Below, piece by piece: positions 1 through 64,000 of a stretch of DNA of 64,000 nt. The notes beneath the pieces were generated by a model. That model searched no databases and was not told the origin of the DNA. It was given only the letters and a program-made list of their open reading frames with translations. Every line of letters begins with the position of its first letter. The stretch's first letter is position 1. The translations under genes were made by a program, and so were the position numbers. The DNA lies in assembly GCF_013371465.1 (NCBI RefSeq), contig NZ_JABWDU010000009.1, forward strand, positions 1 to 64,000, in the 5' to 3' direction. Origin of the DNA: Ensifer oleiphilus. Lineage in GTDB: Bacteria; Pseudomonadota; Alphaproteobacteria; Rhizobiales; Rhizobiaceae.

Positions 1-146
1 CGCCAGAACGCACCACGACACAGGACCGCGCAAGGGTCGCGTTCCGACCGACAAAGTGGAAACTGTTCAGGGACGGCCATTCCCTCGCGAAGCCGAAGCA
101 GGACAATGCTGCGGCTGAAAAGCCGCAGCTGGTCGCGCAAGCCTGA
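1..146 (+). CDS. C-terminal end of an unrecognised protein (5' truncated)
   Basis: The third forward frame is open from the window edge to a TGA at 144-146 and encodes about 47 residues. The end is rich in Lys, Gln and Ala (it finishes AAAEKPQLVAQA), a common low-complexity tail for rhizobial proteins, and the part before it has a basic and aromatic stretch (FRPTKWKLFRDG). I do not recognise the family. A strong hairpin follows 8 bases after the stop, which fits a real gene end. The other two forward frames are less protein-like, but too little is visible to be certain. Confidence 0.4.
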   Translation, partial: PERTTTQDRARVAFRPTKWKLFRDGHSLAKPKQDNAAAEKPQLVAQA

Positions 147-154
147 AACACGAA

Positions 155-175
155 AGCGCCGGCACTGCCGGCGCT
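155..175. terminator. Bidirectional hairpin between convergent genes
   Basis: AGCGCCGGCA and TGCCGGCGCT form a perfect 10-base inverted repeat around one base (the real loop would be about 4-5 bases). It sits between the stop of the truncated plus-strand gene and the end of the minus-strand amidohydrolase gene. On the minus strand it is followed by a loose T-rich run, so it probably ends the importer/amidohydrolase operon. Confidence 0.5.
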
Positions 176-205
176 CCTCAACCTCATGTTCGCGGATCGC
201 CCCGC

Positions 206-1648
206 CTACCGCCCAATGGGCAGCGACAACGGCGCCAGATCGCGCATAGGTCGTTTCTTCGGATCGTTTTCCGGCGCCTTGCGACAGGCGTAATCTTGAG
301 CTTCCTGCAGCAGAGCCACAGCGCCGTCATAGTCGATCATGGTCGGACGTCCATGACGCACCACGCATTGCCCGTCGACATAGACCTCTTCGATCGCGCG
401 TTCGGCCGCGCAATGCAGCAGGTTGCGCAAGGGGTCGTAGATCGGTTGCATCGCGTGGTGTTTTAGATCGACAACAAGAAAGTCCGCCTTCGCGCCGACG
501 GCAACCCTGCCGATATCGTCCCGGCCAAGCGCGCGGGCGCCGGCGAGTGTTGCCGTCTCGAGAATATCCGCTGTCGAGACGTCGAACACCGACTTGCCCG
601 AAAGCCTGGCGCAGATCATCGCCTGGCGCATCTCTTCCAGCATGTTGAAGGGATAGCTGTCCGTGCCGAGCGCAACGTTGACGCCGGCGCGGCGATAACG
701 GCCAACCGATTCCAGCGCCATGCCGCTGCGCGAAAAGGTAACCGGGCAATGGCCGACTGTGGTGCGCCGCGCCGCCAGCAGGCCGAGATCGATGTCGGTA
801 CGCTGGCGCGTCCAGGAATGGCTGTCGACGAAGATGCAATGGCCAAGGATCAGGTTGTCGCCGAGGATCCCCAGGCTTTCCAGGTACTGCACCGCGGTCA
901 ACCCGGTCCGGCGCAGAAGTTCTTCGTGCTCCGCCATCGTCTGGGCGGAGTGGATGGTGATTGGCATGCCGCGCTTGCGCGCCTCGGCTGCCGCGTCCTG
1001 CAGCAATTCGGCCGAGCAGGTTTCGATCTGCGATGGCGCAACCACGCCACCAAGGCGGCCGGAGGGATGGCTTGCGGCCGCGTCAACGACATCGAGCGCC
1101 CGGGCAAAAGCCTCCCGTCCGCGCGCCTTGTCCCAGATGAAATCAAGGCGATGGCTGTCTTCGACATGCCACTGCGCTTCGCGAAAGCCGGGCGCGACGT
1201 AGGCGCGTGCGCCGCTTTGCGCCAGCGTTGGCAGCCAGCTTTCATGGGGTCCGGCAATGTCAAGCAGCGTCGTGACGCCGCTGCGCATCAGGTCGCCCAG
1301 CATCACGGTCAACGACGCCTCGATAGCGCCGTCGTCGATCTCCAGCAGGTTGGAGTATTCGTAGAGGGCATTGCCCCAAAGCGCTGACGTCCCTGCATCT
1401 TCGAAGATGCCCTTGGAGATCGGCTCCTCACCGGAGTGGCAATGCACGTTGACGAAGCCGGGCATCACCATGCGGTCGGCGCCGGAGGTTTCGCTGGCAA
1501 AGGCACCGTCATAGTGCCCGCCGACGTGGATGAAGCCTGTGTCGTCATAGGCGACGTCGGCGTCTTGGAAATAGACATGGCTTTTCCTGCCGGCATCGAA
1601 GCCGACGACGGTGTGCGCCTTGCGGATGACGTGAACTGACTTAGTCAT
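206..1648 (-). CDS. Amidohydrolase of the TrzA/AtzA (chlorohydrolase, cytosine-deaminase-like) family
   Basis: 480 residues, close to the usual length of the ATZ/TRZ branch of the amidohydrolase superfamily, which deaminates or dechlorinates ring-nitrogen or guanidine-type substrates with one metal ion. Visible metal ligands are the HxH pair in NVHCHSGEEP after strand 1, His in TIHSAQ, His in LGHCIFV and Asp in GTDSYPFNMLEE, all in family order. The start ATG overlaps the end of the upstream permease gene by 8 bases, so it is the last gene of the importer operon. The context suggests it acts on the compound the importer brings in. The substrate cannot be read from the sequence. Functional class is fairly sure, substrate unknown. 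Confidence 0.85.
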   Translation of the reverse strand: MTKSVHVIRKAHTVVGFDAGRKSHVYFQDADVAYDDTGFIHVGGHYDGAFASETSGADRMVMPGFVNVHCHSGEEPISKGIFEDAGTSALWGNALYEYSNLLEIDDGAIEASLTVMLGDLMRSGVTTLLDIAGPHESWLPTLAQSGARAYVAPGFREAQWHVEDSHRLDFIWDKARGREAFARALDVVDAAASHPSGRLGGVVAPSQIETCSAELLQDAAAEARKRGMPITIHSAQTMAEHEELLRRTGLTAVQYLESLGILGDNLILGHCIFVDSHSWTRQRTDIDLGLLAARRTTVGHCPVTFSRSGMALESVGRYRRAGVNVALGTDSYPFNMLEEMRQAMICARLSGKSVFDVSTADILETATLAGARALGRDDIGRVAVGAKADFLVVDLKHHAMQPIYDPLRNLLHCAAERAIEEVYVDGQCVVRHGRPTMIDYDGAVALLQEAQDYACRKAPENDPKKRPMRDLAPLSLPIGR

Positions 1649-2747
1649 GCGTGGTCCTGAAATATTGCTCGAGGAAACGGCTGTACGCGCCCATCAGCGC
1701 GCTGAAAAAGAAGTAGACGACCGCCGCGAAGACGTAGCCTTCGAGCACGGCAATACCCTGCCATTGCGGATCGCGCATCGCTGTGCGCACGGTATCGAGA
1801 AAATCGAGCAGGCCGACGATCGTCACCAGCGTCGTATCCTGGAAGAAGCCGATGAACAGGCCGACCAGCGGCGGGATCACCTTCTTAAGCGCCTGCGGCA
1901 GCACGATCTTACGCATGATCTGCCAGTAGTGCAGCCCGAGCGAGTGGCCGGCTTCGATCTGTCCTTTGGGAACGGCCTGCAAGCCACCGCGCACGATCTC
2001 GGCGATGTAGGCGGCAGCAAAGAGAATGATCGCGACCTGCGCCCGCAGCAATTTATCGATGGTGATGCCGTCAGGCATGAACAGCGGCAACATGACCGTC
2101 GCCATGAACAGGATGCTGATCAGCGGTACGCCACGCACGATCTCGATGAAGCCGACGCCGAGAACGCGGATCGCCGGCAGGCTCGAAGCACGCGCAAGTG
2201 CTAAAGCAATCCCCAGCGGCAAGGCGCAGGCTAGCCCGACAAAGGAAAGCATGAAGGACAGCGGCAGGCCGCCCCATTGCGTCGTCGGCACGGGGGTCAG
2301 GCCGAACACACCACCGGCCATCAGCGTGTAGAGTGTGGGCAGGATGACCACGATCCACACGACCGCAAGCGCCCTGCCCCAGGTCCGCGGCACCATCGAC
2401 ACGCCGCAGGCGCCGAGGAACATGAGCATCGCCGTCAACGGCCGCCATTGTTCGTCGAACGGATAGAAGCCGAAGAAGATGTAGCGCAGTTTCGCCGACA
2501 GGAACGGCCAACAGGCACCGCTGGATGCCTTGCATTCGGCCGGCGTGCCGGCAAAGATCGCATCGGCGAACAGCCAGCCGATCGCGAGCTTGGCGAGGCC
2601 GAAGATTGTGCCGAGGCAGACGATGGTGATGACGGCGTTGCCGGGCGTTCCAAAATAGGCGGAAAGCCAGGTGCGGTTGCGGGCCGGCGGCCGAGCAGCG
2701 GGCGCCATCAGGGTCGTGTCGGCAACGAAGCCTTCAAACTGGGCCAT
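1641..2747 (-). CDS. Polar amino-acid-type ABC transporter permease (AapM-like)
   Basis: 368 residues. Like AapM of the general L-amino-acid permease it has a long N-terminal part with several hydrophobic segments before the HisM-type transmembrane domain (about residues 140-360). The EAA loop that contacts the ATPase is visible as EAGHSLGLHYWQIMRKIVLP. It should form the inner-membrane channel with the permease encoded just upstream, from which it is separated by 3 bases. No ATPase gene follows, although aapP is normally next; an amidohydrolase takes that place. Confidence 0.85.
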   Translation of the reverse strand: MAQFEGFVADTTLMAPAARPPARNRTWLSAYFGTPGNAVITIVCLGTIFGLAKLAIGWLFADAIFAGTPAECKASSGACWPFLSAKLRYIFFGFYPFDEQWRPLTAMLMFLGACGVSMVPRTWGRALAVVWIVVILPTLYTLMAGGVFGLTPVPTTQWGGLPLSFMLSFVGLACALPLGIALALARASSLPAIRVLGVGFIEIVRGVPLISILFMATVMLPLFMPDGITIDKLLRAQVAIILFAAAYIAEIVRGGLQAVPKGQIEAGHSLGLHYWQIMRKIVLPQALKKVIPPLVGLFIGFFQDTTLVTIVGLLDFLDTVRTAMRDPQWQGIAVLEGYVFAAVVYFFFSALMGAYSRFLEQYFRTTHD

Positions 2748-2750
2748 GGC

Positions 2751-3920
2751 TCAGCGCTCCCTTAGCGCAACGCGCGCGTTGTACCAGTTCATCATCAGCG
2801 AAATCAGGATGGACAGACCGAGATAGACGGCCATGAAGATGGCAATCGCTTCGATTGCCTGGCCGGTCTGGTTCATGATCGTGTTGGAAACCATCACGAG
2901 GTCGGGATAGCCGATGGCAATCGCAAGCGAGCTGTTCTTGAACACCGTCAGATAGGTATTGGTCAGCGGCGGCACGATGATGCGCAGCGCCTGCGGCAGG
3001 ATGACGAGCTTCAGCGTGCGCGAGCGCGGCAGGCCGAGGGCCGTTGCCGCCTCCCATTGTCCCTTGCTGACGGCTTGAATGCCGGCGCGCACGATTTCAG
3101 CAATGTTTGCCGAGGCGCTCAGCGTCAGGCCGATCAGCAACGCCACGAACTCGGGCCGGACATGGTAGCCGCCGGTCAGACGGAAACGCCCGAGCTCGGG
3201 AACATCGAGAGAGACCGAGATGTCGGCGAACAGCAATATAATTGCGAACGGCAGCAGGATTGCGAATGCCGCGATGGTGGCAACCGGCATCTCCTTGCCC
3301 GTGGCGATGCGGCGACGAGCAAGGATGCGGCTAACCACGACCGCGGCGACGGTGCCAACGACCAACGCGATGAGAAGAGCTTCTAAACCGCTTGCCCACC
3401 GCATGGCGGGCATCACCAGTCCGCTATTGGAAAGGAAAACGCCCGGCAGCATCTCGATCGCCTGCTTGACCGGCGGAAACACAGAGATGATCAGCGAATA
3501 CCAGAGCAGGAGATAGAGGAGCAAAGGAACGTTGCGCAGCGCCTCGACATAGGCAAGCATCAGCCGCGACAGGACCGGGTTGTGCGAGAGACGGCCGATT
3601 CCGACAAGCACGCCGAGGATCGTTCCGAAAAAGACGGCTAGCGCCGAAACTTTCACCGTGTTGGCGATGCCGACAAGGATGGCGCGGCCGAACGTATCCG
3701 TCGGCTCGTAGGCGATCGCCGTTTCGGTAATGACGAAACCCGCCTGGCGCGCCAGGAAGCCGAAGCCTGTGGCAATATCCTGCTTGGCAAGGTTGGCGCT
3801 TGCCGTGCTGAACATCATCCAGGCGACGAAGACAACAGCGCCGATCGCGATCGTTTGATACAGGAACGCGCGAATGCGCGCGTCATAAAACAGGGACATG
3901 GCGACACGTCTGCCGGGCAA
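2751..3920 (-). CDS. Polar amino-acid-type ABC transporter permease (AapQ-like)
   Basis: 389 residues, matching the AapQ size class (longer than the about 230-residue HisQ type because of extra membrane segments and an insert near residues 190-250). The conserved permease domain lies at the C-terminal end, with the EAA loop EAATALGLPRSRTLKLVILP about 100 residues from the end. It is the second gene of the operon, 51 bases after the binding-protein gene, with a strong hairpin in that gap. Start ATG at 3920; a different nearby start is possible because the ribosome-binding site is weak. Confidence 0.85.
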   Translation of the reverse strand: MPGRRVAMSLFYDARIRAFLYQTIAIGAVVFVAWMMFSTASANLAKQDIATGFGFLARQAGFVITETAIAYEPTDTFGRAILVGIANTVKVSALAVFFGTILGVLVGIGRLSHNPVLSRLMLAYVEALRNVPLLLYLLLWYSLIISVFPPVKQAIEMLPGVFLSNSGLVMPAMRWASGLEALLIALVVGTVAAVVVSRILARRRIATGKEMPVATIAAFAILLPFAIILLFADISVSLDVPELGRFRLTGGYHVRPEFVALLIGLTLSASANIAEIVRAGIQAVSKGQWEAATALGLPRSRTLKLVILPQALRIIVPPLTNTYLTVFKNSSLAIAIGYPDLVMVSNTIMNQTGQAIEAIAIFMAVYLGLSILISLMMNWYNARVALRER

Positions 3921-3941
3921 GGGGAACGTCGAAGACGGAAA

Positions 3942-3963
3942 GGCCCGCGCCAGGGCGCGGGCC
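3942..3963 (-). other. Intercistronic hairpin after the binding-protein gene
   Basis: GGCCCGCGCC, two bases, GGCGCGGGCC: a perfect 10-base stem located 8 bases after the stop of the binding-protein gene and 21 bases before the permease start. Such structures commonly protect or partly terminate binding-protein mRNA so that it is made in excess over the permeases. This role is inferred from position. Confidence 0.55.
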
Positions 3964-3971
3964 GATGAAGA

Positions 3972-5000
3972 TCAACGGAACGGCGGTGCGTAGAGCAGGC
4001 CGCCCTCGCTCCAGCGAGTGTTCGGCCCGCGGGTCAAGCCAAGCGCCGTCTTGGTGCCGAGGTTGCGCTCGAACACCTCGCCGTAATTGCCCACACCCTT
4101 GACGATGTTGTAGCCCCACTTGTTGTCCAGGTTCAGCATCTTGCCGAGCTCCTCGCTGACGCCGAGCATGCGCTGGATTTCCGGATCCTCGCTCTTGGCC
4201 ATCTCATCGACATTGGCCTGGGTGATGCCGCGCTCTTCCGCCGCCATCAGCATCCAGACCGACCAGGAGACGATATCGCGCCAGTTGGAATCGTTCTGGC
4301 GGACAGAAGGAGCAAGCGGCTCCTTGGAGATCGTTTCGGGCAGAACGACATAGTCGTCCGGATTGTTGGCGACGGCGCGGATCGATGCCAGGTCTGAACG
4401 GTCCGACGAGATCGCCTCGCAACGGCCGGAGAAGAAGGCGTTGCGGTTTTCATCCGGGCTTTCGAACACGACCAGTTCGAACTTGCCGCCGATCGAACGG
4501 AAGAAATCGCTGAGGTTCTGGGCCGTCGTCGTCCCGGGCAGCGTGCAGATCGCCGCGTCCGTCAGTTCCTTGGCGCTGTTGACGCCGAGCGACTTCGGCA
4601 CCATCAGCCCCTGGCCGTCGTAGAACACGGTCGGGCCGAAATCGAGACCGAGCGAGACTTCGCGCGAGAACGTGTGGGTGGTCTGGCGCGACAGCATGTC
4701 GATTTCGCCGGATTGCAGCGCCTGGAAGCGGGTGTTGATGTTCGTCAGGACGAAATCGACCTTCTCCGGATCGCCGAAAACCGCCGAAGCGACGGCGCGG
4801 CACACATCGACGTCGAAGCCCTGCATGTGGCCCTTGGCGTCTGCGGTGGCAAAGCCGGGCGTGCTCATCGAGACGCCGCAGATCAGCTTGCCGCGCGCCT
4901 TGACCGTCTCAAGCGTGGTGGCGGCGCTGGCGGTAAACGCCGTGAGGCCGACAGCGATACCGGCTGCGGTGGCGCAGAGTTGCAGAATTCTTTTCTTCAT
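3972..5000 (-). CDS. Periplasmic amino-acid-binding protein of the importer (AapJ-like)
   Basis: 342 residues, the AapJ length. A Sec signal peptide is clear: MKKR, hydrophobic core, then TASA-A cleavage near residue 26. The mature part starts with the family's typical TLETVKARGKLICGVS and contains the SBP_bac_3 fold features (GFDVDVCRAVA, TNINTRFQALQSGEID). A strong ribosome-binding site (GGGAGGGG) lies just before the ATG. It is the first gene of the operon and probably delivers an amino acid or related small polar nitrogen compound to the two permeases. The ligand is unknown. Confidence 0.9.
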   Translation of the reverse strand: MKKRILQLCATAAGIAVGLTAFTASAATTLETVKARGKLICGVSMSTPGFATADAKGHMQGFDVDVCRAVASAVFGDPEKVDFVLTNINTRFQALQSGEIDMLSRQTTHTFSREVSLGLDFGPTVFYDGQGLMVPKSLGVNSAKELTDAAICTLPGTTTAQNLSDFFRSIGGKFELVVFESPDENRNAFFSGRCEAISSDRSDLASIRAVANNPDDYVVLPETISKEPLAPSVRQNDSNWRDIVSWSVWMLMAAEERGITQANVDEMAKSEDPEIQRMLGVSEELGKMLNLDNKWGYNIVKGVGNYGEVFERNLGTKTALGLTRGPNTRWSEGGLLYAPPFR

Positions 5001-5111
5001 TTTCCCCTCCCGATGACTACGACAATCTCGACCCGGCGCGGGTCACGCGATCCTCTTCGCATGCCTCCTCCCGCATGGGTCGGCGCCAGGAGTGTACCAC
5101 CGGCGCCGTCA

Positions 5112-5159
5112 ATTGCATACGATAGTCGGATACAAATGGCAACATTATTGTATACAATA
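5112..5159. promoter_or_regulatory. Cluster of GntR-type operators between the importer operon and its regulator
   Basis: TATTGTATACAATA at 5146-5159 is a perfect 14-base palindrome. ATTGCATACGAT at 5112-5123 is the same 12-base site with two changes, and GGATACAAAT at about 5129-5138 looks like a half site. Palindromes with GTATAC cores are typical targets of FadR/VanR-type GntR proteins. The cluster lies in the divergent intergenic region, so one regulator could control both its own gene and the importer operon. Confidence 0.65.
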
Positions 5160-5240
5160 TTGACGCGCATGACTGGGGGCGCTATCGAAGTCTTGGGACA
5201 TGTTTTGCCGACCGCATTCGGCTTGCTTGGGGAGGCAACC

Positions 5241-5927
5241 TTGTCTGAGAGATCAAGCCGCAGCGAGGTCGTCTATCGGTTGTTGCGCCAGGCCATCCTG
5301 GAGCAGGCACTGAAGCCCGGCACCAAGCTATCCGAGGATACGATCGCCGATCATTTCAAGGTCAGCCGCACCAGCGTACGCGGTGCGCTCGTGCGCCTGA
5401 ACGCCGAAGGCATCGTCGATCTCAGAGCCAACAAGGGCGCGTGCGTCGCCGAACCGACCCTGGAAGAGGCGCGCGACATCTTCTCGCTGCGACGCATGCT
5501 GGAGGCGGAGGTCATCCGGCGCCTCGTGGCGGACCTCGGCACCTCAGGCTTCAAGCGCCTCGAACAGCATGTGCGCGAGGAGCAGGCGGCGCTTTCCGAT
5601 CACGGACCGCTATCGATACGCCTTGCCGGCGAGTTTCATATTCTGCTCGCGGAATTGACAGGCTCCCAGGCACTGACACGATTTGTGCGTGAAGTCGTCT
5701 CGCGCTGCTCCTTGATCCTCGCCCGCTTCGCCCGTCTGCACTCACCCGAATGCGCGGTCGACGAACATATTCAGATCATCCGCGCCCTGCGGTCGAAGGA
5801 TATTGCCGCGGCAGAGAAGATCATGCTTGAACACCTCGACGCCGTCGAGCTTCGCGCCGAACTCAACCCTGACAAGGCCGAGCCGGATATTTCCGAGATC
5901 CTCAAGCGTTACGCCAGCGAGAACTGA
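5241..5927 (+). CDS. GntR-family transcriptional regulator (FadR/FCD subfamily)
   Basis: 228 residues from a TTG start at 5241, chosen because GGGGAGG sits 5 bases before it and because homologous regulators begin just ahead of the helix-turn-helix; an in-frame ATG at 5169 would add 24 unlikely residues and overlap the operator side. The N-terminal winged helix (VYRLLRQAILEQALKPGTKLSE, then VSRTSVRGALVRLNAEGIVD) is followed by an FCD ligand-binding domain (about residues 80-210) with the usual metal-site His residues (GEFHILLAEL, HIQIIRAL, MLEHLDAV). Divergent from the importer operon, it is the likely repressor of it. The inducer is unknown. Confidence 0.85.
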   Translation: MSERSSRSEVVYRLLRQAILEQALKPGTKLSEDTIADHFKVSRTSVRGALVRLNAEGIVDLRANKGACVAEPTLEEARDIFSLRRMLEAEVIRRLVADLGTSGFKRLEQHVREEQAALSDHGPLSIRLAGEFHILLAELTGSQALTRFVREVVSRCSLILARFARLHSPECAVDEHIQIIRALRSKDIAAAEKIMLEHLDAVELRAELNPDKAEPDISEILKRYASEN

Positions 5928-5946
5928 ACGCCGTCATAACGGCGTT
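5927..5946 (+). terminator. Hairpin at the end of the gntR gene
   Basis: AACGCCGT, loop CATA, ACGGCGTT starts at the last base of the stop codon. No strong T run follows, so termination is uncertain. The following 165 bases, to the next terminator, hold nothing recognisable. Confidence 0.4.
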
Positions 5947-6111
5947 GCTGGCGTTCAGCAACCCGCTCGCTTGCAGGCGGCATCACCATCGACCCGAAGC
6001 GCGAACCGGCGACTGTTATTTTACTGGTCGGATGCCTGAAACAAGCAGCCTTTCAGTATACCCGACTCAGCCGGCAGGTCAGTGCTGGGCCACGACCTGA
6101 GCCGACAAACG

Positions 6112-6148
6112 AAAAAGCCGGAGGCCCTGGATCAGGCTCTCCGGCTTT
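6112..6148 (-). terminator. Rho-independent terminator of the HAD-hydrolase gene
   Basis: AAAGCCGGAG (6114-6123) and CTCCGGCTTT (6139-6148) form a perfect stem with further pairing inside. On the minus strand it is followed by five T residues, so it reads as a terminator for the gene ending at 6207, about 60 bases away. Confidence 0.75.
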
Positions 6149-6206
6149 CATCAGCTTCTTGGCGTAAGCGGCCCTCGCACCGGCAAGCGCCGCTCGATGC
6201 GGACGC

Positions 6207-6878
6207 TTAACGGCGGCGCAACGACAGCATGCCATCCTCGGCAATGCCCGCTTCGATATCGTTGTAGCGGGCGAGCGTCATATGCGGCGTGTCGGCTGCA
6301 GCGTCATGCGCGCCGGTGATGACGATAACTTCCGCGCCGGCTGCCCTGCCGGCCAGAATACCGGCCGGTGCGTCTTCGAACACGATGCAGTCTTCCGGGC
6401 GAACACCCAGTTTCTCGGCAGCTAGGAGATAACCTTCCGGATGGGGTTTTCCGATCGACACATCTTCGCCGGTGATCATCAGATTCGGCGTCGGGATGCC
6501 GGCGGCCGCCAGGCGACGAATTGCGAGGTCGAGCGGCGCCGATGTGACGATCGCCCATTTCTCCGCCGGCAACGAATTGAGAAAGGCAATAGCGCCCTCG
6601 ATCTCGATGATGCCCTCTACGTCGGCGATTTCCGCAAGCGCAAGCTCGTGGGCTTCATGCTCCGGATCGATATCAGGCAGTTCAAGCGTGCGGATCGTGT
6701 CCACGGCGCGAACGCCATGCACCGTCTTCATCATTTCCACGGGATCGAGCCCGTTGCGGACGGCCCAGGCACCCCAAACGCGTTCGACGACGGCCATCGA
6801 GTTGAGCAGCGTGCCATCCATATCGAAAAGGAGAGCAGCAAAATTCTTGGCGAAGAGAGATGAAGGCGCGGTATCCAA
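6207..6878 (-). CDS. HAD-family sugar-phosphatase-like hydrolase
   Basis: 223 residues. Haloacid dehalogenase subfamily IA, beta-phosphoglucomutase/2-deoxyglucose-6-phosphatase branch: motif I FDMDGTLL (nucleophile Asp19, acid/base Asp21), motif II TSAP, motif III Lys in GKPHPEG, motif IV FEDAPAG. The TTG at 6878 is chosen because AGGGGA lies 7 bases upstream; an ATG at 6938 would add 20 residues with no family likeness. It probably hydrolyses a sugar or polyol phosphate in the cytoplasm. Single-gene unit with its own terminator. Confidence 0.85.
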   Translation of the reverse strand: MDTAPSSLFAKNFAALLFDMDGTLLNSMAVVERVWGAWAVRNGLDPVEMMKTVHGVRAVDTIRTLELPDIDPEHEAHELALAEIADVEGIIEIEGAIAFLNSLPAEKWAIVTSAPLDLAIRRLAAAGIPTPNLMITGEDVSIGKPHPEGYLLAAEKLGVRPEDCIVFEDAPAGILAGRAAGAEVIVITGAHDAAADTPHMTLARYNDIEAGIAEDGMLSLRRR

Positions 6879-7005
6879 CGGTGATCCCCTGAAGCTGCGA
6901 TGATGGGCGGGAAAGCCCGCCCGAGAGTTTCGGCACACCTACAGCCTGCCGGGCGGGCGCACAACGCAATTCGACGAACCCCTGATCATCTTCCGCAACG
7001 CCAAG

Positions 7006-7671
7006 TTACAAACGGTCACCGCCGCCAACGCTCAGAAAGCCAATGGGGCCACCAGGAATGTCATCGTCAAAGATGGCGCAGGAAAGACTGCCGCCGAAGA
7101 CGGCAGCCGAATCCACATTGGTGCGGTTGCCGACCGTCGAAGGGTTTCTTCGGCTCGGCGTGTGGCCGTGGCAAAGGTGTTTGCCCCAATAGTCGCCCGA
7201 ATAATGATCCGGGCGCCTGATCCAGAGGAAGGTTTCGTCACCCTGCCGCTCCAGCGGCATGGTCTCGTCGACACCCGCATGCACGAAGATGCGAAACGGC
7301 TCGACGATAATGGAAGGAAGCTGCATCAGCCACTTCAGATGGGTTCCGAGAATGACGTTGTCGTAGGATGCCAGTGTCTCCTTGCCACCATTGAGCAGCC
7401 ACCAGTCGACATCGCTCTCGCCGGTGCGGGCACCGAGCAGCATTTCCTCATGGTTGCCCTTGAGCGCCAGCCAACTCCAGCCCTGCTTCTGCGGACCTGC
7501 CATGATCAATTCGACGACGCCACGGCTATCGGGGCCACGATCGATCATGTCGCCGAGAAAAATCACCCTGCCCTCAGGCGCATAGTCTTCGATCTGAAGC
7601 AGAAGCGCCTGTAGCTCGGCCAGGCAGCCATGGATATCGCCGACGGCAAAGGTCAAATGCTGCGCACACAT
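7006..7671 (-). CDS. Calcineurin-like metallophosphoesterase (PrpA/ApaH-type serine/threonine phosphatase)
   Basis: 221 residues with all five di-metal motifs of the PPP/ApaH phosphoesterases: GDIHG, GDMIDRGP, GNHEE, the His in FVHAGV and the His in CHGHTP. Members remove phosphate from proteins or cleave dinucleoside polyphosphates; which of the two cannot be told. The C-terminal part (VGNRTNVDSAAVFGG) is typical of the PrpA/PrpB-like branch. The 197 bases upstream (7672-7868) hold no convincing gene. Start ATG at 7671 fits the family N-terminus. Confidence 0.85.
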   Translation of the reverse strand: MCAQHLTFAVGDIHGCLAELQALLLQIEDYAPEGRVIFLGDMIDRGPDSRGVVELIMAGPQKQGWSWLALKGNHEEMLLGARTGESDVDWWLLNGGKETLASYDNVILGTHLKWLMQLPSIIVEPFRIFVHAGVDETMPLERQGDETFLWIRRPDHYSGDYWGKHLCHGHTPSRRNPSTVGNRTNVDSAAVFGGSLSCAIFDDDIPGGPIGFLSVGGGDRL

Positions 7672-7868
7672 GCGCCAGTCCTCCGGCGTTCGACGAACAC
7701 ATAGACGCCTAAGCGGATGCCCAACGTTCGACTGCGAACGCCGATAGACTGCACGGATGGCGGAAACACGGCAAGGCCGACGATGACAGGGCAGGCAAAA
7801 CGGACGACGCGCCGATCATCGATCGCGCATCGTCTCAAGTTCGAACTGGAGCACGAAAACCGCCGTCG

Positions 7869-8396
<528 letters not shown>

Positions 8397-8433
8397 TCAG
8401 AATTGTTCTGCCTGCGGCGGGTGGGCTGAACAG

Positions 8434-10161
8434 TCAGAGCGCCTTGGCGTCCGGCGTGGCGACAGCAGGCACGACCGCGGCCGGCAAATCATTCGCCGTA
8501 TCGGCAGCCTGGAAGGTCGACACGGTCGGTTTGCCTGCGGGCCCCTGCCGGGTACAGTTGGCGAACGCATCAAGGTCACGGTTGTAGACCTTCGTCTCCA
8601 CATCCATCATGCCAAGCACGGTGTGGAACAGGTTGTCGTGTGACTTTGGCTGATCTGTTTCCTTGGCAAGGCAGGCCGTATCGACGCCCATCGCTGCCTG
8701 ATACGGCTTAGAAAACCATGTGACGAAAGGAACCTGCGTCTGCTCGCGCGGTGCGATCGCATAGGGCGCGCCATGCAGATAGATGCCGTTCTCGCCGAGG
8801 GATTCGCCGTGATCGGACATGTAGATCATCGCACCCGAGATGTCGTTCTGATGCTTTTCCAACAGGCGGGCAACGCTTGCGAGCACATGGTCGGTGTAGA
8901 GGATGGTATTGTCGTAGGCGTTGGTGATTTCCTCGACCGAGCATTTCATCAGTTCAGCCGTCCGGCAATCCGGTTTGAACCGCCGGAATTTCTCCGGATA
9001 GCGCAGATAGTAGGACGGGCCATGGCTGCCCAGCTGATGGAGCACAATGACGCTGTTCGACTTGGTCGCCGCGAGCTTCTTGTCCAGTTCACCCAGAAAG
9101 ATTTCGTCGAGGCACTCGCCATTGTTGCAGAGCGGACTGTTCTTCTGGTTCGTCATGCTGGCGAAGCTGATGAGATCGGCGATGCCCTTGCTGCCGGTGT
9201 TGTTGTCCCACCAGGACACGGAAACGCCAGCGCGGGTCAGCACGTTCGTGAGGTTTTCGGTCGAACGGGCCTTCCAGTCGCTATACTCGTTGCGCGGGTA
9301 AACCGAGAACATGCATGGAAGCGAAATCGCCGTTGCCGTGCCGCAGCTTGTGGTGTCCGTATAATTGATGACCCCAAGAGATTTGAGTTCCGGATTGGTC
9401 TCCCTCTCGTAGCCATTCAGCGAAAAATTCATCGCCCGGGCGGTTTCACCGGCAACGACGACCACGACGACCGGCTTGCCTGCCGCGGCAAGGCGCGCGC
9501 CCTGCCGGGCATCGGTGCCCAGCGGCTGCACCACGAGATTGCGCTCCTTGTAGATCGAGGAGGCATATCTGACGGCGGCGGAAACGGGTCCGGTCGGATT
9601 GAAGCGCTTCATCAGATCCTTGTGCTCGCGGATGACATAGGCAACGCTGGCGAAATCCGAATAGACCAACCCGCCGCTGACGAGCAGGCACGGGGTTATG
9701 ACGGCAAGATTGAAAGCCGCCTTGGGCAGGAAGCGCTTATGGCGAACCTTGACCCAGAGCACAAACATCGACGGAATGACCGCGTAAACCAACAGGTGCA
9801 GCATTAGGCTGCCGGTCAGAAGATGGCCCGCTTCCGCCTGGGTGGTGACGGCCGCATTGCCGATCATGTCCTTGTCGATGATCACACCGAAGTAGTCGAC
9901 GAAATAGGCCGCCGACGATGAGACGACGATGAGGAAGATCAGCACCGGTTTCATGACGTATTTGACCGACGCAAACGTCAGAACAGCGAAAGTCGCAAGC
10001 GCGAGCGCTATCCCGAATGACAGCAGCGACAGCCGCGAGTGATCGAAATAGACCGCCGCGTGCTTCCAAAAGGAATTGTTGGTGATAGCGAGCAGATAGA
10101 CGCTGACGATTGCGCTGAGCGTGATGCTGCCGAGCACTGGCCGGCGGATTCTTGGGACCAT
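8434..10161 (-). CDS. eptA: Lipid A phosphoethanolamine transferase (EptA-like)
   Basis: 575 residues, the usual size. Five N-terminal transmembrane segments (within residues 10-175) anchor a periplasmic sulfatase-fold domain. The nucleophile Thr is in AGETARAMNFSLNGY (about residue 240), and metal-binding residues are in DTTSCGTATAISLPCMF and MSDHGESLGENGIYLHG. The enzyme moves phosphoethanolamine from phosphatidylethanolamine to lipid A, reducing binding of cationic peptides such as polymyxin. Start ATG 10161 (a TTG one codon upstream is equally near the AGGAG site). It is divergent from a PmrA/PmrB-like system, the classical regulators of this gene. The lipid A of rhizobia can lack phosphate, so the acceptor may differ. 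Confidence 0.85.
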   Translation of the reverse strand: MVPRIRRPVLGSITLSAIVSVYLLAITNNSFWKHAAVYFDHSRLSLLSFGIALALATFAVLTFASVKYVMKPVLIFLIVVSSSAAYFVDYFGVIIDKDMIGNAAVTTQAEAGHLLTGSLMLHLLVYAVIPSMFVLWVKVRHKRFLPKAAFNLAVITPCLLVSGGLVYSDFASVAYVIREHKDLMKRFNPTGPVSAAVRYASSIYKERNLVVQPLGTDARQGARLAAAGKPVVVVVVAGETARAMNFSLNGYERETNPELKSLGVINYTDTTSCGTATAISLPCMFSVYPRNEYSDWKARSTENLTNVLTRAGVSVSWWDNNTGSKGIADLISFASMTNQKNSPLCNNGECLDEIFLGELDKKLAATKSNSVIVLHQLGSHGPSYYLRYPEKFRRFKPDCRTAELMKCSVEEITNAYDNTILYTDHVLASVARLLEKHQNDISGAMIYMSDHGESLGENGIYLHGAPYAIAPREQTQVPFVTWFSKPYQAAMGVDTACLAKETDQPKSHDNLFHTVLGMMDVETKVYNRDLDAFANCTRQGPAGKPTVSTFQAADTANDLPAAVVPAVATPDAKAL

Positions 10162-10442
10162 CAAAACAGTCTTCTCCTGCTGCGACTGCCGGGCCGATTT
10201 TTGTATGCGGCCGACGTTGTCGCGGGCATCAAGTAAGGGCGGAGGCCGCGTCATGCGGGGTCGCCGGTTCGATTGCAGCCTCCTCCTGCCCTGTCGAGAT
10301 ACGCCCGGTAAGCTGTCGAAACCCCGTCAAGATTGCCTATCGGCTCTTCGGCAACCGTTTTGGTTGGCCCCAGCGAGGGAGTTGGCAGCCACGGAGAAAG
10401 CCCATATGGTCGGGCCAAGAATGGTCATACCGAGACGTATCG

Positions 10443-11117
10443 ATGCGCCTGCTCCTGGTTGAAGACAGTCCGCGACTGGTAGAACTGGTCGGAGAAACCA
10501 TGCGCGACGCCGGCTGGCGGCTCGACGCAGTATCGAGCGTTTCGGAAGCTGAAGCTGCCATCGCGGCTCAGGAGCACGATCTGATCCTGCTCGACCTCGG
10601 CCTGCCGGATGGCGATGGGCTGGCGCTGTTGCGCCGCGTTCGCCAGGAATATCCTGGTCTGCCCGTCTTGATCATCACCGCTCGGGGATCGGTCGACGAG
10701 CGTATTGCCGGTCTGGATGCCGGCGCTGACGATTATCTGGTCAAGCCCTTTCACCATCGCGAGCTGTTGTCGCGATGCCGCGCCATGCTGCGGCGAAATC
10801 CACAGGCCGTGCAGCCGGTGCTCGAGGCAGGCACTCTGCGCTACGACCCTGCAACCGCAGACCTGACCTGCGACGGCGTCGTCGTTCCGCTACCGCCACG
10901 CGAACGTTCGCTGATCGAGATCCTCATGCGCGAGGTCGGTCGCGTCGTGCCCAAACGGAAGCTCGAGACCGCTCTCTCCGAGTATGGCCAGGAGGTCAGC
11001 CCCAACGCTCTTGAGCTCGCGGTTTCTCGGGTCCGCAAACGGCTGCAGGCCTATGAGACCGGCATCCAGATCGAGACCGTCCGCGGGATTGGCTATCTTC
11101 TCAGGCGCGCTTCATGA
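10443..11117 (+). CDS. OmpR-family response regulator (PmrA/QseB-like)
   Basis: 224 residues. Receiver domain 1-112 with phosphoacceptor Asp51 (LLDLGLPDGDG), Thr/Ala at switch position ITA and Lys101 (LVKPF). The winged-helix DNA-binding domain spans about 125-222 and ends with the expected TVRGIGYLLR. The start codon of the kinase overlaps its stop (ATGA), so both are translated together. Its position next to the eptA-like gene suggests it activates that gene, but I could not find a clear direct-repeat PmrA box in the 281-base divergent region. Confidence 0.85.
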   Translation: MRLLLVEDSPRLVELVGETMRDAGWRLDAVSSVSEAEAAIAAQEHDLILLDLGLPDGDGLALLRRVRQEYPGLPVLIITARGSVDERIAGLDAGADDYLVKPFHHRELLSRCRAMLRRNPQAVQPVLEAGTLRYDPATADLTCDGVVVPLPPRERSLIEILMREVGRVVPKRKLETALSEYGQEVSPNALELAVSRVRKRLQAYETGIQIETVRGIGYLLRRAS

Positions 11118-12487
11118 CGAAGCCGAATCCATCGCTGATCGGTATCGTTTCCCGTCGCATCCTCGCCTTTTCCCTGCTCGCCATGGCAATCCAGATCGGC
11201 GTTGTCTTCGCAGACTACTGGTTCGACGACGACAAGCTCAGCGTCCTCATGCTGCAGCAGGAAACGGAAACGCTTTCGAGCGCCATCCATGTCCGCAACG
11301 GCATCGCGAGTTTCGAGCCGGGTCACGAACTGAGTGAACGTTACCTCGACCGACATGACCGCGACGGTTCGATTTTCCTGAGGGTGCGAACGGCGTCTGG
11401 CGCTCTGCTCTACTCAAATTGCACGACGGAATGTGCCGAGCATTTTTTGCCGCTCAGCGTCGACGCGCCCAATTTCTGGAAACGAGAAATTCAGCCAGGC
11501 AAGCCGTTCAGCGTCGCCGGAGGGCAGACCTTCGAGCGTGCGGGCGCGACGGTGCTGGTCGAATTGGCCATCCTGAAGGATCCGAATGGCTTCATGTACG
11601 GCGCGCTGCTGCACGAGATGTTTGATTCGATGATCGTGCCGATGACCGTGATGTTCTGCCTCGTCATCGGCGCGACGATCTGGTCGATCCGCAGCGCGCT
11701 GAAACCGGTGGCCATGGCGGCGGCGGCGGCCGATCGGCTGGATCCACGCGATAACAGTGCACGCCTGCCGCTCACCCGCATGCCGGAGGAGATTGCGCGT
11801 CTGGTTACTGCCGTCAACCGTATGCTGGCCCGGGTTGCCGACCTGATCCAGTCGCAGAAGCTGTTCTCCTCTTCCATCGCGCACGAGATCCGCACACCCG
11901 TTTCGATCGCGAAGATGGAACTCAGCCACATCGACGACCCGCGCGCCCGCAATGCCGAGCGTGATCTCGATGCCCTCACGCATATTCTCGAGCAATTGAC
12001 CTCGCTTGCCCGTGCCGACGCAGTCGATCCTTCGGCCTATCAGGCGGCCAATCTTTCTCAGATCGGTGCGGGCCTTGCGGAGGCGATCGCGCCCTTTGTC
12101 TTCGATCACGACAAATCGCTGGAATTCGTCGACGAAGGAACGCCCGCCGTCACGGTCATCCCGGCGCTCGTCGAAAACATGCTGCGCAACCTGATCGAGA
12201 ACGCGGTCAAGCATAATCCGCCGGCCACCCGCATCGTGCTGGCCTGCGGCCCGGGCGCGACGGTCAGCGTCGAGGATGATGGTCGGGGGCTCGTCGACCT
12301 GCCCGAACATCATGAAGATCTCGGCTACATCAAACGATCCGGTCAGATCGGTCTCGGGCTGAAAATCGTCCAGCGTATTAGTGAGTTGCATGATGCACAG
12401 ATCGCAGTCGAGACTGCACCCGACAAAGGGACGAAGATTACCATCGACTTCTCGGCGGCGCGGTGTGACGGCATGACGGCTTCATGA
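11114..12487 (+). CDS. Sensor histidine kinase (PmrB/QseC-like)
   Basis: 457 residues. Two membrane segments (about 16-34 and 173-192) flank a periplasmic sensor of about 135 residues that contains a close Cys pair (Cys103, Cys107). A HAMP-like linker is followed by the H-box SSSIAHEIRTP with His257, and by an ATPase domain with N box NLIENAVKHN, G boxes EDDGRGL and GLGLKIV. It should phosphorylate the preceding regulator. The signal is unknown; the two Cys could form a disulphide and sense the periplasmic state. Confidence 0.85.
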   Translation: MTKPNPSLIGIVSRRILAFSLLAMAIQIGVVFADYWFDDDKLSVLMLQQETETLSSAIHVRNGIASFEPGHELSERYLDRHDRDGSIFLRVRTASGALLYSNCTTECAEHFLPLSVDAPNFWKREIQPGKPFSVAGGQTFERAGATVLVELAILKDPNGFMYGALLHEMFDSMIVPMTVMFCLVIGATIWSIRSALKPVAMAAAAADRLDPRDNSARLPLTRMPEEIARLVTAVNRMLARVADLIQSQKLFSSSIAHEIRTPVSIAKMELSHIDDPRARNAERDLDALTHILEQLTSLARADAVDPSAYQAANLSQIGAGLAEAIAPFVFDHDKSLEFVDEGTPAVTVIPALVENMLRNLIENAVKHNPPATRIVLACGPGATVSVEDDGRGLVDLPEHHEDLGYIKRSGQIGLGLKIVQRISELHDAQIAVETAPDKGTKITIDFSAARCDGMTAS

Positions 12488-12642
12488 TCGACGGCTGCGC
12501 GGCTTGCGCCCACAATTCATCCGATGCAGGCCGTGCATATATTTTAATCCGTCGCGTTTTTTTGGATGCAGATTCCCTGCCCATTTTATCGCCATATGCT
12601 ATTGGCCTGAGCAATCAGTGATCCTGTCGCTCGCGAGTTCCC

Positions 12643-13809
12643 ATGTCGAAGGCCAGCGCTTATCTCAAGCGTTTCATCCCATCGCTCGTTCCGGTCAGCC
12701 ATATGGAGCGCCTACGCGCCTCGCTTGGCGCGCTTGTCGGCATTCTGCTGACCGGCCTCGTCAGCACGCTGGCACTTGGTGCCGATGCCAACCTGCCGCT
12801 GCTGATTGCTCCCATGGGCGCTTCGGCCGTCCTGCTTTTCGCCGCGCCGTCCAGCCCGCTGGCGCAGCCCTGGTCGATTCTCGGCGGCAACATCGTCGCG
12901 TCCGTGATCGGGGTGACCTCAGCCCTTCTCATTCCAGAGCCGGTGATTGCGGCAGCAGTCGCCGTCGGGCTTGCAATCGCGATCATGCTGCTGCTCGGCT
13001 GTCTTCACCCACCGAGCGGCGCGGTCGCCTTGACCGCTGTGCTTGGCGGCACATCGATCCATGAGGCCGGCTACTGGTTCGTATTGTCGCCGGTCGCGAT
13101 CAATTCCGCCCTCATCCTCGTCGTTGCCCTGTTGTTCAACAACGCAACGGGCCGGCGCTACCCTCACCTGACGCCTGCCGGCAACACCCACCGCACCGAC
13201 GATCCCCTGCCGACGCAACGTCTCGGCATCGTGCCGGACGACTTGCAGGCGGTGCTGGCGCAGTATGGCGAGGTTGTCGATATCAGCCCGGACGAGCTCG
13301 ATGCGCTCATCCATCAGGCGCAAATCCGCGCCTTCAATCGGCGCTCGGGCGAAATCACCTGCGGCGAGGTCATGTCCCGCGACGTAGCGACAGCAATGCC
13401 GGAGACCTCGCTCCGCAAAGCCTGGCAGACCTTGCTCGAACACGACATCAAGGCCTTGCCTGTGGTGACGGAAAAGGACGGCCTCGTCGGCATCATCACC
13501 CAGACCGACTTCATCAAGCACGCCATGCTGGCACCGCAAGGCGGCCTCACGCAGCGGCTTGGCAGTGTCATGGGCTTTGGACCGAAAGCGCCGCGGCTCG
13601 TTTCCGAGATCATGACGCGTCGCGTGCAGTCGGCACTGCCGGAAACGATGATCGCCAAACTCGTCCCACCAATGGCCGACATGGGGCTTCACCACATGCC
13701 CGTCGTCGACGCCGACAACCGATTGGTTGGCATCGTCACGCAGTCCGATCTGATTGCCGCGCTCTTCCAGCGGAGGCTGGAGAATGACGACGAGCGCGAC
13801 GTCGCCTGA
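12643..13809 (+). CDS. HPP-family membrane protein with paired CBS domains
   Basis: 388 residues. The N-terminal 165 residues contain four hydrophobic segments and the family signature CLHPPSGA. Residues 240-300 and 315-380 are two CBS motifs (GEVMSRDVATAMPETSL; SEIMTRRVQSALPETM), which usually bind adenine nucleotides and gate transporters or enzymes. HPP proteins are poorly known; plant plastid members have been linked to nitrite uptake. Stand-alone gene; the 155 bases upstream are AT-rich but show no sure promoter. A role as nucleotide-regulated anion channel is only a guess. Confidence 0.8.
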   Translation: MSKASAYLKRFIPSLVPVSHMERLRASLGALVGILLTGLVSTLALGADANLPLLIAPMGASAVLLFAAPSSPLAQPWSILGGNIVASVIGVTSALLIPEPVIAAAVAVGLAIAIMLLLGCLHPPSGAVALTAVLGGTSIHEAGYWFVLSPVAINSALILVVALLFNNATGRRYPHLTPAGNTHRTDDPLPTQRLGIVPDDLQAVLAQYGEVVDISPDELDALIHQAQIRAFNRRSGEITCGEVMSRDVATAMPETSLRKAWQTLLEHDIKALPVVTEKDGLVGIITQTDFIKHAMLAPQGGLTQRLGSVMGFGPKAPRLVSEIMTRRVQSALPETMIAKLVPPMADMGLHHMPVVDADNRLVGIVTQSDLIAALFQRRLENDDERDVA

Positions 13810-13921
13810 CATCTTCCCCGATGTAGCTCCCGGCAAGAGCGCTACAAAACCAAGTCGTGGCGAATAGTCAACCGGGCTTCCGGCTGAGCCAGCGTGGTCA
13901 CATCAGTAACAATTCATTCGA

Positions 13922-13950
13922 TTGACTTAATGGACTGAATGTCGTATTAT
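13922..13950 (+). promoter_or_regulatory. Near-consensus sigma-70 promoter for a probably leaderless cecR mRNA
   Basis: TTGACT (13922-13927), 17 bases, TATTAT (13945-13950). The expected start point is about 13957, which is the A of an in-frame ATG, so the message would have no leader. The flanking CATTC and GAATG (17-base gap, about 13915-13941) may be an autoregulatory operator overlapping the promoter. Confidence 0.6.
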
Positions 13951-13956
13951 GCGCAC

Positions 13957-14661
13957 ATGATGAAAAACAAGAACTCCCAATCCGTACCCAAACCCGATCG
14001 TGGCGACGCCACGAAAGAGAAGCTGCTTTCGATGTCGATCGACGTCTTCGGACGCTATGGTTTCGACGGCGCAAGCACACGCAAGCTCGCCGATGCCGCT
14101 GGCGTCAACCTGCAGGCGATCCCCTACTATTTCGGCGGCAAGGAAGGTCTCTACATTGCTGCGGCCGAGCATCTGGCGGAAATCATCGGCGGGCATGTCG
14201 CCGATCTGCGAACGGTCATCCTGGAGCGCCTGGCACGACTTGATGCGGAAGGCGCCGTGATGAGTCCCAAGGAGGCCCGCGCCCTCTTGACGCAGATGGT
14301 CCAGCGTATGGTCGGACTGTTTGTCAGCCGGCAATCCGAGAGCTGGGCGCGCTTCATCATCCGCGAGCAGATGGAGCCGACGGAAGCCTTCGCGCGGGTC
14401 TATGAGAATATCATGGGGCCGATGATCGGCATGGCCGGTCGGCTGGTCGGCACGATCCTGGGTGACGATCCGGCATCGGAGCGCGTGCGGCTGAAGACAC
14501 TGTCCTTCGTCGGCAGCATCCTCGTTTTCCGCATGGCGCACGCAGCACTGTTGCGGCAGATGCGGTGGGACGCCGTCGGCCCCGCCGAACTCGAGATACT
14601 GAAAAGCCACGCGGCCGGCCTCGTCGAAGCGCTCGGCGAGAATACGGAACGCCAGCCATGA
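13957..14661 (+). CDS. cecR: TetR-family regulator, CecR (YbiH)-like
   Basis: 234 residues from ATG 13957. Another ATG at 13939 lies inside the likely promoter and is less probable; 13960 is a third choice. N-terminal TetR helix-turn-helix ([36 protein letters not shown]) and the CecR/DUF1956 C-terminal ligand domain. In Escherichia coli CecR controls the ybhGFSR efflux genes and responds to antibiotics; the same five genes follow here in the same order. Its stop overlaps the start of the next gene (ATGA). Probable autorepressor of the operon. Confidence 0.85.
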
Positions 14662-15668
14662 GCCGCAAAATACCCATTGCCGTCGCCCTGCTTGCCGCAG
14701 CCGCAGCCGCGGGCTGGTGGTTTGAGCTTCCTTCACGGTTCGGATGGTTGGAGCAGCGGCCGGCCTCGGTGCTCTATGGCAATGTCGATATCAGGCAGGT
14801 GTCTCTCGGCTTTCGCGTCAGCGGGCGCATAGCCAAATTGGCCGTGGACGAAGGCGACCCGGTCAAGGCCGGCGATCTTCTTGGCAACCTCGACGCCACG
14901 CCTTTTCAACAGGCCGTGGACGCGGCGGAGGCTGACCTTGGTGCGCTGCGTGCCAATCTCGAAAAGCTGAGGGCCGGCGCACGCAAGAGCGAGATCGCTC
15001 AGGCCCGGGCCGTCCACGAGGAGCGGATCGCCGAACTCCAGAATGCCGACCTTGCCTATGAGCGCGCCGTGCAATTGCGGCCAAACGGCACGATTTCGCA
15101 GGCGAACCTTGATGAAGCGAGTGCTGCACGCGCAGCCGCGGCCGCCCGTACCACCTCTGCCCGCGAAGCGCTCGCATTGCTCGAAGAGGGAAGCCGGGTC
15201 GAAGACATCGCTGCTGCCGCCGCTCAGGTCCAGGCGGCGGAAGCCAGGCTCGCCAGTGCCCGCACTTCGGTTTCCGATACCCGGCTTCTGGCGCCCGACG
15301 ATGGCATTGTCCTTTCCCGCGTTCACGAAACGGGCGCGATGATTGCGCCATCGGATACCGCCTATGTGATTTCCTTGAACCAGCCCGTCTGGGTGCGCGC
15401 CTACATCGCCGAACCCGACCTCGGACGCGTCCATCCCGGCATGAAAGTCGAGATCATATCGGATACGGCCCCGGACCGGCCGTATGAGGCAACGGTGGGC
15501 TTCATTTCTCCCGTTGCCGAATTCACGCCGAAGTCGGTCGAGACACCGGAGCTGCGCACCGATCTTGTCTACCGCCTGCGTATCGTGGTGTCGAAGCCGG
15601 GAGTGGATCTGCGCCAGGGCATGCCCGTCACCGTTCGCCTGCCGCCAGCCGCTGGAAGCACATCATGA
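14658..15668 (+). CDS. ybhG: HlyD-family periplasmic adaptor subunit (YbhG-like)
   Basis: 336 residues. One N-terminal membrane anchor (residues 5-22), a lipoyl half-motif ([20 protein letters not shown]), a long coiled-coil hairpin (about residues 75-205, rich in Ala, Glu and Arg), the second lipoyl half ([20 protein letters not shown]) and a beta-barrel end. Such adaptors join an inner-membrane ABC exporter to an outer-membrane channel. It overlaps the regulator gene by 4 bases and the ATPase gene by 4, so all are one operon. Confidence 0.88.
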
Positions 15669-17404
15669 CCGCCGACGAGCACTTCGTGCGGATCTGTGGT
15701 GTCGTCAAGCGTTTTGGAAAAGATGCGCCCGCGCTTGATCATGTCGACGGCGACATTCTCGGCGGTCGCATCACCGGCCTTGTCGGCCCCGACGGCGCGG
15801 GAAAGACGACGCTGATCCGGCTGATGACCGGCCTGATGCTTCCTGACCAAGGAACGGTGGCGGTATTGGGCTTCGATACCGCCAAGGACGCCGCCAGCAT
15901 TCAGGCATCCATCGGCTACATGCCACAGCGCTTCGGACTTTACGAAGACCTGAGCGTGCAGGAAAACCTTGATCTCTATGCAGACCTGCGCGGCCTTCCG
16001 CTGGGTGAACGCAAGGCGACATACGACGAACTGCTGGAATTCACCGACCTCAAGCGCTTTACATCCCGACTGGCCGGCAAACTTTCCGGAGGCATGAAGC
16101 AGAAACTAGGGCTTGCCTGCGCTTTGCTGCGCAAACCGCGTCTGCTTTTGCTCGACGAGCCGGGCGTCGGCGTCGATCCCATATCCCGGCGAGATCTCTG
16201 GAAAATGGTCGAAAACCTGACGGCCTCCGGTATTGGCGTCGTGTGGTCGACGGCCTATCTCGACGAGGCGGAAGCCTGCGACAGGGTGTTGTTGCTGAAC
16301 GAAGGCAAATTGCTTTTCGAAGGCGCGCCCGCCGAGTTGACGGGACGGGTCGCCGACCGCGTCTTCAAGATCTCCGGCACGACCGGACGAAAACGCGAGG
16401 CCCTTGCACGCTACCTTGACGCGGACGGTGTCGTCGATGGCGTTATCCAGGGCGGCGCCATCCGCCTGGTCATGGCGCCGGGATTTACGCCGCCGGCAAC
16501 GCCGGCCGACACGACCCGATCCGTGCCCCAGGCAACCGTGGCGCCACCGCGGTTTGAAGACGCATTCATCGATATGCTGGGCGGTGGCCCCGGCGGCCGT
16601 TCGAAGCTGGCGGAGGTCCAGACGCCGTTTGCCAACGAAGATGGTAAGCCGGTGATCGAGGCGCATGGACTGACGAAGCGTTTCGGGGATTTCACCGCAG
16701 CCGACGACATAAGCTTCGACATTCCACGCGGCCAGATTTTTGGCCTGCTCGGCCCGAACGGCGCCGGAAAGTCGACGACATTCAAGATGCTGTGCGGACT
16801 GCTGAAACCGAGTGCCGGCGAAGGCCGGGTCGCCGGCTTCGACCTGCGCCGTGATGCCGCCGAAGCCCGCAATCGCCTCGGGTACATGGCACAGAAATTC
16901 TCGCTCTATGGCGACCTCAGCGTCGCGCAGAACCTGAATTTCTTTGCCGGCGTCTATGGGTTGTCCGGCGAACGCAAACGGGAGCGGACGCGGCTGATGG
17001 TCGAGATTTTTGGGTTTGGTCGCCTGCTCGACATGTCTGCCAAGGACCTGCCGCTCGGCCTCAAGCAACGGCTCGCGCTCGCCTGCGCCGTTCTGCACGA
17101 ACCGGAAGCCCTGTTTCTCGACGAGCCGACCTCCGGCGTAGATCCGATCACGCGGCGCGAATTCTGGACCCATATCAACGGTCTTGTCGAAAAGGGGGTG
17201 ACGGTGTTGGTCACCACCCACTTCATGGACGAGGCCGAATACTGCGATCGCATTTCGCTCATCTATCGCGGTCGCTCAATCGCGCTAGGCTCGCCGGACG
17301 AATTGAAGAAGCGTGTGGCCACTGCGGCCTGCCCCGACCCAACAATGGAGGACGCCTTCATCGCGCTGGTACAGGGATCGGAAGAAAAGCAGGTGGCCGC
17401 ATGA
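15665..17404 (+). CDS. ybhF: Duplicated ABC ATPase of a drug exporter (YbhF-like)
   Basis: 579 residues, two ABC domains in one chain. Domain 1 (about 5-240) has Walker [10 protein letters not shown], signature LSGGMKQKL and Walker B LLLLDEP. Domain 2 (about 325-560) has Walker [10 protein letters not shown], a degenerate signature LPLGLKQRL in place of LSGGQ, and Walker B LFLDEP. It should power the two ABC-2 permeases that follow. The weak second signature may mean one asymmetric ATP site, as in other duplicated exporters. Confidence 0.88.
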
Positions 17405-18549
17405 CAATGCCCGCGCAAACCGAGACGCCGACAGCCGGACGCAGACGACGCTTTGCTGCGCTGGTGCGCAAGGAAAGCTACCAGATCGTCCGCGATCCCA
17501 GCAGCATTCTCATCGCCTTTGTCCTGCCGATGATCCTCTTGTTCCTGTTCGGCTACGGCGTATCGCTCGACACAACGCAAACCCGCATCGGCCTCGTCGT
17601 GGAACAGGAGACGCCTCTGACGCGCGATCTCGCGGCGGGGTTCCAGGCATCGCGCTACTTCTCCGTCAGTCTTGGCCGCGACCGCCGCGATTTCGAGGAC
17701 GATCTCGTGCTCGGGCGGCTTCGCGGCATTGTCATCATACCAGCCCGCTTTACAGCCGATCACGTCGCCGGACGGCATCCGGCATTGCAGGTCATGGTCG
17801 ACGGGTCAGATCCGAACACTGCCAATTTCGTGCAGAATTACGCCCAGGCGACTGTCGCCAACTGGGAGCGCCAGCAACGCGGGCAAGACGCTGGCCAACC
17901 ACCGGCGATCTCGGTCGAGCAGCGCTTCTGGTTCAATCCGGAGCTGACCAGCCGGAACTTCCTCGTGCCCGGCTCGATCGCCATCGTCATGACCCTCGTC
18001 GGCACGCTTCTGACCTCACTGGTGGTCGCGCGCGAGTGGGAGCGCGGCACGATGGAGGCGATGATGGCGACGCCGGTATCAGCGGCGGAACTGCTTGCCG
18101 GCAAGCTCCTGCCCTACTTCCTGCTCGGGCTCGCGTCGATGACGCTTTGCGTGCTGTTGGCCGTCTTCCTCTTCGGCGTGCCGTTCCGGGGCTCGGTTGC
18201 AGCACTCTACGCGCTGTCAGCGACATTTCTGATGCCGGCGCTCGGCCAGGGCCTGCTGATTTCAGCAGCAACCAAGAACCAGTTCCTGGCCTCCCAACTC
18301 GCGCTGATCTCGGCCTTCCTGCCGGCGTTTCTGCTTTCCGGCTTCCTCTTCGAGATCAATTCTATGCCGACGGTCATTCAATGGATCACCTTCATCGTGC
18401 CGGCGCGCTATCTCATCCCGAGCCTGCAGACGGTGTTTCTGGCCGGAGATATCTGGCCGATGTTCCTGCAGTCGATTGCCGTCATGCTTTTGATCGGCTG
18501 CGTCTTTTTCGCGCTCGCGGCACGCAGCACCCGCAAGAGGATCGGCTGA
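17401..18549 (+). CDS. ybhS: ABC-2 type exporter permease (YbhS-like)
   Basis: 382 residues. One N-terminal membrane helix (about 40-58), a large extracytoplasmic domain (about 60-190), then five helices toward the C-terminus, the ABC-2 pattern. It keeps the family's cytoplasmic coupling stretch EWERGTMEAMMATPVSAAELLAGKLLP. Overlaps the ATPase gene by 4 bases. Forms a heterodimeric channel with the next product; likely substrates are drugs such as the cephalosporins and chloramphenicol reported for the E. coli system, by analogy only. Confidence 0.86.
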   Translation: MTMPAQTETPTAGRRRRFAALVRKESYQIVRDPSSILIAFVLPMILLFLFGYGVSLDTTQTRIGLVVEQETPLTRDLAAGFQASRYFSVSLGRDRRDFEDDLVLGRLRGIVIIPARFTADHVAGRHPALQVMVDGSDPNTANFVQNYAQATVANWERQQRGQDAGQPPAISVEQRFWFNPELTSRNFLVPGSIAIVMTLVGTLLTSLVVAREWERGTMEAMMATPVSAAELLAGKLLPYFLLGLASMTLCVLLAVFLFGVPFRGSVAALYALSATFLMPALGQGLLISAATKNQFLASQLALISAFLPAFLLSGFLFEINSMPTVIQWITFIVPARYLIPSLQTVFLAGDIWPMFLQSIAVMLLIGCVFFALAARSTRKRIG

Positions 18550-18550
18550 C

Positions 18551-19663
18551 ATGTGGTGGACACGGCTGAAGGCGCTGATCGTCAAGGAACTGCTGGCGGT
18601 GCTGCGCGATCCCAAGGGACGCGCTATCCTGATCGGACCGCCGATCCTCCAGCTTCTGGTTTTCTCCTATGCGGCGACGCTCGAAGTGACGAATGTCGAC
18701 GTCATGGTTCTCAATCGGGACAACGGCCATTGGGGCCAGGAACTGGTCGAGCGGATCGACGGCTCCCCGACGTTTCGAAGCATTGCTTTTACGGACAACC
18801 AGAAGGAGGTGCGCGACGCCATCGACAGGCAACGCGCCATAGCGGTTCTTGAGATCGACCCGACCTTCTCGCGCGAGATCGAGGCGGGCCGGCCGGCGGA
18901 GGTCCAGATCATCCTCGACGGGCGCCGGTCGAATGCGTCGCAGATCGTCTCGGGCTATCTCGGGCGCATCGTCGCCACGCTTGCCGCCGATACGCCGGCC
19001 GGCAAGCGCGCGGCCTCCGAGACGATCGCGGTCGTCGCACGAAACTGGTTCAATCCGAACCTCACCTATCAATGGTTCATGGTGCCCAACCTGGTGGCCA
19101 GCATCGCATTGCTAATCGGCCTTATCGTCACCGCGCTGTCGATCGCGCGCGAACGGGAACTGGGCACCTTCGACCAGCTAATGGTGTCGCCACTCAGGAC
19201 ACATGAGATCCTGATCGGCAAATTGATACCGCCAATGATGATCGGGATGTTCCATATCACGGTCTACATTCTCGCCGCCGTCTTCATCTTCGGCGTACCG
19301 CTGCGCGGTTCGCTGTTCCTGCTCTACGGCAGCGCGGTGTTCTATCTTGCAGCGGTGGTTGGTCTCGGGCTGTTCATTTCAGCGTTATCGATGACGCAGC
19401 AGCAGGCGATCCTTGGCGCCTTCCTGTTCATGGTGCCGGCAATGTTGCTCTCGGGCTTTGCGACACCGATCGAAAACACGCCCGCCTGGTTGCAGCCGGT
19501 GACGCTCGTCAATCCGCTGCGCTACTTCCTGGTGATCGTGAAGGGGGTGTTCCTGAAGGATATTCCGCTGGCCGAGGTCGTGCGCCAGACGATACCGCTC
19601 TGCATTATCGCCCTCGTCACGCTCTCGGCCGCTTCGTGGTTGTTCCGCCGCCGGCTGGAGTAA
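18551..19663 (+). CDS. ybhR: ABC-2 type exporter permease (YbhR-like)
   Basis: 370 residues, same architecture as its upstream neighbour: first helix near residues 25-40, periplasmic domain, then ARERELGTFDQLMVSPLRTHEILIGKLIP before the remaining helices. The start ATG is one base after the previous stop. It is the last gene of the efflux operon; the convergent hydrolase gene begins only 3 bases after its stop and no terminator hairpin is visible between them. Confidence 0.86.
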   Translation: MWWTRLKALIVKELLAVLRDPKGRAILIGPPILQLLVFSYAATLEVTNVDVMVLNRDNGHWGQELVERIDGSPTFRSIAFTDNQKEVRDAIDRQRAIAVLEIDPTFSREIEAGRPAEVQIILDGRRSNASQIVSGYLGRIVATLAADTPAGKRAASETIAVVARNWFNPNLTYQWFMVPNLVASIALLIGLIVTALSIARERELGTFDQLMVSPLRTHEILIGKLIPPMMIGMFHITVYILAAVFIFGVPLRGSLFLLYGSAVFYLAAVVGLGLFISALSMTQQQAILGAFLFMVPAMLLSGFATPIENTPAWLQPVTLVNPLRYFLVIVKGVFLKDIPLAEVVRQTIPLCIIALVTLSAASWLFRRRLE

Positions 19664-19666
19664 CTG

Positions 19667-20269
19667 TTAGCCCCTGACGAAACGCTCGATCGCCGCGATT
19701 TCATTCTGGCGGATGTCGTGGCCACCGGCATGCCATTCGATTTCAGTGCCTATGCCCTGCACCGTGAAGTAATCCGCCAAGGCCTGCGTTTGAGGCGCAG
19801 GGCAGATCGGATCACGTTCACCGGCCGTGATCAACACGCGACGGCCTGCAAGCGCCGCATTGTCCTTCGGACGGAACGGGATCAACGGATGCATCAGCAC
19901 CGCCTTGTCGAACAGGCCGTCCTCGATCAGCACATTGGCCAGAATGTTCGCTCCGTTCGAGTAACCGAGGCCGACGATTTCCGTGGCCCCGTGCTCCTCG
20001 GACGTAGCCTTGACGAAGCTCGCCATCTTTTTTGTTGCCCGCGACAGGTCCGCCATGTCGTAGACGCCTTCACCGGTCCGTTTGAAGAAGCGGGCAGCGC
20101 CATGTTCCGACACGTCGCCGCGCGGCGAAACGATCGTTGCTTCCGGCATCAGTTGCGTGCCGAAGGTGAAGAACTGGTTTTCGTCGCCGCCCGTGCCGTG
20201 GAAGACGAAGAAGATCGGATTGCCGGGCTGGCCGGCCTTCAGTTTGTGGACGTAGCCGTGATCGGCCAT
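19667..20269 (-). CDS. Alpha/beta hydrolase, MhqD/YodD-like carboxylesterase
   Basis: 200 residues from the ATG at 20269 (AAGGAG 7 bases upstream). Phospholipase/carboxylesterase fold: oxyanion motif FVFHGTGGDENQ, nucleophile elbow GYSNGAN, acid in GERDPICP and His in HAGGHDI. In Bacillus the like protein MhqD is induced with the dioxygenase MhqO by quinones, and the same two gene types are neighbours here (66-base gap, same strand). Substrate unknown. Confidence 0.8.
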   Translation of the reverse strand: MADHGYVHKLKAGQPGNPIFFVFHGTGGDENQFFTFGTQLMPEATIVSPRGDVSEHGAARFFKRTGEGVYDMADLSRATKKMASFVKATSEEHGATEIVGLGYSNGANILANVLIEDGLFDKAVLMHPLIPFRPKDNAALAGRRVLITAGERDPICPAPQTQALADYFTVQGIGTEIEWHAGGHDIRQNEIAAIERFVRG

Positions 20270-20335
20270 GGAAATCTCCTTGTTGCTTGCCGGATGTCGC
20301 ATCGGCGGCGGAGCATCGCCCGGCCGCCCTGCGCC

Positions 20336-21268
20336 CTAAGCTTCCAGCTTCTGCAGGTGGTTTTCGAGGACAGGCCGCAGGTGCTTGTGCTGTTGCGGCA
20401 GTTTCAGTGCTTCCCCGAGATGGGCGAGGTCCTCGTCGCGGTTGAAGCCCGGTTCATTGGTGGCGATCTCGAACAGGACACCGCCGGGCGTACGGAAGTA
20501 GATCGCCCAGAAGTAGTCGCGATCGATCACCGGGGTCACCTGATAGCCGGTGTCCATCAGCGCCTTGCGCACTTCGAGCTGCTTTTCCCTGTTGTCGACG
20601 GCAAAGGCGATGTGATGCACGGAGCCTGCGCCCTGGGCGGCGCGATTGAGGTTCGGCATGGTCTCGAGGTCGATCACGCCCGCGCCATTGCCACCCGGCA
20701 TGATCAGGCGCGTGACGCCGTCCTTGCGGGCCAGTTCCTCGTAGCCCATGAACTTCAGAAGCTCCGCTGTCGCCACCTCGTCGCGAAGCCGCATCGCCGC
20801 CGAATGGAAGCCGCGGATCGCGTGATCCCCCGAAACGCCGCCGTCCGTCCAGGGCGCCCTCGGGTCGTCGCGCACTTCGACAAGCGCGAAGCCGTCACCA
20901 TCAGGGCCTGCGAAATTCAACCGCTTTTCACCGAAGGTCTGTTCTTCCTTGAGCCCGGTGACGCCGAGGCTCGAAAGCCGCTCGCGCCAGAAGCCGAGCG
21001 ACCCTTCAGGAACGGAAAAGACCGTGGTGCCGACTTCACCGGTGCCAGCACGCCCGCGCGGCATCTGCGGAAAGGGAAAGTAGGTCATCACCGTGCCAGG
21101 CGTTCCGGCCTCGTCGCCATAATAGAGGTGATAGACGTCAGGGGAATCGAAGTTCACCGTCTTCTTGACGCGGCGCATGCCGAGTGTCTTCGTGAAGAAC
21201 TGGTTGTTGGTGAAGGCGTCGTCCGCCATCGACGTAACGTGATGCAGGCCCTTGATCTGATTGAGCAT
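20336..21268 (-). CDS. Ring-cleaving dioxygenase / glyoxalase-fold protein (MhqO-like)
   Basis: 310 residues from the ATG at 21268 (AAAGGA 7 bases upstream); a longer frame to 21328 is not family-like. Two vicinal-oxygen-chelate modules: the first begins IKGLHHVTSMA, the second DHAIRGFHSAAMRL. Metal ligands are probably the His in LHHVT, the His in SVHHIAFAVD and Glu in GVLFEIATNEPGF. Related to MhqO/LinE-type hydroquinone dioxygenases. First gene of a two-gene quinone-stress-like operon. Confidence 0.82.
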   Translation of the reverse strand: MLNQIKGLHHVTSMADDAFTNNQFFTKTLGMRRVKKTVNFDSPDVYHLYYGDEAGTPGTVMTYFPFPQMPRGRAGTGEVGTTVFSVPEGSLGFWRERLSSLGVTGLKEEQTFGEKRLNFAGPDGDGFALVEVRDDPRAPWTDGGVSGDHAIRGFHSAAMRLRDEVATAELLKFMGYEELARKDGVTRLIMPGGNGAGVIDLETMPNLNRAAQGAGSVHHIAFAVDNREKQLEVRKALMDTGYQVTPVIDRDYFWAIYFRTPGGVLFEIATNEPGFNRDEDLAHLGEALKLPQQHKHLRPVLENHLQKLEA

Positions 21269-21516
21269 TGCCGTGATCCTTTCCGCCCGTCGAGACCGGG
21301 CTTTGTCATGACGCATAGATGCGCTCATCCGGGCCTTTACGAAAGACAGTCGCCACCAAACGCATTGTCTACGTTTTGTTGACGACTGAGGAAAATCGTT
21401 GAACGAACAGGGAGCACATACCCGACGTCTTGTGAGTGGACCGGCGGCTGCTTAATATTGGCATCAGCCACAGCGTGGCCATCGGGAGCGAGTGGGAGGA
21501 GGAGCCCGGACATTCC

Positions 21517-23343
21517 GTGAAATACCGCCTGATCCTTGCTGCCATCCTGCTGCCGCTGGTGGTTTCTGCCCTCGCCTGGCAGGGCAATGCGGTGGCGACG
21601 CGCAGCTACCTCGACGAGGCATCGGCACAGGCAAACACGGCACTCCGCCTCGCCGTGGCAGCGCTTGACGGCCATCTCAACCGTTATCAGGCCCTGCCCG
21701 CTCTGATTGCCGATCACGACGACATTCAGGAGCTGGCCACACGACCGCGCGACCGGCGGCTGAGAGAGGCCGTGAACGCCTATCTCAAAGACATCAATTC
21801 ACTGCTCAAATCGTCCGATATCTATGTGATTACACCGGATGGCGACACGATTGCCGCCAGCAACTATGACGGCCCGACGAGCTTCGTCGGCCAGAACTTC
21901 AGCTACCGACCCTATTTCCAGGAGGCACTGCAAGGGCGGCAGTCCCGGTTCTATGCCCTTGGCACGACCTCGCTGAAGCGTGGCTATTATTTCGGCTCAC
22001 CAATCCGCGTTGGTGACGACATCCGCGGCGTCATCGTGTTCAAGGTCGATATCGAGAGCATCGAGGCATCCTGGCAGGGCGGCGAGTACAAGATCTTCGT
22101 CTCCGACCCGGAGGGTATCGTTTTCATGTCCGGCACGCCGGAGTGGCTCTATGCGTCCGTGCTGCCGCTGACGCCCGAGCGGCTCGCGCGCACGGAAACG
22201 TCGAGACGCTACGCCGATGCGACATTGCGCGCGCTGCCTGTGACGCGCGGCCGCCTAACCGATCACGATCTGATGACGATCGCCTCCGGCGACAAGAGCC
22301 GGGAGTATCTGCTTTTATCCCAGCACATGGCCGACGCCGATTGGACAGTGAACGTGCTGACCGATACGGCATCCGTCCGTACCCAGGCGCTGACCACCGT
22401 TATCGCCGCCATCCTGCTTCTGTGTCTGACCGGCCTTGCCGCCGGTATTCTCTGGCAGCGGCGCGCCAGGCTCAACGAGCGCATTTCCATGCAGGCGGAA
22501 GCACAGGCCGAACTCGAGCGGCGCGTCGATGAGCGCACGGCCGATCTCGCGCGCGTCAACGTGCAGATTGAAGAGGAAGTCGCCGAACGGCGCCAGACCG
22601 AGCAACAGCTGCGCCGAACCCAGGCCGACCTGATCCAAGCAGGCAAACTCGCAGGTCTTGGCCAGATGTCGGCAGCGCTCTCGCACGAGTTCAACCAGCC
22701 GCTGGCGGCGGCAAAGACCTATGCCGACAGTGCAGTCTTGCTGATCGAGCGCGGGCGGGCTGACGAGGCCAGCGACAACATCCGGCGCATTTCCGGGCTG
22801 GTCGACCGCATGGCCGCAATCAGCCGGCACCTGCGCAATTTTGCCCGCAAGCCCAACGAGAAGCTGGGGCCGGTGCTGATCGAGGATGTCGTGCGCGACA
22901 CGATGGAAATCGTCACAGTCAGGCTCAAGGCGGCGGCGGCCGAGATCGACATCGATCTGGGGCCGTCACCATTGGTGGTGCGCGCCGGCTCCGTCCGCCT
23001 GCAGCAGGTTCTGGTAAACGTGATCTCGAACGCGGCCGACGCGGTCGAGGGGCTTGACGATCGCCACATTCGGCTTCGTGCATGGCGCGACGGAGACAAG
23101 GTCGTGCTTGCGGTCAGCGATCGCGGTCCGGGCGTATCTGCGGCGATCGCCGAGCGCATCTTCGACCCGTTCTTTTCGACCAAGGGGGTCGGCAAGGGGC
23201 TGGGCCTTGGGCTGTCGATTTCCTATAACATCGTCAAGGACTTCGGCGGCAGCCTCGTTGCCACGAACCTCGCTGAAGGCGGTGCGGAATTCCGTATCGA
23301 ACTTCCTGTTGCAGACGACCTGGGCCAGGAGGCCGCCGAATGA
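21517..23343 (+). CDS. DctB-like sensor histidine kinase
   Basis: 608 residues from a GTG at 21517, chosen because the GGGAGGAGGAG stretch precedes it by about 12 bases and the first membrane helix starts at residue 4; a GTG at 21436 would add 27 unlikely residues. Helices near 4-22 and 293-313 enclose a double-Cache periplasmic sensor with the motif NFSYRPYFQEALQG, seen in C4-dicarboxylate sensors. A coiled coil (330-375), H-box ALSHEFNQPL with His390 and an ATPase domain (FSTKGVGKGLGLGLSIS) follow. Ligand not known; the overlapping next gene is its regulator. Confidence 0.85.
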   Translation: MKYRLILAAILLPLVVSALAWQGNAVATRSYLDEASAQANTALRLAVAALDGHLNRYQALPALIADHDDIQELATRPRDRRLREAVNAYLKDINSLLKSSDIYVITPDGDTIAASNYDGPTSFVGQNFSYRPYFQEALQGRQSRFYALGTTSLKRGYYFGSPIRVGDDIRGVIVFKVDIESIEASWQGGEYKIFVSDPEGIVFMSGTPEWLYASVLPLTPERLARTETSRRYADATLRALPVTRGRLTDHDLMTIASGDKSREYLLLSQHMADADWTVNVLTDTASVRTQALTTVIAAILLLCLTGLAAGILWQRRARLNERISMQAEAQAELERRVDERTADLARVNVQIEEEVAERRQTEQQLRRTQADLIQAGKLAGLGQMSAALSHEFNQPLAAAKTYADSAVLLIERGRADEASDNIRRISGLVDRMAAISRHLRNFARKPNEKLGPVLIEDVVRDTMEIVTVRLKAAAAEIDIDLGPSPLVVRAGSVRLQQVLVNVISNAADAVEGLDDRHIRLRAWRDGDKVVLAVSDRGPGVSAAIAERIFDPFFSTKGVGKGLGLGLSISYNIVKDFGGSLVATNLAEGGAEFRIELPVADDLGQEAAE

Positions 23344-24707
23344 TCGAAAGCCGTGTCCTGCTCGTCGATGACGAAGAGGAACTGCGCCATTCGAGTGCGC
23401 AGGCACTTGAGCTTGCCGGCTTCCGTGTCGAGACGTTCGCCAGCGCCGAGCGCGCCCTGGAATTCATCGGCTTTAGTTTTCCCGGCGTCGTCATCAGCGA
23501 CATCCGCATGCCCGGCATGGACGGGATGACCTTTCTGCAGCGCATTCGCGAAATCGACGTAGAAGTGCCGGTGATCCTTGTTACCGGCCATGGCGACGTT
23601 CAGCTCGCCGTCCGCGCCATGCGCGAAGGCGCCTATGATTTTGTCGAAAAGCCTTTTACCGCGCAGATGCTCGCCGGCACCATTCGCCGCGCGCTCGACT
23701 GGCGCGCGCTGGTGCTCGAAAACCGGCGGCTCAAAGCCGTTGCCGGCAAGCGCGACGACATCGAGCAGCGGCTGCCCGGCCGAAGCCAAGTCATGGTCGA
23801 TCTGCGCTACCGCATCCGTGCGATCGGCGCCTCCGATGCCGACACCTTGATCATCGGCGAGACCGGTGTCGGCAAAGAGGTCGTGGCCCGTACCCTGCAC
23901 GATCTGAGCGCTAGGGCGAACAGTCCCTTCATCGCCATCAACTGCGCTGCCCTGCCGGAAAACCTGATCGAGAGCGAACTGTTCGGCCATGAGCCAGGCG
24001 CATTTCCCGGCGCGATCCGTCCACGCTACGGCAAGTTCGAACATGGGCGCGGCGGCACCATCCTGCTCGACGAAATCGGCTCGATGCCGATCGATCTGCA
24101 GGCGAAGTTCCTGCGCGTGCTGCAGGAGCGCGTGATTACCCGGCTCGGCTCCAACGAAGTCGTGCCGCTCGACGTTCGTTTCATCGCCACCAACAAGGTG
24201 GATCTGGAGCAGGAGGTGGCTGCAGGTCGCTTCCGGCCCGACCTTCTCTACCGCCTCAATGTCGCAACGCTGCGCGTGCCGCCGCTCGCACAACGCCGCG
24301 CCGACATTCCGCTCCTGTTCCTGCAGCTTGCGCGCGAATCCGCTGCGCGTTATGGCCGAGACGAAGTCGAGGTCTCACAGAACATGCTGGCCGAGATGGC
24401 CGAACGCAACTGGCCGGGCAACGTGCGTGAGTTGCGCAATGCTGCCGAAAGGCTCGTGCTGGGGCTGGACGCCACGTCGAGCGAGGCCGGCTCGCCCCTG
24501 ACGAACGGCGGCCGCCTGGCAGACAAGGTCGCAGCCTTTGAGAAGGGGCTCATCGCCAACGCCATCGCCGCCCATGGCGGTGCGTTAAAACCGGTCTATG
24601 AATCGCTCGGCATCTCGCGCAAGACGCTCTATGAAAAGATGCAGAAGTTCGGGCTCGACAAGAAGCTCGTGGCGACCGACTTCACCGGCGACAACGATGG
24701 CCTCTAA
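23340..24707 (+). CDS. DctD-like sigma-54-dependent response regulator
   Basis: 455 residues. Receiver with Asp54 (ISDIRMPGMDG), AAA+ domain with Walker A GETGVGKE and Walker B ILLDEIGSM, and a Fis-type helix-turn-helix at the end (YESLGISRKTLYEKMQKFG). The sigma-54 contact loop reads GAFPGA (residues 220-225) instead of the common GAFTGA. It overlaps the kinase gene by 4 bases. Neighbouring transporter genes (peptide ABC system, convergent) are possible but unproven targets; no dctA-type gene is in the window. Confidence 0.86.
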   Translation: MIESRVLLVDDEEELRHSSAQALELAGFRVETFASAERALEFIGFSFPGVVISDIRMPGMDGMTFLQRIREIDVEVPVILVTGHGDVQLAVRAMREGAYDFVEKPFTAQMLAGTIRRALDWRALVLENRRLKAVAGKRDDIEQRLPGRSQVMVDLRYRIRAIGASDADTLIIGETGVGKEVVARTLHDLSARANSPFIAINCAALPENLIESELFGHEPGAFPGAIRPRYGKFEHGRGGTILLDEIGSMPIDLQAKFLRVLQERVITRLGSNEVVPLDVRFIATNKVDLEQEVAAGRFRPDLLYRLNVATLRVPPLAQRRADIPLLFLQLARESAARYGRDEVEVSQNMLAEMAERNWPGNVRELRNAAERLVLGLDATSSEAGSPLTNGGRLADKVAAFEKGLIANAIAAHGGALKPVYESLGISRKTLYEKMQKFGLDKKLVATDFTGDNDGL

Positions 24708-24731
24708 CATGACCGAGCCCCTGAACGAGAA

Positions 24732-24757
24732 CAGGGGCGCGGATATCCACGCCCCTG
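24732..24757. terminator. Hairpin between convergent dctD-like and peptide-transport genes
   Basis: CAGGGGCG and CGCCCCTG pair around a 10-base loop, midway between the two stops. No T run on either strand, so it may be a weak bidirectional terminator. Confidence 0.45.
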
Positions 24758-24781
24758 CAAAGTTGTGACGGAACTGACGCC

Positions 24782-26383
24782 TCAGACGTTGAAGGCTGCC
24801 CCGATCAGCGTCCTGGTGTACGGCTCCCTCGGCGCGTCGAAGATCCCGTCGGTATCGCCTTCTTCGACGATCTTGCCGTTTTTCATCACGATTACGTAGT
24901 CCGACATCGCCTTCACCACCGACAGATCGTGGCTGATGAAGATGTAGGACAAACCGTGCGAGCGCTGCAGATCGCGCAGAAGCTCGATCACCTGCCCCTG
25001 CACCGAGCGGTCCAGCGCCGACGTCGGTTCGTCGAGAATGACGACCTTCGGTTTCAGGATCATCGCGCGCGCAATGGCGATGCGCTGCCGCTGGCCACCC
25101 GAAAACTCGTGCGGATAGCGGTTGCGCGACGCCGGATCGAGCCCGACTTCCTTCAGCGCCTCGATGGCACGACGGTCGCGATCGGCGCGGCTGAGTGCCG
25201 GCTCGTGCACGTGCAGACCTTCGGTGATGATTTCACCGACGGTGCGGCGTGGAGACAGCGAACCGTAGGGATCCTGGAACACCAGCTGCAGCGCCCGCCT
25301 GAGCGGACGCATCTGGCCGCGATCGAAGCCGGAAATGTCTGTCGTTCCGAAGCGGTAGTAGCCGCTGCTCGGCAGAAGCCGCAGCAACGCCCGCCCGAGC
25401 GTCGACTTTCCGGAGCCGGATTCGCCGACAACGCCGATCGTCTGGCCTTCGCGAAGACGCAAGGTGACCTTGTCGACCGCGCGGAATACGGCATTGCCGC
25501 GGGTGAAGAAGCCGCCGCCGATCGCGTAATCGACACAGACGTCCCGGCCTTCAAGGATGATCGGCGCATTGTCTGCCGGTGCTGCCTTGCGGCCGCTCGG
25601 TTCTGCCGCGAGCAGCATCTTCGTGTAGTCGGCCTGCGGCCGCTCGAAGATGTCGGCCGTGGTGCCTTGCTCCACCACTTCGCCACGGCGCATCACTGCG
25701 ACCCGTTCGGCGAAATGCTTGACGATGCCGAGGTCGTGGGTGATCAGCACGATCGCCATGCCGAAGCGCTTCTGCAGCGACTTCAACAGATCCAGGATCT
25801 GTGCCTGGATCGTCACGTCAAGGGCCGTCGTCGGCTCGTCGGCAATAAGCAGGTCCGGCTCGTTGGCAAGCGCCATCGCGATCATCACACGCTGGCGTTG
25901 GCCGCCCGAAAGCTCGTGCGGATAGCTATCGATGCGCCGGCCCGGTTCGGGGATGCCGACCAGTTCGAGCAGTTCCAGCACGCGCGCGCGCGCCTGCTTG
26001 AACGTGCCGCCGCGGTGATGGACGATCGGCTCGGCAATCTGCCGGCCGATCGTGTAGAGCGGGTCGAGCGAGGTCATCGGCTCCTGGAAGATCATGGTGA
26101 TCTTGGAACCGCGCACGCCGTTCAGCGCCTTGGGCGAAAGCCCCACCAGTTCCTGACCGCGATAGCGGGCGGAGCCGGTAACCGTGCCGTTCTTGGCAAG
26201 CAGGCCCATGATGCCCATCATCGTCTGGCTCTTGCCCGAGCCGGACTCACCGACCACCGCAAGTGTCTCGCCGGTGCGCACATCAAGATCGATGCCCTTG
26301 ACCGCATCGACCGTGCCATCCGGCGTCGAGAAGTTCACCTTGAGGCCGCGGACGGCCAGGATCGTTTCGTTGGTATCAGCCAT
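24782..26383 (-). CDS. Fused peptide ABC transporter ATPase (YejF / OppDF-like)
   Basis: 533 residues with two ABC domains. Domain 1: [32 protein letters not shown]. Domain 2: [30 protein letters not shown]. This single-chain arrangement is that of YejF rather than separate OppD and OppF. Last gene of a four-gene importer operon, one base after the permease. Imports peptides or similar compounds across the inner membrane by ATP hydrolysis. Confidence 0.9.
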
Positions 26384-26384
26384 A

Positions 26385-27515
26385 TCAGCGGTCCTTCGGG
26401 TCGAGCGCGTCGCGCAGGCCGTCGCCGACGAAGTTCAGCGAGAACAGCGTCAGAACAAAGAAGATGGCCGGGAAGATTAAGAGCCAGGGTGCGGACTGGA
26501 TGTTGTTGGCGCCTTCCGAGATCAGCGCGCCCCAGCTCGTCAGCGGCGCCTGAACACCCAGGCCGAGGAAGGAGAGGAAGCTCTCGAGCAGGATCACCTT
26601 CGGCACGACGACGGTGACGAAGACGATGACCGGACCGATGGTATTCGGAATGATGTGCCGGCGGATGATCTGCCAGTCGGTCAGGCCGAGTGCCTGCGCC
26701 GCGCCGACGAATTCCCGCCGTTTCAGCGCCAGTGTCTGGCCACGCACGATGCGGGCCATATCCAGCCATTCGACCGCGCCGATCACCAGGAAGATCAGGA
26801 TGAACGACCGCCCGAAGAAGACGACGAGAACAACGACGAGGAAGACGAAGGGCAGAGAATACATGATCTCCACCAATCGCATCATGACGTTGTCGACGCG
26901 GCCCCCGATGTAGCCCGATGTCGCGCCGTAGACGACGCCGATGCCGAGCGACACGAGGCTGGCGAGCAGACCGACGGCGATCGAAATCTGGCCACCGAGC
27001 ATGACGCGCACCAAGAGGTCGCGACCGTTCGAATCGGTGCCGAACGGGAAGTATTCGCGGTCGACCTGGCCGGTGACCTTGAGGGTACGCCCCTCGTCCT
27101 CGGTCGCCACGACCTGGGTGTCGCGGAACTCGTTGGCACGATCGAAGTAGCGCGTCGCGCGCGCGTCAATCGGCTGCTCGGAGGTGATGGTCGCGGTGAA
27201 GGCCTCCCCCTCAACGTTGAACTCCTTCAACGTCACGCGGGCGCGTGTCGCAACGCCTTCCATGACCTCTTGCAGCGTGGACGTATCCGGGCGCGGCTCG
27301 AGACTCGGACCGATGTTCACGTAGGACGGAAACACCTGATCATAGGTATGCGGCACGAACAGCGGGCCCAGGAACGAGAAGACCGCGATCAGCGCCAGCA
27401 TGACACAGCCGGCCATGGCCGCACGGTTGCGCTTGAAGCGCATGGCAGCCAGTTGGAAGAGGCTACGCCCCTTGGTTTCCGGCGCTGCCGCCGGCGTCTG
27501 GACGATATCAGTCAT
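26385..27515 (-). CDS. Peptide ABC transporter permease (YejE / OppC-like)
   Basis: 376 residues from ATG 27515 (GAGGG upstream); it overlaps the oppB-type stop by 8 bases. After the first helix (about 33-53) a periplasmic insert of about 110 residues is present (FPSYVNIGPSLEPRP to REYFPFGTDSNGRDLL), then five helices with the EAA-type loop EFVGAAQALGLTDWQIIRRHIIP. The insert is a feature of YejE-like members. Partner of the OppB-type permease upstream. Confidence 0.88.
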   Translation of the reverse strand: MTDIVQTPAAAPETKGRSLFQLAAMRFKRNRAAMAGCVMLALIAVFSFLGPLFVPHTYDQVFPSYVNIGPSLEPRPDTSTLQEVMEGVATRARVTLKEFNVEGEAFTATITSEQPIDARATRYFDRANEFRDTQVVATEDEGRTLKVTGQVDREYFPFGTDSNGRDLLVRVMLGGQISIAVGLLASLVSLGIGVVYGATSGYIGGRVDNVMMRLVEIMYSLPFVFLVVVLVVFFGRSFILIFLVIGAVEWLDMARIVRGQTLALKRREFVGAAQALGLTDWQIIRRHIIPNTIGPVIVFVTVVVPKVILLESFLSFLGLGVQAPLTSWGALISEGANNIQSAPWLLIFPAIFFVLTLFSLNFVGDGLRDALDPKDR

Positions 27516-28431
27516 GGCGAACCCTCGGATCGAGCAGGCCGTAGAGAATGTCGACCAAAAGATTGAAAACGATAACGAAGATGGCAACGAGAATGACCGT
27601 GCCCATTACCAGCGTATAGTCGCGGTTGATCGCCCCGAGGACGAAGTAGCGACCGACGCCCGGAATGGTGAAGATCGTCTCGACCACGGCCGAGCCCGTC
27701 AGCAGTGCCGCCGCGCAAGGTGCGAGGTAGGAGACGACAGGCAGCATCGCCCCGCGCATGGCGTGGGTAACGACAACGGTTCTTGCGGGGAGACCATAGG
27801 CCTTGGCGGTGCGGATATGATCGGTGTGCAGTGCCTCGATCATCGAACCGCGGGTCAGGCGCGCGAAGACGGCCAACTGCGGCAGCGCCAGCGCGATCAT
27901 CGGCAGGATCAGGTAGCGCATCGAACCGTCGCCCCAGCCGCCAGCCGGTAGCCAGGCCAAGCCGATGGCAAAGACCAGCGTGAGCACAGGGCCAACGACG
28001 AAGTTCGGTACTGTGACGCCCAGCGTCGAGACCGACATGATCGTGAAGTCGAGGATGCTGTTTTGCCGAAGCGCGGCAATCGTGCCGGCGATGACGCCGC
28101 CGATCACTGCAAACAACAGGGCATACAGGCCGAGCTCAATCGAATAGGGCAAGCCCTTGCCGATCAACTGCGCGACGTTGTTGTCCTTGTAGATATAGCT
28201 CGGGCCAAAGTCGCCGGTCACCGCATTGCTAAGATAGTGAACGTATTGGCGCCACAGGGGCTGGTCGAGCTGATACGTCGCCATCAGGTTCGCCATCGTT
28301 TGCGGCGGAAGGGGACGCTCGAGGTTGAAGGGGCCGCCAGGGGCAAACCGCATCAGGAAAAACGAAATGGTGACGACGATAAACAAGGTCGGCACCGCAC
28401 TCGCCAATCGGCGAAGGATGAAGGAAATCAT
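27508..28431 (-). CDS. Peptide ABC transporter permease (OppB / YejB-like)
   Basis: 307 residues, normal OppB length. N-terminal helix LASAVPTLFIVVTISFFLMRFAPGGPF, then the binding-protein-dependent permease domain with the loop DHIRTAKAYGLPARTVVVTHAMR and five further helices. It lies 54 bases after the binding-protein gene. Forms the inner-membrane channel with the OppC-type protein. Confidence 0.9.
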   Translation of the reverse strand: MISFILRRLASAVPTLFIVVTISFFLMRFAPGGPFNLERPLPPQTMANLMATYQLDQPLWRQYVHYLSNAVTGDFGPSYIYKDNNVAQLIGKGLPYSIELGLYALLFAVIGGVIAGTIAALRQNSILDFTIMSVSTLGVTVPNFVVGPVLTLVFAIGLAWLPAGGWGDGSMRYLILPMIALALPQLAVFARLTRGSMIEALHTDHIRTAKAYGLPARTVVVTHAMRGAMLPVVSYLAPCAAALLTGSAVVETIFTIPGVGRYFVLGAINRDYTLVMGTVILVAIFVIVFNLLVDILYGLLDPRVRHD

Positions 28432-28485
28432 GGACTTACTCCGGAGGCGACGCGCGGCATTCTCGCCGCGCGTCGTCCCTGTTCG

Positions 28486-30084
28486 TTATTCGGCGACGCT
28501 CAGGAACCGGCTCAGGTGCTGGTTCGGTGAGTTGTCCTGCCAGCCCTTGACGCGGTCGGAAACCAGCCACAGGTCGGCCTGGGTCAGAAGCGGAGCGATC
28601 GGCTGTTCCTTCATCAGCAGAGCTTCGGCTTCATGCAGCAGCTTGGAGCGCGCTGCCGGATCCTGCTCCTCGTAGGACTTCTTCATGAGGCCATCGAATT
28701 CAGCGTTTTCGAAGTGGCCGTAGTTGAAAGTCTTGTTGGAGCTGAGGCTGAGAGCGAGGAAGTTCTCGGCATCGGCGTAGTCAGCAACCCAGCCGGCGCG
28801 CGCCACGTTGAACTTGCCGCCTTCCTGCAGGTAGGCGTAGTGCGAGGACACGTCGAGGTTCACCAACGACACCTTGGCGCCGAAGGTGTTCTTCCACATG
28901 TCGGCAACGGCAGTCGCAACGCGCTCATGGTTCGGATTGGTGTTGTAGCGCAACTCGATTTCGAGCGGCTTGCCACCTTCGCCGTAACCGGCTTCCTTCA
29001 TCAGAGCCAGCGCCTTGTCTTCGCGATCGAGCTGCGACAGGGTGCCGAACTCGGCCTTGGACGGGTCGCCGTAGCTCTCGATGCCCGGGGGCACCATCGA
29101 GTAGGCCGGAAGCTGCGAGCCTGCGTAGATTTCCTTGGCCAAGAAGTCACGGTCGACGGCCATGGACAGCGCCTGGCGGACGCGAACGTCGCTATAGGGC
29201 TCCTGGCGGGTGTCGAAGGCGTAGTAGTAGGTCGCGAGCGTCGGCGACACGTGGACCTGGTCGCCATGGGACTTGCGCAGACGATCAAGCTGATCGGCCG
29301 AGAAGTTGTAGGCGAGATCCATTTCCTTGGCTTCGAAGCGGCGAACCGAAGCGGCCTGGTCGTCGATCGGGTAGAAGATGACCTTGTCGAGCTTGACGTT
29401 GGCGGCGTCCCAGTAGTTGGGGTTCTTGACGGCTGTCAGGCTGTCGTTCGGAACGTGGGCGGCGAGCGTGAATGCACCGTTCGAAACCATGACGCCCGGC
29501 TTGACGAAGTCCGCGCCGTTCTTTTCGACGCTCGCCTTGCTGACCGGAAGCGCGGTCTGGTGCGCCAGCAGTTCGAGGAAGAACGGGGTCGGGCGCTCAA
29601 GCGTGATTTCAAGCGTCTTGTCGTCGACGGCTTTCAAGCCGAGCTGATCGGTCGGCAGTTCGCCCTTGTTGACCTTTTCGGCGTTCTTGATCGGGAAGAG
29701 GATGTTGGCGTAGCCGGCAGCGGTCTTCGGGTCTTCGACACGACGGAACGAGAAGACGAAATCTTCGGCCGTCACCGGCGAACCGTCGGACCACTTGGCA
29801 TCAGCGCGCAGCTTGAACGTATAGACCGTGCCGTCGTCCGAAAGCTCCCACGTTTCGGCTGCACCCGGGACGATCTTGCCCGAAGCGTCATAGATCGTCA
29901 GGCCTTCGTAGAGATCCTTCAGGATGAACTCTTCGATGTTGATCGACGTATGGGCCTGGTCCAGCGTCTGCGGCTCACCGGCATTGCCACGATGCAGGAC
30001 AGCTTCGGCAAGAGCCGGGCTTGCTCCGATGAGCAACGAGCCGATCAGCGCGGCAGCGCTAAGGTTGAGTTTCAGTGAGGCCAT
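28486..30084 (-). CDS. Periplasmic peptide-binding protein (OppA / MppA-like)
   Basis: 532 residues from ATG 30084 (GGAGAG 7 bases upstream); a longer frame to 30138 is not supported. Signal peptide with core AALIGSLLIGASPALAEA, cut near residue 26. SBP_bac_5 fold with family blocks EPQTLDQAHTSINIEEFILKD start and YDVRV-type region YSDVRVRQALSMAVDRD. First gene of the operon; expected to bind oligopeptides, possibly murein peptides (MppA branch). Confidence 0.9.
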   Translation of the reverse strand: MASLKLNLSAAALIGSLLIGASPALAEAVLHRGNAGEPQTLDQAHTSINIEEFILKDLYEGLTIYDASGKIVPGAAETWELSDDGTVYTFKLRADAKWSDGSPVTAEDFVFSFRRVEDPKTAAGYANILFPIKNAEKVNKGELPTDQLGLKAVDDKTLEITLERPTPFFLELLAHQTALPVSKASVEKNGADFVKPGVMVSNGAFTLAAHVPNDSLTAVKNPNYWDAANVKLDKVIFYPIDDQAASVRRFEAKEMDLAYNFSADQLDRLRKSHGDQVHVSPTLATYYYAFDTRQEPYSDVRVRQALSMAVDRDFLAKEIYAGSQLPAYSMVPPGIESYGDPSKAEFGTLSQLDREDKALALMKEAGYGEGGKPLEIELRYNTNPNHERVATAVADMWKNTFGAKVSLVNLDVSSHYAYLQEGGKFNVARAGWVADYADAENFLALSLSSNKTFNYGHFENAEFDGLMKKSYEEQDPAARSKLLHEAEALLMKEQPIAPLLTQADLWLVSDRVKGWQDNSPNQHLSRFLSVAE

Positions 30085-30838
30085 TTCGTTTCTCTCCTTC
30101 CCCTTTTTTGGGTTTGTGATCGCAGGAGAGAAGTGCAAATCTTTCGCAAACGCAAGGCGGATTCTGCAGCCAGCTGCATCTTTATCTATAGAGCCGTAAT
30201 TTTGTGAACTTTAAAGTTGTATTTCGTTTGCGATCGTTTTCGTCGCTTTTGCGACGCAGATGTGACAGCGGCGCGGTCATCCACGCCTATCTACTGTAAC
30301 GTTTTAGATGCGGCCGGCGCTTTGCCGGATAGTGGCCAGGAATCAGCCGCCGTGCAAACTTCGTGAATTCAAGAGGCAGTTTACGTAATGTGCGGAAAGA
30401 AACAGGGCCTTAGCCGCAATCTTCTTGCAGAACGTCGACTGGACGGTAACACCGTGCTTCCGCACTGGCAATTTCCAACCCAGTGCAACTCGCCAACGGC
30501 ACGCGCAAAAGTAGCATTTGGCCCGATCGGTTCGACCGGCTGTGACGCACCACTAGAAAGCGAAACGGTTAGATCCGTCCTGTTGCATCCAGTCCACAGT
30601 AAAATCGATTGAAGCGCGTCCGACACCCCTCGCAGCCAGCCCCTCGCCCGTTGCCAAACCACTTTGATGAACTATTGTGCGCCTGACTTCGGTGGGCGCG
30701 ACCATTTCGCACGCGTTGTCACGTCGCACGGCAAATCCGGCCATCGAATGGTGTCGATGGAGCCACGGGCGACGGCACGGCCGGACCAATTTCGTCGCGC
30801 ACCAAATTGCGCAGAGACATATAAAGGGAGATTATCGA
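30085..30838. other. 754-base intergenic region, AT-rich core with palindrome and hairpin
   Basis: Longest gene-free stretch. The left part (30085-30260) must hold the promoter of the peptide-transport operon and is unusually AT-rich. AACTTTAAAGTT at 30207-30218 is a perfect palindrome, and CGTCGC-TTTT-GCGACG at 30241-30256 a perfect hairpin. The right part should hold the aldolase promoter. Short frames in it (for example 30388-30612) lack family likeness. I see no known RNA or riboswitch, but a small RNA is possible. Confidence 0.5.
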
Positions 30839-31882
30839 ATGGCATTGATCACATTGCGGCAACTGCTCGACCATGCGGCGGAGAACGACTACGCACTGCC
30901 GGCGTTCAATGTGAACAATCTCGAATACATTCAGGCCGTCATGCGCGCTGCTGACGCCACTGATTCTCCCGTTATCCTGCAAGCCAGCCGCGGTGCTCGC
31001 TCCTACGCGGGCGACGCTTTCCTGCGCCACCTCATCCTGGGCGCAGCGGAAGAATATCCGCACATTCCGGTTTGTCTGCATCTCGACCACGGCGACCAAC
31101 CGTCGACGTGCATTTCGGCGATCACCAACGGCTTTACATCGGTCATGATGGACGGTTCGCTCGAAAAGGACGGCAAGACCGTCGCCAGCTATGAATACAA
31201 TGTCGCAGTCACTGCCGAAGTCGTGAAGATCGCGCATGCGGCCGGTGTTTCGGTCGAAGGCGAACTCGGCTGCCTCGGCAACCTTGAAACCGGCGCCGGC
31301 GACAAGGAAGATGGCCACGGCTTCGAGGGCAAGCTGTCGCGCGAGGAACTGCTCACAGATCCGGAGCAGGCTTTCGACTTCGTCACCAAGACCGGCGTCG
31401 ATGCGCTTGCCGTCGCCATCGGCACCAGCCATGGCGCCTACAAGTTTACCCGCGAGCCGGATGGCGACATCCTGTCGATCGAAACCATTGCCAAGATCAA
31501 CAAGCGCCTGCCGAACACCCATCTCGTCATGCACGGTTCGTCGTCGGTTCCGAAGGATCTGCAGGATCTGTTCAACACCTATGGCGGCAAGATGAAGCCG
31601 ACCTGGGGTGTTCCGGTCTCCGAAATCCAGAAGGCGATCCCGCTCGGCGTTCGCAAGGTCAACATCGACACCGACCTGCGTCTGGCCATGACCGGCACAA
31701 TCCGCAAGAACTTCGCCGAGAACCCGGAGAATTTCGACCCGCGCACCTATCTGAAGCCGGCAACGGCTCTCATGACCGAGGTTTGCCGCGAGCGCTTCGA
31801 AGCTTTCCGGACTGCCGGCAAGGCATCGAAGATCCGCACTCTGCGCCTGCCGGAAATGGCCAAGCGCTACGCCGCGGCCTGA
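30839..31882 (+). CDS. fba: Class II fructose-bisphosphate aldolase, Calvin-cycle subtype
   Basis: 347 residues, as usual for the CbbA/FbaA type. Start ATG at 30839 with AAAGGGAG 7 bases ahead. Zinc-site motifs HLDHGD and [11 protein letters not shown], later zinc His in [10 protein letters not shown], and the phosphate-binding region [14 protein letters not shown]. Cleaves fructose 1,6-bisphosphate to dihydroxyacetone phosphate and glyceraldehyde 3-phosphate. No other cbb or glycolytic gene is in the window, so a house-keeping role in glycolysis or gluconeogenesis is likely. Confidence 0.92.
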
Positions 31883-31893
31883 TTGGCATGAGG

Positions 31894-31922
31894 CACGCCG
31901 CTGTCAGAATGTCGGCGGCGTG
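31894..31922. terminator. Hairpin between convergent aldolase and regulator genes
   Basis: CACGCCGC (31894-31901) and GCGGCGTG (31915-31922) form a perfect 8-base stem. It starts 12 bases after the aldolase stop and overlaps the last codons of the regulator on the other strand. No strong T run. Confidence 0.45.
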
Positions 31923-32716
31923 TTGATCCACAGAAGCACCGTTTCGCCGTCATGCCGGTTTGTCCAGGCATGGCGGCGTTTGCTTTCGAAGTAGAGCGAG
32001 TCGCCGACGCCAAGGTCGTAAAACTGGTCATTGTCGAGAATGAACTCGACGCGCCCAGAAAGCACGTAGACGAATTCCTCTCCCTCATGCCGGTAGGCGC
32101 CTTCGCTCGAAGCGCCGGGCTCCAGCACAAATCGATGGCAGTCCATCTGGTTGCGACCATCGGCAAGAAGCTGCACCGTGACGCCGGGCGTCGTCTTCGG
32201 CCAGGCACGCCATTCACCCGCGCGAACGACGGCCCGTGCGTCAGCCTCCGCCTCGCCCGACAGGCTCGAAACCGTCGTTCCAAAATACTCGGCGATGTTA
32301 TGCAAGACGGCAACCGACACGCCTTGCGAGGTCCGCTCGAGCGTGGAGAGCACGGAAGCGGCAATCCCGATTTCGCTCGCGACCAGTTCCAGCGTCTTGC
32401 CGGCGGCATGGCGCAGACTGCGCAACTTGCGGCCGACCTGATTGTCGATCCCGCTCTCTCCCGCCGCCGGCGCGTCGTCGTCCGCAGCCGCCTCGGCTTC
32501 GAGCGCCTCTCGGATCGCTGCGGGGTTCAGACCGCGTTCGACGCGAAACCAGGAAATGCGCTTCAACCGGGCAAGATCGGCTTCCGTGTATTGCCGGTGA
32601 CCCGTCGGTGAGCGCTCCGGAACGACCAGCCCTTGCGTCTCCCACAATCGGAGCGTCGAGGCGGACACACCCGCCAGTCGTGCAGCCTCGGCAACCTTGT
32701 AGCGCACGCCGCTCAT
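31904..32716 (-). CDS. MerR-XRE-cupin triple-domain transcriptional regulator
   Basis: 270 residues from ATG 32716 (AAGGAAG just upstream); the open frame continues to 32941 but that part runs through the divergent promoter region. MerR helix-turn-helix at 5-72 (RYKVAEAARLAGVSASTLRLWETQGLV and GHRQYTEADLARLKRI), a second, XRE-type helix-turn-helix at 93-153 (VGRKLRSLRHAAGKTLELVA, SVLSTLERTSQGVS) and a cupin at about 190-268 with candidate metal ligands His210, Glu213 and His249. Divergent from gabT, so probably its regulator, with the cupin as small-molecule sensor. Having two DNA-binding families in one chain is unusual. Confidence 0.85.
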   Translation of the reverse strand: MSGVRYKVAEAARLAGVSASTLRLWETQGLVVPERSPTGHRQYTEADLARLKRISWFRVERGLNPAAIREALEAEAAADDDAPAAGESGIDNQVGRKLRSLRHAAGKTLELVASEIGIAASVLSTLERTSQGVSVAVLHNIAEYFGTTVSSLSGEAEADARAVVRAGEWRAWPKTTPGVTVQLLADGRNQMDCHRFVLEPGASSEGAYRHEGEEFVYVLSGRVEFILDNDQFYDLGVGDSLYFESKRRHAWTNRHDGETVLLWINTPPTF

Positions 32717-32845
32717 TTTTTCTTCCTTGTTACAACCGTCTGGCCCGGCAGCGAATCTGCGCCGCACACGCGCGCTGGCGAACTTAGCCGTCCGGCCCAA
32801 GCTTTTACAAGAATGCCTCATCAGCGCCAGTGGTCTCTCGATCAC

Positions 32846-32913
32846 CAAATTTGATTTGCATTCCATTTTGAAAGATGTACCACTTCCTAAATAAACTTGC
32901 AGAAAAAATGCAA
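32846..32913. promoter_or_regulatory. Candidate operators in the gabT / regulator divergent region
   Basis: CAAATTTG (32846-32853) is a perfect palindrome, and TTGCA (32897-32901) pairs with TGCAA (32909-32913) across 7 A-rich bases. TTTGCA also recurs at about 32855. The whole stretch is AT-rich. These are likely sites for the adjacent regulator and for the two promoters; assignments are inferred. Confidence 0.4.
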
Positions 32914-32946
32914 CATATTGCCTTCGCCAGCAACAGGACACGCACC

Positions 32947-34215
32947 ATGACTAGCCTCACCGATCGTAAGAACGCTGCCATTTCCCGCGGCGTGGGCATG
33001 ACCACGCAGATCTACGCCGACCGTGCGGAAAACGCCGAGATCTGGGACAAGGAAGGCAACCGCTATATCGACTTCGCCTCCGGCATTGCCGTGGTCAACA
33101 CCGGCCACCGCCATCCGAAGGTGATCGCCGCCGTCAAGGCGCAGCTCGATCGTTTCACCCACACTTGCCATCAGGTTGTGCCTTACGAGACCTATGTGCA
33201 TCTCGCCGAGCGCCTGAACGCGCTCGCGCCCGGCGATTTCGCCAAGAAGACGATCTTCGTCACCACAGGTGCTGAGGCTGTCGAAAATGCGGTGAAGATC
33301 GCCCGTGCGGCGACTGGCCGCCAGGCCGTGATCGCCTTTGGCGGCGGCTTCCACGGCCGCACATTCATGGGTATGGCGCTGACCGGCAAGGTGGTGCCGT
33401 ACAAGGTCGGCTTCGGCGCCATGCCGGGCGACGTCTTCCACGCGCCCTTCCCGATCGAGCTTCACGGCATCACCGTCGAGCAGTCGCTGGCCGCGCTGAA
33501 GAAGCTGTTTGCCGCCGATGTCGATCCTGGCCGGGTCGCAGCGATCATCATCGAGCCGGTGCAGGGCGAAGGCGGATTCTATCCGGTTCCGCCAGCCTTC
33601 ATGAAGGCACTGCGCGAAATCTGCGACCAGCACGGCATCCTCTTGATTGCCGATGAAGTCCAGACCGGCTTTGCCCGCACGGGCAAGATGTTTGCGATGG
33701 ATCATCACGAGGTCGCTGCCGATCTGATGACGATGGCAAAGAGCCTTGCCGGTGGCTTCCCGCTCGCTGCCGTCACCGGCCGCGCCGAGATCATGGACGC
33801 GCCGGCCCCCGGCGGTCTTGGCGGCACCTATGGCGGCAATCCGCTCGGTATTGCCGCAGCGCATGCCGTGCTCGACGTCATAGCCGAGGAGAAACTTTGT
33901 GAACGGGCCGAACAGCTTGGCGGCCGACTGAAGCAGCGCCTTGCCGCGATCCGCGAGCAGGCGCCCGAGATCGTCGACATCCGCGGCCCGGGCTTCATGA
34001 ACGCCGTGGAATTCAATGATGTGAAGACCAATCTGCCGAGCGCCGATTTCGCCAACAAGGTTCGGCTGATCGCGCTCGACAAGGGCCTGATCCTGCTCAC
34101 CTGCGGCGTGCACGGCAACGTCATTCGGTTCCTGGCACCGATCACGATCCAGGACAACGTCTTTGCCGAGGCGCTCGACATCCTCGAAGCCTCGATCCTC
34201 GAAGCGCGCGGTTGA
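32947..34215 (+). CDS. gabT: 4-aminobutyrate aminotransferase
   Basis: 422 residues from ATG 32947 (AGGA upstream), close to E. coli GabT; the frame is open to 32875 but that part lies in the operator region. Class III aminotransferase fold: [23 protein letters not shown], the Asp that holds the pyridoxal ring in [14 protein letters not shown], and the Schiff-base Lys265 in [12 protein letters not shown]. Converts GABA and 2-oxoglutarate to succinate semialdehyde and glutamate. gabD follows 137 bases later. Confidence 0.92.
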
Positions 34216-34266
34216 CGCCTTGCCGGGCGACCGCTAACGCGGTTGTCCGGGCCGATGAAATGGCTC

Positions 34267-34291
34267 CGGGCGTCGGGAGGAACGACGCCCG
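34267..34291 (+). other. Intercistronic hairpin between gabT and gabD
   Basis: CGGGCGTCG and CGACGCCCG form a perfect 9-base stem around a 7-base loop. It is followed by A-rich sequence, not T, so it is more likely an mRNA-stabilising or read-through-tuning element than a terminator. Confidence 0.45.
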
Positions 34292-34352
34292 CAAAAACAA
34301 ACAGGAAGCGGGCCGGTCGGCATGCGACGGGCATCGCTGGAGGACGCCCATC

Positions 34353-35828
34353 ATGACCCTGACGCCGGCCTTGACCAAACACCTGCGTGACGCCGAACTG
34401 TTTTCTGGTTTAGACGGCGTTGCGCATTGCGCCGGGAATTGGACGGGCGCGACCTTCGATGTTTTCAACCCGTCGAGCGGAGAGTTGCTGGCGTCGTTGC
34501 CGGATATGGGCATTGCACAGGCGAGTGCTGCGATCGATGCGGCCGCCGCCGCGCAAGCCCTTTGGGCAGCAAAACCGGCCAAGGATCGAAGTGCCGTGCT
34601 TCGACGCTGGCACGACCTGATTATTGCCCATGCCGACGATCTCGCCGCCATCCTCACCACCGAAATGGGCAAGCCGATAGGGGAATCGAAGGGCGAGGTG
34701 CTGCACGCTGCCGCCTACGTCGAGTGGTACGCCGAGGAGGCCAAGCGCATCTATGGCGAAACCTTCCCGGCACCAGCCAATGACCGACGCATGCTCGTCA
34801 TCAAGCAGCCGGTCGGCGTCGTCGGTACGATTACCCCGTGGAACTTTCCTGCTTCCATGGTCGCCCGCAAGATCGCGCCCGCGCTTGCCGCCGGCTGCAC
34901 CATCGTGTTGAAGCCCGCCGAACAGACGCCACTCGTTGCCGGCGCCATGTTCGTGCTCGCCGAGAAGGCCGGCTTCCCTGCAGGCGTCGTCAATCTGCTC
35001 TACGCTTCGGAAGGGGCTGCGATTGGGCGCGAACTCTGCAGCAACCCCAAGGTCCGCAAGATCAGCTTTACCGGCTCGACCGAAGTTGGGCGCCTGCTGA
35101 TGCGCCAGTGTTCAGATCAGATCAAGAAGGTGAGCCTGGAACTCGGCGGCAATGCCCCCTTCATCGTTTTCGACGATGCCGATATCGACGAGGCGGTCGA
35201 TGGTGCGGTCCAGGCGAAGTTCCGCAATGCCGGTCAAACCTGCGTTTCGGCCAACCGCATCTATGTTCAATCGGCTGTGCATGACGCGTTTGCCGAGAAA
35301 TTCGTGGCGCGCGTCGCCGAACTCTCCGTCGGCGACGGCTTTTCCGCCGGCGTCACCATCGGCCCGATGATCGACCGGCACGCGATCGAGAAGATCGCAG
35401 CCCACGTCGCCGATGCCGTGTCGAAAGGCGCGCAAGTGCGCGCCGGCGGGCGTCGCATCGGCACGTCGGGCACCTTCTTCGAGCCGACGGTCCTTACCGG
35501 CATCTCGACCGACATGCGCGTCGCTCAGGAAGAAACATTTGGCCCGATCGCCCCGATCATCCGCTTCGAGACCGCCGAACAGGTGATCGCCGAGGCGAAC
35601 GATACGATCTATGGCCTCGCCGCCTATTTCTACGCCGAGAGCCTCAAGCGCGTATGGCATGTCGCCGAGGCGCTCGAATACGGCATGGTCGGCATCAATA
35701 CCGGGCGCATGTCCTCGGAGGCCGCCCCCTTCGGCGGCATCAAGCAGTCGGGTATCGGCCGTGAGGGCTCCCGCCACGGGCTCGAGGACTATCTGGAAAT
35801 GAAGTATCTCTGCATGGGCAACATCTGA
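34353..35828 (+). CDS. gabD: Succinate-semialdehyde dehydrogenase
   Basis: 491 residues from ATG 34353 (GGAGG 9 bases upstream). Aldehyde dehydrogenase with the catalytic Glu in LELGGNAPF, the catalytic Cys near residue 297 in NAGQTCVSANR, and the cofactor loop FTGSTEVGR. Oxidises succinate semialdehyde from GabT to succinate, feeding the TCA cycle. Cytoplasmic. Converges with fabI, whose stop is only 23 bases away. Confidence 0.92.
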   Translation: MTLTPALTKHLRDAELFSGLDGVAHCAGNWTGATFDVFNPSSGELLASLPDMGIAQASAAIDAAAAAQALWAAKPAKDRSAVLRRWHDLIIAHADDLAAILTTEMGKPIGESKGEVLHAAAYVEWYAEEAKRIYGETFPAPANDRRMLVIKQPVGVVGTITPWNFPASMVARKIAPALAAGCTIVLKPAEQTPLVAGAMFVLAEKAGFPAGVVNLLYASEGAAIGRELCSNPKVRKISFTGSTEVGRLLMRQCSDQIKKVSLELGGNAPFIVFDDADIDEAVDGAVQAKFRNAGQTCVSANRIYVQSAVHDAFAEKFVARVAELSVGDGFSAGVTIGPMIDRHAIEKIAAHVADAVSKGAQVRAGGRRIGTSGTFFEPTVLTGISTDMRVAQEETFGPIAPIIRFETAEQVIAEANDTIYGLAAYFYAESLKRVWHVAEALEYGMVGINTGRMSSEAAPFGGIKQSGIGREGSRHGLEDYLEMKYLCMGNI

Positions 35829-35851
35829 CGTTTCAAACGTGGTCCTCGCGA

Positions 35852-36637
35852 TTAGTCAACGATGTGGTAGCCGCCGTCGACATAGAGGACCTGCCCGGTT
35901 ATCAGCCGCGCGGCATCGTGAGCGAGGAACGCCGTAGCCGCGCCAACGTCGTCTATATCCACAAGTTCGCGGGCCGGCGACTTGACCTTGGTCCTTTCGA
36001 GCAGCGCGTCGAATTCCGGGATTCCTGACGAAGCCCGCGTCGCAAGCGCACCGGGCGAGATGGCGTGGACGCGAATGCCCTTGGGGCCGAGCTCTGCCGC
36101 GAGGTAGCGAACCGCACTTTCGAGTGCCGCCTTGGCGACACCCATGATGTTGTAGTTCTCCACCACGACCTGCGAACCGTGATAGGTCATTGTGAAGAGC
36201 GTGCCGCCATTCTTCATCAGTGGTTCTGCCAGATGCGCCATGCGAATGAAGGACCAGCAGGATATGTCCATGGTCTTGAGGAAGCCCTCGCGAGGGACGT
36301 CAACCACGCGCCCGCCGAGTGTATCCTTCGGCGAGAAGGCGATTGAGTGCACGACGAAGTCCAGCTCTCCCCAAGTCCTCTCAACCTCCTCGAAGACCGC
36401 CTCCATCTGACCGGAAACGGCAACGTCGAGCGGCATAAAGATCGGCGCTTCGAGCTCGCGCGCCAAGGGCTCCACATGGGGCTTGGCCTTGTCATTGAGG
36501 TAGGTGACGGCGACTTCGGCCCCGAGGGCGCGGAAGGCGCGAGCGCAGCCCCACGCGATCGAACGGTCGTTGGCGATGCCGACGACGAGGCCTTTGCGGC
36601 CTTCTAGAAGCTTCGCATTCGCTGCGGGAATGGACAT
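35852..36637 (-). CDS. fabI: Enoyl-acyl-carrier-protein reductase of the FabI type
   Basis: 261 residues from ATG 36637 (CGGAGG 7 bases upstream). Short-chain dehydrogenase fold with the FabI glycine pattern GIANDRSIAWGCARA and the catalytic YxxxxxxK in NYNIMGVAK. It reduces trans-2-enoyl-ACP, or possibly enoyl-CoA, with NADH. It is the last gene of the operon with ackA (17-base gap), pta and a PhaC-like gene, an unusual place for a fatty-acid-synthesis enzyme; a primary fabI would be expected elsewhere in the genome. A role on short acyl-CoA made by this operon is possible. Confidence 0.88.
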   Translation of the reverse strand: MSIPAANAKLLEGRKGLVVGIANDRSIAWGCARAFRALGAEVAVTYLNDKAKPHVEPLARELEAPIFMPLDVAVSGQMEAVFEEVERTWGELDFVVHSIAFSPKDTLGGRVVDVPREGFLKTMDISCWSFIRMAHLAEPLMKNGGTLFTMTYHGSQVVVENYNIMGVAKAALESAVRYLAAELGPKGIRVHAISPGALATRASSGIPEFDALLERTKVKSPARELVDIDDVGAATAFLAHDAARLITGQVLYVDGGYHIVD

Positions 36638-36654
36638 GTCTTGCCTCCGTTGGG

Positions 36655-37839
36655 TCAGGCTACCGCGGTTTTCAGAAGCGCCAGCGTGTGGCGCGCAATC
36701 ATCAACTCCTCGTCGGTCGGAAGAACGTAGAGCGCGACACGGCTTGAGGGCGTCGAGATCAGGGTGGCGCCGATGCTGTTGGCGGCCGGGTCGAGTTCGG
36801 CCCCCAGCCACGCGATACTCTCCGCAATCCGAGCACGGATCGGGGCGGAGTTCTCGCCGACGCCGGCTGTAAAGACGAAGGCGTCGATGCCGCCAAGTGC
36901 GGCCGCAAGCATGCCCGCGTTGAGACCGCAACGATAGACGAAGTGATCGACGGCGAGCTTGGCATGCGGATCGTCGCTGCCAAGAAGGTCGCGCATGTCG
37001 TTCGACACGCCCGAAAGCCCCTTGAGCCCAGCCTCGTGGTAGAGCAGGTCCGAGACGGCCCGGGCGCTCATGCCGCGCTGCAGAATGAGATAGAGCACAA
37101 CGCCCGGATCGAGCTGACCCGGCCTCGTTCCCATCGGCAGACCGTCAAGCGCGGTAAAGCCCATGGTGGTCTCGACGCTGTGACCGTCGCGCAGCGCGCA
37201 CATCGAGGCACCGCTGCCGAGATGGGCGACGATCACTCTGCCGCGTGCCACCTGTGGCGCCACCGCGCGCAGATGCTCGGCGATGTATTCATAGGAAAGA
37301 CCGTGGAAGCCGTAGCGCCGCACGCCCTCGTCATAGAAACGGCGCGGCATGGCGTAGCAGTTAACCTCTTGCGGGTGGCCATGATGGAATGCGGTGTCGA
37401 AGCAAGCGACTTGTGGCACATCGGGATTGATCGCCATCGCCTGGCGGATAGGCGCAAGGTTGTTGGGTTGGTGCAGCGGCGCAAGATCCTGGTAGCTCGC
37501 CAACCTCTCGAGCACACCCGCGTCGATCAGCACAGGCGCCGCAAAGTCGGGGCCGCCGTGCACCACACGGTGTCCGATAGCGCGAAGCTTGAAACCTTCG
37601 AGCGTCAGCAGCCAATCCCGAGCAGCAGCAATGGCTGCCGGCAGGTCGCCGACCTTGTCAGCCGGATAGGTCCGGTCAACGAGCACGGCGCCGTCGGCAC
37701 CCTTCGCTTGAAGCCGGGGGCGCGTACCGATGCCACCGATCTGGCCCTTGATCTGGCGTTCCAGCCCTCCATCGGTGATCCCGAACAATTGGAACTTGAG
37801 GCTCGACGAGCCGGCGTTGACGACGAGGAGTGCATCCAT
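36655..37839 (-). CDS. ackA: Acetate kinase
   Basis: 394 residues, the normal length. All family blocks are visible: [51 protein letters not shown] and FTAGVGENS. Converts acetyl phosphate and ADP to acetate and ATP, or the reverse. ATG 37839 lies 2 bases after the pta stop; upstream codons in this open frame belong to pta in another frame. Works with Pta for acetate overflow or uptake; related kinases accept propionate or butyrate. Confidence 0.92.
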
Positions 37840-37841
37840 GG

Positions 37842-38798
37842 CTACACCGCCGGAACTTGTGCCGCCCGTCGCCGCGCCGCATAGAGCGAAGCCACGGCGC
37901 AGGATGCAAGACGCGTACGGACGGAATCTGCCCGTGAGGTCAAGACGATCGGCACCCGCGCGCCAAGCACGATGCCGGCGGCGTCGGCATGGGACAGGAA
38001 GGTAAGGTTTTTCGCGAGCATGTTGCCGGCCTCGAGATCCGGCACCACCAGGATCTGGGCTCTGCCGGCGACCGGCGAGACTATGCCCTTGATGCGCGCT
38101 GCTTCCGGATCGATCGCATTGTCGAAGGCGAGCGGGCCGTCGAGCAGGCCGCCGGTGATCTGGCCGCGGTCGGCCATCTTGCAGAGCGCGGCGGCCTCGA
38201 TCGTCGAAGGGATCTTCGTCGTTACAGTCTCGACCGCCGAAAGGATGGCGACACGCGGCTCGCCGAGACCGATTGTCACCCAGAGGTCGATCGCGTTCTG
38301 CACGATATCGCGCTTGGCCTCGAGGTCCGGAAAGATGTTGATGGCAGCGTCGGTGATAAACAGCGTCTCGGCATGGCCCGGCACATCCATGATGAAGACG
38401 TGGCTGATCCTTCGGTCGGTCCTGAGCCCGGTCGCGGAGGCGGCAACTTCCTTCATCAGCTCGTCGGTATGCAGGCTTCCTTTCATCAGGAGTTCGCCCC
38501 GGCCCTCGCGGATCAGCGCGACGGCCTTGGCGGCCGCAGCATGACTGTGCGGCACATCCACGATCTCGCGCCCGCCGAGGTCGAGGCCGTGTTCGGCCGC
38601 GACGGTGCGGATCTTCGCCTGCGGGCCGACGAGAACAGGCGCAATCAGGCCCAACTCGGCAGCCTCCAGCGCACCGCGGAGCGATGTCTCGTCGCAAGGA
38701 TGCGCCACGATCGTGACAGCCGGCGTTTCGTCCTGCGCGGCTGCGATCAGGCGGTCGTATTTGGACAGTTCAGGCGTCATTGCGCTTGCTTCGGACAC
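37842..38798 (-). CDS. pta: Phosphate acetyltransferase (short type)
   Basis: 318 residues, the short catalytic-domain form without the N-terminal DRTGG part. PTA_PTB fold with GDPRVAIL-like [26 protein letters not shown] and the C-terminal [15 protein letters not shown]. Exchanges CoA and phosphate on an acyl group (acetyl-CoA to acetyl phosphate). Sequence alone does not exclude phosphate butyryltransferase activity. Starts 20 bases after the PhaC-like gene. Confidence 0.88.
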
Positions 38799-38818
38799 GT
38801 CGAAAACTCCCTCGTCGA

Positions 38819-41023
38819 TCAGGATACCTTGCGGTTGCGAACGGTCTTGCCTGCAGTGATCGAGACCGGAGGCTCGCTGTCGAGACGAAAGAGCGTCGCC
38901 ACCCGTTGCAACCGCTCGGCTGCGACAGCCATTACCGCACCGGACGCTTCGAGCACTCCCCGAAGGGCAGCGAAAGCAGATCGGCGCTCTTCAATCGCCT
39001 CCGGCAGCAACTTCGGAAGTGCCGCAAGGGCAGCATCCTCGTCGATCAGCAGCATGAAGTATTGCTCGCGCATCACCGCCTTGAACGTAGCAAGGTCCAA
39101 TTGTTTCGTCTCGCGATGAGCCTGCCGCAGCCGGCGCACGGCCTCGAAGCCGCGCTCGTCGGCGCCGCCGCGCGCCATACCGACGAATATCAGGCATCTG
39201 GCGAGACCTTCACAGATACCGCCGTGCGCCATTCGGGATCGAAGTTCTGCGATCCGCGCCTCAACGAGTTCCTGATGCAGAGGGCTTTTTGCCGCCTTGC
39301 GCGGCTTTCCGGTGCTCGCGTCGATGCCAAGCGCCGCCTGTAGCGTCGCGGAGCCGTAGATGGCCTGAAAGCTCTGTTCTGAAAGATATTCGGCCGTGCG
39401 TCGCCAGGTCTCGAGCCCGTCGACGATCTGTTGCGAAAAGCTCTCCTGCCACGCGACGAAAGGATTTTCCCGGGCTACCGGCTCGCGGGTTTGGCGGACC
39501 TGGTCTGCAAGAGCCCTCGCCCAGTTCATGAAGGGATTGTCAGGTCCGAACAGTGCATATTGCAGGCGCAGCGGGTGCAGGTTCCGCATCGCTTCGGCCA
39601 CGGGCGGCGTCACCGCCGCTTTAACCGCTGGCTGCAGGTAGGTGCGGTAAAGCGCGAGATTGACTTCCGAGAGTTTCGCCGCGGTCGCGAAACGCCGTTC
39701 ATCCTCGGCGTCGTTGCCACCAAGCGCCCGGATATCGTCAAGCGTGCGCGGCTCGCAGCGCATCAGCCATTCGCCGGAAGCGAACTCCCTGCCTTCGGTG
39801 ACCTCGCTTGCCGACGTCAGCACGGCTTCGTACAACCCAGGGGGCAAGACATCGATCAGGTCGATGTTGGAAGCGAATTCGTCGTGCTCCTTGCGCGCAA
39901 CACCGGCCGACACGAAGATGCCGAGATGCCCGATCGTCTCATGGACGGTGTAGACGATGGTTTGGCCATAGGCGCGGATCTCGTCGACGCTGTGATAGAG
40001 ATCGAGGATCCAGCCGAGTGCCTGCTGCGGCGGCGTAATGTTGTCGCCCTTCGAGCAAAAGACCACGATTGGAGAATGTACGTTGCGCAGGTCGATCGCG
40101 GTGCCGTCGGACGTCCGGATCTCGCCGGCCGCAAGCTTGTTGCCGACAAAGAGTTCGTCGACGATGAACTGCATTTCCTCGGCGTTCAGCGTCACATGGC
40201 CGCCCCACCAGCGCTCGAAGCCGAGATACCGCGCCGCTTCGGTATCGATCCTCGAATAGAGGTTGTACTGCTTGGTCCAGAGTGTGTTGGCCGGGTTCTG
40301 GTTTTCGAAATTTTGCACCAGCCAGGCGCCATCGAAGATACCGGCGCCGAGATCGCCGGTCAGAGCCGTCAACCAGCTGCCGCCGAGAAGTCCGCCGGAA
40401 TAGCGCATCGGGTTCTGCCCCTTCACGCCGGCCCAATAGGAAAGCGGCGCGCCGGCGATAATGATCGGGCCGAACAGCTCTGGTCTGAGCGCGGCGACGA
40501 TCATCACTGCCCACCCGGCCTGGCAATTGCCGATCACGCAGGGCTTGCCGTCCGCAGACGGATGGCGCGCAATCACGGTTTCCAGAAATCCGGCCTCGGC
40601 AAGAGCAATATCCTCAATGGTCTGACCGGGCATGGGATCTGGAAGAAAGCCGATGAAATAGCAGGGATGGCCAGCCTTCAGCACCACGCCGATTTCGCTA
40701 TCGGCCTTGAAGCCGCCAATTCCGGGACCGTGGCCGGCACGTGGATCGACGACGACAAAGGGTCGCTTCGACGGGTCAACCGCCACATCTTCGTGCGGAA
40801 CGATCTTGACCAGTGCATAGTTCACCGGCCGCTCGAGCGTGCGCCCGTCACGGATGAGTTCGACCTCGAATTCCAGCACGTTTGGAGCGGTTTGCGTGCG
40901 GTGTTCCTCATATTGGGCGCCGCGCTCACGCATGACATCCAGAAACAGAACAGAACGCTGCCACGCGTCCAACGAATAAGCGTAGGCGTCAGAAAATGTC
41001 GGGATGGTTGTCGGCTTCGGCAT
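38819..41023 (-). CDS. PhaC-like alpha/beta-hydrolase protein (DUF3141)
   Basis: 734 residues from ATG 41023 (GAGGAG 9 bases upstream); the open frame runs back to a TTG at 41086 through promoter sequence. No signal peptide. The first half is an alpha/beta hydrolase that resembles PHA synthase: nucleophile box IGNCQAGWA with Cys167, acid in CSKGDNITPP (Asp327) and His in TIGHLGIF (His366). The spacing Cys-Asp is close to that in PhaC. The second half (about 400-734) is helical and has no known motif. Annotated in rhizobia as DUF3141 or 3-hydroxyalkanoate-synthetase-like; activity not established as far as I know. First gene of the operon with pta, ackA and fabI. Confidence 0.8.
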   Translation of the reverse strand: MPKPTTIPTFSDAYAYSLDAWQRSVLFLDVMRERGAQYEEHRTQTAPNVLEFEVELIRDGRTLERPVNYALVKIVPHEDVAVDPSKRPFVVVDPRAGHGPGIGGFKADSEIGVVLKAGHPCYFIGFLPDPMPGQTIEDIALAEAGFLETVIARHPSADGKPCVIGNCQAGWAVMIVAALRPELFGPIIIAGAPLSYWAGVKGQNPMRYSGGLLGGSWLTALTGDLGAGIFDGAWLVQNFENQNPANTLWTKQYNLYSRIDTEAARYLGFERWWGGHVTLNAEEMQFIVDELFVGNKLAAGEIRTSDGTAIDLRNVHSPIVVFCSKGDNITPPQQALGWILDLYHSVDEIRAYGQTIVYTVHETIGHLGIFVSAGVARKEHDEFASNIDLIDVLPPGLYEAVLTSASEVTEGREFASGEWLMRCEPRTLDDIRALGGNDAEDERRFATAAKLSEVNLALYRTYLQPAVKAAVTPPVAEAMRNLHPLRLQYALFGPDNPFMNWARALADQVRQTREPVARENPFVAWQESFSQQIVDGLETWRRTAEYLSEQSFQAIYGSATLQAALGIDASTGKPRKAAKSPLHQELVEARIAELRSRMAHGGICEGLARCLIFVGMARGGADERGFEAVRRLRQAHRETKQLDLATFKAVMREQYFMLLIDEDAALAALPKLLPEAIEERRSAFAALRGVLEASGAVMAVAAERLQRVATLFRLDSEPPVSITAGKTVRNRKVS

Positions 41024-41069
41024 GATGTCCACTCCTCGGTTTGATTGAGGGTCGGGCCTGTTCCCGAAT

Positions 41070-41111
41070 GATATAGGGCAGTGCAAGCGGTCACGTGTTG
41101 ATTTACGTCAA
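41070..41111 (-). promoter_or_regulatory. FixK/FNR-type class II promoter of the PhaC-like/pta/ackA/fabI operon
   Basis: TTGAT-TTAC-GTCAA at 41098-41111 fits the rhizobial FixK/FnrN consensus TTGAY-N4-RTCAA without mismatch (the site is read the same way on both strands within the degenerate consensus). TATATC at 41075-41070 on the minus strand lies where the -10 hexamer should be if the box is centred at -41.5, giving a start near 41063, about 40 bases before the ATG. This geometry is that of oxygen-limitation-activated promoters. Confidence 0.7.
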
Positions 41112-41304
41112 GAACGACATGCGTACTGCGGACCGAAACGCCTCATAGAGGCCATAGGCATACATCTGTGGATGAGTTGCCGCGAACTCTTAACCGTTGC
41201 CATATGCTTGGCTCGCAACCGGTCAACGGCGTCCACGTCTCATCAGTCGTTTCGGCTTTTCGCACTGCAGCATCATACAGAAACATGCCCTTCACAAGAC
41301 GACC

Positions 41305-41333
41305 CTTGAAATTTGGGACGCAGCTTGCCAATT
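41305..41333 (+). promoter_or_regulatory. Possible heat-shock (sigma-32) promoter of htpG
   Basis: CTTGAAA at 41305-41311 matches the sigma-32 -35 element. A weaker -10-like CCAATT lies 16 bases downstream. The site is about 50 bases before the htpG start. The rest of the 340-base divergent region between this and the FixK-type promoter shows nothing else definite. Confidence 0.4.
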
Positions 41334-41363
41334 GGGGCGAAACCCAAAGGAGTTCCCACCGCG

Positions 41364-43253
41364 ATGAGCGAAACTGAAATGTCCGTAGAGAAACATGTCT
41401 TTGAAGCCGATGTAGCCAGGCTGCTCCATCTCATGGTGCACTCGGTCTATTCCGACAAGAACGTCTTCCTCCGCGAACTGATTTCCAACGCCGCGGACGC
41501 CTGCGAAAAGTTGCGTTACGAGGCGATCGTCTCGCCCGAGCTTTTGGCCGGCGACACTACGCCCGGCATCCGGTTGACGCTGGACGAGGAAAACAACCGC
41601 CTCGTCGTTGAAGACAACGGCATCGGCATGAGCCGCGACGAACTCGTGGAAGCGCTCGGCACCATTGCCCGCTCCGGCACGCGCGCCTTCATGGAGCGCA
41701 TCGAGGCGGCTCAGGGCAAGGAAGGCGCGCAGCTCATCGGCCAGTTCGGCGTCGGCTTTTATTCCGCCTTCATGGTCGCCGATAACGTCGATGTCGTCTC
41801 GCGCCGCGCCGGATCGGACCACGCCTGGGTCTGGTCGTCAGACGGCAAGGGCAGCTATACGGTGGCAGCCGCCGATCTGGCCGACGCACCGGCACGCGGC
41901 ACGCGCATCACCCTGCACCTGATGGAAGATGCCAAGACCTACACGTCGCGCTGGACGGTCGAGCGCATCGTCAAGGACCAGTCAGGCCACGTTCCGGTGC
42001 CGATCTCGATCGTCGAGAAGCCCGGCGCCGAGCCGGTCGCCGTCGGCGATGGCACGGCGCTCTGGACCAAGCAGAAGAGCGAGATTTCCAAGGAAGACTA
42101 CGCCGACTTTTATCGTGGCGTTTCCGGCCAGTATGACGATCCCGCGTTGACGGTGCATTTCCGTGCCGAGGGCCGGCACGAATATACCGCACTTGCCTTT
42201 GTGCCCGGCTCCAAGCCCTTCGACCTCTTCGATCAGGACCGCAAGGGCCGGATGAAGCTCTACGTCAAGCGCGTCTTCATCACCGATGAGGCCGAATTGC
42301 TGCCGCGCTACCTGCGCTTCGTGCGCGGGCTCGTCGACACTTCGGATCTTCCGCTCAACGTTTCGCGCGAGATGATCCAGGAAAGCCCGCTATTGTCGAG
42401 TATCCGCAAGGGCCTGACCAACCGCGTCCTGACCGCGATCGAAAAGCTGGCCGAGAGCGACCGCGAAACCTTCGACACGATCTGGGAAAACTTCGGCAGC
42501 GTGCTGAAGGAGGGCATTTACGAGGATTTCGAGCGTCGAGCGCAGCTGATTGCGCTTTCCCGCTTCCGCACGACCACCTCAGAAGATGGTCACCGCAGCC
42601 TTGCCGACTACGTCAAGGACATGAAGGAAGGCCAGTCCGCGATCTACTACCTGACCGGCGACAACCTCGCCCAGCTCAAGGCATCGCCGCAGCTCGAAGG
42701 TTTTCGCGCACGCGGCATCGAGGTGCTGCTGCTCACCGACCCGGTTGACAGCTTCTGGGTGACGTCGGCGCCGGACTTCGAAGGCAAGCCGATGAAGTCT
42801 ATCACGCAAGGCTCGGCGGATCTCGGCAGCATCGCAAAGCCTGAGGGCAGCACTGACAGCACACCGGAGACAAGCCAGGCGGTCACAGACTTCGTCGCCT
42901 TCGCCAAGGAAACGCTCGGCGAAGCCGTGTCCGAGGTCCGCACCTCCGATCGCCTGACGGAAAGTGCCGTCTGCCTGGTGGCGCCCGAACACGGTCCCGA
43001 TCGCCAGTTGGAAAAGATGCTTCAGGGCGCCGGCCGACTCGATGGCGCGGCCAAGCCGATCCTAGAGATCAACCCCGGTCATGCGCTGATTGCAGCGATC
43101 GCCGCCTGCCCGGCGGACGACAGCGCCTTCAGGACCGATGCGGTCCAGCTCTTGCTCGACCAGGCCCGGGTCCTCGATGGCGACAAGCCGCAGGATCCGC
43201 GCGCCTTCGCCGAGCGGCTGTCGCGCGTCTTCAACCGGGCGCTCAAGGTTTAG
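41364..43253 (+). CDS. htpG: Molecular chaperone HtpG (Hsp90)
   Basis: 629 residues from ATG 41364 (AAAGGAG 11 bases upstream). N-terminal GHKL ATPase: FLRELISNAADACEKLR, VEDNGIGMSRDEL, IGQFGVGFYSAF. Middle domain with RVFITDEAELLPRYLRFVRGLVD and SREMIQES, and a C-terminal dimerisation part. Folds client proteins under stress in the cytoplasm. Alone in its transcription unit, with a strong terminator after it. Confidence 0.95.
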   Translation: MSETEMSVEKHVFEADVARLLHLMVHSVYSDKNVFLRELISNAADACEKLRYEAIVSPELLAGDTTPGIRLTLDEENNRLVVEDNGIGMSRDELVEALGTIARSGTRAFMERIEAAQGKEGAQLIGQFGVGFYSAFMVADNVDVVSRRAGSDHAWVWSSDGKGSYTVAAADLADAPARGTRITLHLMEDAKTYTSRWTVERIVKDQSGHVPVPISIVEKPGAEPVAVGDGTALWTKQKSEISKEDYADFYRGVSGQYDDPALTVHFRAEGRHEYTALAFVPGSKPFDLFDQDRKGRMKLYVKRVFITDEAELLPRYLRFVRGLVDTSDLPLNVSREMIQESPLLSSIRKGLTNRVLTAIEKLAESDRETFDTIWENFGSVLKEGIYEDFERRAQLIALSRFRTTTSEDGHRSLADYVKDMKEGQSAIYYLTGDNLAQLKASPQLEGFRARGIEVLLLTDPVDSFWVTSAPDFEGKPMKSITQGSADLGSIAKPEGSTDSTPETSQAVTDFVAFAKETLGEAVSEVRTSDRLTESAVCLVAPEHGPDRQLEKMLQGAGRLDGAAKPILEINPGHALIAAIAACPADDSAFRTDAVQLLLDQARVLDGDKPQDPRAFAERLSRVFNRALKV

Positions 43254-43290
43254 CGCACCGGCCTAAACGCCTGAAATTGTAGAACTGATG

Positions 43291-43324
43291 GGGTGAGCGG
43301 GAGAAATCCCCCTCACCCTTTTTC
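43291..43324 (+). terminator. Rho-independent terminator of htpG
   Basis: GGGTGAG (43291-43297) and CTCACCC (43312-43318) with inner pairing, followed by six T residues. The stop codon of the convergent CoA-transferase gene lies inside the right arm, so the two genes share this 3' end. Confidence 0.8.
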
Positions 43325-44506
43325 TTTTTCAGAGACACCCGCCATACCGATCTCGGCCAGCACCTCTGCCGTATGTTCGCCGAGACGCGGAACACCGCGA
43401 TCGAGCACCAGCGAGGCGTCGGAAAAGCGGATCGGCGTGCGAACACCCGGCGACGTGCCGCCAGCCGCACCGGAGTGCGGCGTATCGATCTTCATCTGCC
43501 GGTGCACGATCTGCGGATCGGCAAAAACATCTCCGACCGTGTTGATCGGACCGCCGGGAACGCCTGCCTCTTCCAGCAGCGTCAAAAGCGCATCCCGCTC
43601 GAACCTTGCCGTTTCCGCGCAAAGCGCCGGCGTCAGGCTGTCACGATTGTGCACGCGGAGCGCGTTGGTCAGATAGCGCTCGTCTGTCGCCAGATCGCCG
43701 CGACCAAGCAGGGTGCAGAACTTGACGAACTGCCGGTCGTTGCCGACGGCGACGATCAGATGCCCGTCGGCCGTCGGAAAGACCTGGTAGGGCGCGATAT
43801 TGGGATGGGCGTTGCCAAGGCGGCGTGGCGCCTTTCCCGAGACCAGAAAATTGAGCGCCTGATTGGCAAGCACGCCGGTCATGCAGTCGAGCAGCGCCAT
43901 ATCGATCTGCTGCCCCTTGCCGGTGCGCTCGCGCTGCGCCAAAGCCGCCTGGACGGCGATGACGCCGTAGAGCCCGGTGAAGATATCGGCAAAGGCAACG
44001 CCGATCTTCTGCGGCTCGCGATCCGGCTCGCCGGTCAGATCCATGATTCCGCTCATGCCCTGAACGATATAGTCGTAGCCGGCGCGATGGGCATAGGGTC
44101 CGTCCTGTCCGAAGCCTGTCACCGAGCAGTAGATGAGCCGCGGGTTGACCTTTTTCAGGCTTTCATAGTCGAGGCCGTACTTCTCCAGGCCGCCGACCTT
44201 GAAATTCTCGAGCAGCACGTCGGATTGCGCCACGAGCCGGCGCACGGCTTCCTGCCCTTCCTCGGTCGTGAAATCGAGCACAACGGAGCGCTTGCCACGA
44301 TTACAGGCGTGGAAATAGGCCGCATCGAGCTTGCCTCCGTCCTCGTCTGCGACGAAGGGCGGTCCCCAGGTGCGGGTGTCGTCACCCGCCGGGCTTTCCA
44401 CCTTGATGACGTCGGCACCGAGATCAGCGAGCGTCTGGCCGATCCAGGGGCCCGCGAGAATGCGGGCGAGTTCTAGAACGCGAATACCCTTCAGTGGCGC
44501 TTCCAT
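43313..44506 (-). CDS. CaiB/BaiF-family CoA-transferase, probable succinyl-CoA:glutarate type
   Basis: 397 residues, class III CoA-transferase. N-terminal block GIRVLELARILAGPWIGQTLADLGADVIKVE, middle SVTGFGQDGPYAHRAGYDYIVQGMSG, and probable catalytic Asp in MALLDCMTGVLANQ. It lies 10 bases after a glutaryl-CoA dehydrogenase gene; in other proteobacteria that pairing marks glutarate activation to glutaryl-CoA. So the two genes probably route glutarate (from lysine or tryptophan) to crotonyl-CoA. Exact CoA donor unknown. Confidence 0.85.
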   Translation of the reverse strand: MEAPLKGIRVLELARILAGPWIGQTLADLGADVIKVESPAGDDTRTWGPPFVADEDGGKLDAAYFHACNRGKRSVVLDFTTEEGQEAVRRLVAQSDVLLENFKVGGLEKYGLDYESLKKVNPRLIYCSVTGFGQDGPYAHRAGYDYIVQGMSGIMDLTGEPDREPQKIGVAFADIFTGLYGVIAVQAALAQRERTGKGQQIDMALLDCMTGVLANQALNFLVSGKAPRRLGNAHPNIAPYQVFPTADGHLIVAVGNDRQFVKFCTLLGRGDLATDERYLTNALRVHNRDSLTPALCAETARFERDALLTLLEEAGVPGGPINTVGDVFADPQIVHRQMKIDTPHSGAAGGTSPGVRTPIRFSDASLVLDRGVPRLGEHTAEVLAEIGMAGVSEKEKG

Positions 44507-44516
44507 GATTGGCGGC

Positions 44517-45704
44517 TCAGAAGAAGGCCTGGAGGCCGGTCTGGGCGCGGCCGAGGATCAGCGCATGTACGTCATGCGTGCCCTCGTACGTGTTGACCGT
44601 CTCGAGGTTCACCATGTGGCGCATGACCTGGTATTCCTCGGAGATGCCATTGCCGCCGTGCATGTCGCGGGCCATGCGGGCGATATCGAGCGCCTTGCCG
44701 CAATTGTTGCGCTTGACGAGCGAAATCATTTCCGGCGCCATGCGGCCTTCGTCCATCAGCCGGCCGACGCGCAACGATCCCTGAAGGCCGAGCGAGATCT
44801 CGGTCTGCATGTCCGCAAGCTTCTTCTGGAAAAGCTGGGTCTGGGCCAGCGGGCGATTGAACTGCTTGCGATCAAGCCCGTACTGGCGCGCCGCATGCCA
44901 GCAGAATTCGGCAGCACCGAGAGCACCCCAGGAAATGCCGTAGCGGGCGCGGTTGAGGCAGCCGAACGGGCCCTTCAGCCCCTCGACGTTGGGCAGCATT
45001 GCGTCTTCACCGACCTCGACATTGTCCATGACGATTTCGCCGGTGATCGAAGCGCGAAGCGACAGCTTGCCCGCGATCTTCGGCGCCGAAAGGCCTTTCA
45101 TGCCCTTGTCGAGCACGAAGCCGCGAATGGCATTGCCATGGGCCTCGGACTTTGCCCAGACGACGAAGACGTCGGCGAGCGGCGCATTGGAGATCCACAT
45201 CTTCGAACCGACGAGGCGGTAGCCGCTCTCCGTCTTGATCGCCCGGGTCTTCATGCCCGCCGGGTCGGAGCCGGCATCCGGCTCGGTCAGGCCGAAGCAG
45301 CCGATCCATTCGCCGCTGATCAGCTTCGGCAGATATTTCTGCTTCTGCTCTTCCGAGCCGTAGGCATAGATCGGGTAGATGACCAACGAGGACTGCACAC
45401 TCATCATCGAGCGGTAGCCCGAATCGACGCGCTCGACTTCGCGGGCAACGAGACCATAGGCGACATAGGAAGCGCCGACGCCACCATAGGTCTCCGAAAC
45501 GGTGACCCCTAGCAGGCCGAGATCGCCCATCTCCCGGAAGATTTCGGGATCGGTCGATTCCTCGCGATAGGCGGCAATAACCCGCGGCTGCAACCGGTCC
45601 TGCGCATAGGCCCGCGCACTATCGCGGATCATACGCTCGTCCTCGGTCAACTGATCTTCGAGGAGGAACGCGTCATCCCATTGAAATTGCGTCTTGCCGG
45701 CCAT
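44517..45704 (-). CDS. gcdH: Glutaryl-CoA dehydrogenase
   Basis: 395 residues from ATG 45704 (GGGAGAG upstream). Acyl-CoA dehydrogenase fold with FAD-binding [13 protein letters not shown] and the catalytic Glu in [15 protein letters not shown]; the GLQAFF end and the [10 protein letters not shown] stretch are typical of glutaryl-CoA rather than straight-chain dehydrogenases. Oxidises and decarboxylates glutaryl-CoA to crotonyl-CoA, passing electrons to ETF. First gene of the pair with the CoA-transferase. Confidence 0.92.
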
Positions 45705-45905
45705 GTCTCTCTCCCATCGGATTTTTCCACTTGCGGTTATGGCAAGCAGAACCAAGGCTTTCAAACGAAATTGAGGCACCGCCTCATGCGTCTGCGGAAT
45801 GGCCCTCGCCGCATGCTGATCTTAACCTTGTTTAGCGATGCCTGATGGACCAAGACTTATGGTTGCCATATCCTTAATGGGACATTTTATCGGAGTGCTT
45901 CCGTC

Positions 45906-46676
45906 ATGGATCGTCGAATCTGCAATGTCCAATTGACACCGCTTATCTGGTTCATCGCGGTGATGGTTGCCGGTCTGATCGCCATTCATTGCTTCGTCAT
46001 GGTGTGTTGGACGCTGAAGAGTTGCGGCCCCCTCACCACAGCAGTGACGAATTTCGGCCACCTCTTCGATCTCAATCGCGAGCTGAACATTCCAAGCTGG
46101 GCAAGCTCGGTCCTGATCGTTTTTGTCGGCGCCGCTTGCATGCTGGTCGGATTGGCCGAACGGCAACAAGGTGGTTCGGCGTGGCCGTGGTGGGGGCTCG
46201 GCGTCGTGTTCGCCTACATGTCGCTGGATGAAGCGGCTGAGCTTCACGGGTTGCTCGCCACCGATAAATTGGCATTGCCGGGCATGACTGGCGCCGGATT
46301 CGCCTGGATCGTACCGGGGCTTATTCTCGCCGCCGTCGTTGCCCTGGCCTACCTGCGCTGGGTGTTGCGGCAACCCACCGAAATACGCAACCTGTTCTTC
46401 ATCGCCGGCACCATCTATGTCACGGGCGCTCTCGGCTTCGAAGCACTGGGCGGCCTGCTGGCCGATCCCACCTACTTCAACCCCGCCTATCTGGTGGCCT
46501 CGACGATCGAGGAAACGCTTGAGTTTCTCGGCATGCTGATCATGCTTTACGCCGTGCTGCGCCGACTGGACATGTCAGGCCTAGCCTTCGAGTTTGCCAC
46601 GCCTCGGCCAGGCCAAATCACAGTGGCGAAGAAGGACATTCCGCGGAAAGGCTTCGGCGGAGCGACGACCAACTGA
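45906..46676 (+). CDS. Uncharacterised polytopic membrane protein
   Basis: 256 residues, six or seven hydrophobic stretches (about 12-33, 64-83, 93-108, 127-148, 160-182, 200-222), many acidic residues near the membrane (LDEAAELHG, TIEETLEFLG) and a short basic tail. The paired acidic/His segments might be a functional site. No domain recognised. It faces gcdH across a 200-base gap and is followed by a LysR gene 187 bases away; no functional link is apparent. Confidence 0.7.
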   Translation: MDRRICNVQLTPLIWFIAVMVAGLIAIHCFVMVCWTLKSCGPLTTAVTNFGHLFDLNRELNIPSWASSVLIVFVGAACMLVGLAERQQGGSAWPWWGLGVVFAYMSLDEAAELHGLLATDKLALPGMTGAGFAWIVPGLILAAVVALAYLRWVLRQPTEIRNLFFIAGTIYVTGALGFEALGGLLADPTYFNPAYLVASTIEETLEFLGMLIMLYAVLRRLDMSGLAFEFATPRPGQITVAKKDIPRKGFGGATTN

Positions 46677-46863
46677 ACCTTCCCGACGATAGAAATGGCT
46701 ATTCCCCCGGTGGCATTCTTGCGCGGCGTCGGGTTCGGCCGGCGTGCGAGTTGCAAATCCGCGACAATATGGCGACAAGGCTAGAGAAGGAACTGCCGCG
46801 CAGGCCGTCTGCACGCGCACCGAAATGCCACCGACTTGATAGAGGTCCATCGTAATCCACCCC

Positions 46864-47820
46864 ATGGCCAATGATCGTCTGGAACGCTTCGCCCACAATC
46901 TCGACTGGAACCTTCTGCGCACCTTCGTCGTCGTGGTGGAGGAAGGCAGCATCACCGCGGCGGCCAACAGGCTCCTGTTACAGCAGCCGGCCGTCAGCAT
47001 GGCACTCAAGCGGCTCGAACAGACCGTCGGGCAAAAGCTCATCGACCGTCGCCCTGGCCGCTTCGACCTGACCGATGCCGGCGCCCGGTTGCACGCCCAG
47101 TGCCGCGACATCTTCGCGGCCGTCATCCGGCTTCCCAACGTTCTGGAGACCGCAGGAGAAGAGATCACCGGGCATCTCAACATTCATGTCGTCAGCCATG
47201 CCCACAACCCGGCCTGGGACCGCAAGCTCGACAGCTTCTTTGCCAAGCATCCGAAGGTGACGATATCGGTGACCGTGGCCACCACTGTCGACGTATTAAG
47301 TGCTGTCGAACGCAACATTGCGACGATGGGGCTTTGCGACGGCAACATCCCGGTCTGGCTGAACAAGGCCTTTCACGTCCGCGAGCGCTATGCACTCTAC
47401 TGTGGCCGCGATCATCCTTTGTTCGGCGTCGAGGGTGTCGATTTCAACGATCTGCGCGGCAATCCCTATATCGCCTTCATCGCCGACGTGCTCGGCGGCC
47501 AGCACATGAACTCGGTGACGGCCGTGCGCGCCCTGGGCTCGTTCGGCCAACAGGTTCGCGCCGTTTCCTGCAACGTCGAGGAAGTCATGCGGCTGATCGC
47601 GTCCAACATAGGCATCGGCATGCTGCCGGATCATCTGGCAGAGCCCGCAGTCGCCGATGGCCAACTCTGGCAGTTGCCGCCCTATGACAACCTGCCGACG
47701 ACGGATGTGTTTCGCATCTCCAACCCGAACTCCATCCTCAACCCTGCTGAAGCCGCTTTCCTCGCGCATGTGGCCGACACTGCCCCGCTCGACCACTGCC
47801 TTGACCATCATCAATATTGA
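46864..47820 (+). CDS. LysR-family transcriptional regulator
   Basis: 318 residues. N-terminal winged helix-turn-helix (NLLRTFVVVVEEGSITAAANR, then QPAVSMALKRLEQTVG) at about 14-75 and the LysR substrate-binding domain from about 100 on. It sits directly upstream of an FAD oxidoreductase gene on the same strand (80-base gap), which is its likeliest target. Start ATG at 46864 has no strong ribosome-binding site. Confidence 0.85.
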   Translation: MANDRLERFAHNLDWNLLRTFVVVVEEGSITAAANRLLLQQPAVSMALKRLEQTVGQKLIDRRPGRFDLTDAGARLHAQCRDIFAAVIRLPNVLETAGEEITGHLNIHVVSHAHNPAWDRKLDSFFAKHPKVTISVTVATTVDVLSAVERNIATMGLCDGNIPVWLNKAFHVRERYALYCGRDHPLFGVEGVDFNDLRGNPYIAFIADVLGGQHMNSVTAVRALGSFGQQVRAVSCNVEEVMRLIASNIGIGMLPDHLAEPAVADGQLWQLPPYDNLPTTDVFRISNPNSILNPAEAAFLAHVADTAPLDHCLDHHQY

Positions 47821-47900
47821 TAATGACATTTCAGGTTATAAATTTGAACGCGTAACATGCTCTGCCTATGGTCCGGCCAAATCAGCAGCGAGGTCGGGAC

Positions 47901-49028
47901 ATGCGTGAGTTTGATGTGGCTATCATTGGCGGCGGCATTGCCGGCCTCTCGCTTGCCTATTTCCTGGCACCACACCGCACCGTTGCCATCATCGAGCGGG
48001 AGGACGGGCTCGGCTATCACAGCACAGGCCGCTCCGCCGCGGAATTCGTGCTGCGTTACAACGCGCCCGAAGTGTGCAAGCTCGCCGCGATCTCCAAGGC
48101 CTTCTTCGACCAGCCTCCAGCAGGCTTTTCAGATGTACCGTTGTTGAAGCAGCGCGGCGGCGTGATGATTGCGAACGCGGAAAAGGCGGCGCGGCTGGAG
48201 ACCGTGTTCGCCGAAGAGCGCGTGGCCAATGCCGACCTCAAGAGACTGACCGTCGACGAAGCGGTTGCGCTCGTACCGATCCTACGACGCGAGTATGTCG
48301 CCGGCGCCTTCTACGATCCCAATTTCTGGGACATAGAGGTGGAGAACCTCATGCAAGGCTACCTGCGCGGCGCCCGGCGCCATGGCGCCGAGGTGATCGA
48401 GCGCAGTGACATCATAGCCCCGCGCCGTGACGCCGACGGCTGGGTGCTCTCGACAAGTGCAGGCGAGATCAGAGCGCAGGTCATCGTCAATGCCGCCGGC
48501 GGCTGGGCGGATCCTGTTGCCAGTCTCTTCGGCGTGGATCCGGTCAGCATCGTACCGCATCGCCGCACCGCGATCACCGTGGACCTCCCCGCAGAGATCG
48601 ACGCTCTGACCCTGCCCGAGATCAACGAGATCGACGAAGACTTCTACATGAAGCCCGAAGGCGGACGGCTGCTTGCCTCCCCAGCCGATGCCACCCCCTG
48701 CGAGCCGACCGACGTCCAGCCTGAAGAAATCGATGTCGCCTGGGCCGCCCATTATGTGGAGGAGGCAACGACCGTGCCCGTCCGCCGCATCTTCAAGAGC
48801 TGGGCGGGCTTGCGTAGCTTTTCGCCCGACAGGCTTCCGGTGATCGGGTATGCGAAGGATAGGCCGGATTTCTTCTGGCTCGCCGGCCAGGGCGGCTACG
48901 GCATTCTGACCTCACCGGCATTGGGCGCACTCGCCGCCAATCTGCTGATCGGCGGCCCCGCGCCCGAGAGCTTCGCCGCCAACGGCCTTGATGCCACCAT
49001 CTTCGGCCCGGAACGCTTCCAGCGATAG
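47901..49028 (+). CDS. FAD-dependent amine/D-amino-acid oxidoreductase (DAO family)
   Basis: 375 residues from ATG 47901 (GAGGT upstream). Rossmann motif DVAIIGGGIAGLSLAYFLA for FAD, GRSAAEFVLRYNAP near the isoalloxazine, NAAGGWAD, and the C-terminal SWAGLRSFSPDRLPVIGY with GQGGYGILTSPA. Closest in pattern to D-arginine dehydrogenase-like members; glycine/sarcosine-oxidase-like relatives are an alternative. Oxidises an amino group, donating electrons to quinone or oxygen. Substrate not known. Confidence 0.82.
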   Translation: MREFDVAIIGGGIAGLSLAYFLAPHRTVAIIEREDGLGYHSTGRSAAEFVLRYNAPEVCKLAAISKAFFDQPPAGFSDVPLLKQRGGVMIANAEKAARLETVFAEERVANADLKRLTVDEAVALVPILRREYVAGAFYDPNFWDIEVENLMQGYLRGARRHGAEVIERSDIIAPRRDADGWVLSTSAGEIRAQVIVNAAGGWADPVASLFGVDPVSIVPHRRTAITVDLPAEIDALTLPEINEIDEDFYMKPEGGRLLASPADATPCEPTDVQPEEIDVAWAAHYVEEATTVPVRRIFKSWAGLRSFSPDRLPVIGYAKDRPDFFWLAGQGGYGILTSPALGALAANLLIGGPAPESFAANGLDATIFGPERFQR

Positions 49029-49092
49029 CAACGGGTCTCCGCGTCCCAGTGAATGTGTCACATTTTGTTAACGATGTCCCTGAGGGTGTGAA

Positions 49093-49136
49093 CTGTAACA
49101 CAAACGACAAGAAACTGACATTTCGCTTTCATGAAG
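49093..49136 (+). promoter_or_regulatory. Tandem Pho box upstream of phnC
   Basis: Four 11-base units in register: CTGTAAC at 49093, ACGACAA at 49104, CTGACAT at 49115 and CTTTCAT at 49126, each followed by 4 bases. The last two fit the PhoB consensus CTGTCAT-N4-CTGTCAT well. The block ends about 60 bases before the phnC start. It marks phosphate-starvation control of the phn operon. Confidence 0.75.
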
Positions 49137-49195
49137 CGCCGATATGGCAGGTGTCATACCGATGACCGGTCTCCCCGAAAGAGGACCTGCTAGAA

Positions 49196-50038
49196 ATGTT
49201 TCAGTTGAAGAACGTAACCCGCCAGTTCGGCAAGAAGACAGCCGTGAGCTCGGTTACCTTCGACATACCCCAGGGCCAGATGGTCGGCGTGATCGGCCGC
49301 TCCGGCGCTGGCAAGTCGACGCTGCTGCGCATGATCAACCGCCTGGTCGACCTGTCGTCCGGCTCGATCGAGTTCGCCGGCACGGAAGTCTCGTCACTGC
49401 GTGGCGCCGCCCTTCGCAACTGGCAGCGCGACTGCGCGATGATCTTCCAGCAGTTCAACCTGGTGCCGCGTCTTGATGTTCTGACCAATGTGCTGCTCGG
49501 ACGCCTCAACCACCGTTCGACGGTGCTCAGCATTCTAAACATGTTTACCCGCGAGGAGCGGATCATGGCCATCGGCGCACTCGAGCGCCTCGGCATCGAG
49601 CAGACGGCGCTGCAGGCAGCCGGCACACTTTCCGGTGGCCAGCAGCAGCGCGTGGCGATTGCCCGTGCTCTGATGCAGCAGCCGAAGGTGTTGCTCGCTG
49701 ACGAGCCGATCGCCTCGCTCGACCCGCTCAACGCCAAGATCGTCATGGATGCGCTGCGCGATATCAACGAGCGCGACGGCATCACCGTGATCACCAACCT
49801 GCACACGCTCGATACCGCGCGCAATTACTGCGAACGCATCATCGGCATGGCCCATGGCCGCGTCGTCTTCGACGGTCAACCGAAGGATCTGACGGCGGCC
49901 GCCGTCGCCGAGATCTACGGCGCCGACACGGGCATCGAGGAATCGATGACCTCGACAAGCATCAACATTCCCGCGGCCATTCCGCAGGAACAAACGGCAT
50001 CTGCCGGCCTCCAGCCGCTGGCACTGGCCGGCATCTGA
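49196..50038 (+). CDS. phnC: Phosphonate ABC transporter ATP-binding protein
   Basis: 280 residues. Walker [10 protein letters not shown], signature LSGGQQQRV, Walker [13 protein letters not shown] and switch His in NLHTLDTA (the TNLH form is typical of PhnC). Powers uptake of phosphonates or phosphate esters through PhnE1/PhnE2. First gene of the phn operon behind the Pho box; ribosome-binding site AGAGGA. C-terminal extra 30 residues (after EESMTS) are low complexity. Confidence 0.93.
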
Positions 50039-50124
50039 CGCCCGCCAGGATCGAAGGCCCACGTCACGGGCACCTCTTTGAAACCGAATATCATCCGGCA
50101 CAGCCGGAGAAACGGGAGAACCTT

Positions 50125-51030
50125 ATGCTGAAGAAAGCTCTTCTGGGCACTGTTGCCCTGCTCGCCCTCCTCGGCCACGCCCAGGCCGAAGACCTCAAGG
50201 AATTCCGCGTCGGCATCATCGGCGGCGAAAACGAAGCCGACCGCCTGCGCAACTTCCAGTGCATCGTCGACAAGCTGCCCGCCGCCATCGGCGTCGAAAA
50301 GGTCTCGCTGTTCCCGGCCGCCGATTATGACGGCGTCATCCAGGGCCTGCTCGGCGGCACGCTCGACTACGCCGAACTCGGGGCATCCGGCTTTGCCAAG
50401 ATCTACCTCGCCAAGGCTGACGCGGTCGAGCCGATCCTGACGACCGTCCAGACCGACGGTTCGACCGGCTACCACTCGATCATGGTCGCCCGCAAGGATT
50501 CGGGCATCACCAAGCTCGAAGACCTGAAGGGCAAGAAGCTCGGCTTCGCCGATCCGGACTCGACCTCGGGCTACCTCGTCCCGCTCGTCACGCTGCCGGA
50601 ATCGATCGGTGCGCCGGTCAAGGAATTTTTCGGTGAAACCGGCTTCGGCGGCGGTCACGAAAACCTTGTTCTCGAAGTCGTCAAGGGCACCTTCGATGCC
50701 GGCACGACCTTCGGCTCTGGCGTCGGCGAATTCAAGGACGGCTACACCTCGGGCAACCTGAAGAAGATGGTCGACAAGGGCATCCTCGACATGAACGACC
50801 TGGTCGAACTCTGGAAGTCGCCGCTGATCCCGAACGGCCCGATCGTCGTCCGCTCGACCATGAACGACGACATGAAGGCTAAGTTCAAGCAGTTCATGCT
50901 CGACCTGCCGAAGACCGATGCCGCCTGCTTCTCCGCCATCCAGGGCGGCGATTTCACCGGCTTCACCGAAGTCAACGCCGACTTCTACAAGCCGATCATC
51001 GACGCCCGCAAGGCGACGATCGGCGGCTGA
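50125..51030 (+). CDS. phnD: Phosphonate-binding periplasmic protein
   Basis: 301 residues. Signal peptide MLKKALLGTVALLALLGHAQA with cleavage before EDLKEF. PhnD blocks RVGIIGGENEADRLRN, PAADYDGVIQGLLGGTLDYAELG and FADPDSTSGYLVP, where Ser/Thr bind the phosphonate group. Binds phosphonates in the periplasm for PhnE. Follows phnC by 86 bases and is followed by a terminator-like hairpin. Confidence 0.93.
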   Translation: MLKKALLGTVALLALLGHAQAEDLKEFRVGIIGGENEADRLRNFQCIVDKLPAAIGVEKVSLFPAADYDGVIQGLLGGTLDYAELGASGFAKIYLAKADAVEPILTTVQTDGSTGYHSIMVARKDSGITKLEDLKGKKLGFADPDSTSGYLVPLVTLPESIGAPVKEFFGETGFGGGHENLVLEVVKGTFDAGTTFGSGVGEFKDGYTSGNLKKMVDKGILDMNDLVELWKSPLIPNGPIVVRSTMNDDMKAKFKQFMLDLPKTDAACFSAIQGGDFTGFTEVNADFYKPIIDARKATIGG

Positions 51031-51049
51031 TCTTCCCGATCCTTCAAGG

Positions 51050-51085
51050 ACGCTGGCCGCCAAAACGGCCAGCGTTCGCCTTTTT
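51050..51085 (+). terminator. Terminator-like hairpin between phnD and phnE1
   Basis: ACGCTGGCCG (51050-51059) and CGGCCAGCGT (51066-51075) form a perfect 10-base stem with a 6-base loop, followed at 51081 by five T residues. It is a good intrinsic terminator, probably leaky, so that binding-protein mRNA exceeds that of the permeases. Confidence 0.7.
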
Positions 51086-51137
51086 GCTAGGGCGCCTGGC
51101 GCGCCTGTCGACAGAGGCCGGCACTGCCGGAACATTC

Positions 51138-52100
51138 ATGGCAACTTCCATGCTCCCGAAGCATCTGAGTGACAACGGCGCGCTTGTGGAGCGTCACTGG
51201 CAGGAGCTGAATTCCCGCCGCCGGCTCTACTCCTGGCTCGGCTTCGCCGTGCTCATGCTCGCCCTTTCCGGCTCGCTCTGGTTTGCCAACGATTCCAATG
51301 CCGGCAAATTCTTCGACCGGCTGCCGCACTTCTTCGATTTCGTCGGCGATCTCGCGCCCCGAGACGGCCTGGAAATCTTCCGCGCCATGTTCGACCTGCC
51401 TTCGCCCTATGACGACGGCAGCTTCAAATACAATTACCCCGAAGGTCGGCTGTACCTGACCGAGAGCTTCTACATTCCCGAATACGTGCACAAGATGCTG
51501 GAGACCGTGAACATCGCGATCTTCTCCACCGTCATCGGCACGTTCTTCGGCTTCATCTTCTGTTTCCTCGCCGCCCGCAACCTAATGCCCAATCCGTGGA
51601 TCCGCGGATTTGTGCGGCGGCTGATGGAAATCCTGCGCGCATTTCCCGAGGTGGTCATCGCCGGCTTCTTCCTGGCGATCCTCTCGCTCGGCCCGATCCC
51701 GGCGATCGCCGCCGTCTCGATCCACACCATCGGCGCACTCGGCAAGCTGTTTTTCGAGGTGGTCGAGAATGCCGACATGAAACCGGACGAGGGACTGCGC
51801 GCTGCCGGCGGCAACTGGATCGAGCGGGTCTGGTTCGGCATGGTTCCGCAGGTCCTACCCAATTTTGCCAGCTATTTCCTGCTGCGCCTTGAGATCAACG
51901 TGCGCGCCTCGACCATCATCGGCGCGGTCGGCGGCGGCGGCATCGGCGAGTTGCTGCGCCTGTCCATCGGCCAGGGCCATCAGGCCAAGACACTGGCGAT
52001 CGTCATCCTCCTGTTTGCGACCATCTTTGCCGTCGACCAGTTTTCCGCATGGCTGCGCCGTCGCCTCGTTGGCGACCAGGCCTTCCAGCTTGCCCAGTAG
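51138..52100 (+). CDS. phnE1: Phosphonate ABC transporter permease 1
   Basis: 320 residues from ATG 51138 (a TTG at 51084 lies in the terminator region and is less likely). First helix at about 34-50, a periplasmic loop of about 75 residues, then the permease domain with SVIGTFFGFIFCFLAARNL-type start and EAA loop DEGLRAAGGNWIERVWFGMVPQ. Forms the inner-membrane channel with PhnE2. Lies 9 bases before phnE2. Confidence 0.9.
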   Translation: MATSMLPKHLSDNGALVERHWQELNSRRRLYSWLGFAVLMLALSGSLWFANDSNAGKFFDRLPHFFDFVGDLAPRDGLEIFRAMFDLPSPYDDGSFKYNYPEGRLYLTESFYIPEYVHKMLETVNIAIFSTVIGTFFGFIFCFLAARNLMPNPWIRGFVRRLMEILRAFPEVVIAGFFLAILSLGPIPAIAAVSIHTIGALGKLFFEVVENADMKPDEGLRAAGGNWIERVWFGMVPQVLPNFASYFLLRLEINVRASTIIGAVGGGGIGELLRLSIGQGHQAKTLAIVILLFATIFAVDQFSAWLRRRLVGDQAFQLAQ

Positions 52101-52109
52101 GTGCCTATC

Positions 52110-53627
52110 ATGACCTCCGCCAACAGACTAAGCCCGCTCGAAATGGATGCGATCGCATCGCGTCACCCGCATCTGCTGCAGGGCTCCTCGAACAAGCGTC
52201 TGCGCACGATCCTCATCAGTGCCGGCCTCGTCGTCTACCTCATCTTCAGCTGGTGGTTCTTTTCGATAGGACATGTTCTGGGCAACGCCAACTGGGGCAT
52301 TGCTGGAACGTATCTTGCCGATTGGGTCTCCTATGAGGTCCGCCCCGAACTCAAGATCGCCCGCGACAAGACGATGACGATCGACTATCAGCGCAACTCG
52401 CCGCTCGGGCCCAATCCCAATCCTTCATGGGTCGAACTCGACAAGGAGACCGTGACCCGGACCGTCGAGATTCCCGCGTCCACGACACCGGCGGCGAAGC
52501 CGAAGGCAAGCTCGTCGTTCAGCTTCATGACGCCCGGTTCAGCACTGGGGAGCACTGATGCGACCAGTGCGCAAAGCCGGACCGAAACCCGCACCGAAGA
52601 GGTTATTACACGGGCAGTCGTTACCCTGAACCGCTCCACGAAGATCGAAGTCGCCGACGGGCTGGTGAAGGCTACTCATCGCGGCGAGACGCTGACCATG
52701 ACCGTTGATGGCCAGGACACGGTCACGCCCCAAGGAACCCTGCCTGCCTGGGCCACACAGAAACGCCCGGGTGAGAAAATCACGCTTGCCTTCGGTGCGA
52801 CGGGTTGGGCGGAAGTCGAAGGTGACGACGTCTCGGTGCGCAACCGCTTCTTCGGCTGGGCCAATTTCTTCTTCGACACCAACTCGCCATTCTTCGGCAA
52901 GAGCTATGGCGAGGTGCTTTCGCTGATCACCAGCGGCGAGCGCATCGATCCGGCGCGGTCGAACCTCGCACTCGCCTGGAACAACATTCTCTATAACGCA
53001 GAATGGCAGCATCTGGATGTCTGGACCAAGCTGCTGCAGACGGTGGTCATGGCCTTCGTCGGCACGCTGTTCGCCTCGCTCGTCGCGTTCCCGCTCTGCT
53101 TCCTGGCAGCCCGCAACATCACCCCGAATTTCCTCACCAATCAGGTCATCAAGCGCTTCTTCGACTTCCTGCGCTCGGTGGACATGTTCATCTGGGCCTT
53201 GTTCTTCACCCGCGCCTTCGGCCCGGGACCGCTTGCCGGCATGTCGGCGATCTTCTTCACCGACACTGGCACGCTCGGCAAGCTCTATTCCGAGGCGCTG
53301 GAGAACATCGACGACAAGCAGCGCGAAGGCGTGAAATCTGTCGGTGCCACGCCGCTTGCCGTGCAGCGCTTCGGCGTGTTGCCGCAGGTGCTGCCGGTCT
53401 TCGCAAGCCAGGCGCTCTACTTCTGGGAATCCAACACGCGCTCGGCAACCATCATCGGCGCTGTCGGTGCCGGCGGCATCGGCCTGAAACTCTGGGAAGC
53501 GATGCGCACCAACTCCGACTGGGAAAATGTCGCCTATATGGTGCTTCTGATCTTGCTGGTTGTGTTTATTTTCGACAGCATCTCGAATGCCCTGCGCTCG
53601 CGGCTGATCGGACAGAAAGCGCATTGA
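52110..53627 (+). CDS. phnE2: Phosphonate ABC transporter permease 2 with a large periplasmic insert
   Basis: 505 residues from ATG 52110 (GTG at 52101 also possible), much longer than the about 260-330 residues of common PhnE. After the first helix (about 34-54) there is a periplasmic insert of about 240 residues, Thr/Ser/Pro-rich at 115-165 and beta-rich at 165-240, before the permease domain (from about 305) with EAA loop REGVKSVGATPLAVQRFGVLPQ. Together with PhnE1 it makes a hetero-dimeric channel. The insert has no domain I recognise. Confidence 0.88.
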   Translation: MTSANRLSPLEMDAIASRHPHLLQGSSNKRLRTILISAGLVVYLIFSWWFFSIGHVLGNANWGIAGTYLADWVSYEVRPELKIARDKTMTIDYQRNSPLGPNPNPSWVELDKETVTRTVEIPASTTPAAKPKASSSFSFMTPGSALGSTDATSAQSRTETRTEEVITRAVVTLNRSTKIEVADGLVKATHRGETLTMTVDGQDTVTPQGTLPAWATQKRPGEKITLAFGATGWAEVEGDDVSVRNRFFGWANFFFDTNSPFFGKSYGEVLSLITSGERIDPARSNLALAWNNILYNAEWQHLDVWTKLLQTVVMAFVGTLFASLVAFPLCFLAARNITPNFLTNQVIKRFFDFLRSVDMFIWALFFTRAFGPGPLAGMSAIFFTDTGTLGKLYSEALENIDDKQREGVKSVGATPLAVQRFGVLPQVLPVFASQALYFWESNTRSATIIGAVGAGGIGLKLWEAMRTNSDWENVAYMVLLILLVVFIFDSISNALRSRLIGQKAH

Positions 53628-53710
53628 CGAGATAAGCGTTTTGCAGCCTTGCCATCATGATGTTGTCATGGAAATCGGCTAGCTGCGCATCGCGTCCCGC
53701 GAACAATCGA

Positions 53711-53727
53711 CCCGCCGTCCCGGCGGG
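53711..53727 (+). other. Intercistronic hairpin before the DUF1045 gene
   Basis: CCCGCCG-TCC-CGGCGGG with further pairing of the flanks (CGAC to GTCG). No T run. It lies in the 126-base gap after phnE2, about 25 bases before the next start, and might tune transcription or translation of the downstream genes. Confidence 0.4.
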
Positions 53728-53753
53728 CCGGTCGATACAAGAAAGTGAAGACC

Positions 53754-54461
53754 GTGCGTTATGCAATCTACTTCGCGCCGCCGGCGGATGACCGGCTGAC
53801 GCAAACGGCGGGCCGTTGGCTCGGCCGCGACGCCTTTACCGGCGAGACCAGTGAATTTCCGGCACTGGCCGGTCTCGACGCCGACACGCGGCATACTTTG
53901 ACCGCCGACCCCCGACGCTATGGTTTTCATGGTACCCTCAAGGCTCCCTTCGCCCTTGCCGAGGGCCGCAGCGAAGACGAACTGGTCGCAGCCTTCGAAG
54001 CGTTTGCTGCAGGTCTCGAACCTTTCGAGATACCGGAATTGACGCTACACCAGCTCGGCCCCTTCTTTGCGCTCGTCTCCGCGACTCATTGCGGGCCGCT
54101 GCAGGATCTGGCGGCTCAAGCCGTGCGCGATTTCGAGCCGTTCCGCGCACCTCTGTCGGAGGCGGACATGGCAAGGCGCAATCCGGACAAACTGCCGGAG
54201 CGACAGCGAGAATACTTGAGAAAATGGGGGTATCCCTATGTTTTCGAGGAATTCCAGTTTCACCTGACGCTGACCGGGCCCGTCCCTGCCGAGACAGCAA
54301 AAACCATGCGGGCCGTGCTTGAGGGCATATTTTCCGAACATATCGGCAAGCCGCTTGACGTTGCGTCAGTTGCGCTCTTCGTCGAGCCGCATCATGGCGC
54401 ACCGTTCCTGGTCCATTCCCTGCTGCCACTGGGCAGCGCGACACAACGAAAGATCGCATGA
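53754..54461 (+). CDS. Phosphonate-operon 2H-phosphoesterase-like protein (DUF1045)
   Basis: 235 residues from GTG 53754, which gives the family start RYAIYFAPP; GTG 53745 is the alternative. Two HxT motifs, HGTLKAPF near residue 60 and HLTLTGP near 165, mark the 2H phosphoesterase superfamily. The family is found in phn operons lacking phnP and could do a phosphodiesterase step, such as opening the cyclic ribose phosphate product. One base separates its stop and the phnM start. Confidence 0.82.
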   Translation: MRYAIYFAPPADDRLTQTAGRWLGRDAFTGETSEFPALAGLDADTRHTLTADPRRYGFHGTLKAPFALAEGRSEDELVAAFEAFAAGLEPFEIPELTLHQLGPFFALVSATHCGPLQDLAAQAVRDFEPFRAPLSEADMARRNPDKLPERQREYLRKWGYPYVFEEFQFHLTLTGPVPAETAKTMRAVLEGIFSEHIGKPLDVASVALFVEPHHGAPFLVHSLLPLGSATQRKIA

Positions 54462-54462
54462 G

Positions 54463-55602
54463 ATGAGCAAAGAACAGGTTCTGACCAACGCCCGCATCGT
54501 TCTCGAGGACAGCATCATCGACGGTTCGGTGCTGATCCGCGACGGCAAGATCGCCGATATCTCCAAGGGCACGACCACCACAGGCGAAGATTTCGAAGGC
54601 GACTATCTGCTCCCTGGTCTCGTCGAACTGCACACCGATCATCTCGAGGCGCATTATTCGCCGCGCCCGGGCGTTCGCTGGCTGAAGATCGCTGCGATCC
54701 AGGCCCATGATGCACAGGTCGTAACCTCGGGCATCACCACCGTGTTCGATTGCCTGCGCCTCGGTTCAGACGAAGACGGTGGTTTCCATAAGGGCGAGAT
54801 GCGCAGCATGGCCGACGCGCTGGCGCAAGCCCAGCAGGAGGGCCGCCTGCGCGCCGACCACCTGATCCACCTGCGCTGCGAGGTTTCAACTTCGGACGTG
54901 CTCGATCACTACGAAGACTTCGAGAACGACCCGCAGGTCAAGCTCGTTTCGCTGATGGACCACGCGCCGGGACAGCGCCAGTTTCAGACAATGGACCAGT
55001 ACACGCTCTATTACAAATCCAAGCGCGGCCTGTCGGACGCCGAATTCGAAAAGTTCGTCGAACGCCAACAGGCGCTTTCAGCCAAATATGCCGGCCCGCA
55101 TCGCGATGCCCTTGCCAAGGCCTGCGCCGAGCGCGGCATCACCATCGCCAGCCATGACGACGCCACGATCGCCCATGTCGACGAATCGATCGGCTATGGC
55201 ATCAAGCTCGCCGAATTCCCGACGAGTTTCGAAGCAGCCGAAGCCTCCCATCGCGCCGGACTCAGCGTCCTGATGGGTGCACCCAATATCGTGCGCGGCA
55301 AGTCGCATTCGGGCAATATCGCCGCCCGCGATCTGGCGGACCGTGGCGTGCTCGATGTGCTTTCGTCGGACTATGTGCCCTTCAGCCTGATCCACGCGCC
55401 GTTCGTGCTGGCTGACGAACTTGAGGCCATCGACTTGCCGAAGGCGATTGCCATGGTCAGTGCGACGCCCGCACGCACCGTCGGCCTTGATGATCGCGGT
55501 CGCATCGCCGTCGGCCTACGCGCCGACATCTCGCGGGTGCATCGACAGGAAGGCATTCCGGTTGTGCGCTCGGTCTGGCGTGAAGGTCGCCGCGTAGCAT
55601 GA
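54463..55602 (+). CDS. phnM: Alpha-D-ribose 1-methylphosphonate 5-triphosphate diphosphatase
   Basis: 379 residues, the usual length. Amidohydrolase-fold with the family form ELHTDHLEAHYSPRPGVRW, later metal ligands in TIASHDDATIAHVDE and VLSSDYVPFSLIHA. It releases pyrophosphate from the triphosphate intermediate of the C-P lyase pathway. The C-P lyase core genes phnGHIJKL are not in the window, so they must be elsewhere if the pathway is complete. Overlaps phnN by 4 bases. Confidence 0.92.
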   Translation: MSKEQVLTNARIVLEDSIIDGSVLIRDGKIADISKGTTTTGEDFEGDYLLPGLVELHTDHLEAHYSPRPGVRWLKIAAIQAHDAQVVTSGITTVFDCLRLGSDEDGGFHKGEMRSMADALAQAQQEGRLRADHLIHLRCEVSTSDVLDHYEDFENDPQVKLVSLMDHAPGQRQFQTMDQYTLYYKSKRGLSDAEFEKFVERQQALSAKYAGPHRDALAKACAERGITIASHDDATIAHVDESIGYGIKLAEFPTSFEAAEASHRAGLSVLMGAPNIVRGKSHSGNIAARDLADRGVLDVLSSDYVPFSLIHAPFVLADELEAIDLPKAIAMVSATPARTVGLDDRGRIAVGLRADISRVHRQEGIPVVRSVWREGRRVA

Positions 55603-56186
55603 GCACGTTCGAAACCAGGCGCGGCGCACTCGTCGTCGTGGTCGGCCCGAGCGGCGCCGGCAAGGATAGTGTCATGGGCTTTGCCGCCCGGCATTTTTCC
55701 GATTGCGCCGACATTCACTTCGTTCGCCGCGTGATCACGCGGCCGTCCGACGCCGGCGGCGAGGTGCATGAAAGCGTTTCGATTGCCGAATTCGCCGACA
55801 TGGAGCAGGCAGGCGCCTTCGCCGTGTCTTGGGACGCGCACGGCCTGAAATACGGCATTCCCGAGGACGTTCGCCGCAACGTCGAAAGCGGCACCACGGC
55901 CATCGTCAACGGCAGCCGCAGTGCGCTTCCCGCGTTTCGGGCCGCCTTCGGCGACATCGCCATCGCGGTCATCACGGCCGAACCCACCGTGCTGGCCAAG
56001 CGTCTTGCCGAGCGCGGACGCGAAAGCGAGGAAGATGTGCTGCGCCGGCTTTCCCGTCAGGTGCCGGATGTCACAACTGGGCCGGATGTCACCCTGATCG
56101 ATAACAGCGGTCGCCTGGAAATTGCCGGACGTCACTTCGTAGACCTCGTCGAGCACCTTCGCATGAAGGCCGCTCATCCGGCCTGA
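55599..56186 (+). CDS. phnN: Ribose 1,5-bisphosphate phosphokinase
   Basis: 195 residues. Guanylate-kinase-like P-loop VVVGPSGAGKDSVM near residue 20, followed by RRVITRPSD and the VSWDAHGLKYGIP block typical of PhnN. Makes phosphoribosyl pyrophosphate from ribose 1,5-bisphosphate, the end of ribose recovery after C-P cleavage. Last gene of the phn operon, before a terminator. Confidence 0.92.
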   Translation: MSTFETRRGALVVVVGPSGAGKDSVMGFAARHFSDCADIHFVRRVITRPSDAGGEVHESVSIAEFADMEQAGAFAVSWDAHGLKYGIPEDVRRNVESGTTAIVNGSRSALPAFRAAFGDIAIAVITAEPTVLAKRLAERGRESEEDVLRRLSRQVPDVTTGPDVTLIDNSGRLEIAGRHFVDLVEHLRMKAAHPA

Positions 56187-56216
56187 GGGACGTGTTTTTC
56201 AGACGTCATTTTTTGA

Positions 56217-56246
56217 GACCCCGGAGCAGACGTTCCGGGGTCTTTT
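56217..56246 (+). terminator. Rho-independent terminator of the phn operon
   Basis: GACCCCGGA (56217-56225) and TCCGGGGTC (56234-56242) with an 8-base loop, followed by TTTT. It lies 30 bases after the phnN stop. Confidence 0.8.
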
Positions 56247-56340
56247 GCATTTGCGGCCAACCTCATGACGGCAATACTTCGCCGCCGGCTATATCCTTTT
56301 CCGCGGCCAGGCTAATTTTCCCCTTGTCGGGACGTTTATT

Positions 56341-56352
56341 ATGTATATACAT
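56341..56352 (+). promoter_or_regulatory. HutC-like operator upstream of hutI
   Basis: ATGTATATACAT is a perfect 12-base palindrome 27 bases before the hutI start. HutC-type GntR repressors bind TGTATATACA cores. The position, at or just downstream of the expected promoter, suits repression relieved by urocanate. No hutC gene is in the window. Confidence 0.6.
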
Positions 56353-56378
56353 TATCTCCAACGAGAGGGGATCGGCTG

Positions 56379-57623
56379 ATGAGTCAATTTTCGACCACCG
56401 CAAAGGCGTCTGGTATCTGGCGCAATCTGCGCCTCGCGACCCTGCGCACCGATCAGGACAATCTCGCCCTGGTCGAAAAGGGCGCAGTGGCTGTCGTCGA
56501 TGGGCGTATCGCCTTTGCCGGCACCGAGAGCGACCTGCCGGCCGATCTCTCCCGCACGCTTGAAGCCACGGATTGCGAAAGCCGGGTGATGACCCCCGCC
56601 TTCATCGATTGTCACACGCATCTAGTGCACGGTGGCAACCGCGCCCGCGAATTCCAGATGCGGCTCGAAGGTGCGTCCTACGAGGAGATCGCCCGCACCG
56701 GCGGCGGGATCGTCTCGTCGGTTAAGGCAACCAACGCACTCTCGGTCGATGCACTCGTCGAAAGTGCTTTGCCACGGCTCGACACCCTGCTGGCCGAAGG
56801 CGTTTCGACGGTCGAGATCAAGTCCGGCTACGGCCTGAACATCAACGCCGAGCTCAACATGCTGCGCGCCGCGCGCAAGCTCGCCAAGAAGCGGCCGGTG
56901 CGGATCGTCACCAGCTATCTCGCGGCCCACGCGACCCCCGCCGACTACAAGGGGCGCAACGGCGACTACATTTCCGATGTCGTGCTTCCGGGTCTCGATG
57001 CCGCCCACGCAGAAGGCCTGGTCGATGCAGTCGATGGTTTTTGTGAGGGCATTGCCTTTTCGACCGCCGAGATCACGCGCGTCTTCGACCACGCCAAGGC
57101 GCTTGGAATTCCGGTGAAATTGCATGCCGAACAGCTTTCCAATCTCGGCGGCGCAAAGCTTGCGGCTTTCTATGGGGCCTTGTCCGCCGACCATCTCGAA
57201 TATCTCGACGCCGATGGCGCACAGGCCTTGGCCAGATCGGCCACTGTTGCCGTTCTGCTCCCCGGGGCGTTTTACGCGCTTCGCGAAAAACAGCTGCCGC
57301 CGGTTGAGGCGCTGCGTGCCGCCGGCGCGCATATCGCGATTGCGACAGACTGCAATCCCGGCACCTCGCCGCTGACCTCGCTGCTGCTGACCATGAACAT
57401 GTCCGCGACCTTCTTCCGGCTGACGGTTGCCGAATGCCTCGCCGGCGTCACCCGCGAGGCGGCACGCGCACTCGGACTTCTCGGCGAGACCGGCACGATT
57501 GAAGTCGGCAAGTCCGCCGACTTGGCGCTCTGGAACATCGAGGATCCGGCCGAACTCGTCTACCGCATCGGCTTCAATCCACTTCATACGCGCATCTTTA
57601 GGGGCGAAAGGACCGGTCTATGA
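56379..57623 (+). CDS. hutI: Imidazolonepropionase
   Basis: 414 residues. Amidohydrolase with metal motif [13 protein letters not shown], substrate region [13 protein letters not shown], His in [11 protein letters not shown] and [10 protein letters not shown]. Opens 4-imidazolone-5-propionate to N-formimino-glutamate, the third step of histidine breakdown. First of four hut genes; GAGAGGGG precedes the ATG. The hutH start overlaps its stop. Confidence 0.93.
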
Positions 57624-59155
57624 CCATCATTCTGCATCCGGGCTCGGTTCCGCTTGAGGATCTCGAGACCATCTACTGGACCGGCGAACCTGCCCGCCTG
57701 GATCCGTCCTTCGACGCTGGCATCGAAAAGGCAGCCAGGCGCATCGCCGAGATCGTCGCCGGCAACGCGCCCGTCTATGGCATCAACACCGGCTTCGGCA
57801 AACTGGCGTCGATCAAGATCGATAGCGCCGATGTTGCTACCCTGCAGCGCAATCTGATCCTGTCGCACTGCTGCGGCGTCGGCCAGCCGCTTTCCGAAAA
57901 CATCGTCCGCCTGATCCTGTCGCTGAAGCTCGTCTCTCTCGGCCGCGGTGCCTCCGGCGTGCGGCTCGAACTTGTCAGGCTGATCGAGGCTATGCTCGAC
58001 AAGGGCGTTATCCCGGTCATCCCGGAAAAGGGCTCGGTCGGTGCATCCGGCGATCTCGCCCCGCTCGCCCATATGGCGGCTGTCATGATGGGGCACGGCG
58101 AGGCGTTCTTCGCAGGTGCCCGCATGTCCGGCGCCGAAGCCCTTGCCAAAGCCGGGCTGACGCCGGTGGTGCTTGCCGCCAAGGAAGGACTGGCGCTGAT
58201 CAACGGCACGCAGACCTCCACGGCACTTGCTCTCGCCGGACTCTTCCGCGCCCACCGCGCTGCCCAGGCGGCACTCGTGACCGGCGCCATGTCGACCGAT
58301 GCGGCGATGGGATCGTCGGCCCCGTTCCATCCCGACATCCACACACTTCGCGGCCATCAGGGCCAGATCGATACTGCCGCCGCCCTTCGCGCACTTCTTT
58401 CAGGCTCGGCCATTCGCGAGAGCCATATCGAAGGCGACGAGCGGGTACAGGACCCCTATTGCATCCGCTGCCAGCCGCAGGTGGACGGCGCCTGCCTCGA
58501 CCTCTTGCGCTCGGTCGCGCGCGTGCTCGAAATCGAAGCGAATGCCGTCACCGACAACCCGCTGGTGCTTTCCGACAATTCCGTCGTCTCCGGCGGCAAC
58601 TTCCATGCGGAACCCGTGGCCTTCGCCGCCGACCAGATCGCGCTTGCCGTCTGCGAAATCGGCGCGATCTCGCAGCGACGCATTGCCCTTCTTGTCGACC
58701 CGGCCTTGTCCTACGGCCTGCCCGCCTTCCTTGCCAAGAAGCCCGGCCTCAACTCCGGCCTGATGATTGCCGAGGTGACGTCGGCGGCGCTGATGTCGGA
58801 AAACAAGCAGCTTTCGCACCCGGCCTCGGTCGACTCCACCCCCACCTCGGCCAATCAGGAAGACCACGTTTCGATGGCCTGCCACGGCGCCCGCCGCCTG
58901 CTGCAGATGACCGACAACCTGTTTTCAATCATCGGCATCGAGGCGCTGACGGCGGTGCAGGGCGTCGAGTTCCGCGCACCATTGGCGACAAGCCCCGAGC
59001 TTCAGAAAGCCGCAGCAGCGCTGCGCGCTGTTTCGCCGACGATCGAGGAGGACCGCTATCTCGCCGACGACCTGCAGGCCGCCGGCGAACTGATCGCCTC
59101 CGGCACACTGAACGCCGCGATTTCCACTGGCATTCTGCCGAAGCTGGGAGCGTGA
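57620..59155 (+). CDS. hutH: Histidine ammonia-lyase
   Basis: 511 residues. The self-made MIO cofactor comes from Ala-Ser-Gly in [14 protein letters not shown] (near residue 142-144). Other blocks: [11 protein letters not shown] with the catalytic Tyr, [11 protein letters not shown], and [11 protein letters not shown]-like [12 protein letters not shown]. Removes ammonia from histidine to give urocanate. Overlaps hutI by 4 bases; one base before hutG. Confidence 0.95.
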
Positions 59156-59156
59156 C

Positions 59157-59971
59157 ATGAGCGTCTTCGAAGTCCGCCAGGGCACCTCGCCGGTCATTCT
59201 CGGCTTTCCGCATACCGGCACCGACGTACCAGCAGAGATCTGGGAGCGGCTCAACGACACCGGCCGGCTGCTCGCCGACACCGACTGGCACATCCACAAG
59301 CTCTACGAAGGGCTGTTGCCGGATGTCACCGTCGTGCGCGCTACTTTCCATCGCTATGTTATCGACGCCAATCGCGATCCTGAGAATGTCAGTCTCTATC
59401 CCGGGCAGAACACCACCGGCCTCATCCCGGAGACCGATTTCGATGGGTTGCAGATCTGGAAGGATGGCGAAGCGCCGACGGAGACCGACACGGCAGAGCG
59501 CCTGCGCCAATTCCATGCGCCCTATCACGCGGCGTTTCTGGCAGAGATCGAGCGGGTCAAGGCGATTCACGGCATCGCCATCGTCTACGACTGCCATTCC
59601 ATCCGCTCCCATATCCCCTTCCTGTTCGACGGCAAGTTGCCGGACCTGAACATCGGTACGGATATGGGCCGCACCTGCGCGCCCGACATCGAGAAGGCCG
59701 CTGTCGATATCGCAGCTTCGGCAGAGGGTTACACGAGCATTCTCAACGGCCGCTTCAAGGGCGGCTGGACCACCCGCCACTACGGGCGGCCGGAATCAGG
59801 CGTGCACGCCATCCAGATGGAACTGGCACAATCGACCCATCTTGCCGCCGAGGAGCCGCCGTTTGCGCTCGACGCCGACAAGGCAGAACGCCTGCGTGCA
59901 CCGCTTCGGGCCATTCTTCAACGCATCGAGAACACCGCATTCGACCTTAAAACGCTGACAGGGAGCGAGGC

Positions 59972-59975
<4 letters not shown>
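59157..59975 (+). CDS. hutG: N-formylglutamate deformylase
   Basis: 272 residues, HutG type 2 (FGase family). Motifs [27 protein letters not shown] and [14 protein letters not shown] hold the metal and catalytic residues. Splits N-formylglutamate to formate and glutamate. Its presence implies the five-step route through formiminoglutamate deiminase (hutF), which is not in the window. Overlaps hutU by 4 bases. Confidence 0.92.
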
Positions 59976-61651
<1,676 letters not shown>

Positions 61652-61659
61652 TGAACGAC

Positions 61660-61684
61660 AAGGGGCGTCGGATTGGCGCCCCTT
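61660..61684. terminator. Hairpin between convergent hutU and MFS genes
   Basis: AAGGGGCG and CGCCCCTT form a perfect 8-base stem, 9 bases after the hutU stop and 11 before the MFS gene end. On the plus strand it is followed by a pyrimidine-rich tail, so it probably serves both genes. Confidence 0.6.
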
Positions 61685-61694
61685 CCTCTCGTCT

Positions 61695-62906
61695 TTAGGG
61701 TGAGACTGTTTTACGGTTGCCACCTTCAAGGAAGAGCAACAACCCGAGGCCCGCCAGTCCTCCGAGGCCTCCTAAAAGTGCGGTTCCCGAATAGTCGCTG
61801 ACGCGCGTGCCGAGCGCAAAGAGTGCCGCGCAAATGCCGCCGCTCATGAAGATGTTGACCGAGATAAGCGAGCTTCCCAGCCCTGGCCGGTCTGCAATCA
61901 GCTCCTGCAGGTAGGTTATCGGGATCGTGATGAGCGCGGCAGCACCGAATGCGCTGATCACGGTCAGTGCATAGATGTGCCAAGGTGCCGACGACAGTCC
62001 GAGCAGGACCATGTAGCCGATATAAACGACCGTGCCGACCGCCAGCGCCTTGGCGGGCAGCAGGCTCAGCTGGATGCGAGCCCAGACGAGAATGAAAACC
62101 ACCTCCAAGAAGGCGACGACGCCGACAATGATACCGATATCCGTGACGCTGCCGCCGACTGCGTCGGTCAAGATCAGCGGCAGGACGGCCGCGTTGATGT
62201 GCAACGTCGAGGTGATCATCGCGACGGCGACGACGCGCGCGAAAATGCGCGGTGCGAGGATCTCGCCAAAGGACGTCCAATAGGAAAGACGCCGCCCCAG
62301 GCCGGGATCGACGCCCTGCTCGTTCGGTAGGGAGAAATAGACCAGCAGCAGGTTGGCCGCGCATCCGAGACTGGCAAGCAGATAGGCGGGGAGCATGCTC
62401 TGGCCACCGGCCAGTGCAAAGCCCACCAGCCCCGGCACCAATACCCAGGCAAGCGAGATCGCGGCGCGGGCGCCGGTCGTCAGGGCGCCGGCATCCTGAC
62501 CGCTCATGCGTCGCGCGACACTGCGGACATTGGCAAAGAGCAGCGTGTAGAGTGCGCCATAAATCGGCAGGAACAGAAGCACGCTGACGACGAAGCTCGT
62601 TTGGTTCGGGAGGACGTAGACGATGCCGTAGCCTACGACCCCAAACAGGATCGCGCTCGACATCAGTACGCGATAATTGCCGATGCGGTCGGCAAGAATG
62701 CCGATGGAAACACTGACGATGACGTTCACCGTCGCAGCCATCAGGATCAGGAGCGAATAGAGGCCGTCACTCAGGCCCAGCTCGTTGATGCCGACCACCG
62801 ACTGATAGGGCGACGTGGCGGCGCCGGCAAAGCCGAAGAGAAAGATCGCCAGCATGCTGACCCGGATCGACGGGTTGCGCATGGCGCTGAAAAGCGAGGA
62901 GGTCAT
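61695..62906 (-). CDS. Major facilitator superfamily transporter (SetA/sugar-efflux-like)
   Basis: 403 residues with about 12 hydrophobic helices. The loop ADRIGNYRVLMSSA after helix 2 is the usual MFS motif A variant. The N-terminus (NPSIRVSMLAIFLFGFAGAATSPYQSVVGINELGLSD) is like SetA/SetB sugar-efflux proteins. It lies 86 bases after the M81 peptidase gene on the same strand, so it may move that enzyme's substrate or product. Direction of transport unknown. Confidence 0.78.
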   Translation of the reverse strand: MTSSLFSAMRNPSIRVSMLAIFLFGFAGAATSPYQSVVGINELGLSDGLYSLLILMAATVNVIVSVSIGILADRIGNYRVLMSSAILFGVVGYGIVYVLPNQTSFVVSVLLFLPIYGALYTLLFANVRSVARRMSGQDAGALTTGARAAISLAWVLVPGLVGFALAGGQSMLPAYLLASLGCAANLLLVYFSLPNEQGVDPGLGRRLSYWTSFGEILAPRIFARVVAVAMITSTLHINAAVLPLILTDAVGGSVTDIGIIVGVVAFLEVVFILVWARIQLSLLPAKALAVGTVVYIGYMVLLGLSSAPWHIYALTVISAFGAAALITIPITYLQELIADRPGLGSSLISVNIFMSGGICAALFALGTRVSDYSGTALLGGLGGLAGLGLLLFLEGGNRKTVSP

Positions 62907-62951
62907 GATGGTTCACGTCCGCGAAGCAGGCGATTTCAGGGGAGTGCTTGG

Positions 62952-62972
62952 CGCCGGCGGATTGCGCCGGCG
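62952..62972 (-). other. Intercistronic hairpin between the M81 and MFS genes
   Basis: Two copies of CGCCGGCG, itself a palindrome, at 62952-62959 and 62965-62972, also forming part of a 10-base direct repeat. They can fold into one stem. No T run; likely an mRNA-processing or read-through element. Confidence 0.4.
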
Positions 62973-62992
62973 GTTGCATTGCGGAGAACTGC

Positions 62993-64000
62993 TTACATTG
63001 ATTTTGACCAGCGCGCCGAGAGTTTCGCCTCGGGCAAAAACGCAAATTCCTGATCGAAGGGAAAGACGGGACGCTGGCGGTGAAGGCTGGCAAGGCCGGC
63101 GATATCCTGGTTGACGACGCCGTCGGTCAAAGCCATCAGGTTGGGATTGGCGATCGGCGCCAGTTCCGGCGAGAGGTAGCCCGATTTGACCACCAGCAGC
63201 CGGACCGATTGCGGGTCGAGACCCAACCGTCGAAAATCCTCGATGTTGTGGTAGGGCCGACGTCGCGCCGAAAGCACGACGTCGATCGCGCCGGCACGCA
63301 CGACCGCCTGGCGTTCCTTTTCCGGACCGGGATCGTCAAGCCGAACAACTTCCACCAGCATTTCGGCAACCGGGCTTGCCGCGTCGAGGCTGCCGCCGAT
63401 CTTCAGCATCAGGGTTTCGCCTACACCGGCAGCAAAACAGGCGTCGACTGCGGGACGGTCGGCGATCCCTGCGATGAGCGCGCCGCGCCATCCGCGCGCC
63501 AGCAGGGCCTTCAGCACGTCCGCCCTGTCACCAACGCCGCCACCGGTCGGGTTGTCGCCGGAGTCGGCAAGGATGATCGGGGTTGTCGTCGCCTTTTCGG
63601 CGATATCGAGCATGGTATCCAGCGGCCCTGTGACCGGACCGAAGCGGAAGTTGTGACGTTGCGCCCAGTAGGCTGCTGCGATGTCAACGGCGGCCTGCTC
63701 GGCAGCGGCCTGATCGGTCGCGGTGACCACGGCGCAGGCCGTTGCACGCGGCTCGTCCGCCCAGACATAGCCGACCATCAGGTTGGCATCGAGCACGCCC
63801 GGTCTGGCGTCGATGTCAGGCAGCGCTCGGTAGAGGCTCCTGGCCGGTTCATCTTCGGTCGACGTGCATTCCCCCGGCAGCAACACAGGGATCCTGGCCC
63901 AGGCCACACCTGGACGCGTACCGCTGCGCAGCGCCGAAATGAGCATCGTCCAGGCACGGATCATCGTTTCGCGTGTGTCGATGTGCGGCGCGGTGCGATA
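62993..64000 (-). CDS. M81-family (MlrC-like) metallopeptidase, 5' end outside the window
   Basis: The frame is open through 64000, so about 335 C-terminal residues are seen; the N-terminal metal-site part is missing. The first visible residues, YRTAPHIDTRET, are the M81 block with a metal-binding His. DSGDNPTGGGVGD near the middle is the second family mark, and the C-terminal part (MlrC_C domain) begins about there. MlrC opens linearised microcystin, but most rhizobial relatives have unknown substrates. Upstream gene in a pair with the MFS transporter. Confidence 0.85.
   Translation of the reverse strand, partial: YRTAPHIDTRETMIRAWTMLISALRSGTRPGVAWARIPVLLPGECTSTEDEPARSLYRALPDIDARPGVLDANLMVGYVWADEPRATACAVVTATDQAAAEQAAVDIAAAYWAQRHNFRFGPVTGPLDTMLDIAEKATTTPIILADSGDNPTGGGVGDRADVLKALLARGWRGALIAGIADRPAVDACFAAGVGETLMLKIGGSLDAASPVAEMLVEVVRLDDPGPEKERQAVVRAGAIDVVLSARRRPYHNIEDFRRLGLDPQSVRLLVVKSGYLSPELAPIANPNLMALTDGVVNQDIAGLASLHRQRPVFPFDQEFAFLPEAKLSARWSKSM

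Follow-up and report, generated by a model that had tools for sequence, protein, structure and literature searches.

The four-gene cluster at 35852-41023 on the minus strand of the window (the whole 64,000-nucleotide stretch of Ensifer oleiphilus DNA that we analysed) is best explained, in our view, as a low-oxygen overflow branch, fermentation-like in nature, that is attached to polyhydroxybutyrate (PHB) metabolism; we give this reading about an even chance of being right. A FixK-type regulator would bind upstream and turn the operon on at low oxygen, and the phosphotransacylase and the kinase would then convert acyl-CoA through acyl phosphate to free acid plus ATP, with the flux presumably running in that direction and with substrates that are most likely acetyl and possibly also C3-C4. 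FabI would use NADH on an enoyl thioester. The DUF3141 protein would belong to the PhaC/PhaZ branch and act as a cysteine hydrolase or acyltransferase on hydroxyacyl thioesters or on PHB itself, which would tie the PHB store to the overflow branch. Many bacteroids store PHB while they are short of oxygen, a state in which their electron balance is not fully explained. A direct link would be provided by an operon under oxygen control in which a PhaC-branch enzyme is combined with an acid pathway that yields ATP and a reductase that consumes NADH, and a Pfam family still named as one of unknown function would gain a testable function.

Open reading frames and Pfam place all four genes where the first-pass annotation had put them. 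The DUF3141 protein (PF11339; 734 aa; 38819-41023, minus strand, ATG at 41023) is PhaC-like and predicted to be an alpha/beta hydrolase from Pfam, its residues and a structural model. It is followed by a 312-aa phosphotransacylase (pta) of the PRK11890/PRK08190 subfamilies (37842-38780, minus strand, start at 38780), assigned by NCBIfam and solved structures, a 394-aa kinase of the acetate/propionate family (ackA; 36655-37839, minus strand, start at 37839) and a 261-aa FabI paralogue (35852-36637, minus strand, start at 36637). The intergenic gaps are 38, 2 and 17 bases, and a Shine-Dalgarno-like AGGAG (41032-41036, minus strand) precedes the ATG of the DUF3141 gene. Gene set and order of the operon that had been proposed are thus borne out, and its co-transcription in E. 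oleiphilus is suggested by the spacing. The htpG gene lies divergent to the operon in the window.

The operon is not new, although the first-pass annotation does not mention a precedent: the window carries a copy of a gene set known from nitrogen-fixing root bacteria, namely the orfA-pta-ackA-fabI operon of S. meliloti (Summers et al. 1999, as cited in PMC5789663 and PMC8231600; here and below, papers are represented by the retrieved portions of their text). Its pSymA copy (L083) has the four genes in the same order and a DUF3141 protein 76% identical to that of the window. A 2021 survey of Burkholderia compares phaC-pta-ack-fabI clusters with this operon and reports 2-24% identity between Burkholderia PhaC and the S. 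meliloti ORF (PMC8231600). In its group D (phaC - phaJ/pta fusion - ackA - fabI) the same types of transacylase, kinase and reductase surround a PhaC-branch protein, but PhaC stands in the place of DUF3141 and the transacylase is fused to a hydratase. The phaC1-fabI-(hydratase/pta)-ackA cluster of Cobetia/Halomonas carries the same set of functions, again with PhaC in place of the window's DUF3141 (PMC8686332). What we add is a profile bridge between DUF3141 and PhaC/PhaZ, the PhaC/transacylase neighborhoods, the MaoC fusions, counts of FixK/FNR-type boxes and the co-occurrence with PhaC.

The phosphotransacylase matches Pfam PTA_PTB at 156 bits and PRK11890 at 537 bits (536.6), above the NCBIfam cut-off of 413, P_butyryltrans (TIGR02706) at 305.8 bits, below the cut-off of 410.5, and pta (TIGR00651) at 75 bits. 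Among solved structures it scores 223 bits against the phosphate butyryltransferase 7vg9, 154 against 3tng and 137 against 1yco, and at most 70.5 bits against chains labelled phosphate acetyltransferase; as far as sequence can tell, it resembles phosphobutyryltransferase more closely than it does canonical Pta. The kinase matches PF00871 at 349 bits and passes TIGR00016 (342 bits, cut-off 293), and it scores 282 bits against acetate kinase structures and 22 bits against those of butyrate kinase. Its position 93 is Val, which we take to be the acetate-type pocket residue. Among kinases of the named loci, 66 of 67 have Val there and one has a gap; among those of sampled DUF3141 loci, 20 of 21 have Val and one has Ala. 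The residue and the low butyrate kinase score therefore argue against a dedicated butyrate route, and a dedicated butyrate kinase was ruled out on these grounds. Phosphoketolase genes occur near some members: six loci have a member of cluster c31 upstream of DUF3141, and Pfam identifies one of these members as a phosphoketolase; in S. meliloti, a gene annotated as phosphoketolase lies some 7.5 kb downstream of that for DUF3141, and the window strain has one elsewhere in its genome. Signals for chain length thus appear mixed, with a phosphobutyryltransferase-like transacylase set against an acetate-type kinase and, in some members, a nearby phosphoketolase.

The kinase and the phosphoketolase genes both speak for a plain acetate overflow, in which acetyl phosphate from acetyl-CoA or phosphoketolase would be converted to acetate and ATP, and DUF3141 and FabI would be unrelated to this, serving for example lipid or membrane adjustment. 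We regard this alternative as possible, if rather doubtful. It leaves unexplained why DUF3141 and fabI are retained with pta-ackA despite reordering, why some members have DUF3141 and fabI without ackA, and why 5 of the 35 sampled DUF3141 loci encode a transacylase with a fused MaoC hydratase (MaoC was recognized by Pfam in two of the four longer transacylases scanned, and the remaining fusions by NF006045 or phmmer). The 80 named loci, which include many close relatives and end at contig ends, hold a transacylase in 73 cases, ackA in 66 and fabI in 75, and 65 of them carry all three, a partner being counted wherever it is located in the fetched stretch. The corresponding numbers for the 35 sampled DUF3141 places are 20, 21, 21 and 20. 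Gene order of the partners varies among loci, and a distance of 8 kb separates the transacylase from the start of DUF3141 in three loci of Bradyrhizobium. DUF3141 can also occur alone, since none of the three partners is found in the stretch at 13 of the 35 sampled places and at one of the 80 named loci. The naming of CoA-transferase families is based on L146, with the remaining cases assigned by similarity. The FabI paralogue matches Pfam adh_short_C2 at 299 bits and passes NF005717 (443 bits, cut-off 337), and the YxxMxxxK motif is present in all 107 FabI sequences checked, including that of the window; two other FabI-like genes in the genome are 48% and 46% identical to it. The operon FabI may serve ordinary fatty acid synthesis.

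Butyrate fermentation on stored PHB by this operon and its relatives seems unlikely to us. DUF3141 would here act on PHB or PHB oligomers and release 3-hydroxybutyryl-CoA, which a MaoC hydratase (transacylase-fused in some relatives) would turn into crotonyl-CoA; FabI would reduce this with NADH, and the transacylase and kinase would yield butyrate and ATP. Within the literature searched, the retrieved text of PMC8231600 and PMC8686332 does not propose that these genes make butyrate from PHB. If the butyrate reading were true, PHB would be a parked fermentation intermediate and an electron sink for oxygen-short cells in nodules and soil. The acyl/hydroxyacyl pathway of the first-pass annotation is kept in part: a PhaC-related fold, the operon, a regulatory box and a link to PHB speak for it, and the acetate-type kinase speaks against a dedicated butyrate route.

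Evidence for low-oxygen control of the proposed overflow branch comes from the upstream region. A predicted box, TTGACGTAAATCAA (41098-41111, minus strand), starts 88 bases upstream of the DUF3141 ATG and matches 9 of 10 positions of TTGAT-N4-ATCAA, which we take to be the FixK/FNR-type consensus; this is consistent with the oxygen-responsive promoter that had been suggested. Boxes with at least 9/10 matches are present in 41 of 82 upstream regions (the window and L003-L083, many of them close relatives) and missing from the other 41, and the expected number is 0.27 from mononucleotide shuffling, which preserves base composition only, and about 2.4 when stretches are drawn at random from these loci. 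Not all of the 41 boxes are near -90: several are found at 170-270 bases from the start, with start sites extrapolated from tblastn. A AGGAGTGGAC stretch at the AGGAG site is identical across 12 aligned upstream regions. We also considered that the box belongs to htpG, which is less likely because it persists in Bradyrhizobium loci where htpG was undetected.

Published expression data are consistent with an operon tied to PHB. The B. diazoefficiens operon blr3456-blr3459 is up in a phaR mutant at 0.5% O2 (blr3456 RNA 7.2-fold, protein log2 7.2), and the PhaR EMSA in the same paper covered promoters other than that of blr3456 (PMC10888616). This response, together with the similar neighborhoods of PhaC and DUF3141, supports the earlier suggestion of a link to PHB metabolism. 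In NGR234 bacteroids, pta is induced 166- and 228-fold and ackA 118- and 182-fold (PMC3732241); these are presumably the genes of this operon.

The S. meliloti operon is reported to be inducible by phosphate starvation under PhoB (cited in PMC5789663 and PMC8231600), in contrast to the FixK/FNR-type box of the window; L083 has an 8/10 match to the FixK/FNR-type consensus. The overflow reading leaves this induction unaccounted for. A PhoB-controlled phosphate-stress module that recycles CoA-bound acyl groups and phosphate into ATP nevertheless appears improbable: a conserved TGACAAATCGC-GTAACA-like element upstream in other Ensifer/Sinorhizobium favors it, but the window, L004 and L005 have a changed form of this element, and none of the 82 upstream regions reaches 11/14 of the PHO box consensus that we used, which is a weak test because this consensus also misses the S. 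meliloti L083 site.

The DUF3141 protein matches PF11339, its only Pfam domain, over the full length of the family (934 bits, profile positions 1-581 of 582, cut-off 29.7). The proposed Cys167, Asp327 and His366 lie in PHA-synthase-like boxes (GNCQAG, SKGDNITPP and GHLGIF, respectively). Their conservation had been set beforehand as one test of the idea, and 116 of the 117 aligned sequences (that of the window and 116 homologues, gathered by homology to DUF3141 and including many close relatives) have all three. Asp and His are kept in all 117, and the sole exception for Cys is L154, a fragmentary ORF in which the segment with the Cys is missing; the most distant homologues in the alignment are about 31-46% identical to the window protein. 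In the structural model (pLDDT 81.4, pTM 0.84), C167 is predicted after strand 162-166 and before helix 169-179, D327 after strand 319-324, and H366 after strand 355-361, with pLDDT below 50 over 364-374. The order of the three residues among the modelled strands is the usual one of alpha/beta hydrolases.

Sequence search against solved structures gave three matches for DUF3141 at chance level (E 0.037-0.19), and therefore a fold search was used. The best Foldseek match of the model is PhaC 6k3c (E 2.8e-6), one of 321 matches at E <=0.001 in which many unrelated alpha/beta hydrolases score like PhaC. Local hhalign comparison of the DUF3141 profile with three short PhaC-like proteins gave a probability of 99.4 (E 1.4e-21) and put all three residues, Cys, Asp and His, in register; comparison with 11 class I PhaC gave 71 (E 3.7e-5) and did so for Cys and Asp; with -glob the class I comparison fails (probability 0.1). 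One short PhaC-like protein scores 130 bits for PHA_synth_III_C, 86 for PhaZ depolymerase and 84 for DUF3141, and the short PhaC-like protein of L163 matches both PHB_depo_C and TIGR01849. By these profiles, the short PhaC-like proteins connect DUF3141 with PhaC/PhaZ, and together with the fold search they support the PhaC-related fold put forward earlier.

DUF3141 shares a predicted alpha/beta hydrolase fold and the Cys-Asp-His set with class III PhaC and PhaZ but differs from them in its own N-terminal part, in about 300 additional, mostly helical C-terminal residues in the model, and in scores far below the family cut-offs, with no match to the PhaZ marks PHB_depo_C and TIGR01849 at E 0.001. 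The alternative that it is a genuine PHA synthase, which would use acids loaded by kinase and transacylase for a minor or unusual polymer, is favored by the shared residues, by PhaC in similar neighborhoods and by PMC8231600, which reads phaC-pta-ackA clusters as acetate use for PHA, but we hold it to be quite improbable, as Pfam finds no PhaC_N domain in the protein, TIGR01836 (class III) scores 22.4 bits against a cut-off of 365.3, Asn follows Asp327 where the window genome's own PhaC has His, and PhaC_N is already present in all 33 sampled genomes with a DUF3141 match of at least 480 bits.

That last figure compares with 259 of 397 sampled genomes of the phylum overall, and DUF3141 matches over the cut-off occur in 58 of the 397; the co-occurrence is confounded by phylogeny, and Fisher values on it overstate independence because the sample includes relatives. 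Outside the class, 110 of 236 genomes have PhaC_N (a hand count, weak matches included); since the list is sorted by kinship, the 118 unlisted genomes without a match were assigned to this group. Of 40 chosen loci in which the transacylase has no adjacent DUF3141, 12 have PhaC or short PhaC-like genes in its vicinity and the other 28 have neither; this is not an unbiased rate because the 40 loci were hand-picked from 104 places, 38 of the 40 being places away from DUF3141, with or without the fusion, taken in order of score with some skipped, and two being places already seen beside short PhaC-like genes. Literature matching the term DUF3141 holds, in its retrieved portions, no assay of function. 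In it, DUF3141 is classed with PHA synthase (PMC11878206), one member is given as a depolymerase by annotation (PMC8050969), and a DUF3141 domain is noted in a pha cluster (PMC8601165).

The first-pass annotation described a PhaC-like DUF3141 protein encoded together with pta, ackA and fabI, and this observation was right: sequence and profile matches place genes for the DUF3141 protein, a phosphotransacylase, an acetate/propionate-family kinase and a FabI paralogue on the minus strand from 41023 to 35852, with gaps of 38, 2 and 17 bases in gene order from DUF3141. The operon is flanked by GABA aminotransferase and succinate-semialdehyde-dehydrogenase-like genes (convergent) and by htpG (divergent). 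The nearest named relatives of the DUF3141 protein from this 6.76 Mb, 32-contig genome are found in Ensifer/Sinorhizobium (93% for L005, 90% for L004 and 86% for E. adhaerens), and in E. adhaerens records the gene lies on replicons of 1.7-2.8 Mb. The operon is already known and is not new, as S. meliloti pSymA (L083) encodes four genes identical in kind and order. Induction of the S. meliloti operon by phosphate starvation is credited to a 1999 J. Bacteriol. paper by PMC5789663 and PMC8231600. S. meliloti records list two or three DUF3141-similar places, and on pSymA a second short piece annotated as DUF3141 is located near the full gene on the opposite strand (L083:6472-6768).

We examined the genomic neighborhoods of DUF3141 homologs. 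Among 80 named loci, the fetched stretch contains the transacylase in 73, ackA in 66, fabI in 75, all three in 65 and none in one; at 35 places from a 397-genome phylum sample the corresponding numbers are 20, 21, 21, 20 and 13. Gene order varies: pta-ackA is divergent from DUF3141 in L127 and L130, fabI is upstream in L139, L147 and L149, DUF3141 comes last in L142, and some loci combine DUF3141 and fabI without ackA or without both ackA and the transacylase. In six loci (L132, L134-L138) the fetched stretch has DUF3141 and none of pta, ackA or fabI; a cluster containing topoisomerase I is nearby in all six and a cluster containing LysR in all except L135 (for each, the member checked is from L132).

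PhaC is also found with these genes. Of 40 chosen transacylase loci lacking an adjoining DUF3141 gene, 10 have PhaC and three have a short PhaC-like gene; as one locus has both, these amount to 12 loci, and the other 28 have neither. PhaC and DUF3141 are thus common to one setting, and this is the best reason to think that DUF3141 acts on the pool used by PhaC, yet most such transacylase loci have neither gene. The exchange between PhaC and DUF3141 in this setting is half in print, because PhaC clusters of this kind are described in two papers: in Burkholderia, phaC lies with ackA, fabI and a phaJ-pta fusion, an arrangement likened to the S. meliloti ORF-pta-ack-fabI set (PMC8231600), and Cobetia and Halomonas have phaC1-fabI-bifunctional pta-ackA (PMC8686332). 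Between the Burkholderia clusters and the S. meliloti operon, Pta, Ack and FabI are 45-58% identical, whereas the ORF is only 2-24% identical (PMC8231600).

Among the alpha/beta hydrolases, the DUF3141 protein falls close to the PhaC/PhaZ branch. The Cys167-Asp327-His366 set noticed earlier proved to be conserved: D327 and H366 occur in all 117 sequences of the alignment, and C167 in every one but a fragment (116). In a structure predicted from 33 sequences (pLDDT 81.4, pTM 0.84) each of these residues is placed after the expected strand, with low confidence at 364-374. The top fold match is PhaC 6k3c (E 2.8e-6), and five more PhaC chains appear in the top 30 amid many other alpha/beta hydrolases scoring alike. 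Local profile comparison gave a probability of 71 against 11 class I PhaC proteins and 99.4 against three short PhaC-like proteins; the values in a forced global alignment were 0.1 and 99.8. Short proteins of this kind (371-394 aa; L163, L193, L195), encoded near the transacylase and kinase, possibly constitute a separate family; the one from L163, on which the profile scan was run, matches the PHA synthase III, PhaZ and DUF3141 profiles. PMC11878206 puts DUF3141 in one cluster with PHA synthase, with a C-D-H triad. DUF3141 as PhaC itself was rejected by score, as it reaches 22 bits where the cut-off is 365 and lacks PhaC_N, and the residue after the catalytic Asp is Asn in DUF3141 and His in PhaC of the same genome. 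PhaC_N is present in all 33 genomes with DUF3141 at 480 bits or more, compared with 259 of 397 overall (Fisher 3.5e-7), and outside the class in 12 of 12 compared with 110 of 236 (Fisher 7.5e-5), both values being inflated by common ancestry. The link of the operon to polyhydroxybutyrate has more support than sequence alone could give.

Several observations bear on the acyl group. Of the solved structures, phosphobutyryltransferase 7vg9 matches the transacylase far better (223 bits) than any chain labelled phosphate acetyltransferase (at most 70.5 bits), but the NCBI subfamily to which the transacylase belongs goes by the name phosphate acetyltransferase, and its score falls short of the Ptb cut-off. 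In five of the 35 sampled places (L124, L142, L146, L147, L149) a hydratase part forms the N terminus of the transacylase; Pfam scores this part as MaoC in L147 and L149 and not in L142 and L146. Genes resembling a 3-oxoacid/acetate CoA-transferase pair occur in 28 of the 80 named loci, within the operon in three Paracoccus loci and on the opposite strand in those Bradyrhizobium loci that have the pair. The window operon has no hydratase; five MaoC-type matches above cut-off are found elsewhere in the genome. Judged by its sequence, the kinase is acetate-type: across three groups of kinases Val93 is present in 66 of 67 (the exception a gap), 20 of 21 (the exception Ala) and 34 of 34. A cluster identified as phosphoketolase by Pfam in the one member checked (c31) lies upstream of DUF3141 in six loci (L012, L013, L016, L025, L037, L039); a CBS/BON-type cluster (c25, one member Pfam-checked) accompanies it in four of them. 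The hydratase fusion, FabI and CoA-transferase favor C4 chemistry, the acetate-type kinase and phosphoketolase cluster favor acetyl phosphate, and the two could hold together; the butyrate reading, though bold, is possible. Elsewhere in the window, a class III CoA-transferase (43313-44506), nearest to succinate-glutarate CoA-transferase (614 bits, under the 750 cut-off), is followed by an acyl-CoA dehydrogenase (44517-45779), perhaps a glutarate route.

A FixK/FNR-type box, TTGACGTAAATCAA, starts 88 bases upstream of the DUF3141 ATG. TTGAT-N4-ATCAA is matched at 9 or more of 10 positions in 41 of 82 upstream regions and at 8 or more in 59, compared with 0.27 and 4.3 expected by shuffling and with 3.0% and 12.7% of random stretches of the same loci. 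The box lies mostly 70-120 bases upstream, with a few at 170-270. In B. diazoefficiens, pta and ackA are blr3457 and blr3458 within a single predicted operon, blr3456-blr3459, and from gene order blr3456 would be the DUF3141 gene and blr3459 fabI; blr3456 is up in a phaR mutant at 0.5% O2 (RNA 7.2-fold, protein log2 7.2), and its promoter is outside the set in the PhaR-binding tests, according to PMC10888616. PMC3732241 reports ackA and pta up 118- to 228-fold in NGR234 bacteroids, and we infer that these are members of this operon. What 12 Ensifer/Sinorhizobium regions clearly share close to the DUF3141 gene is the box and the ribosome-binding site. Further upstream (window ~41170-41200) a second, TGACAAATCGC-GTAACA-like element, possibly a PhoB site, is alike in most other Ensifer/Sinorhizobium regions; the window, L004 and L005 have an altered version.
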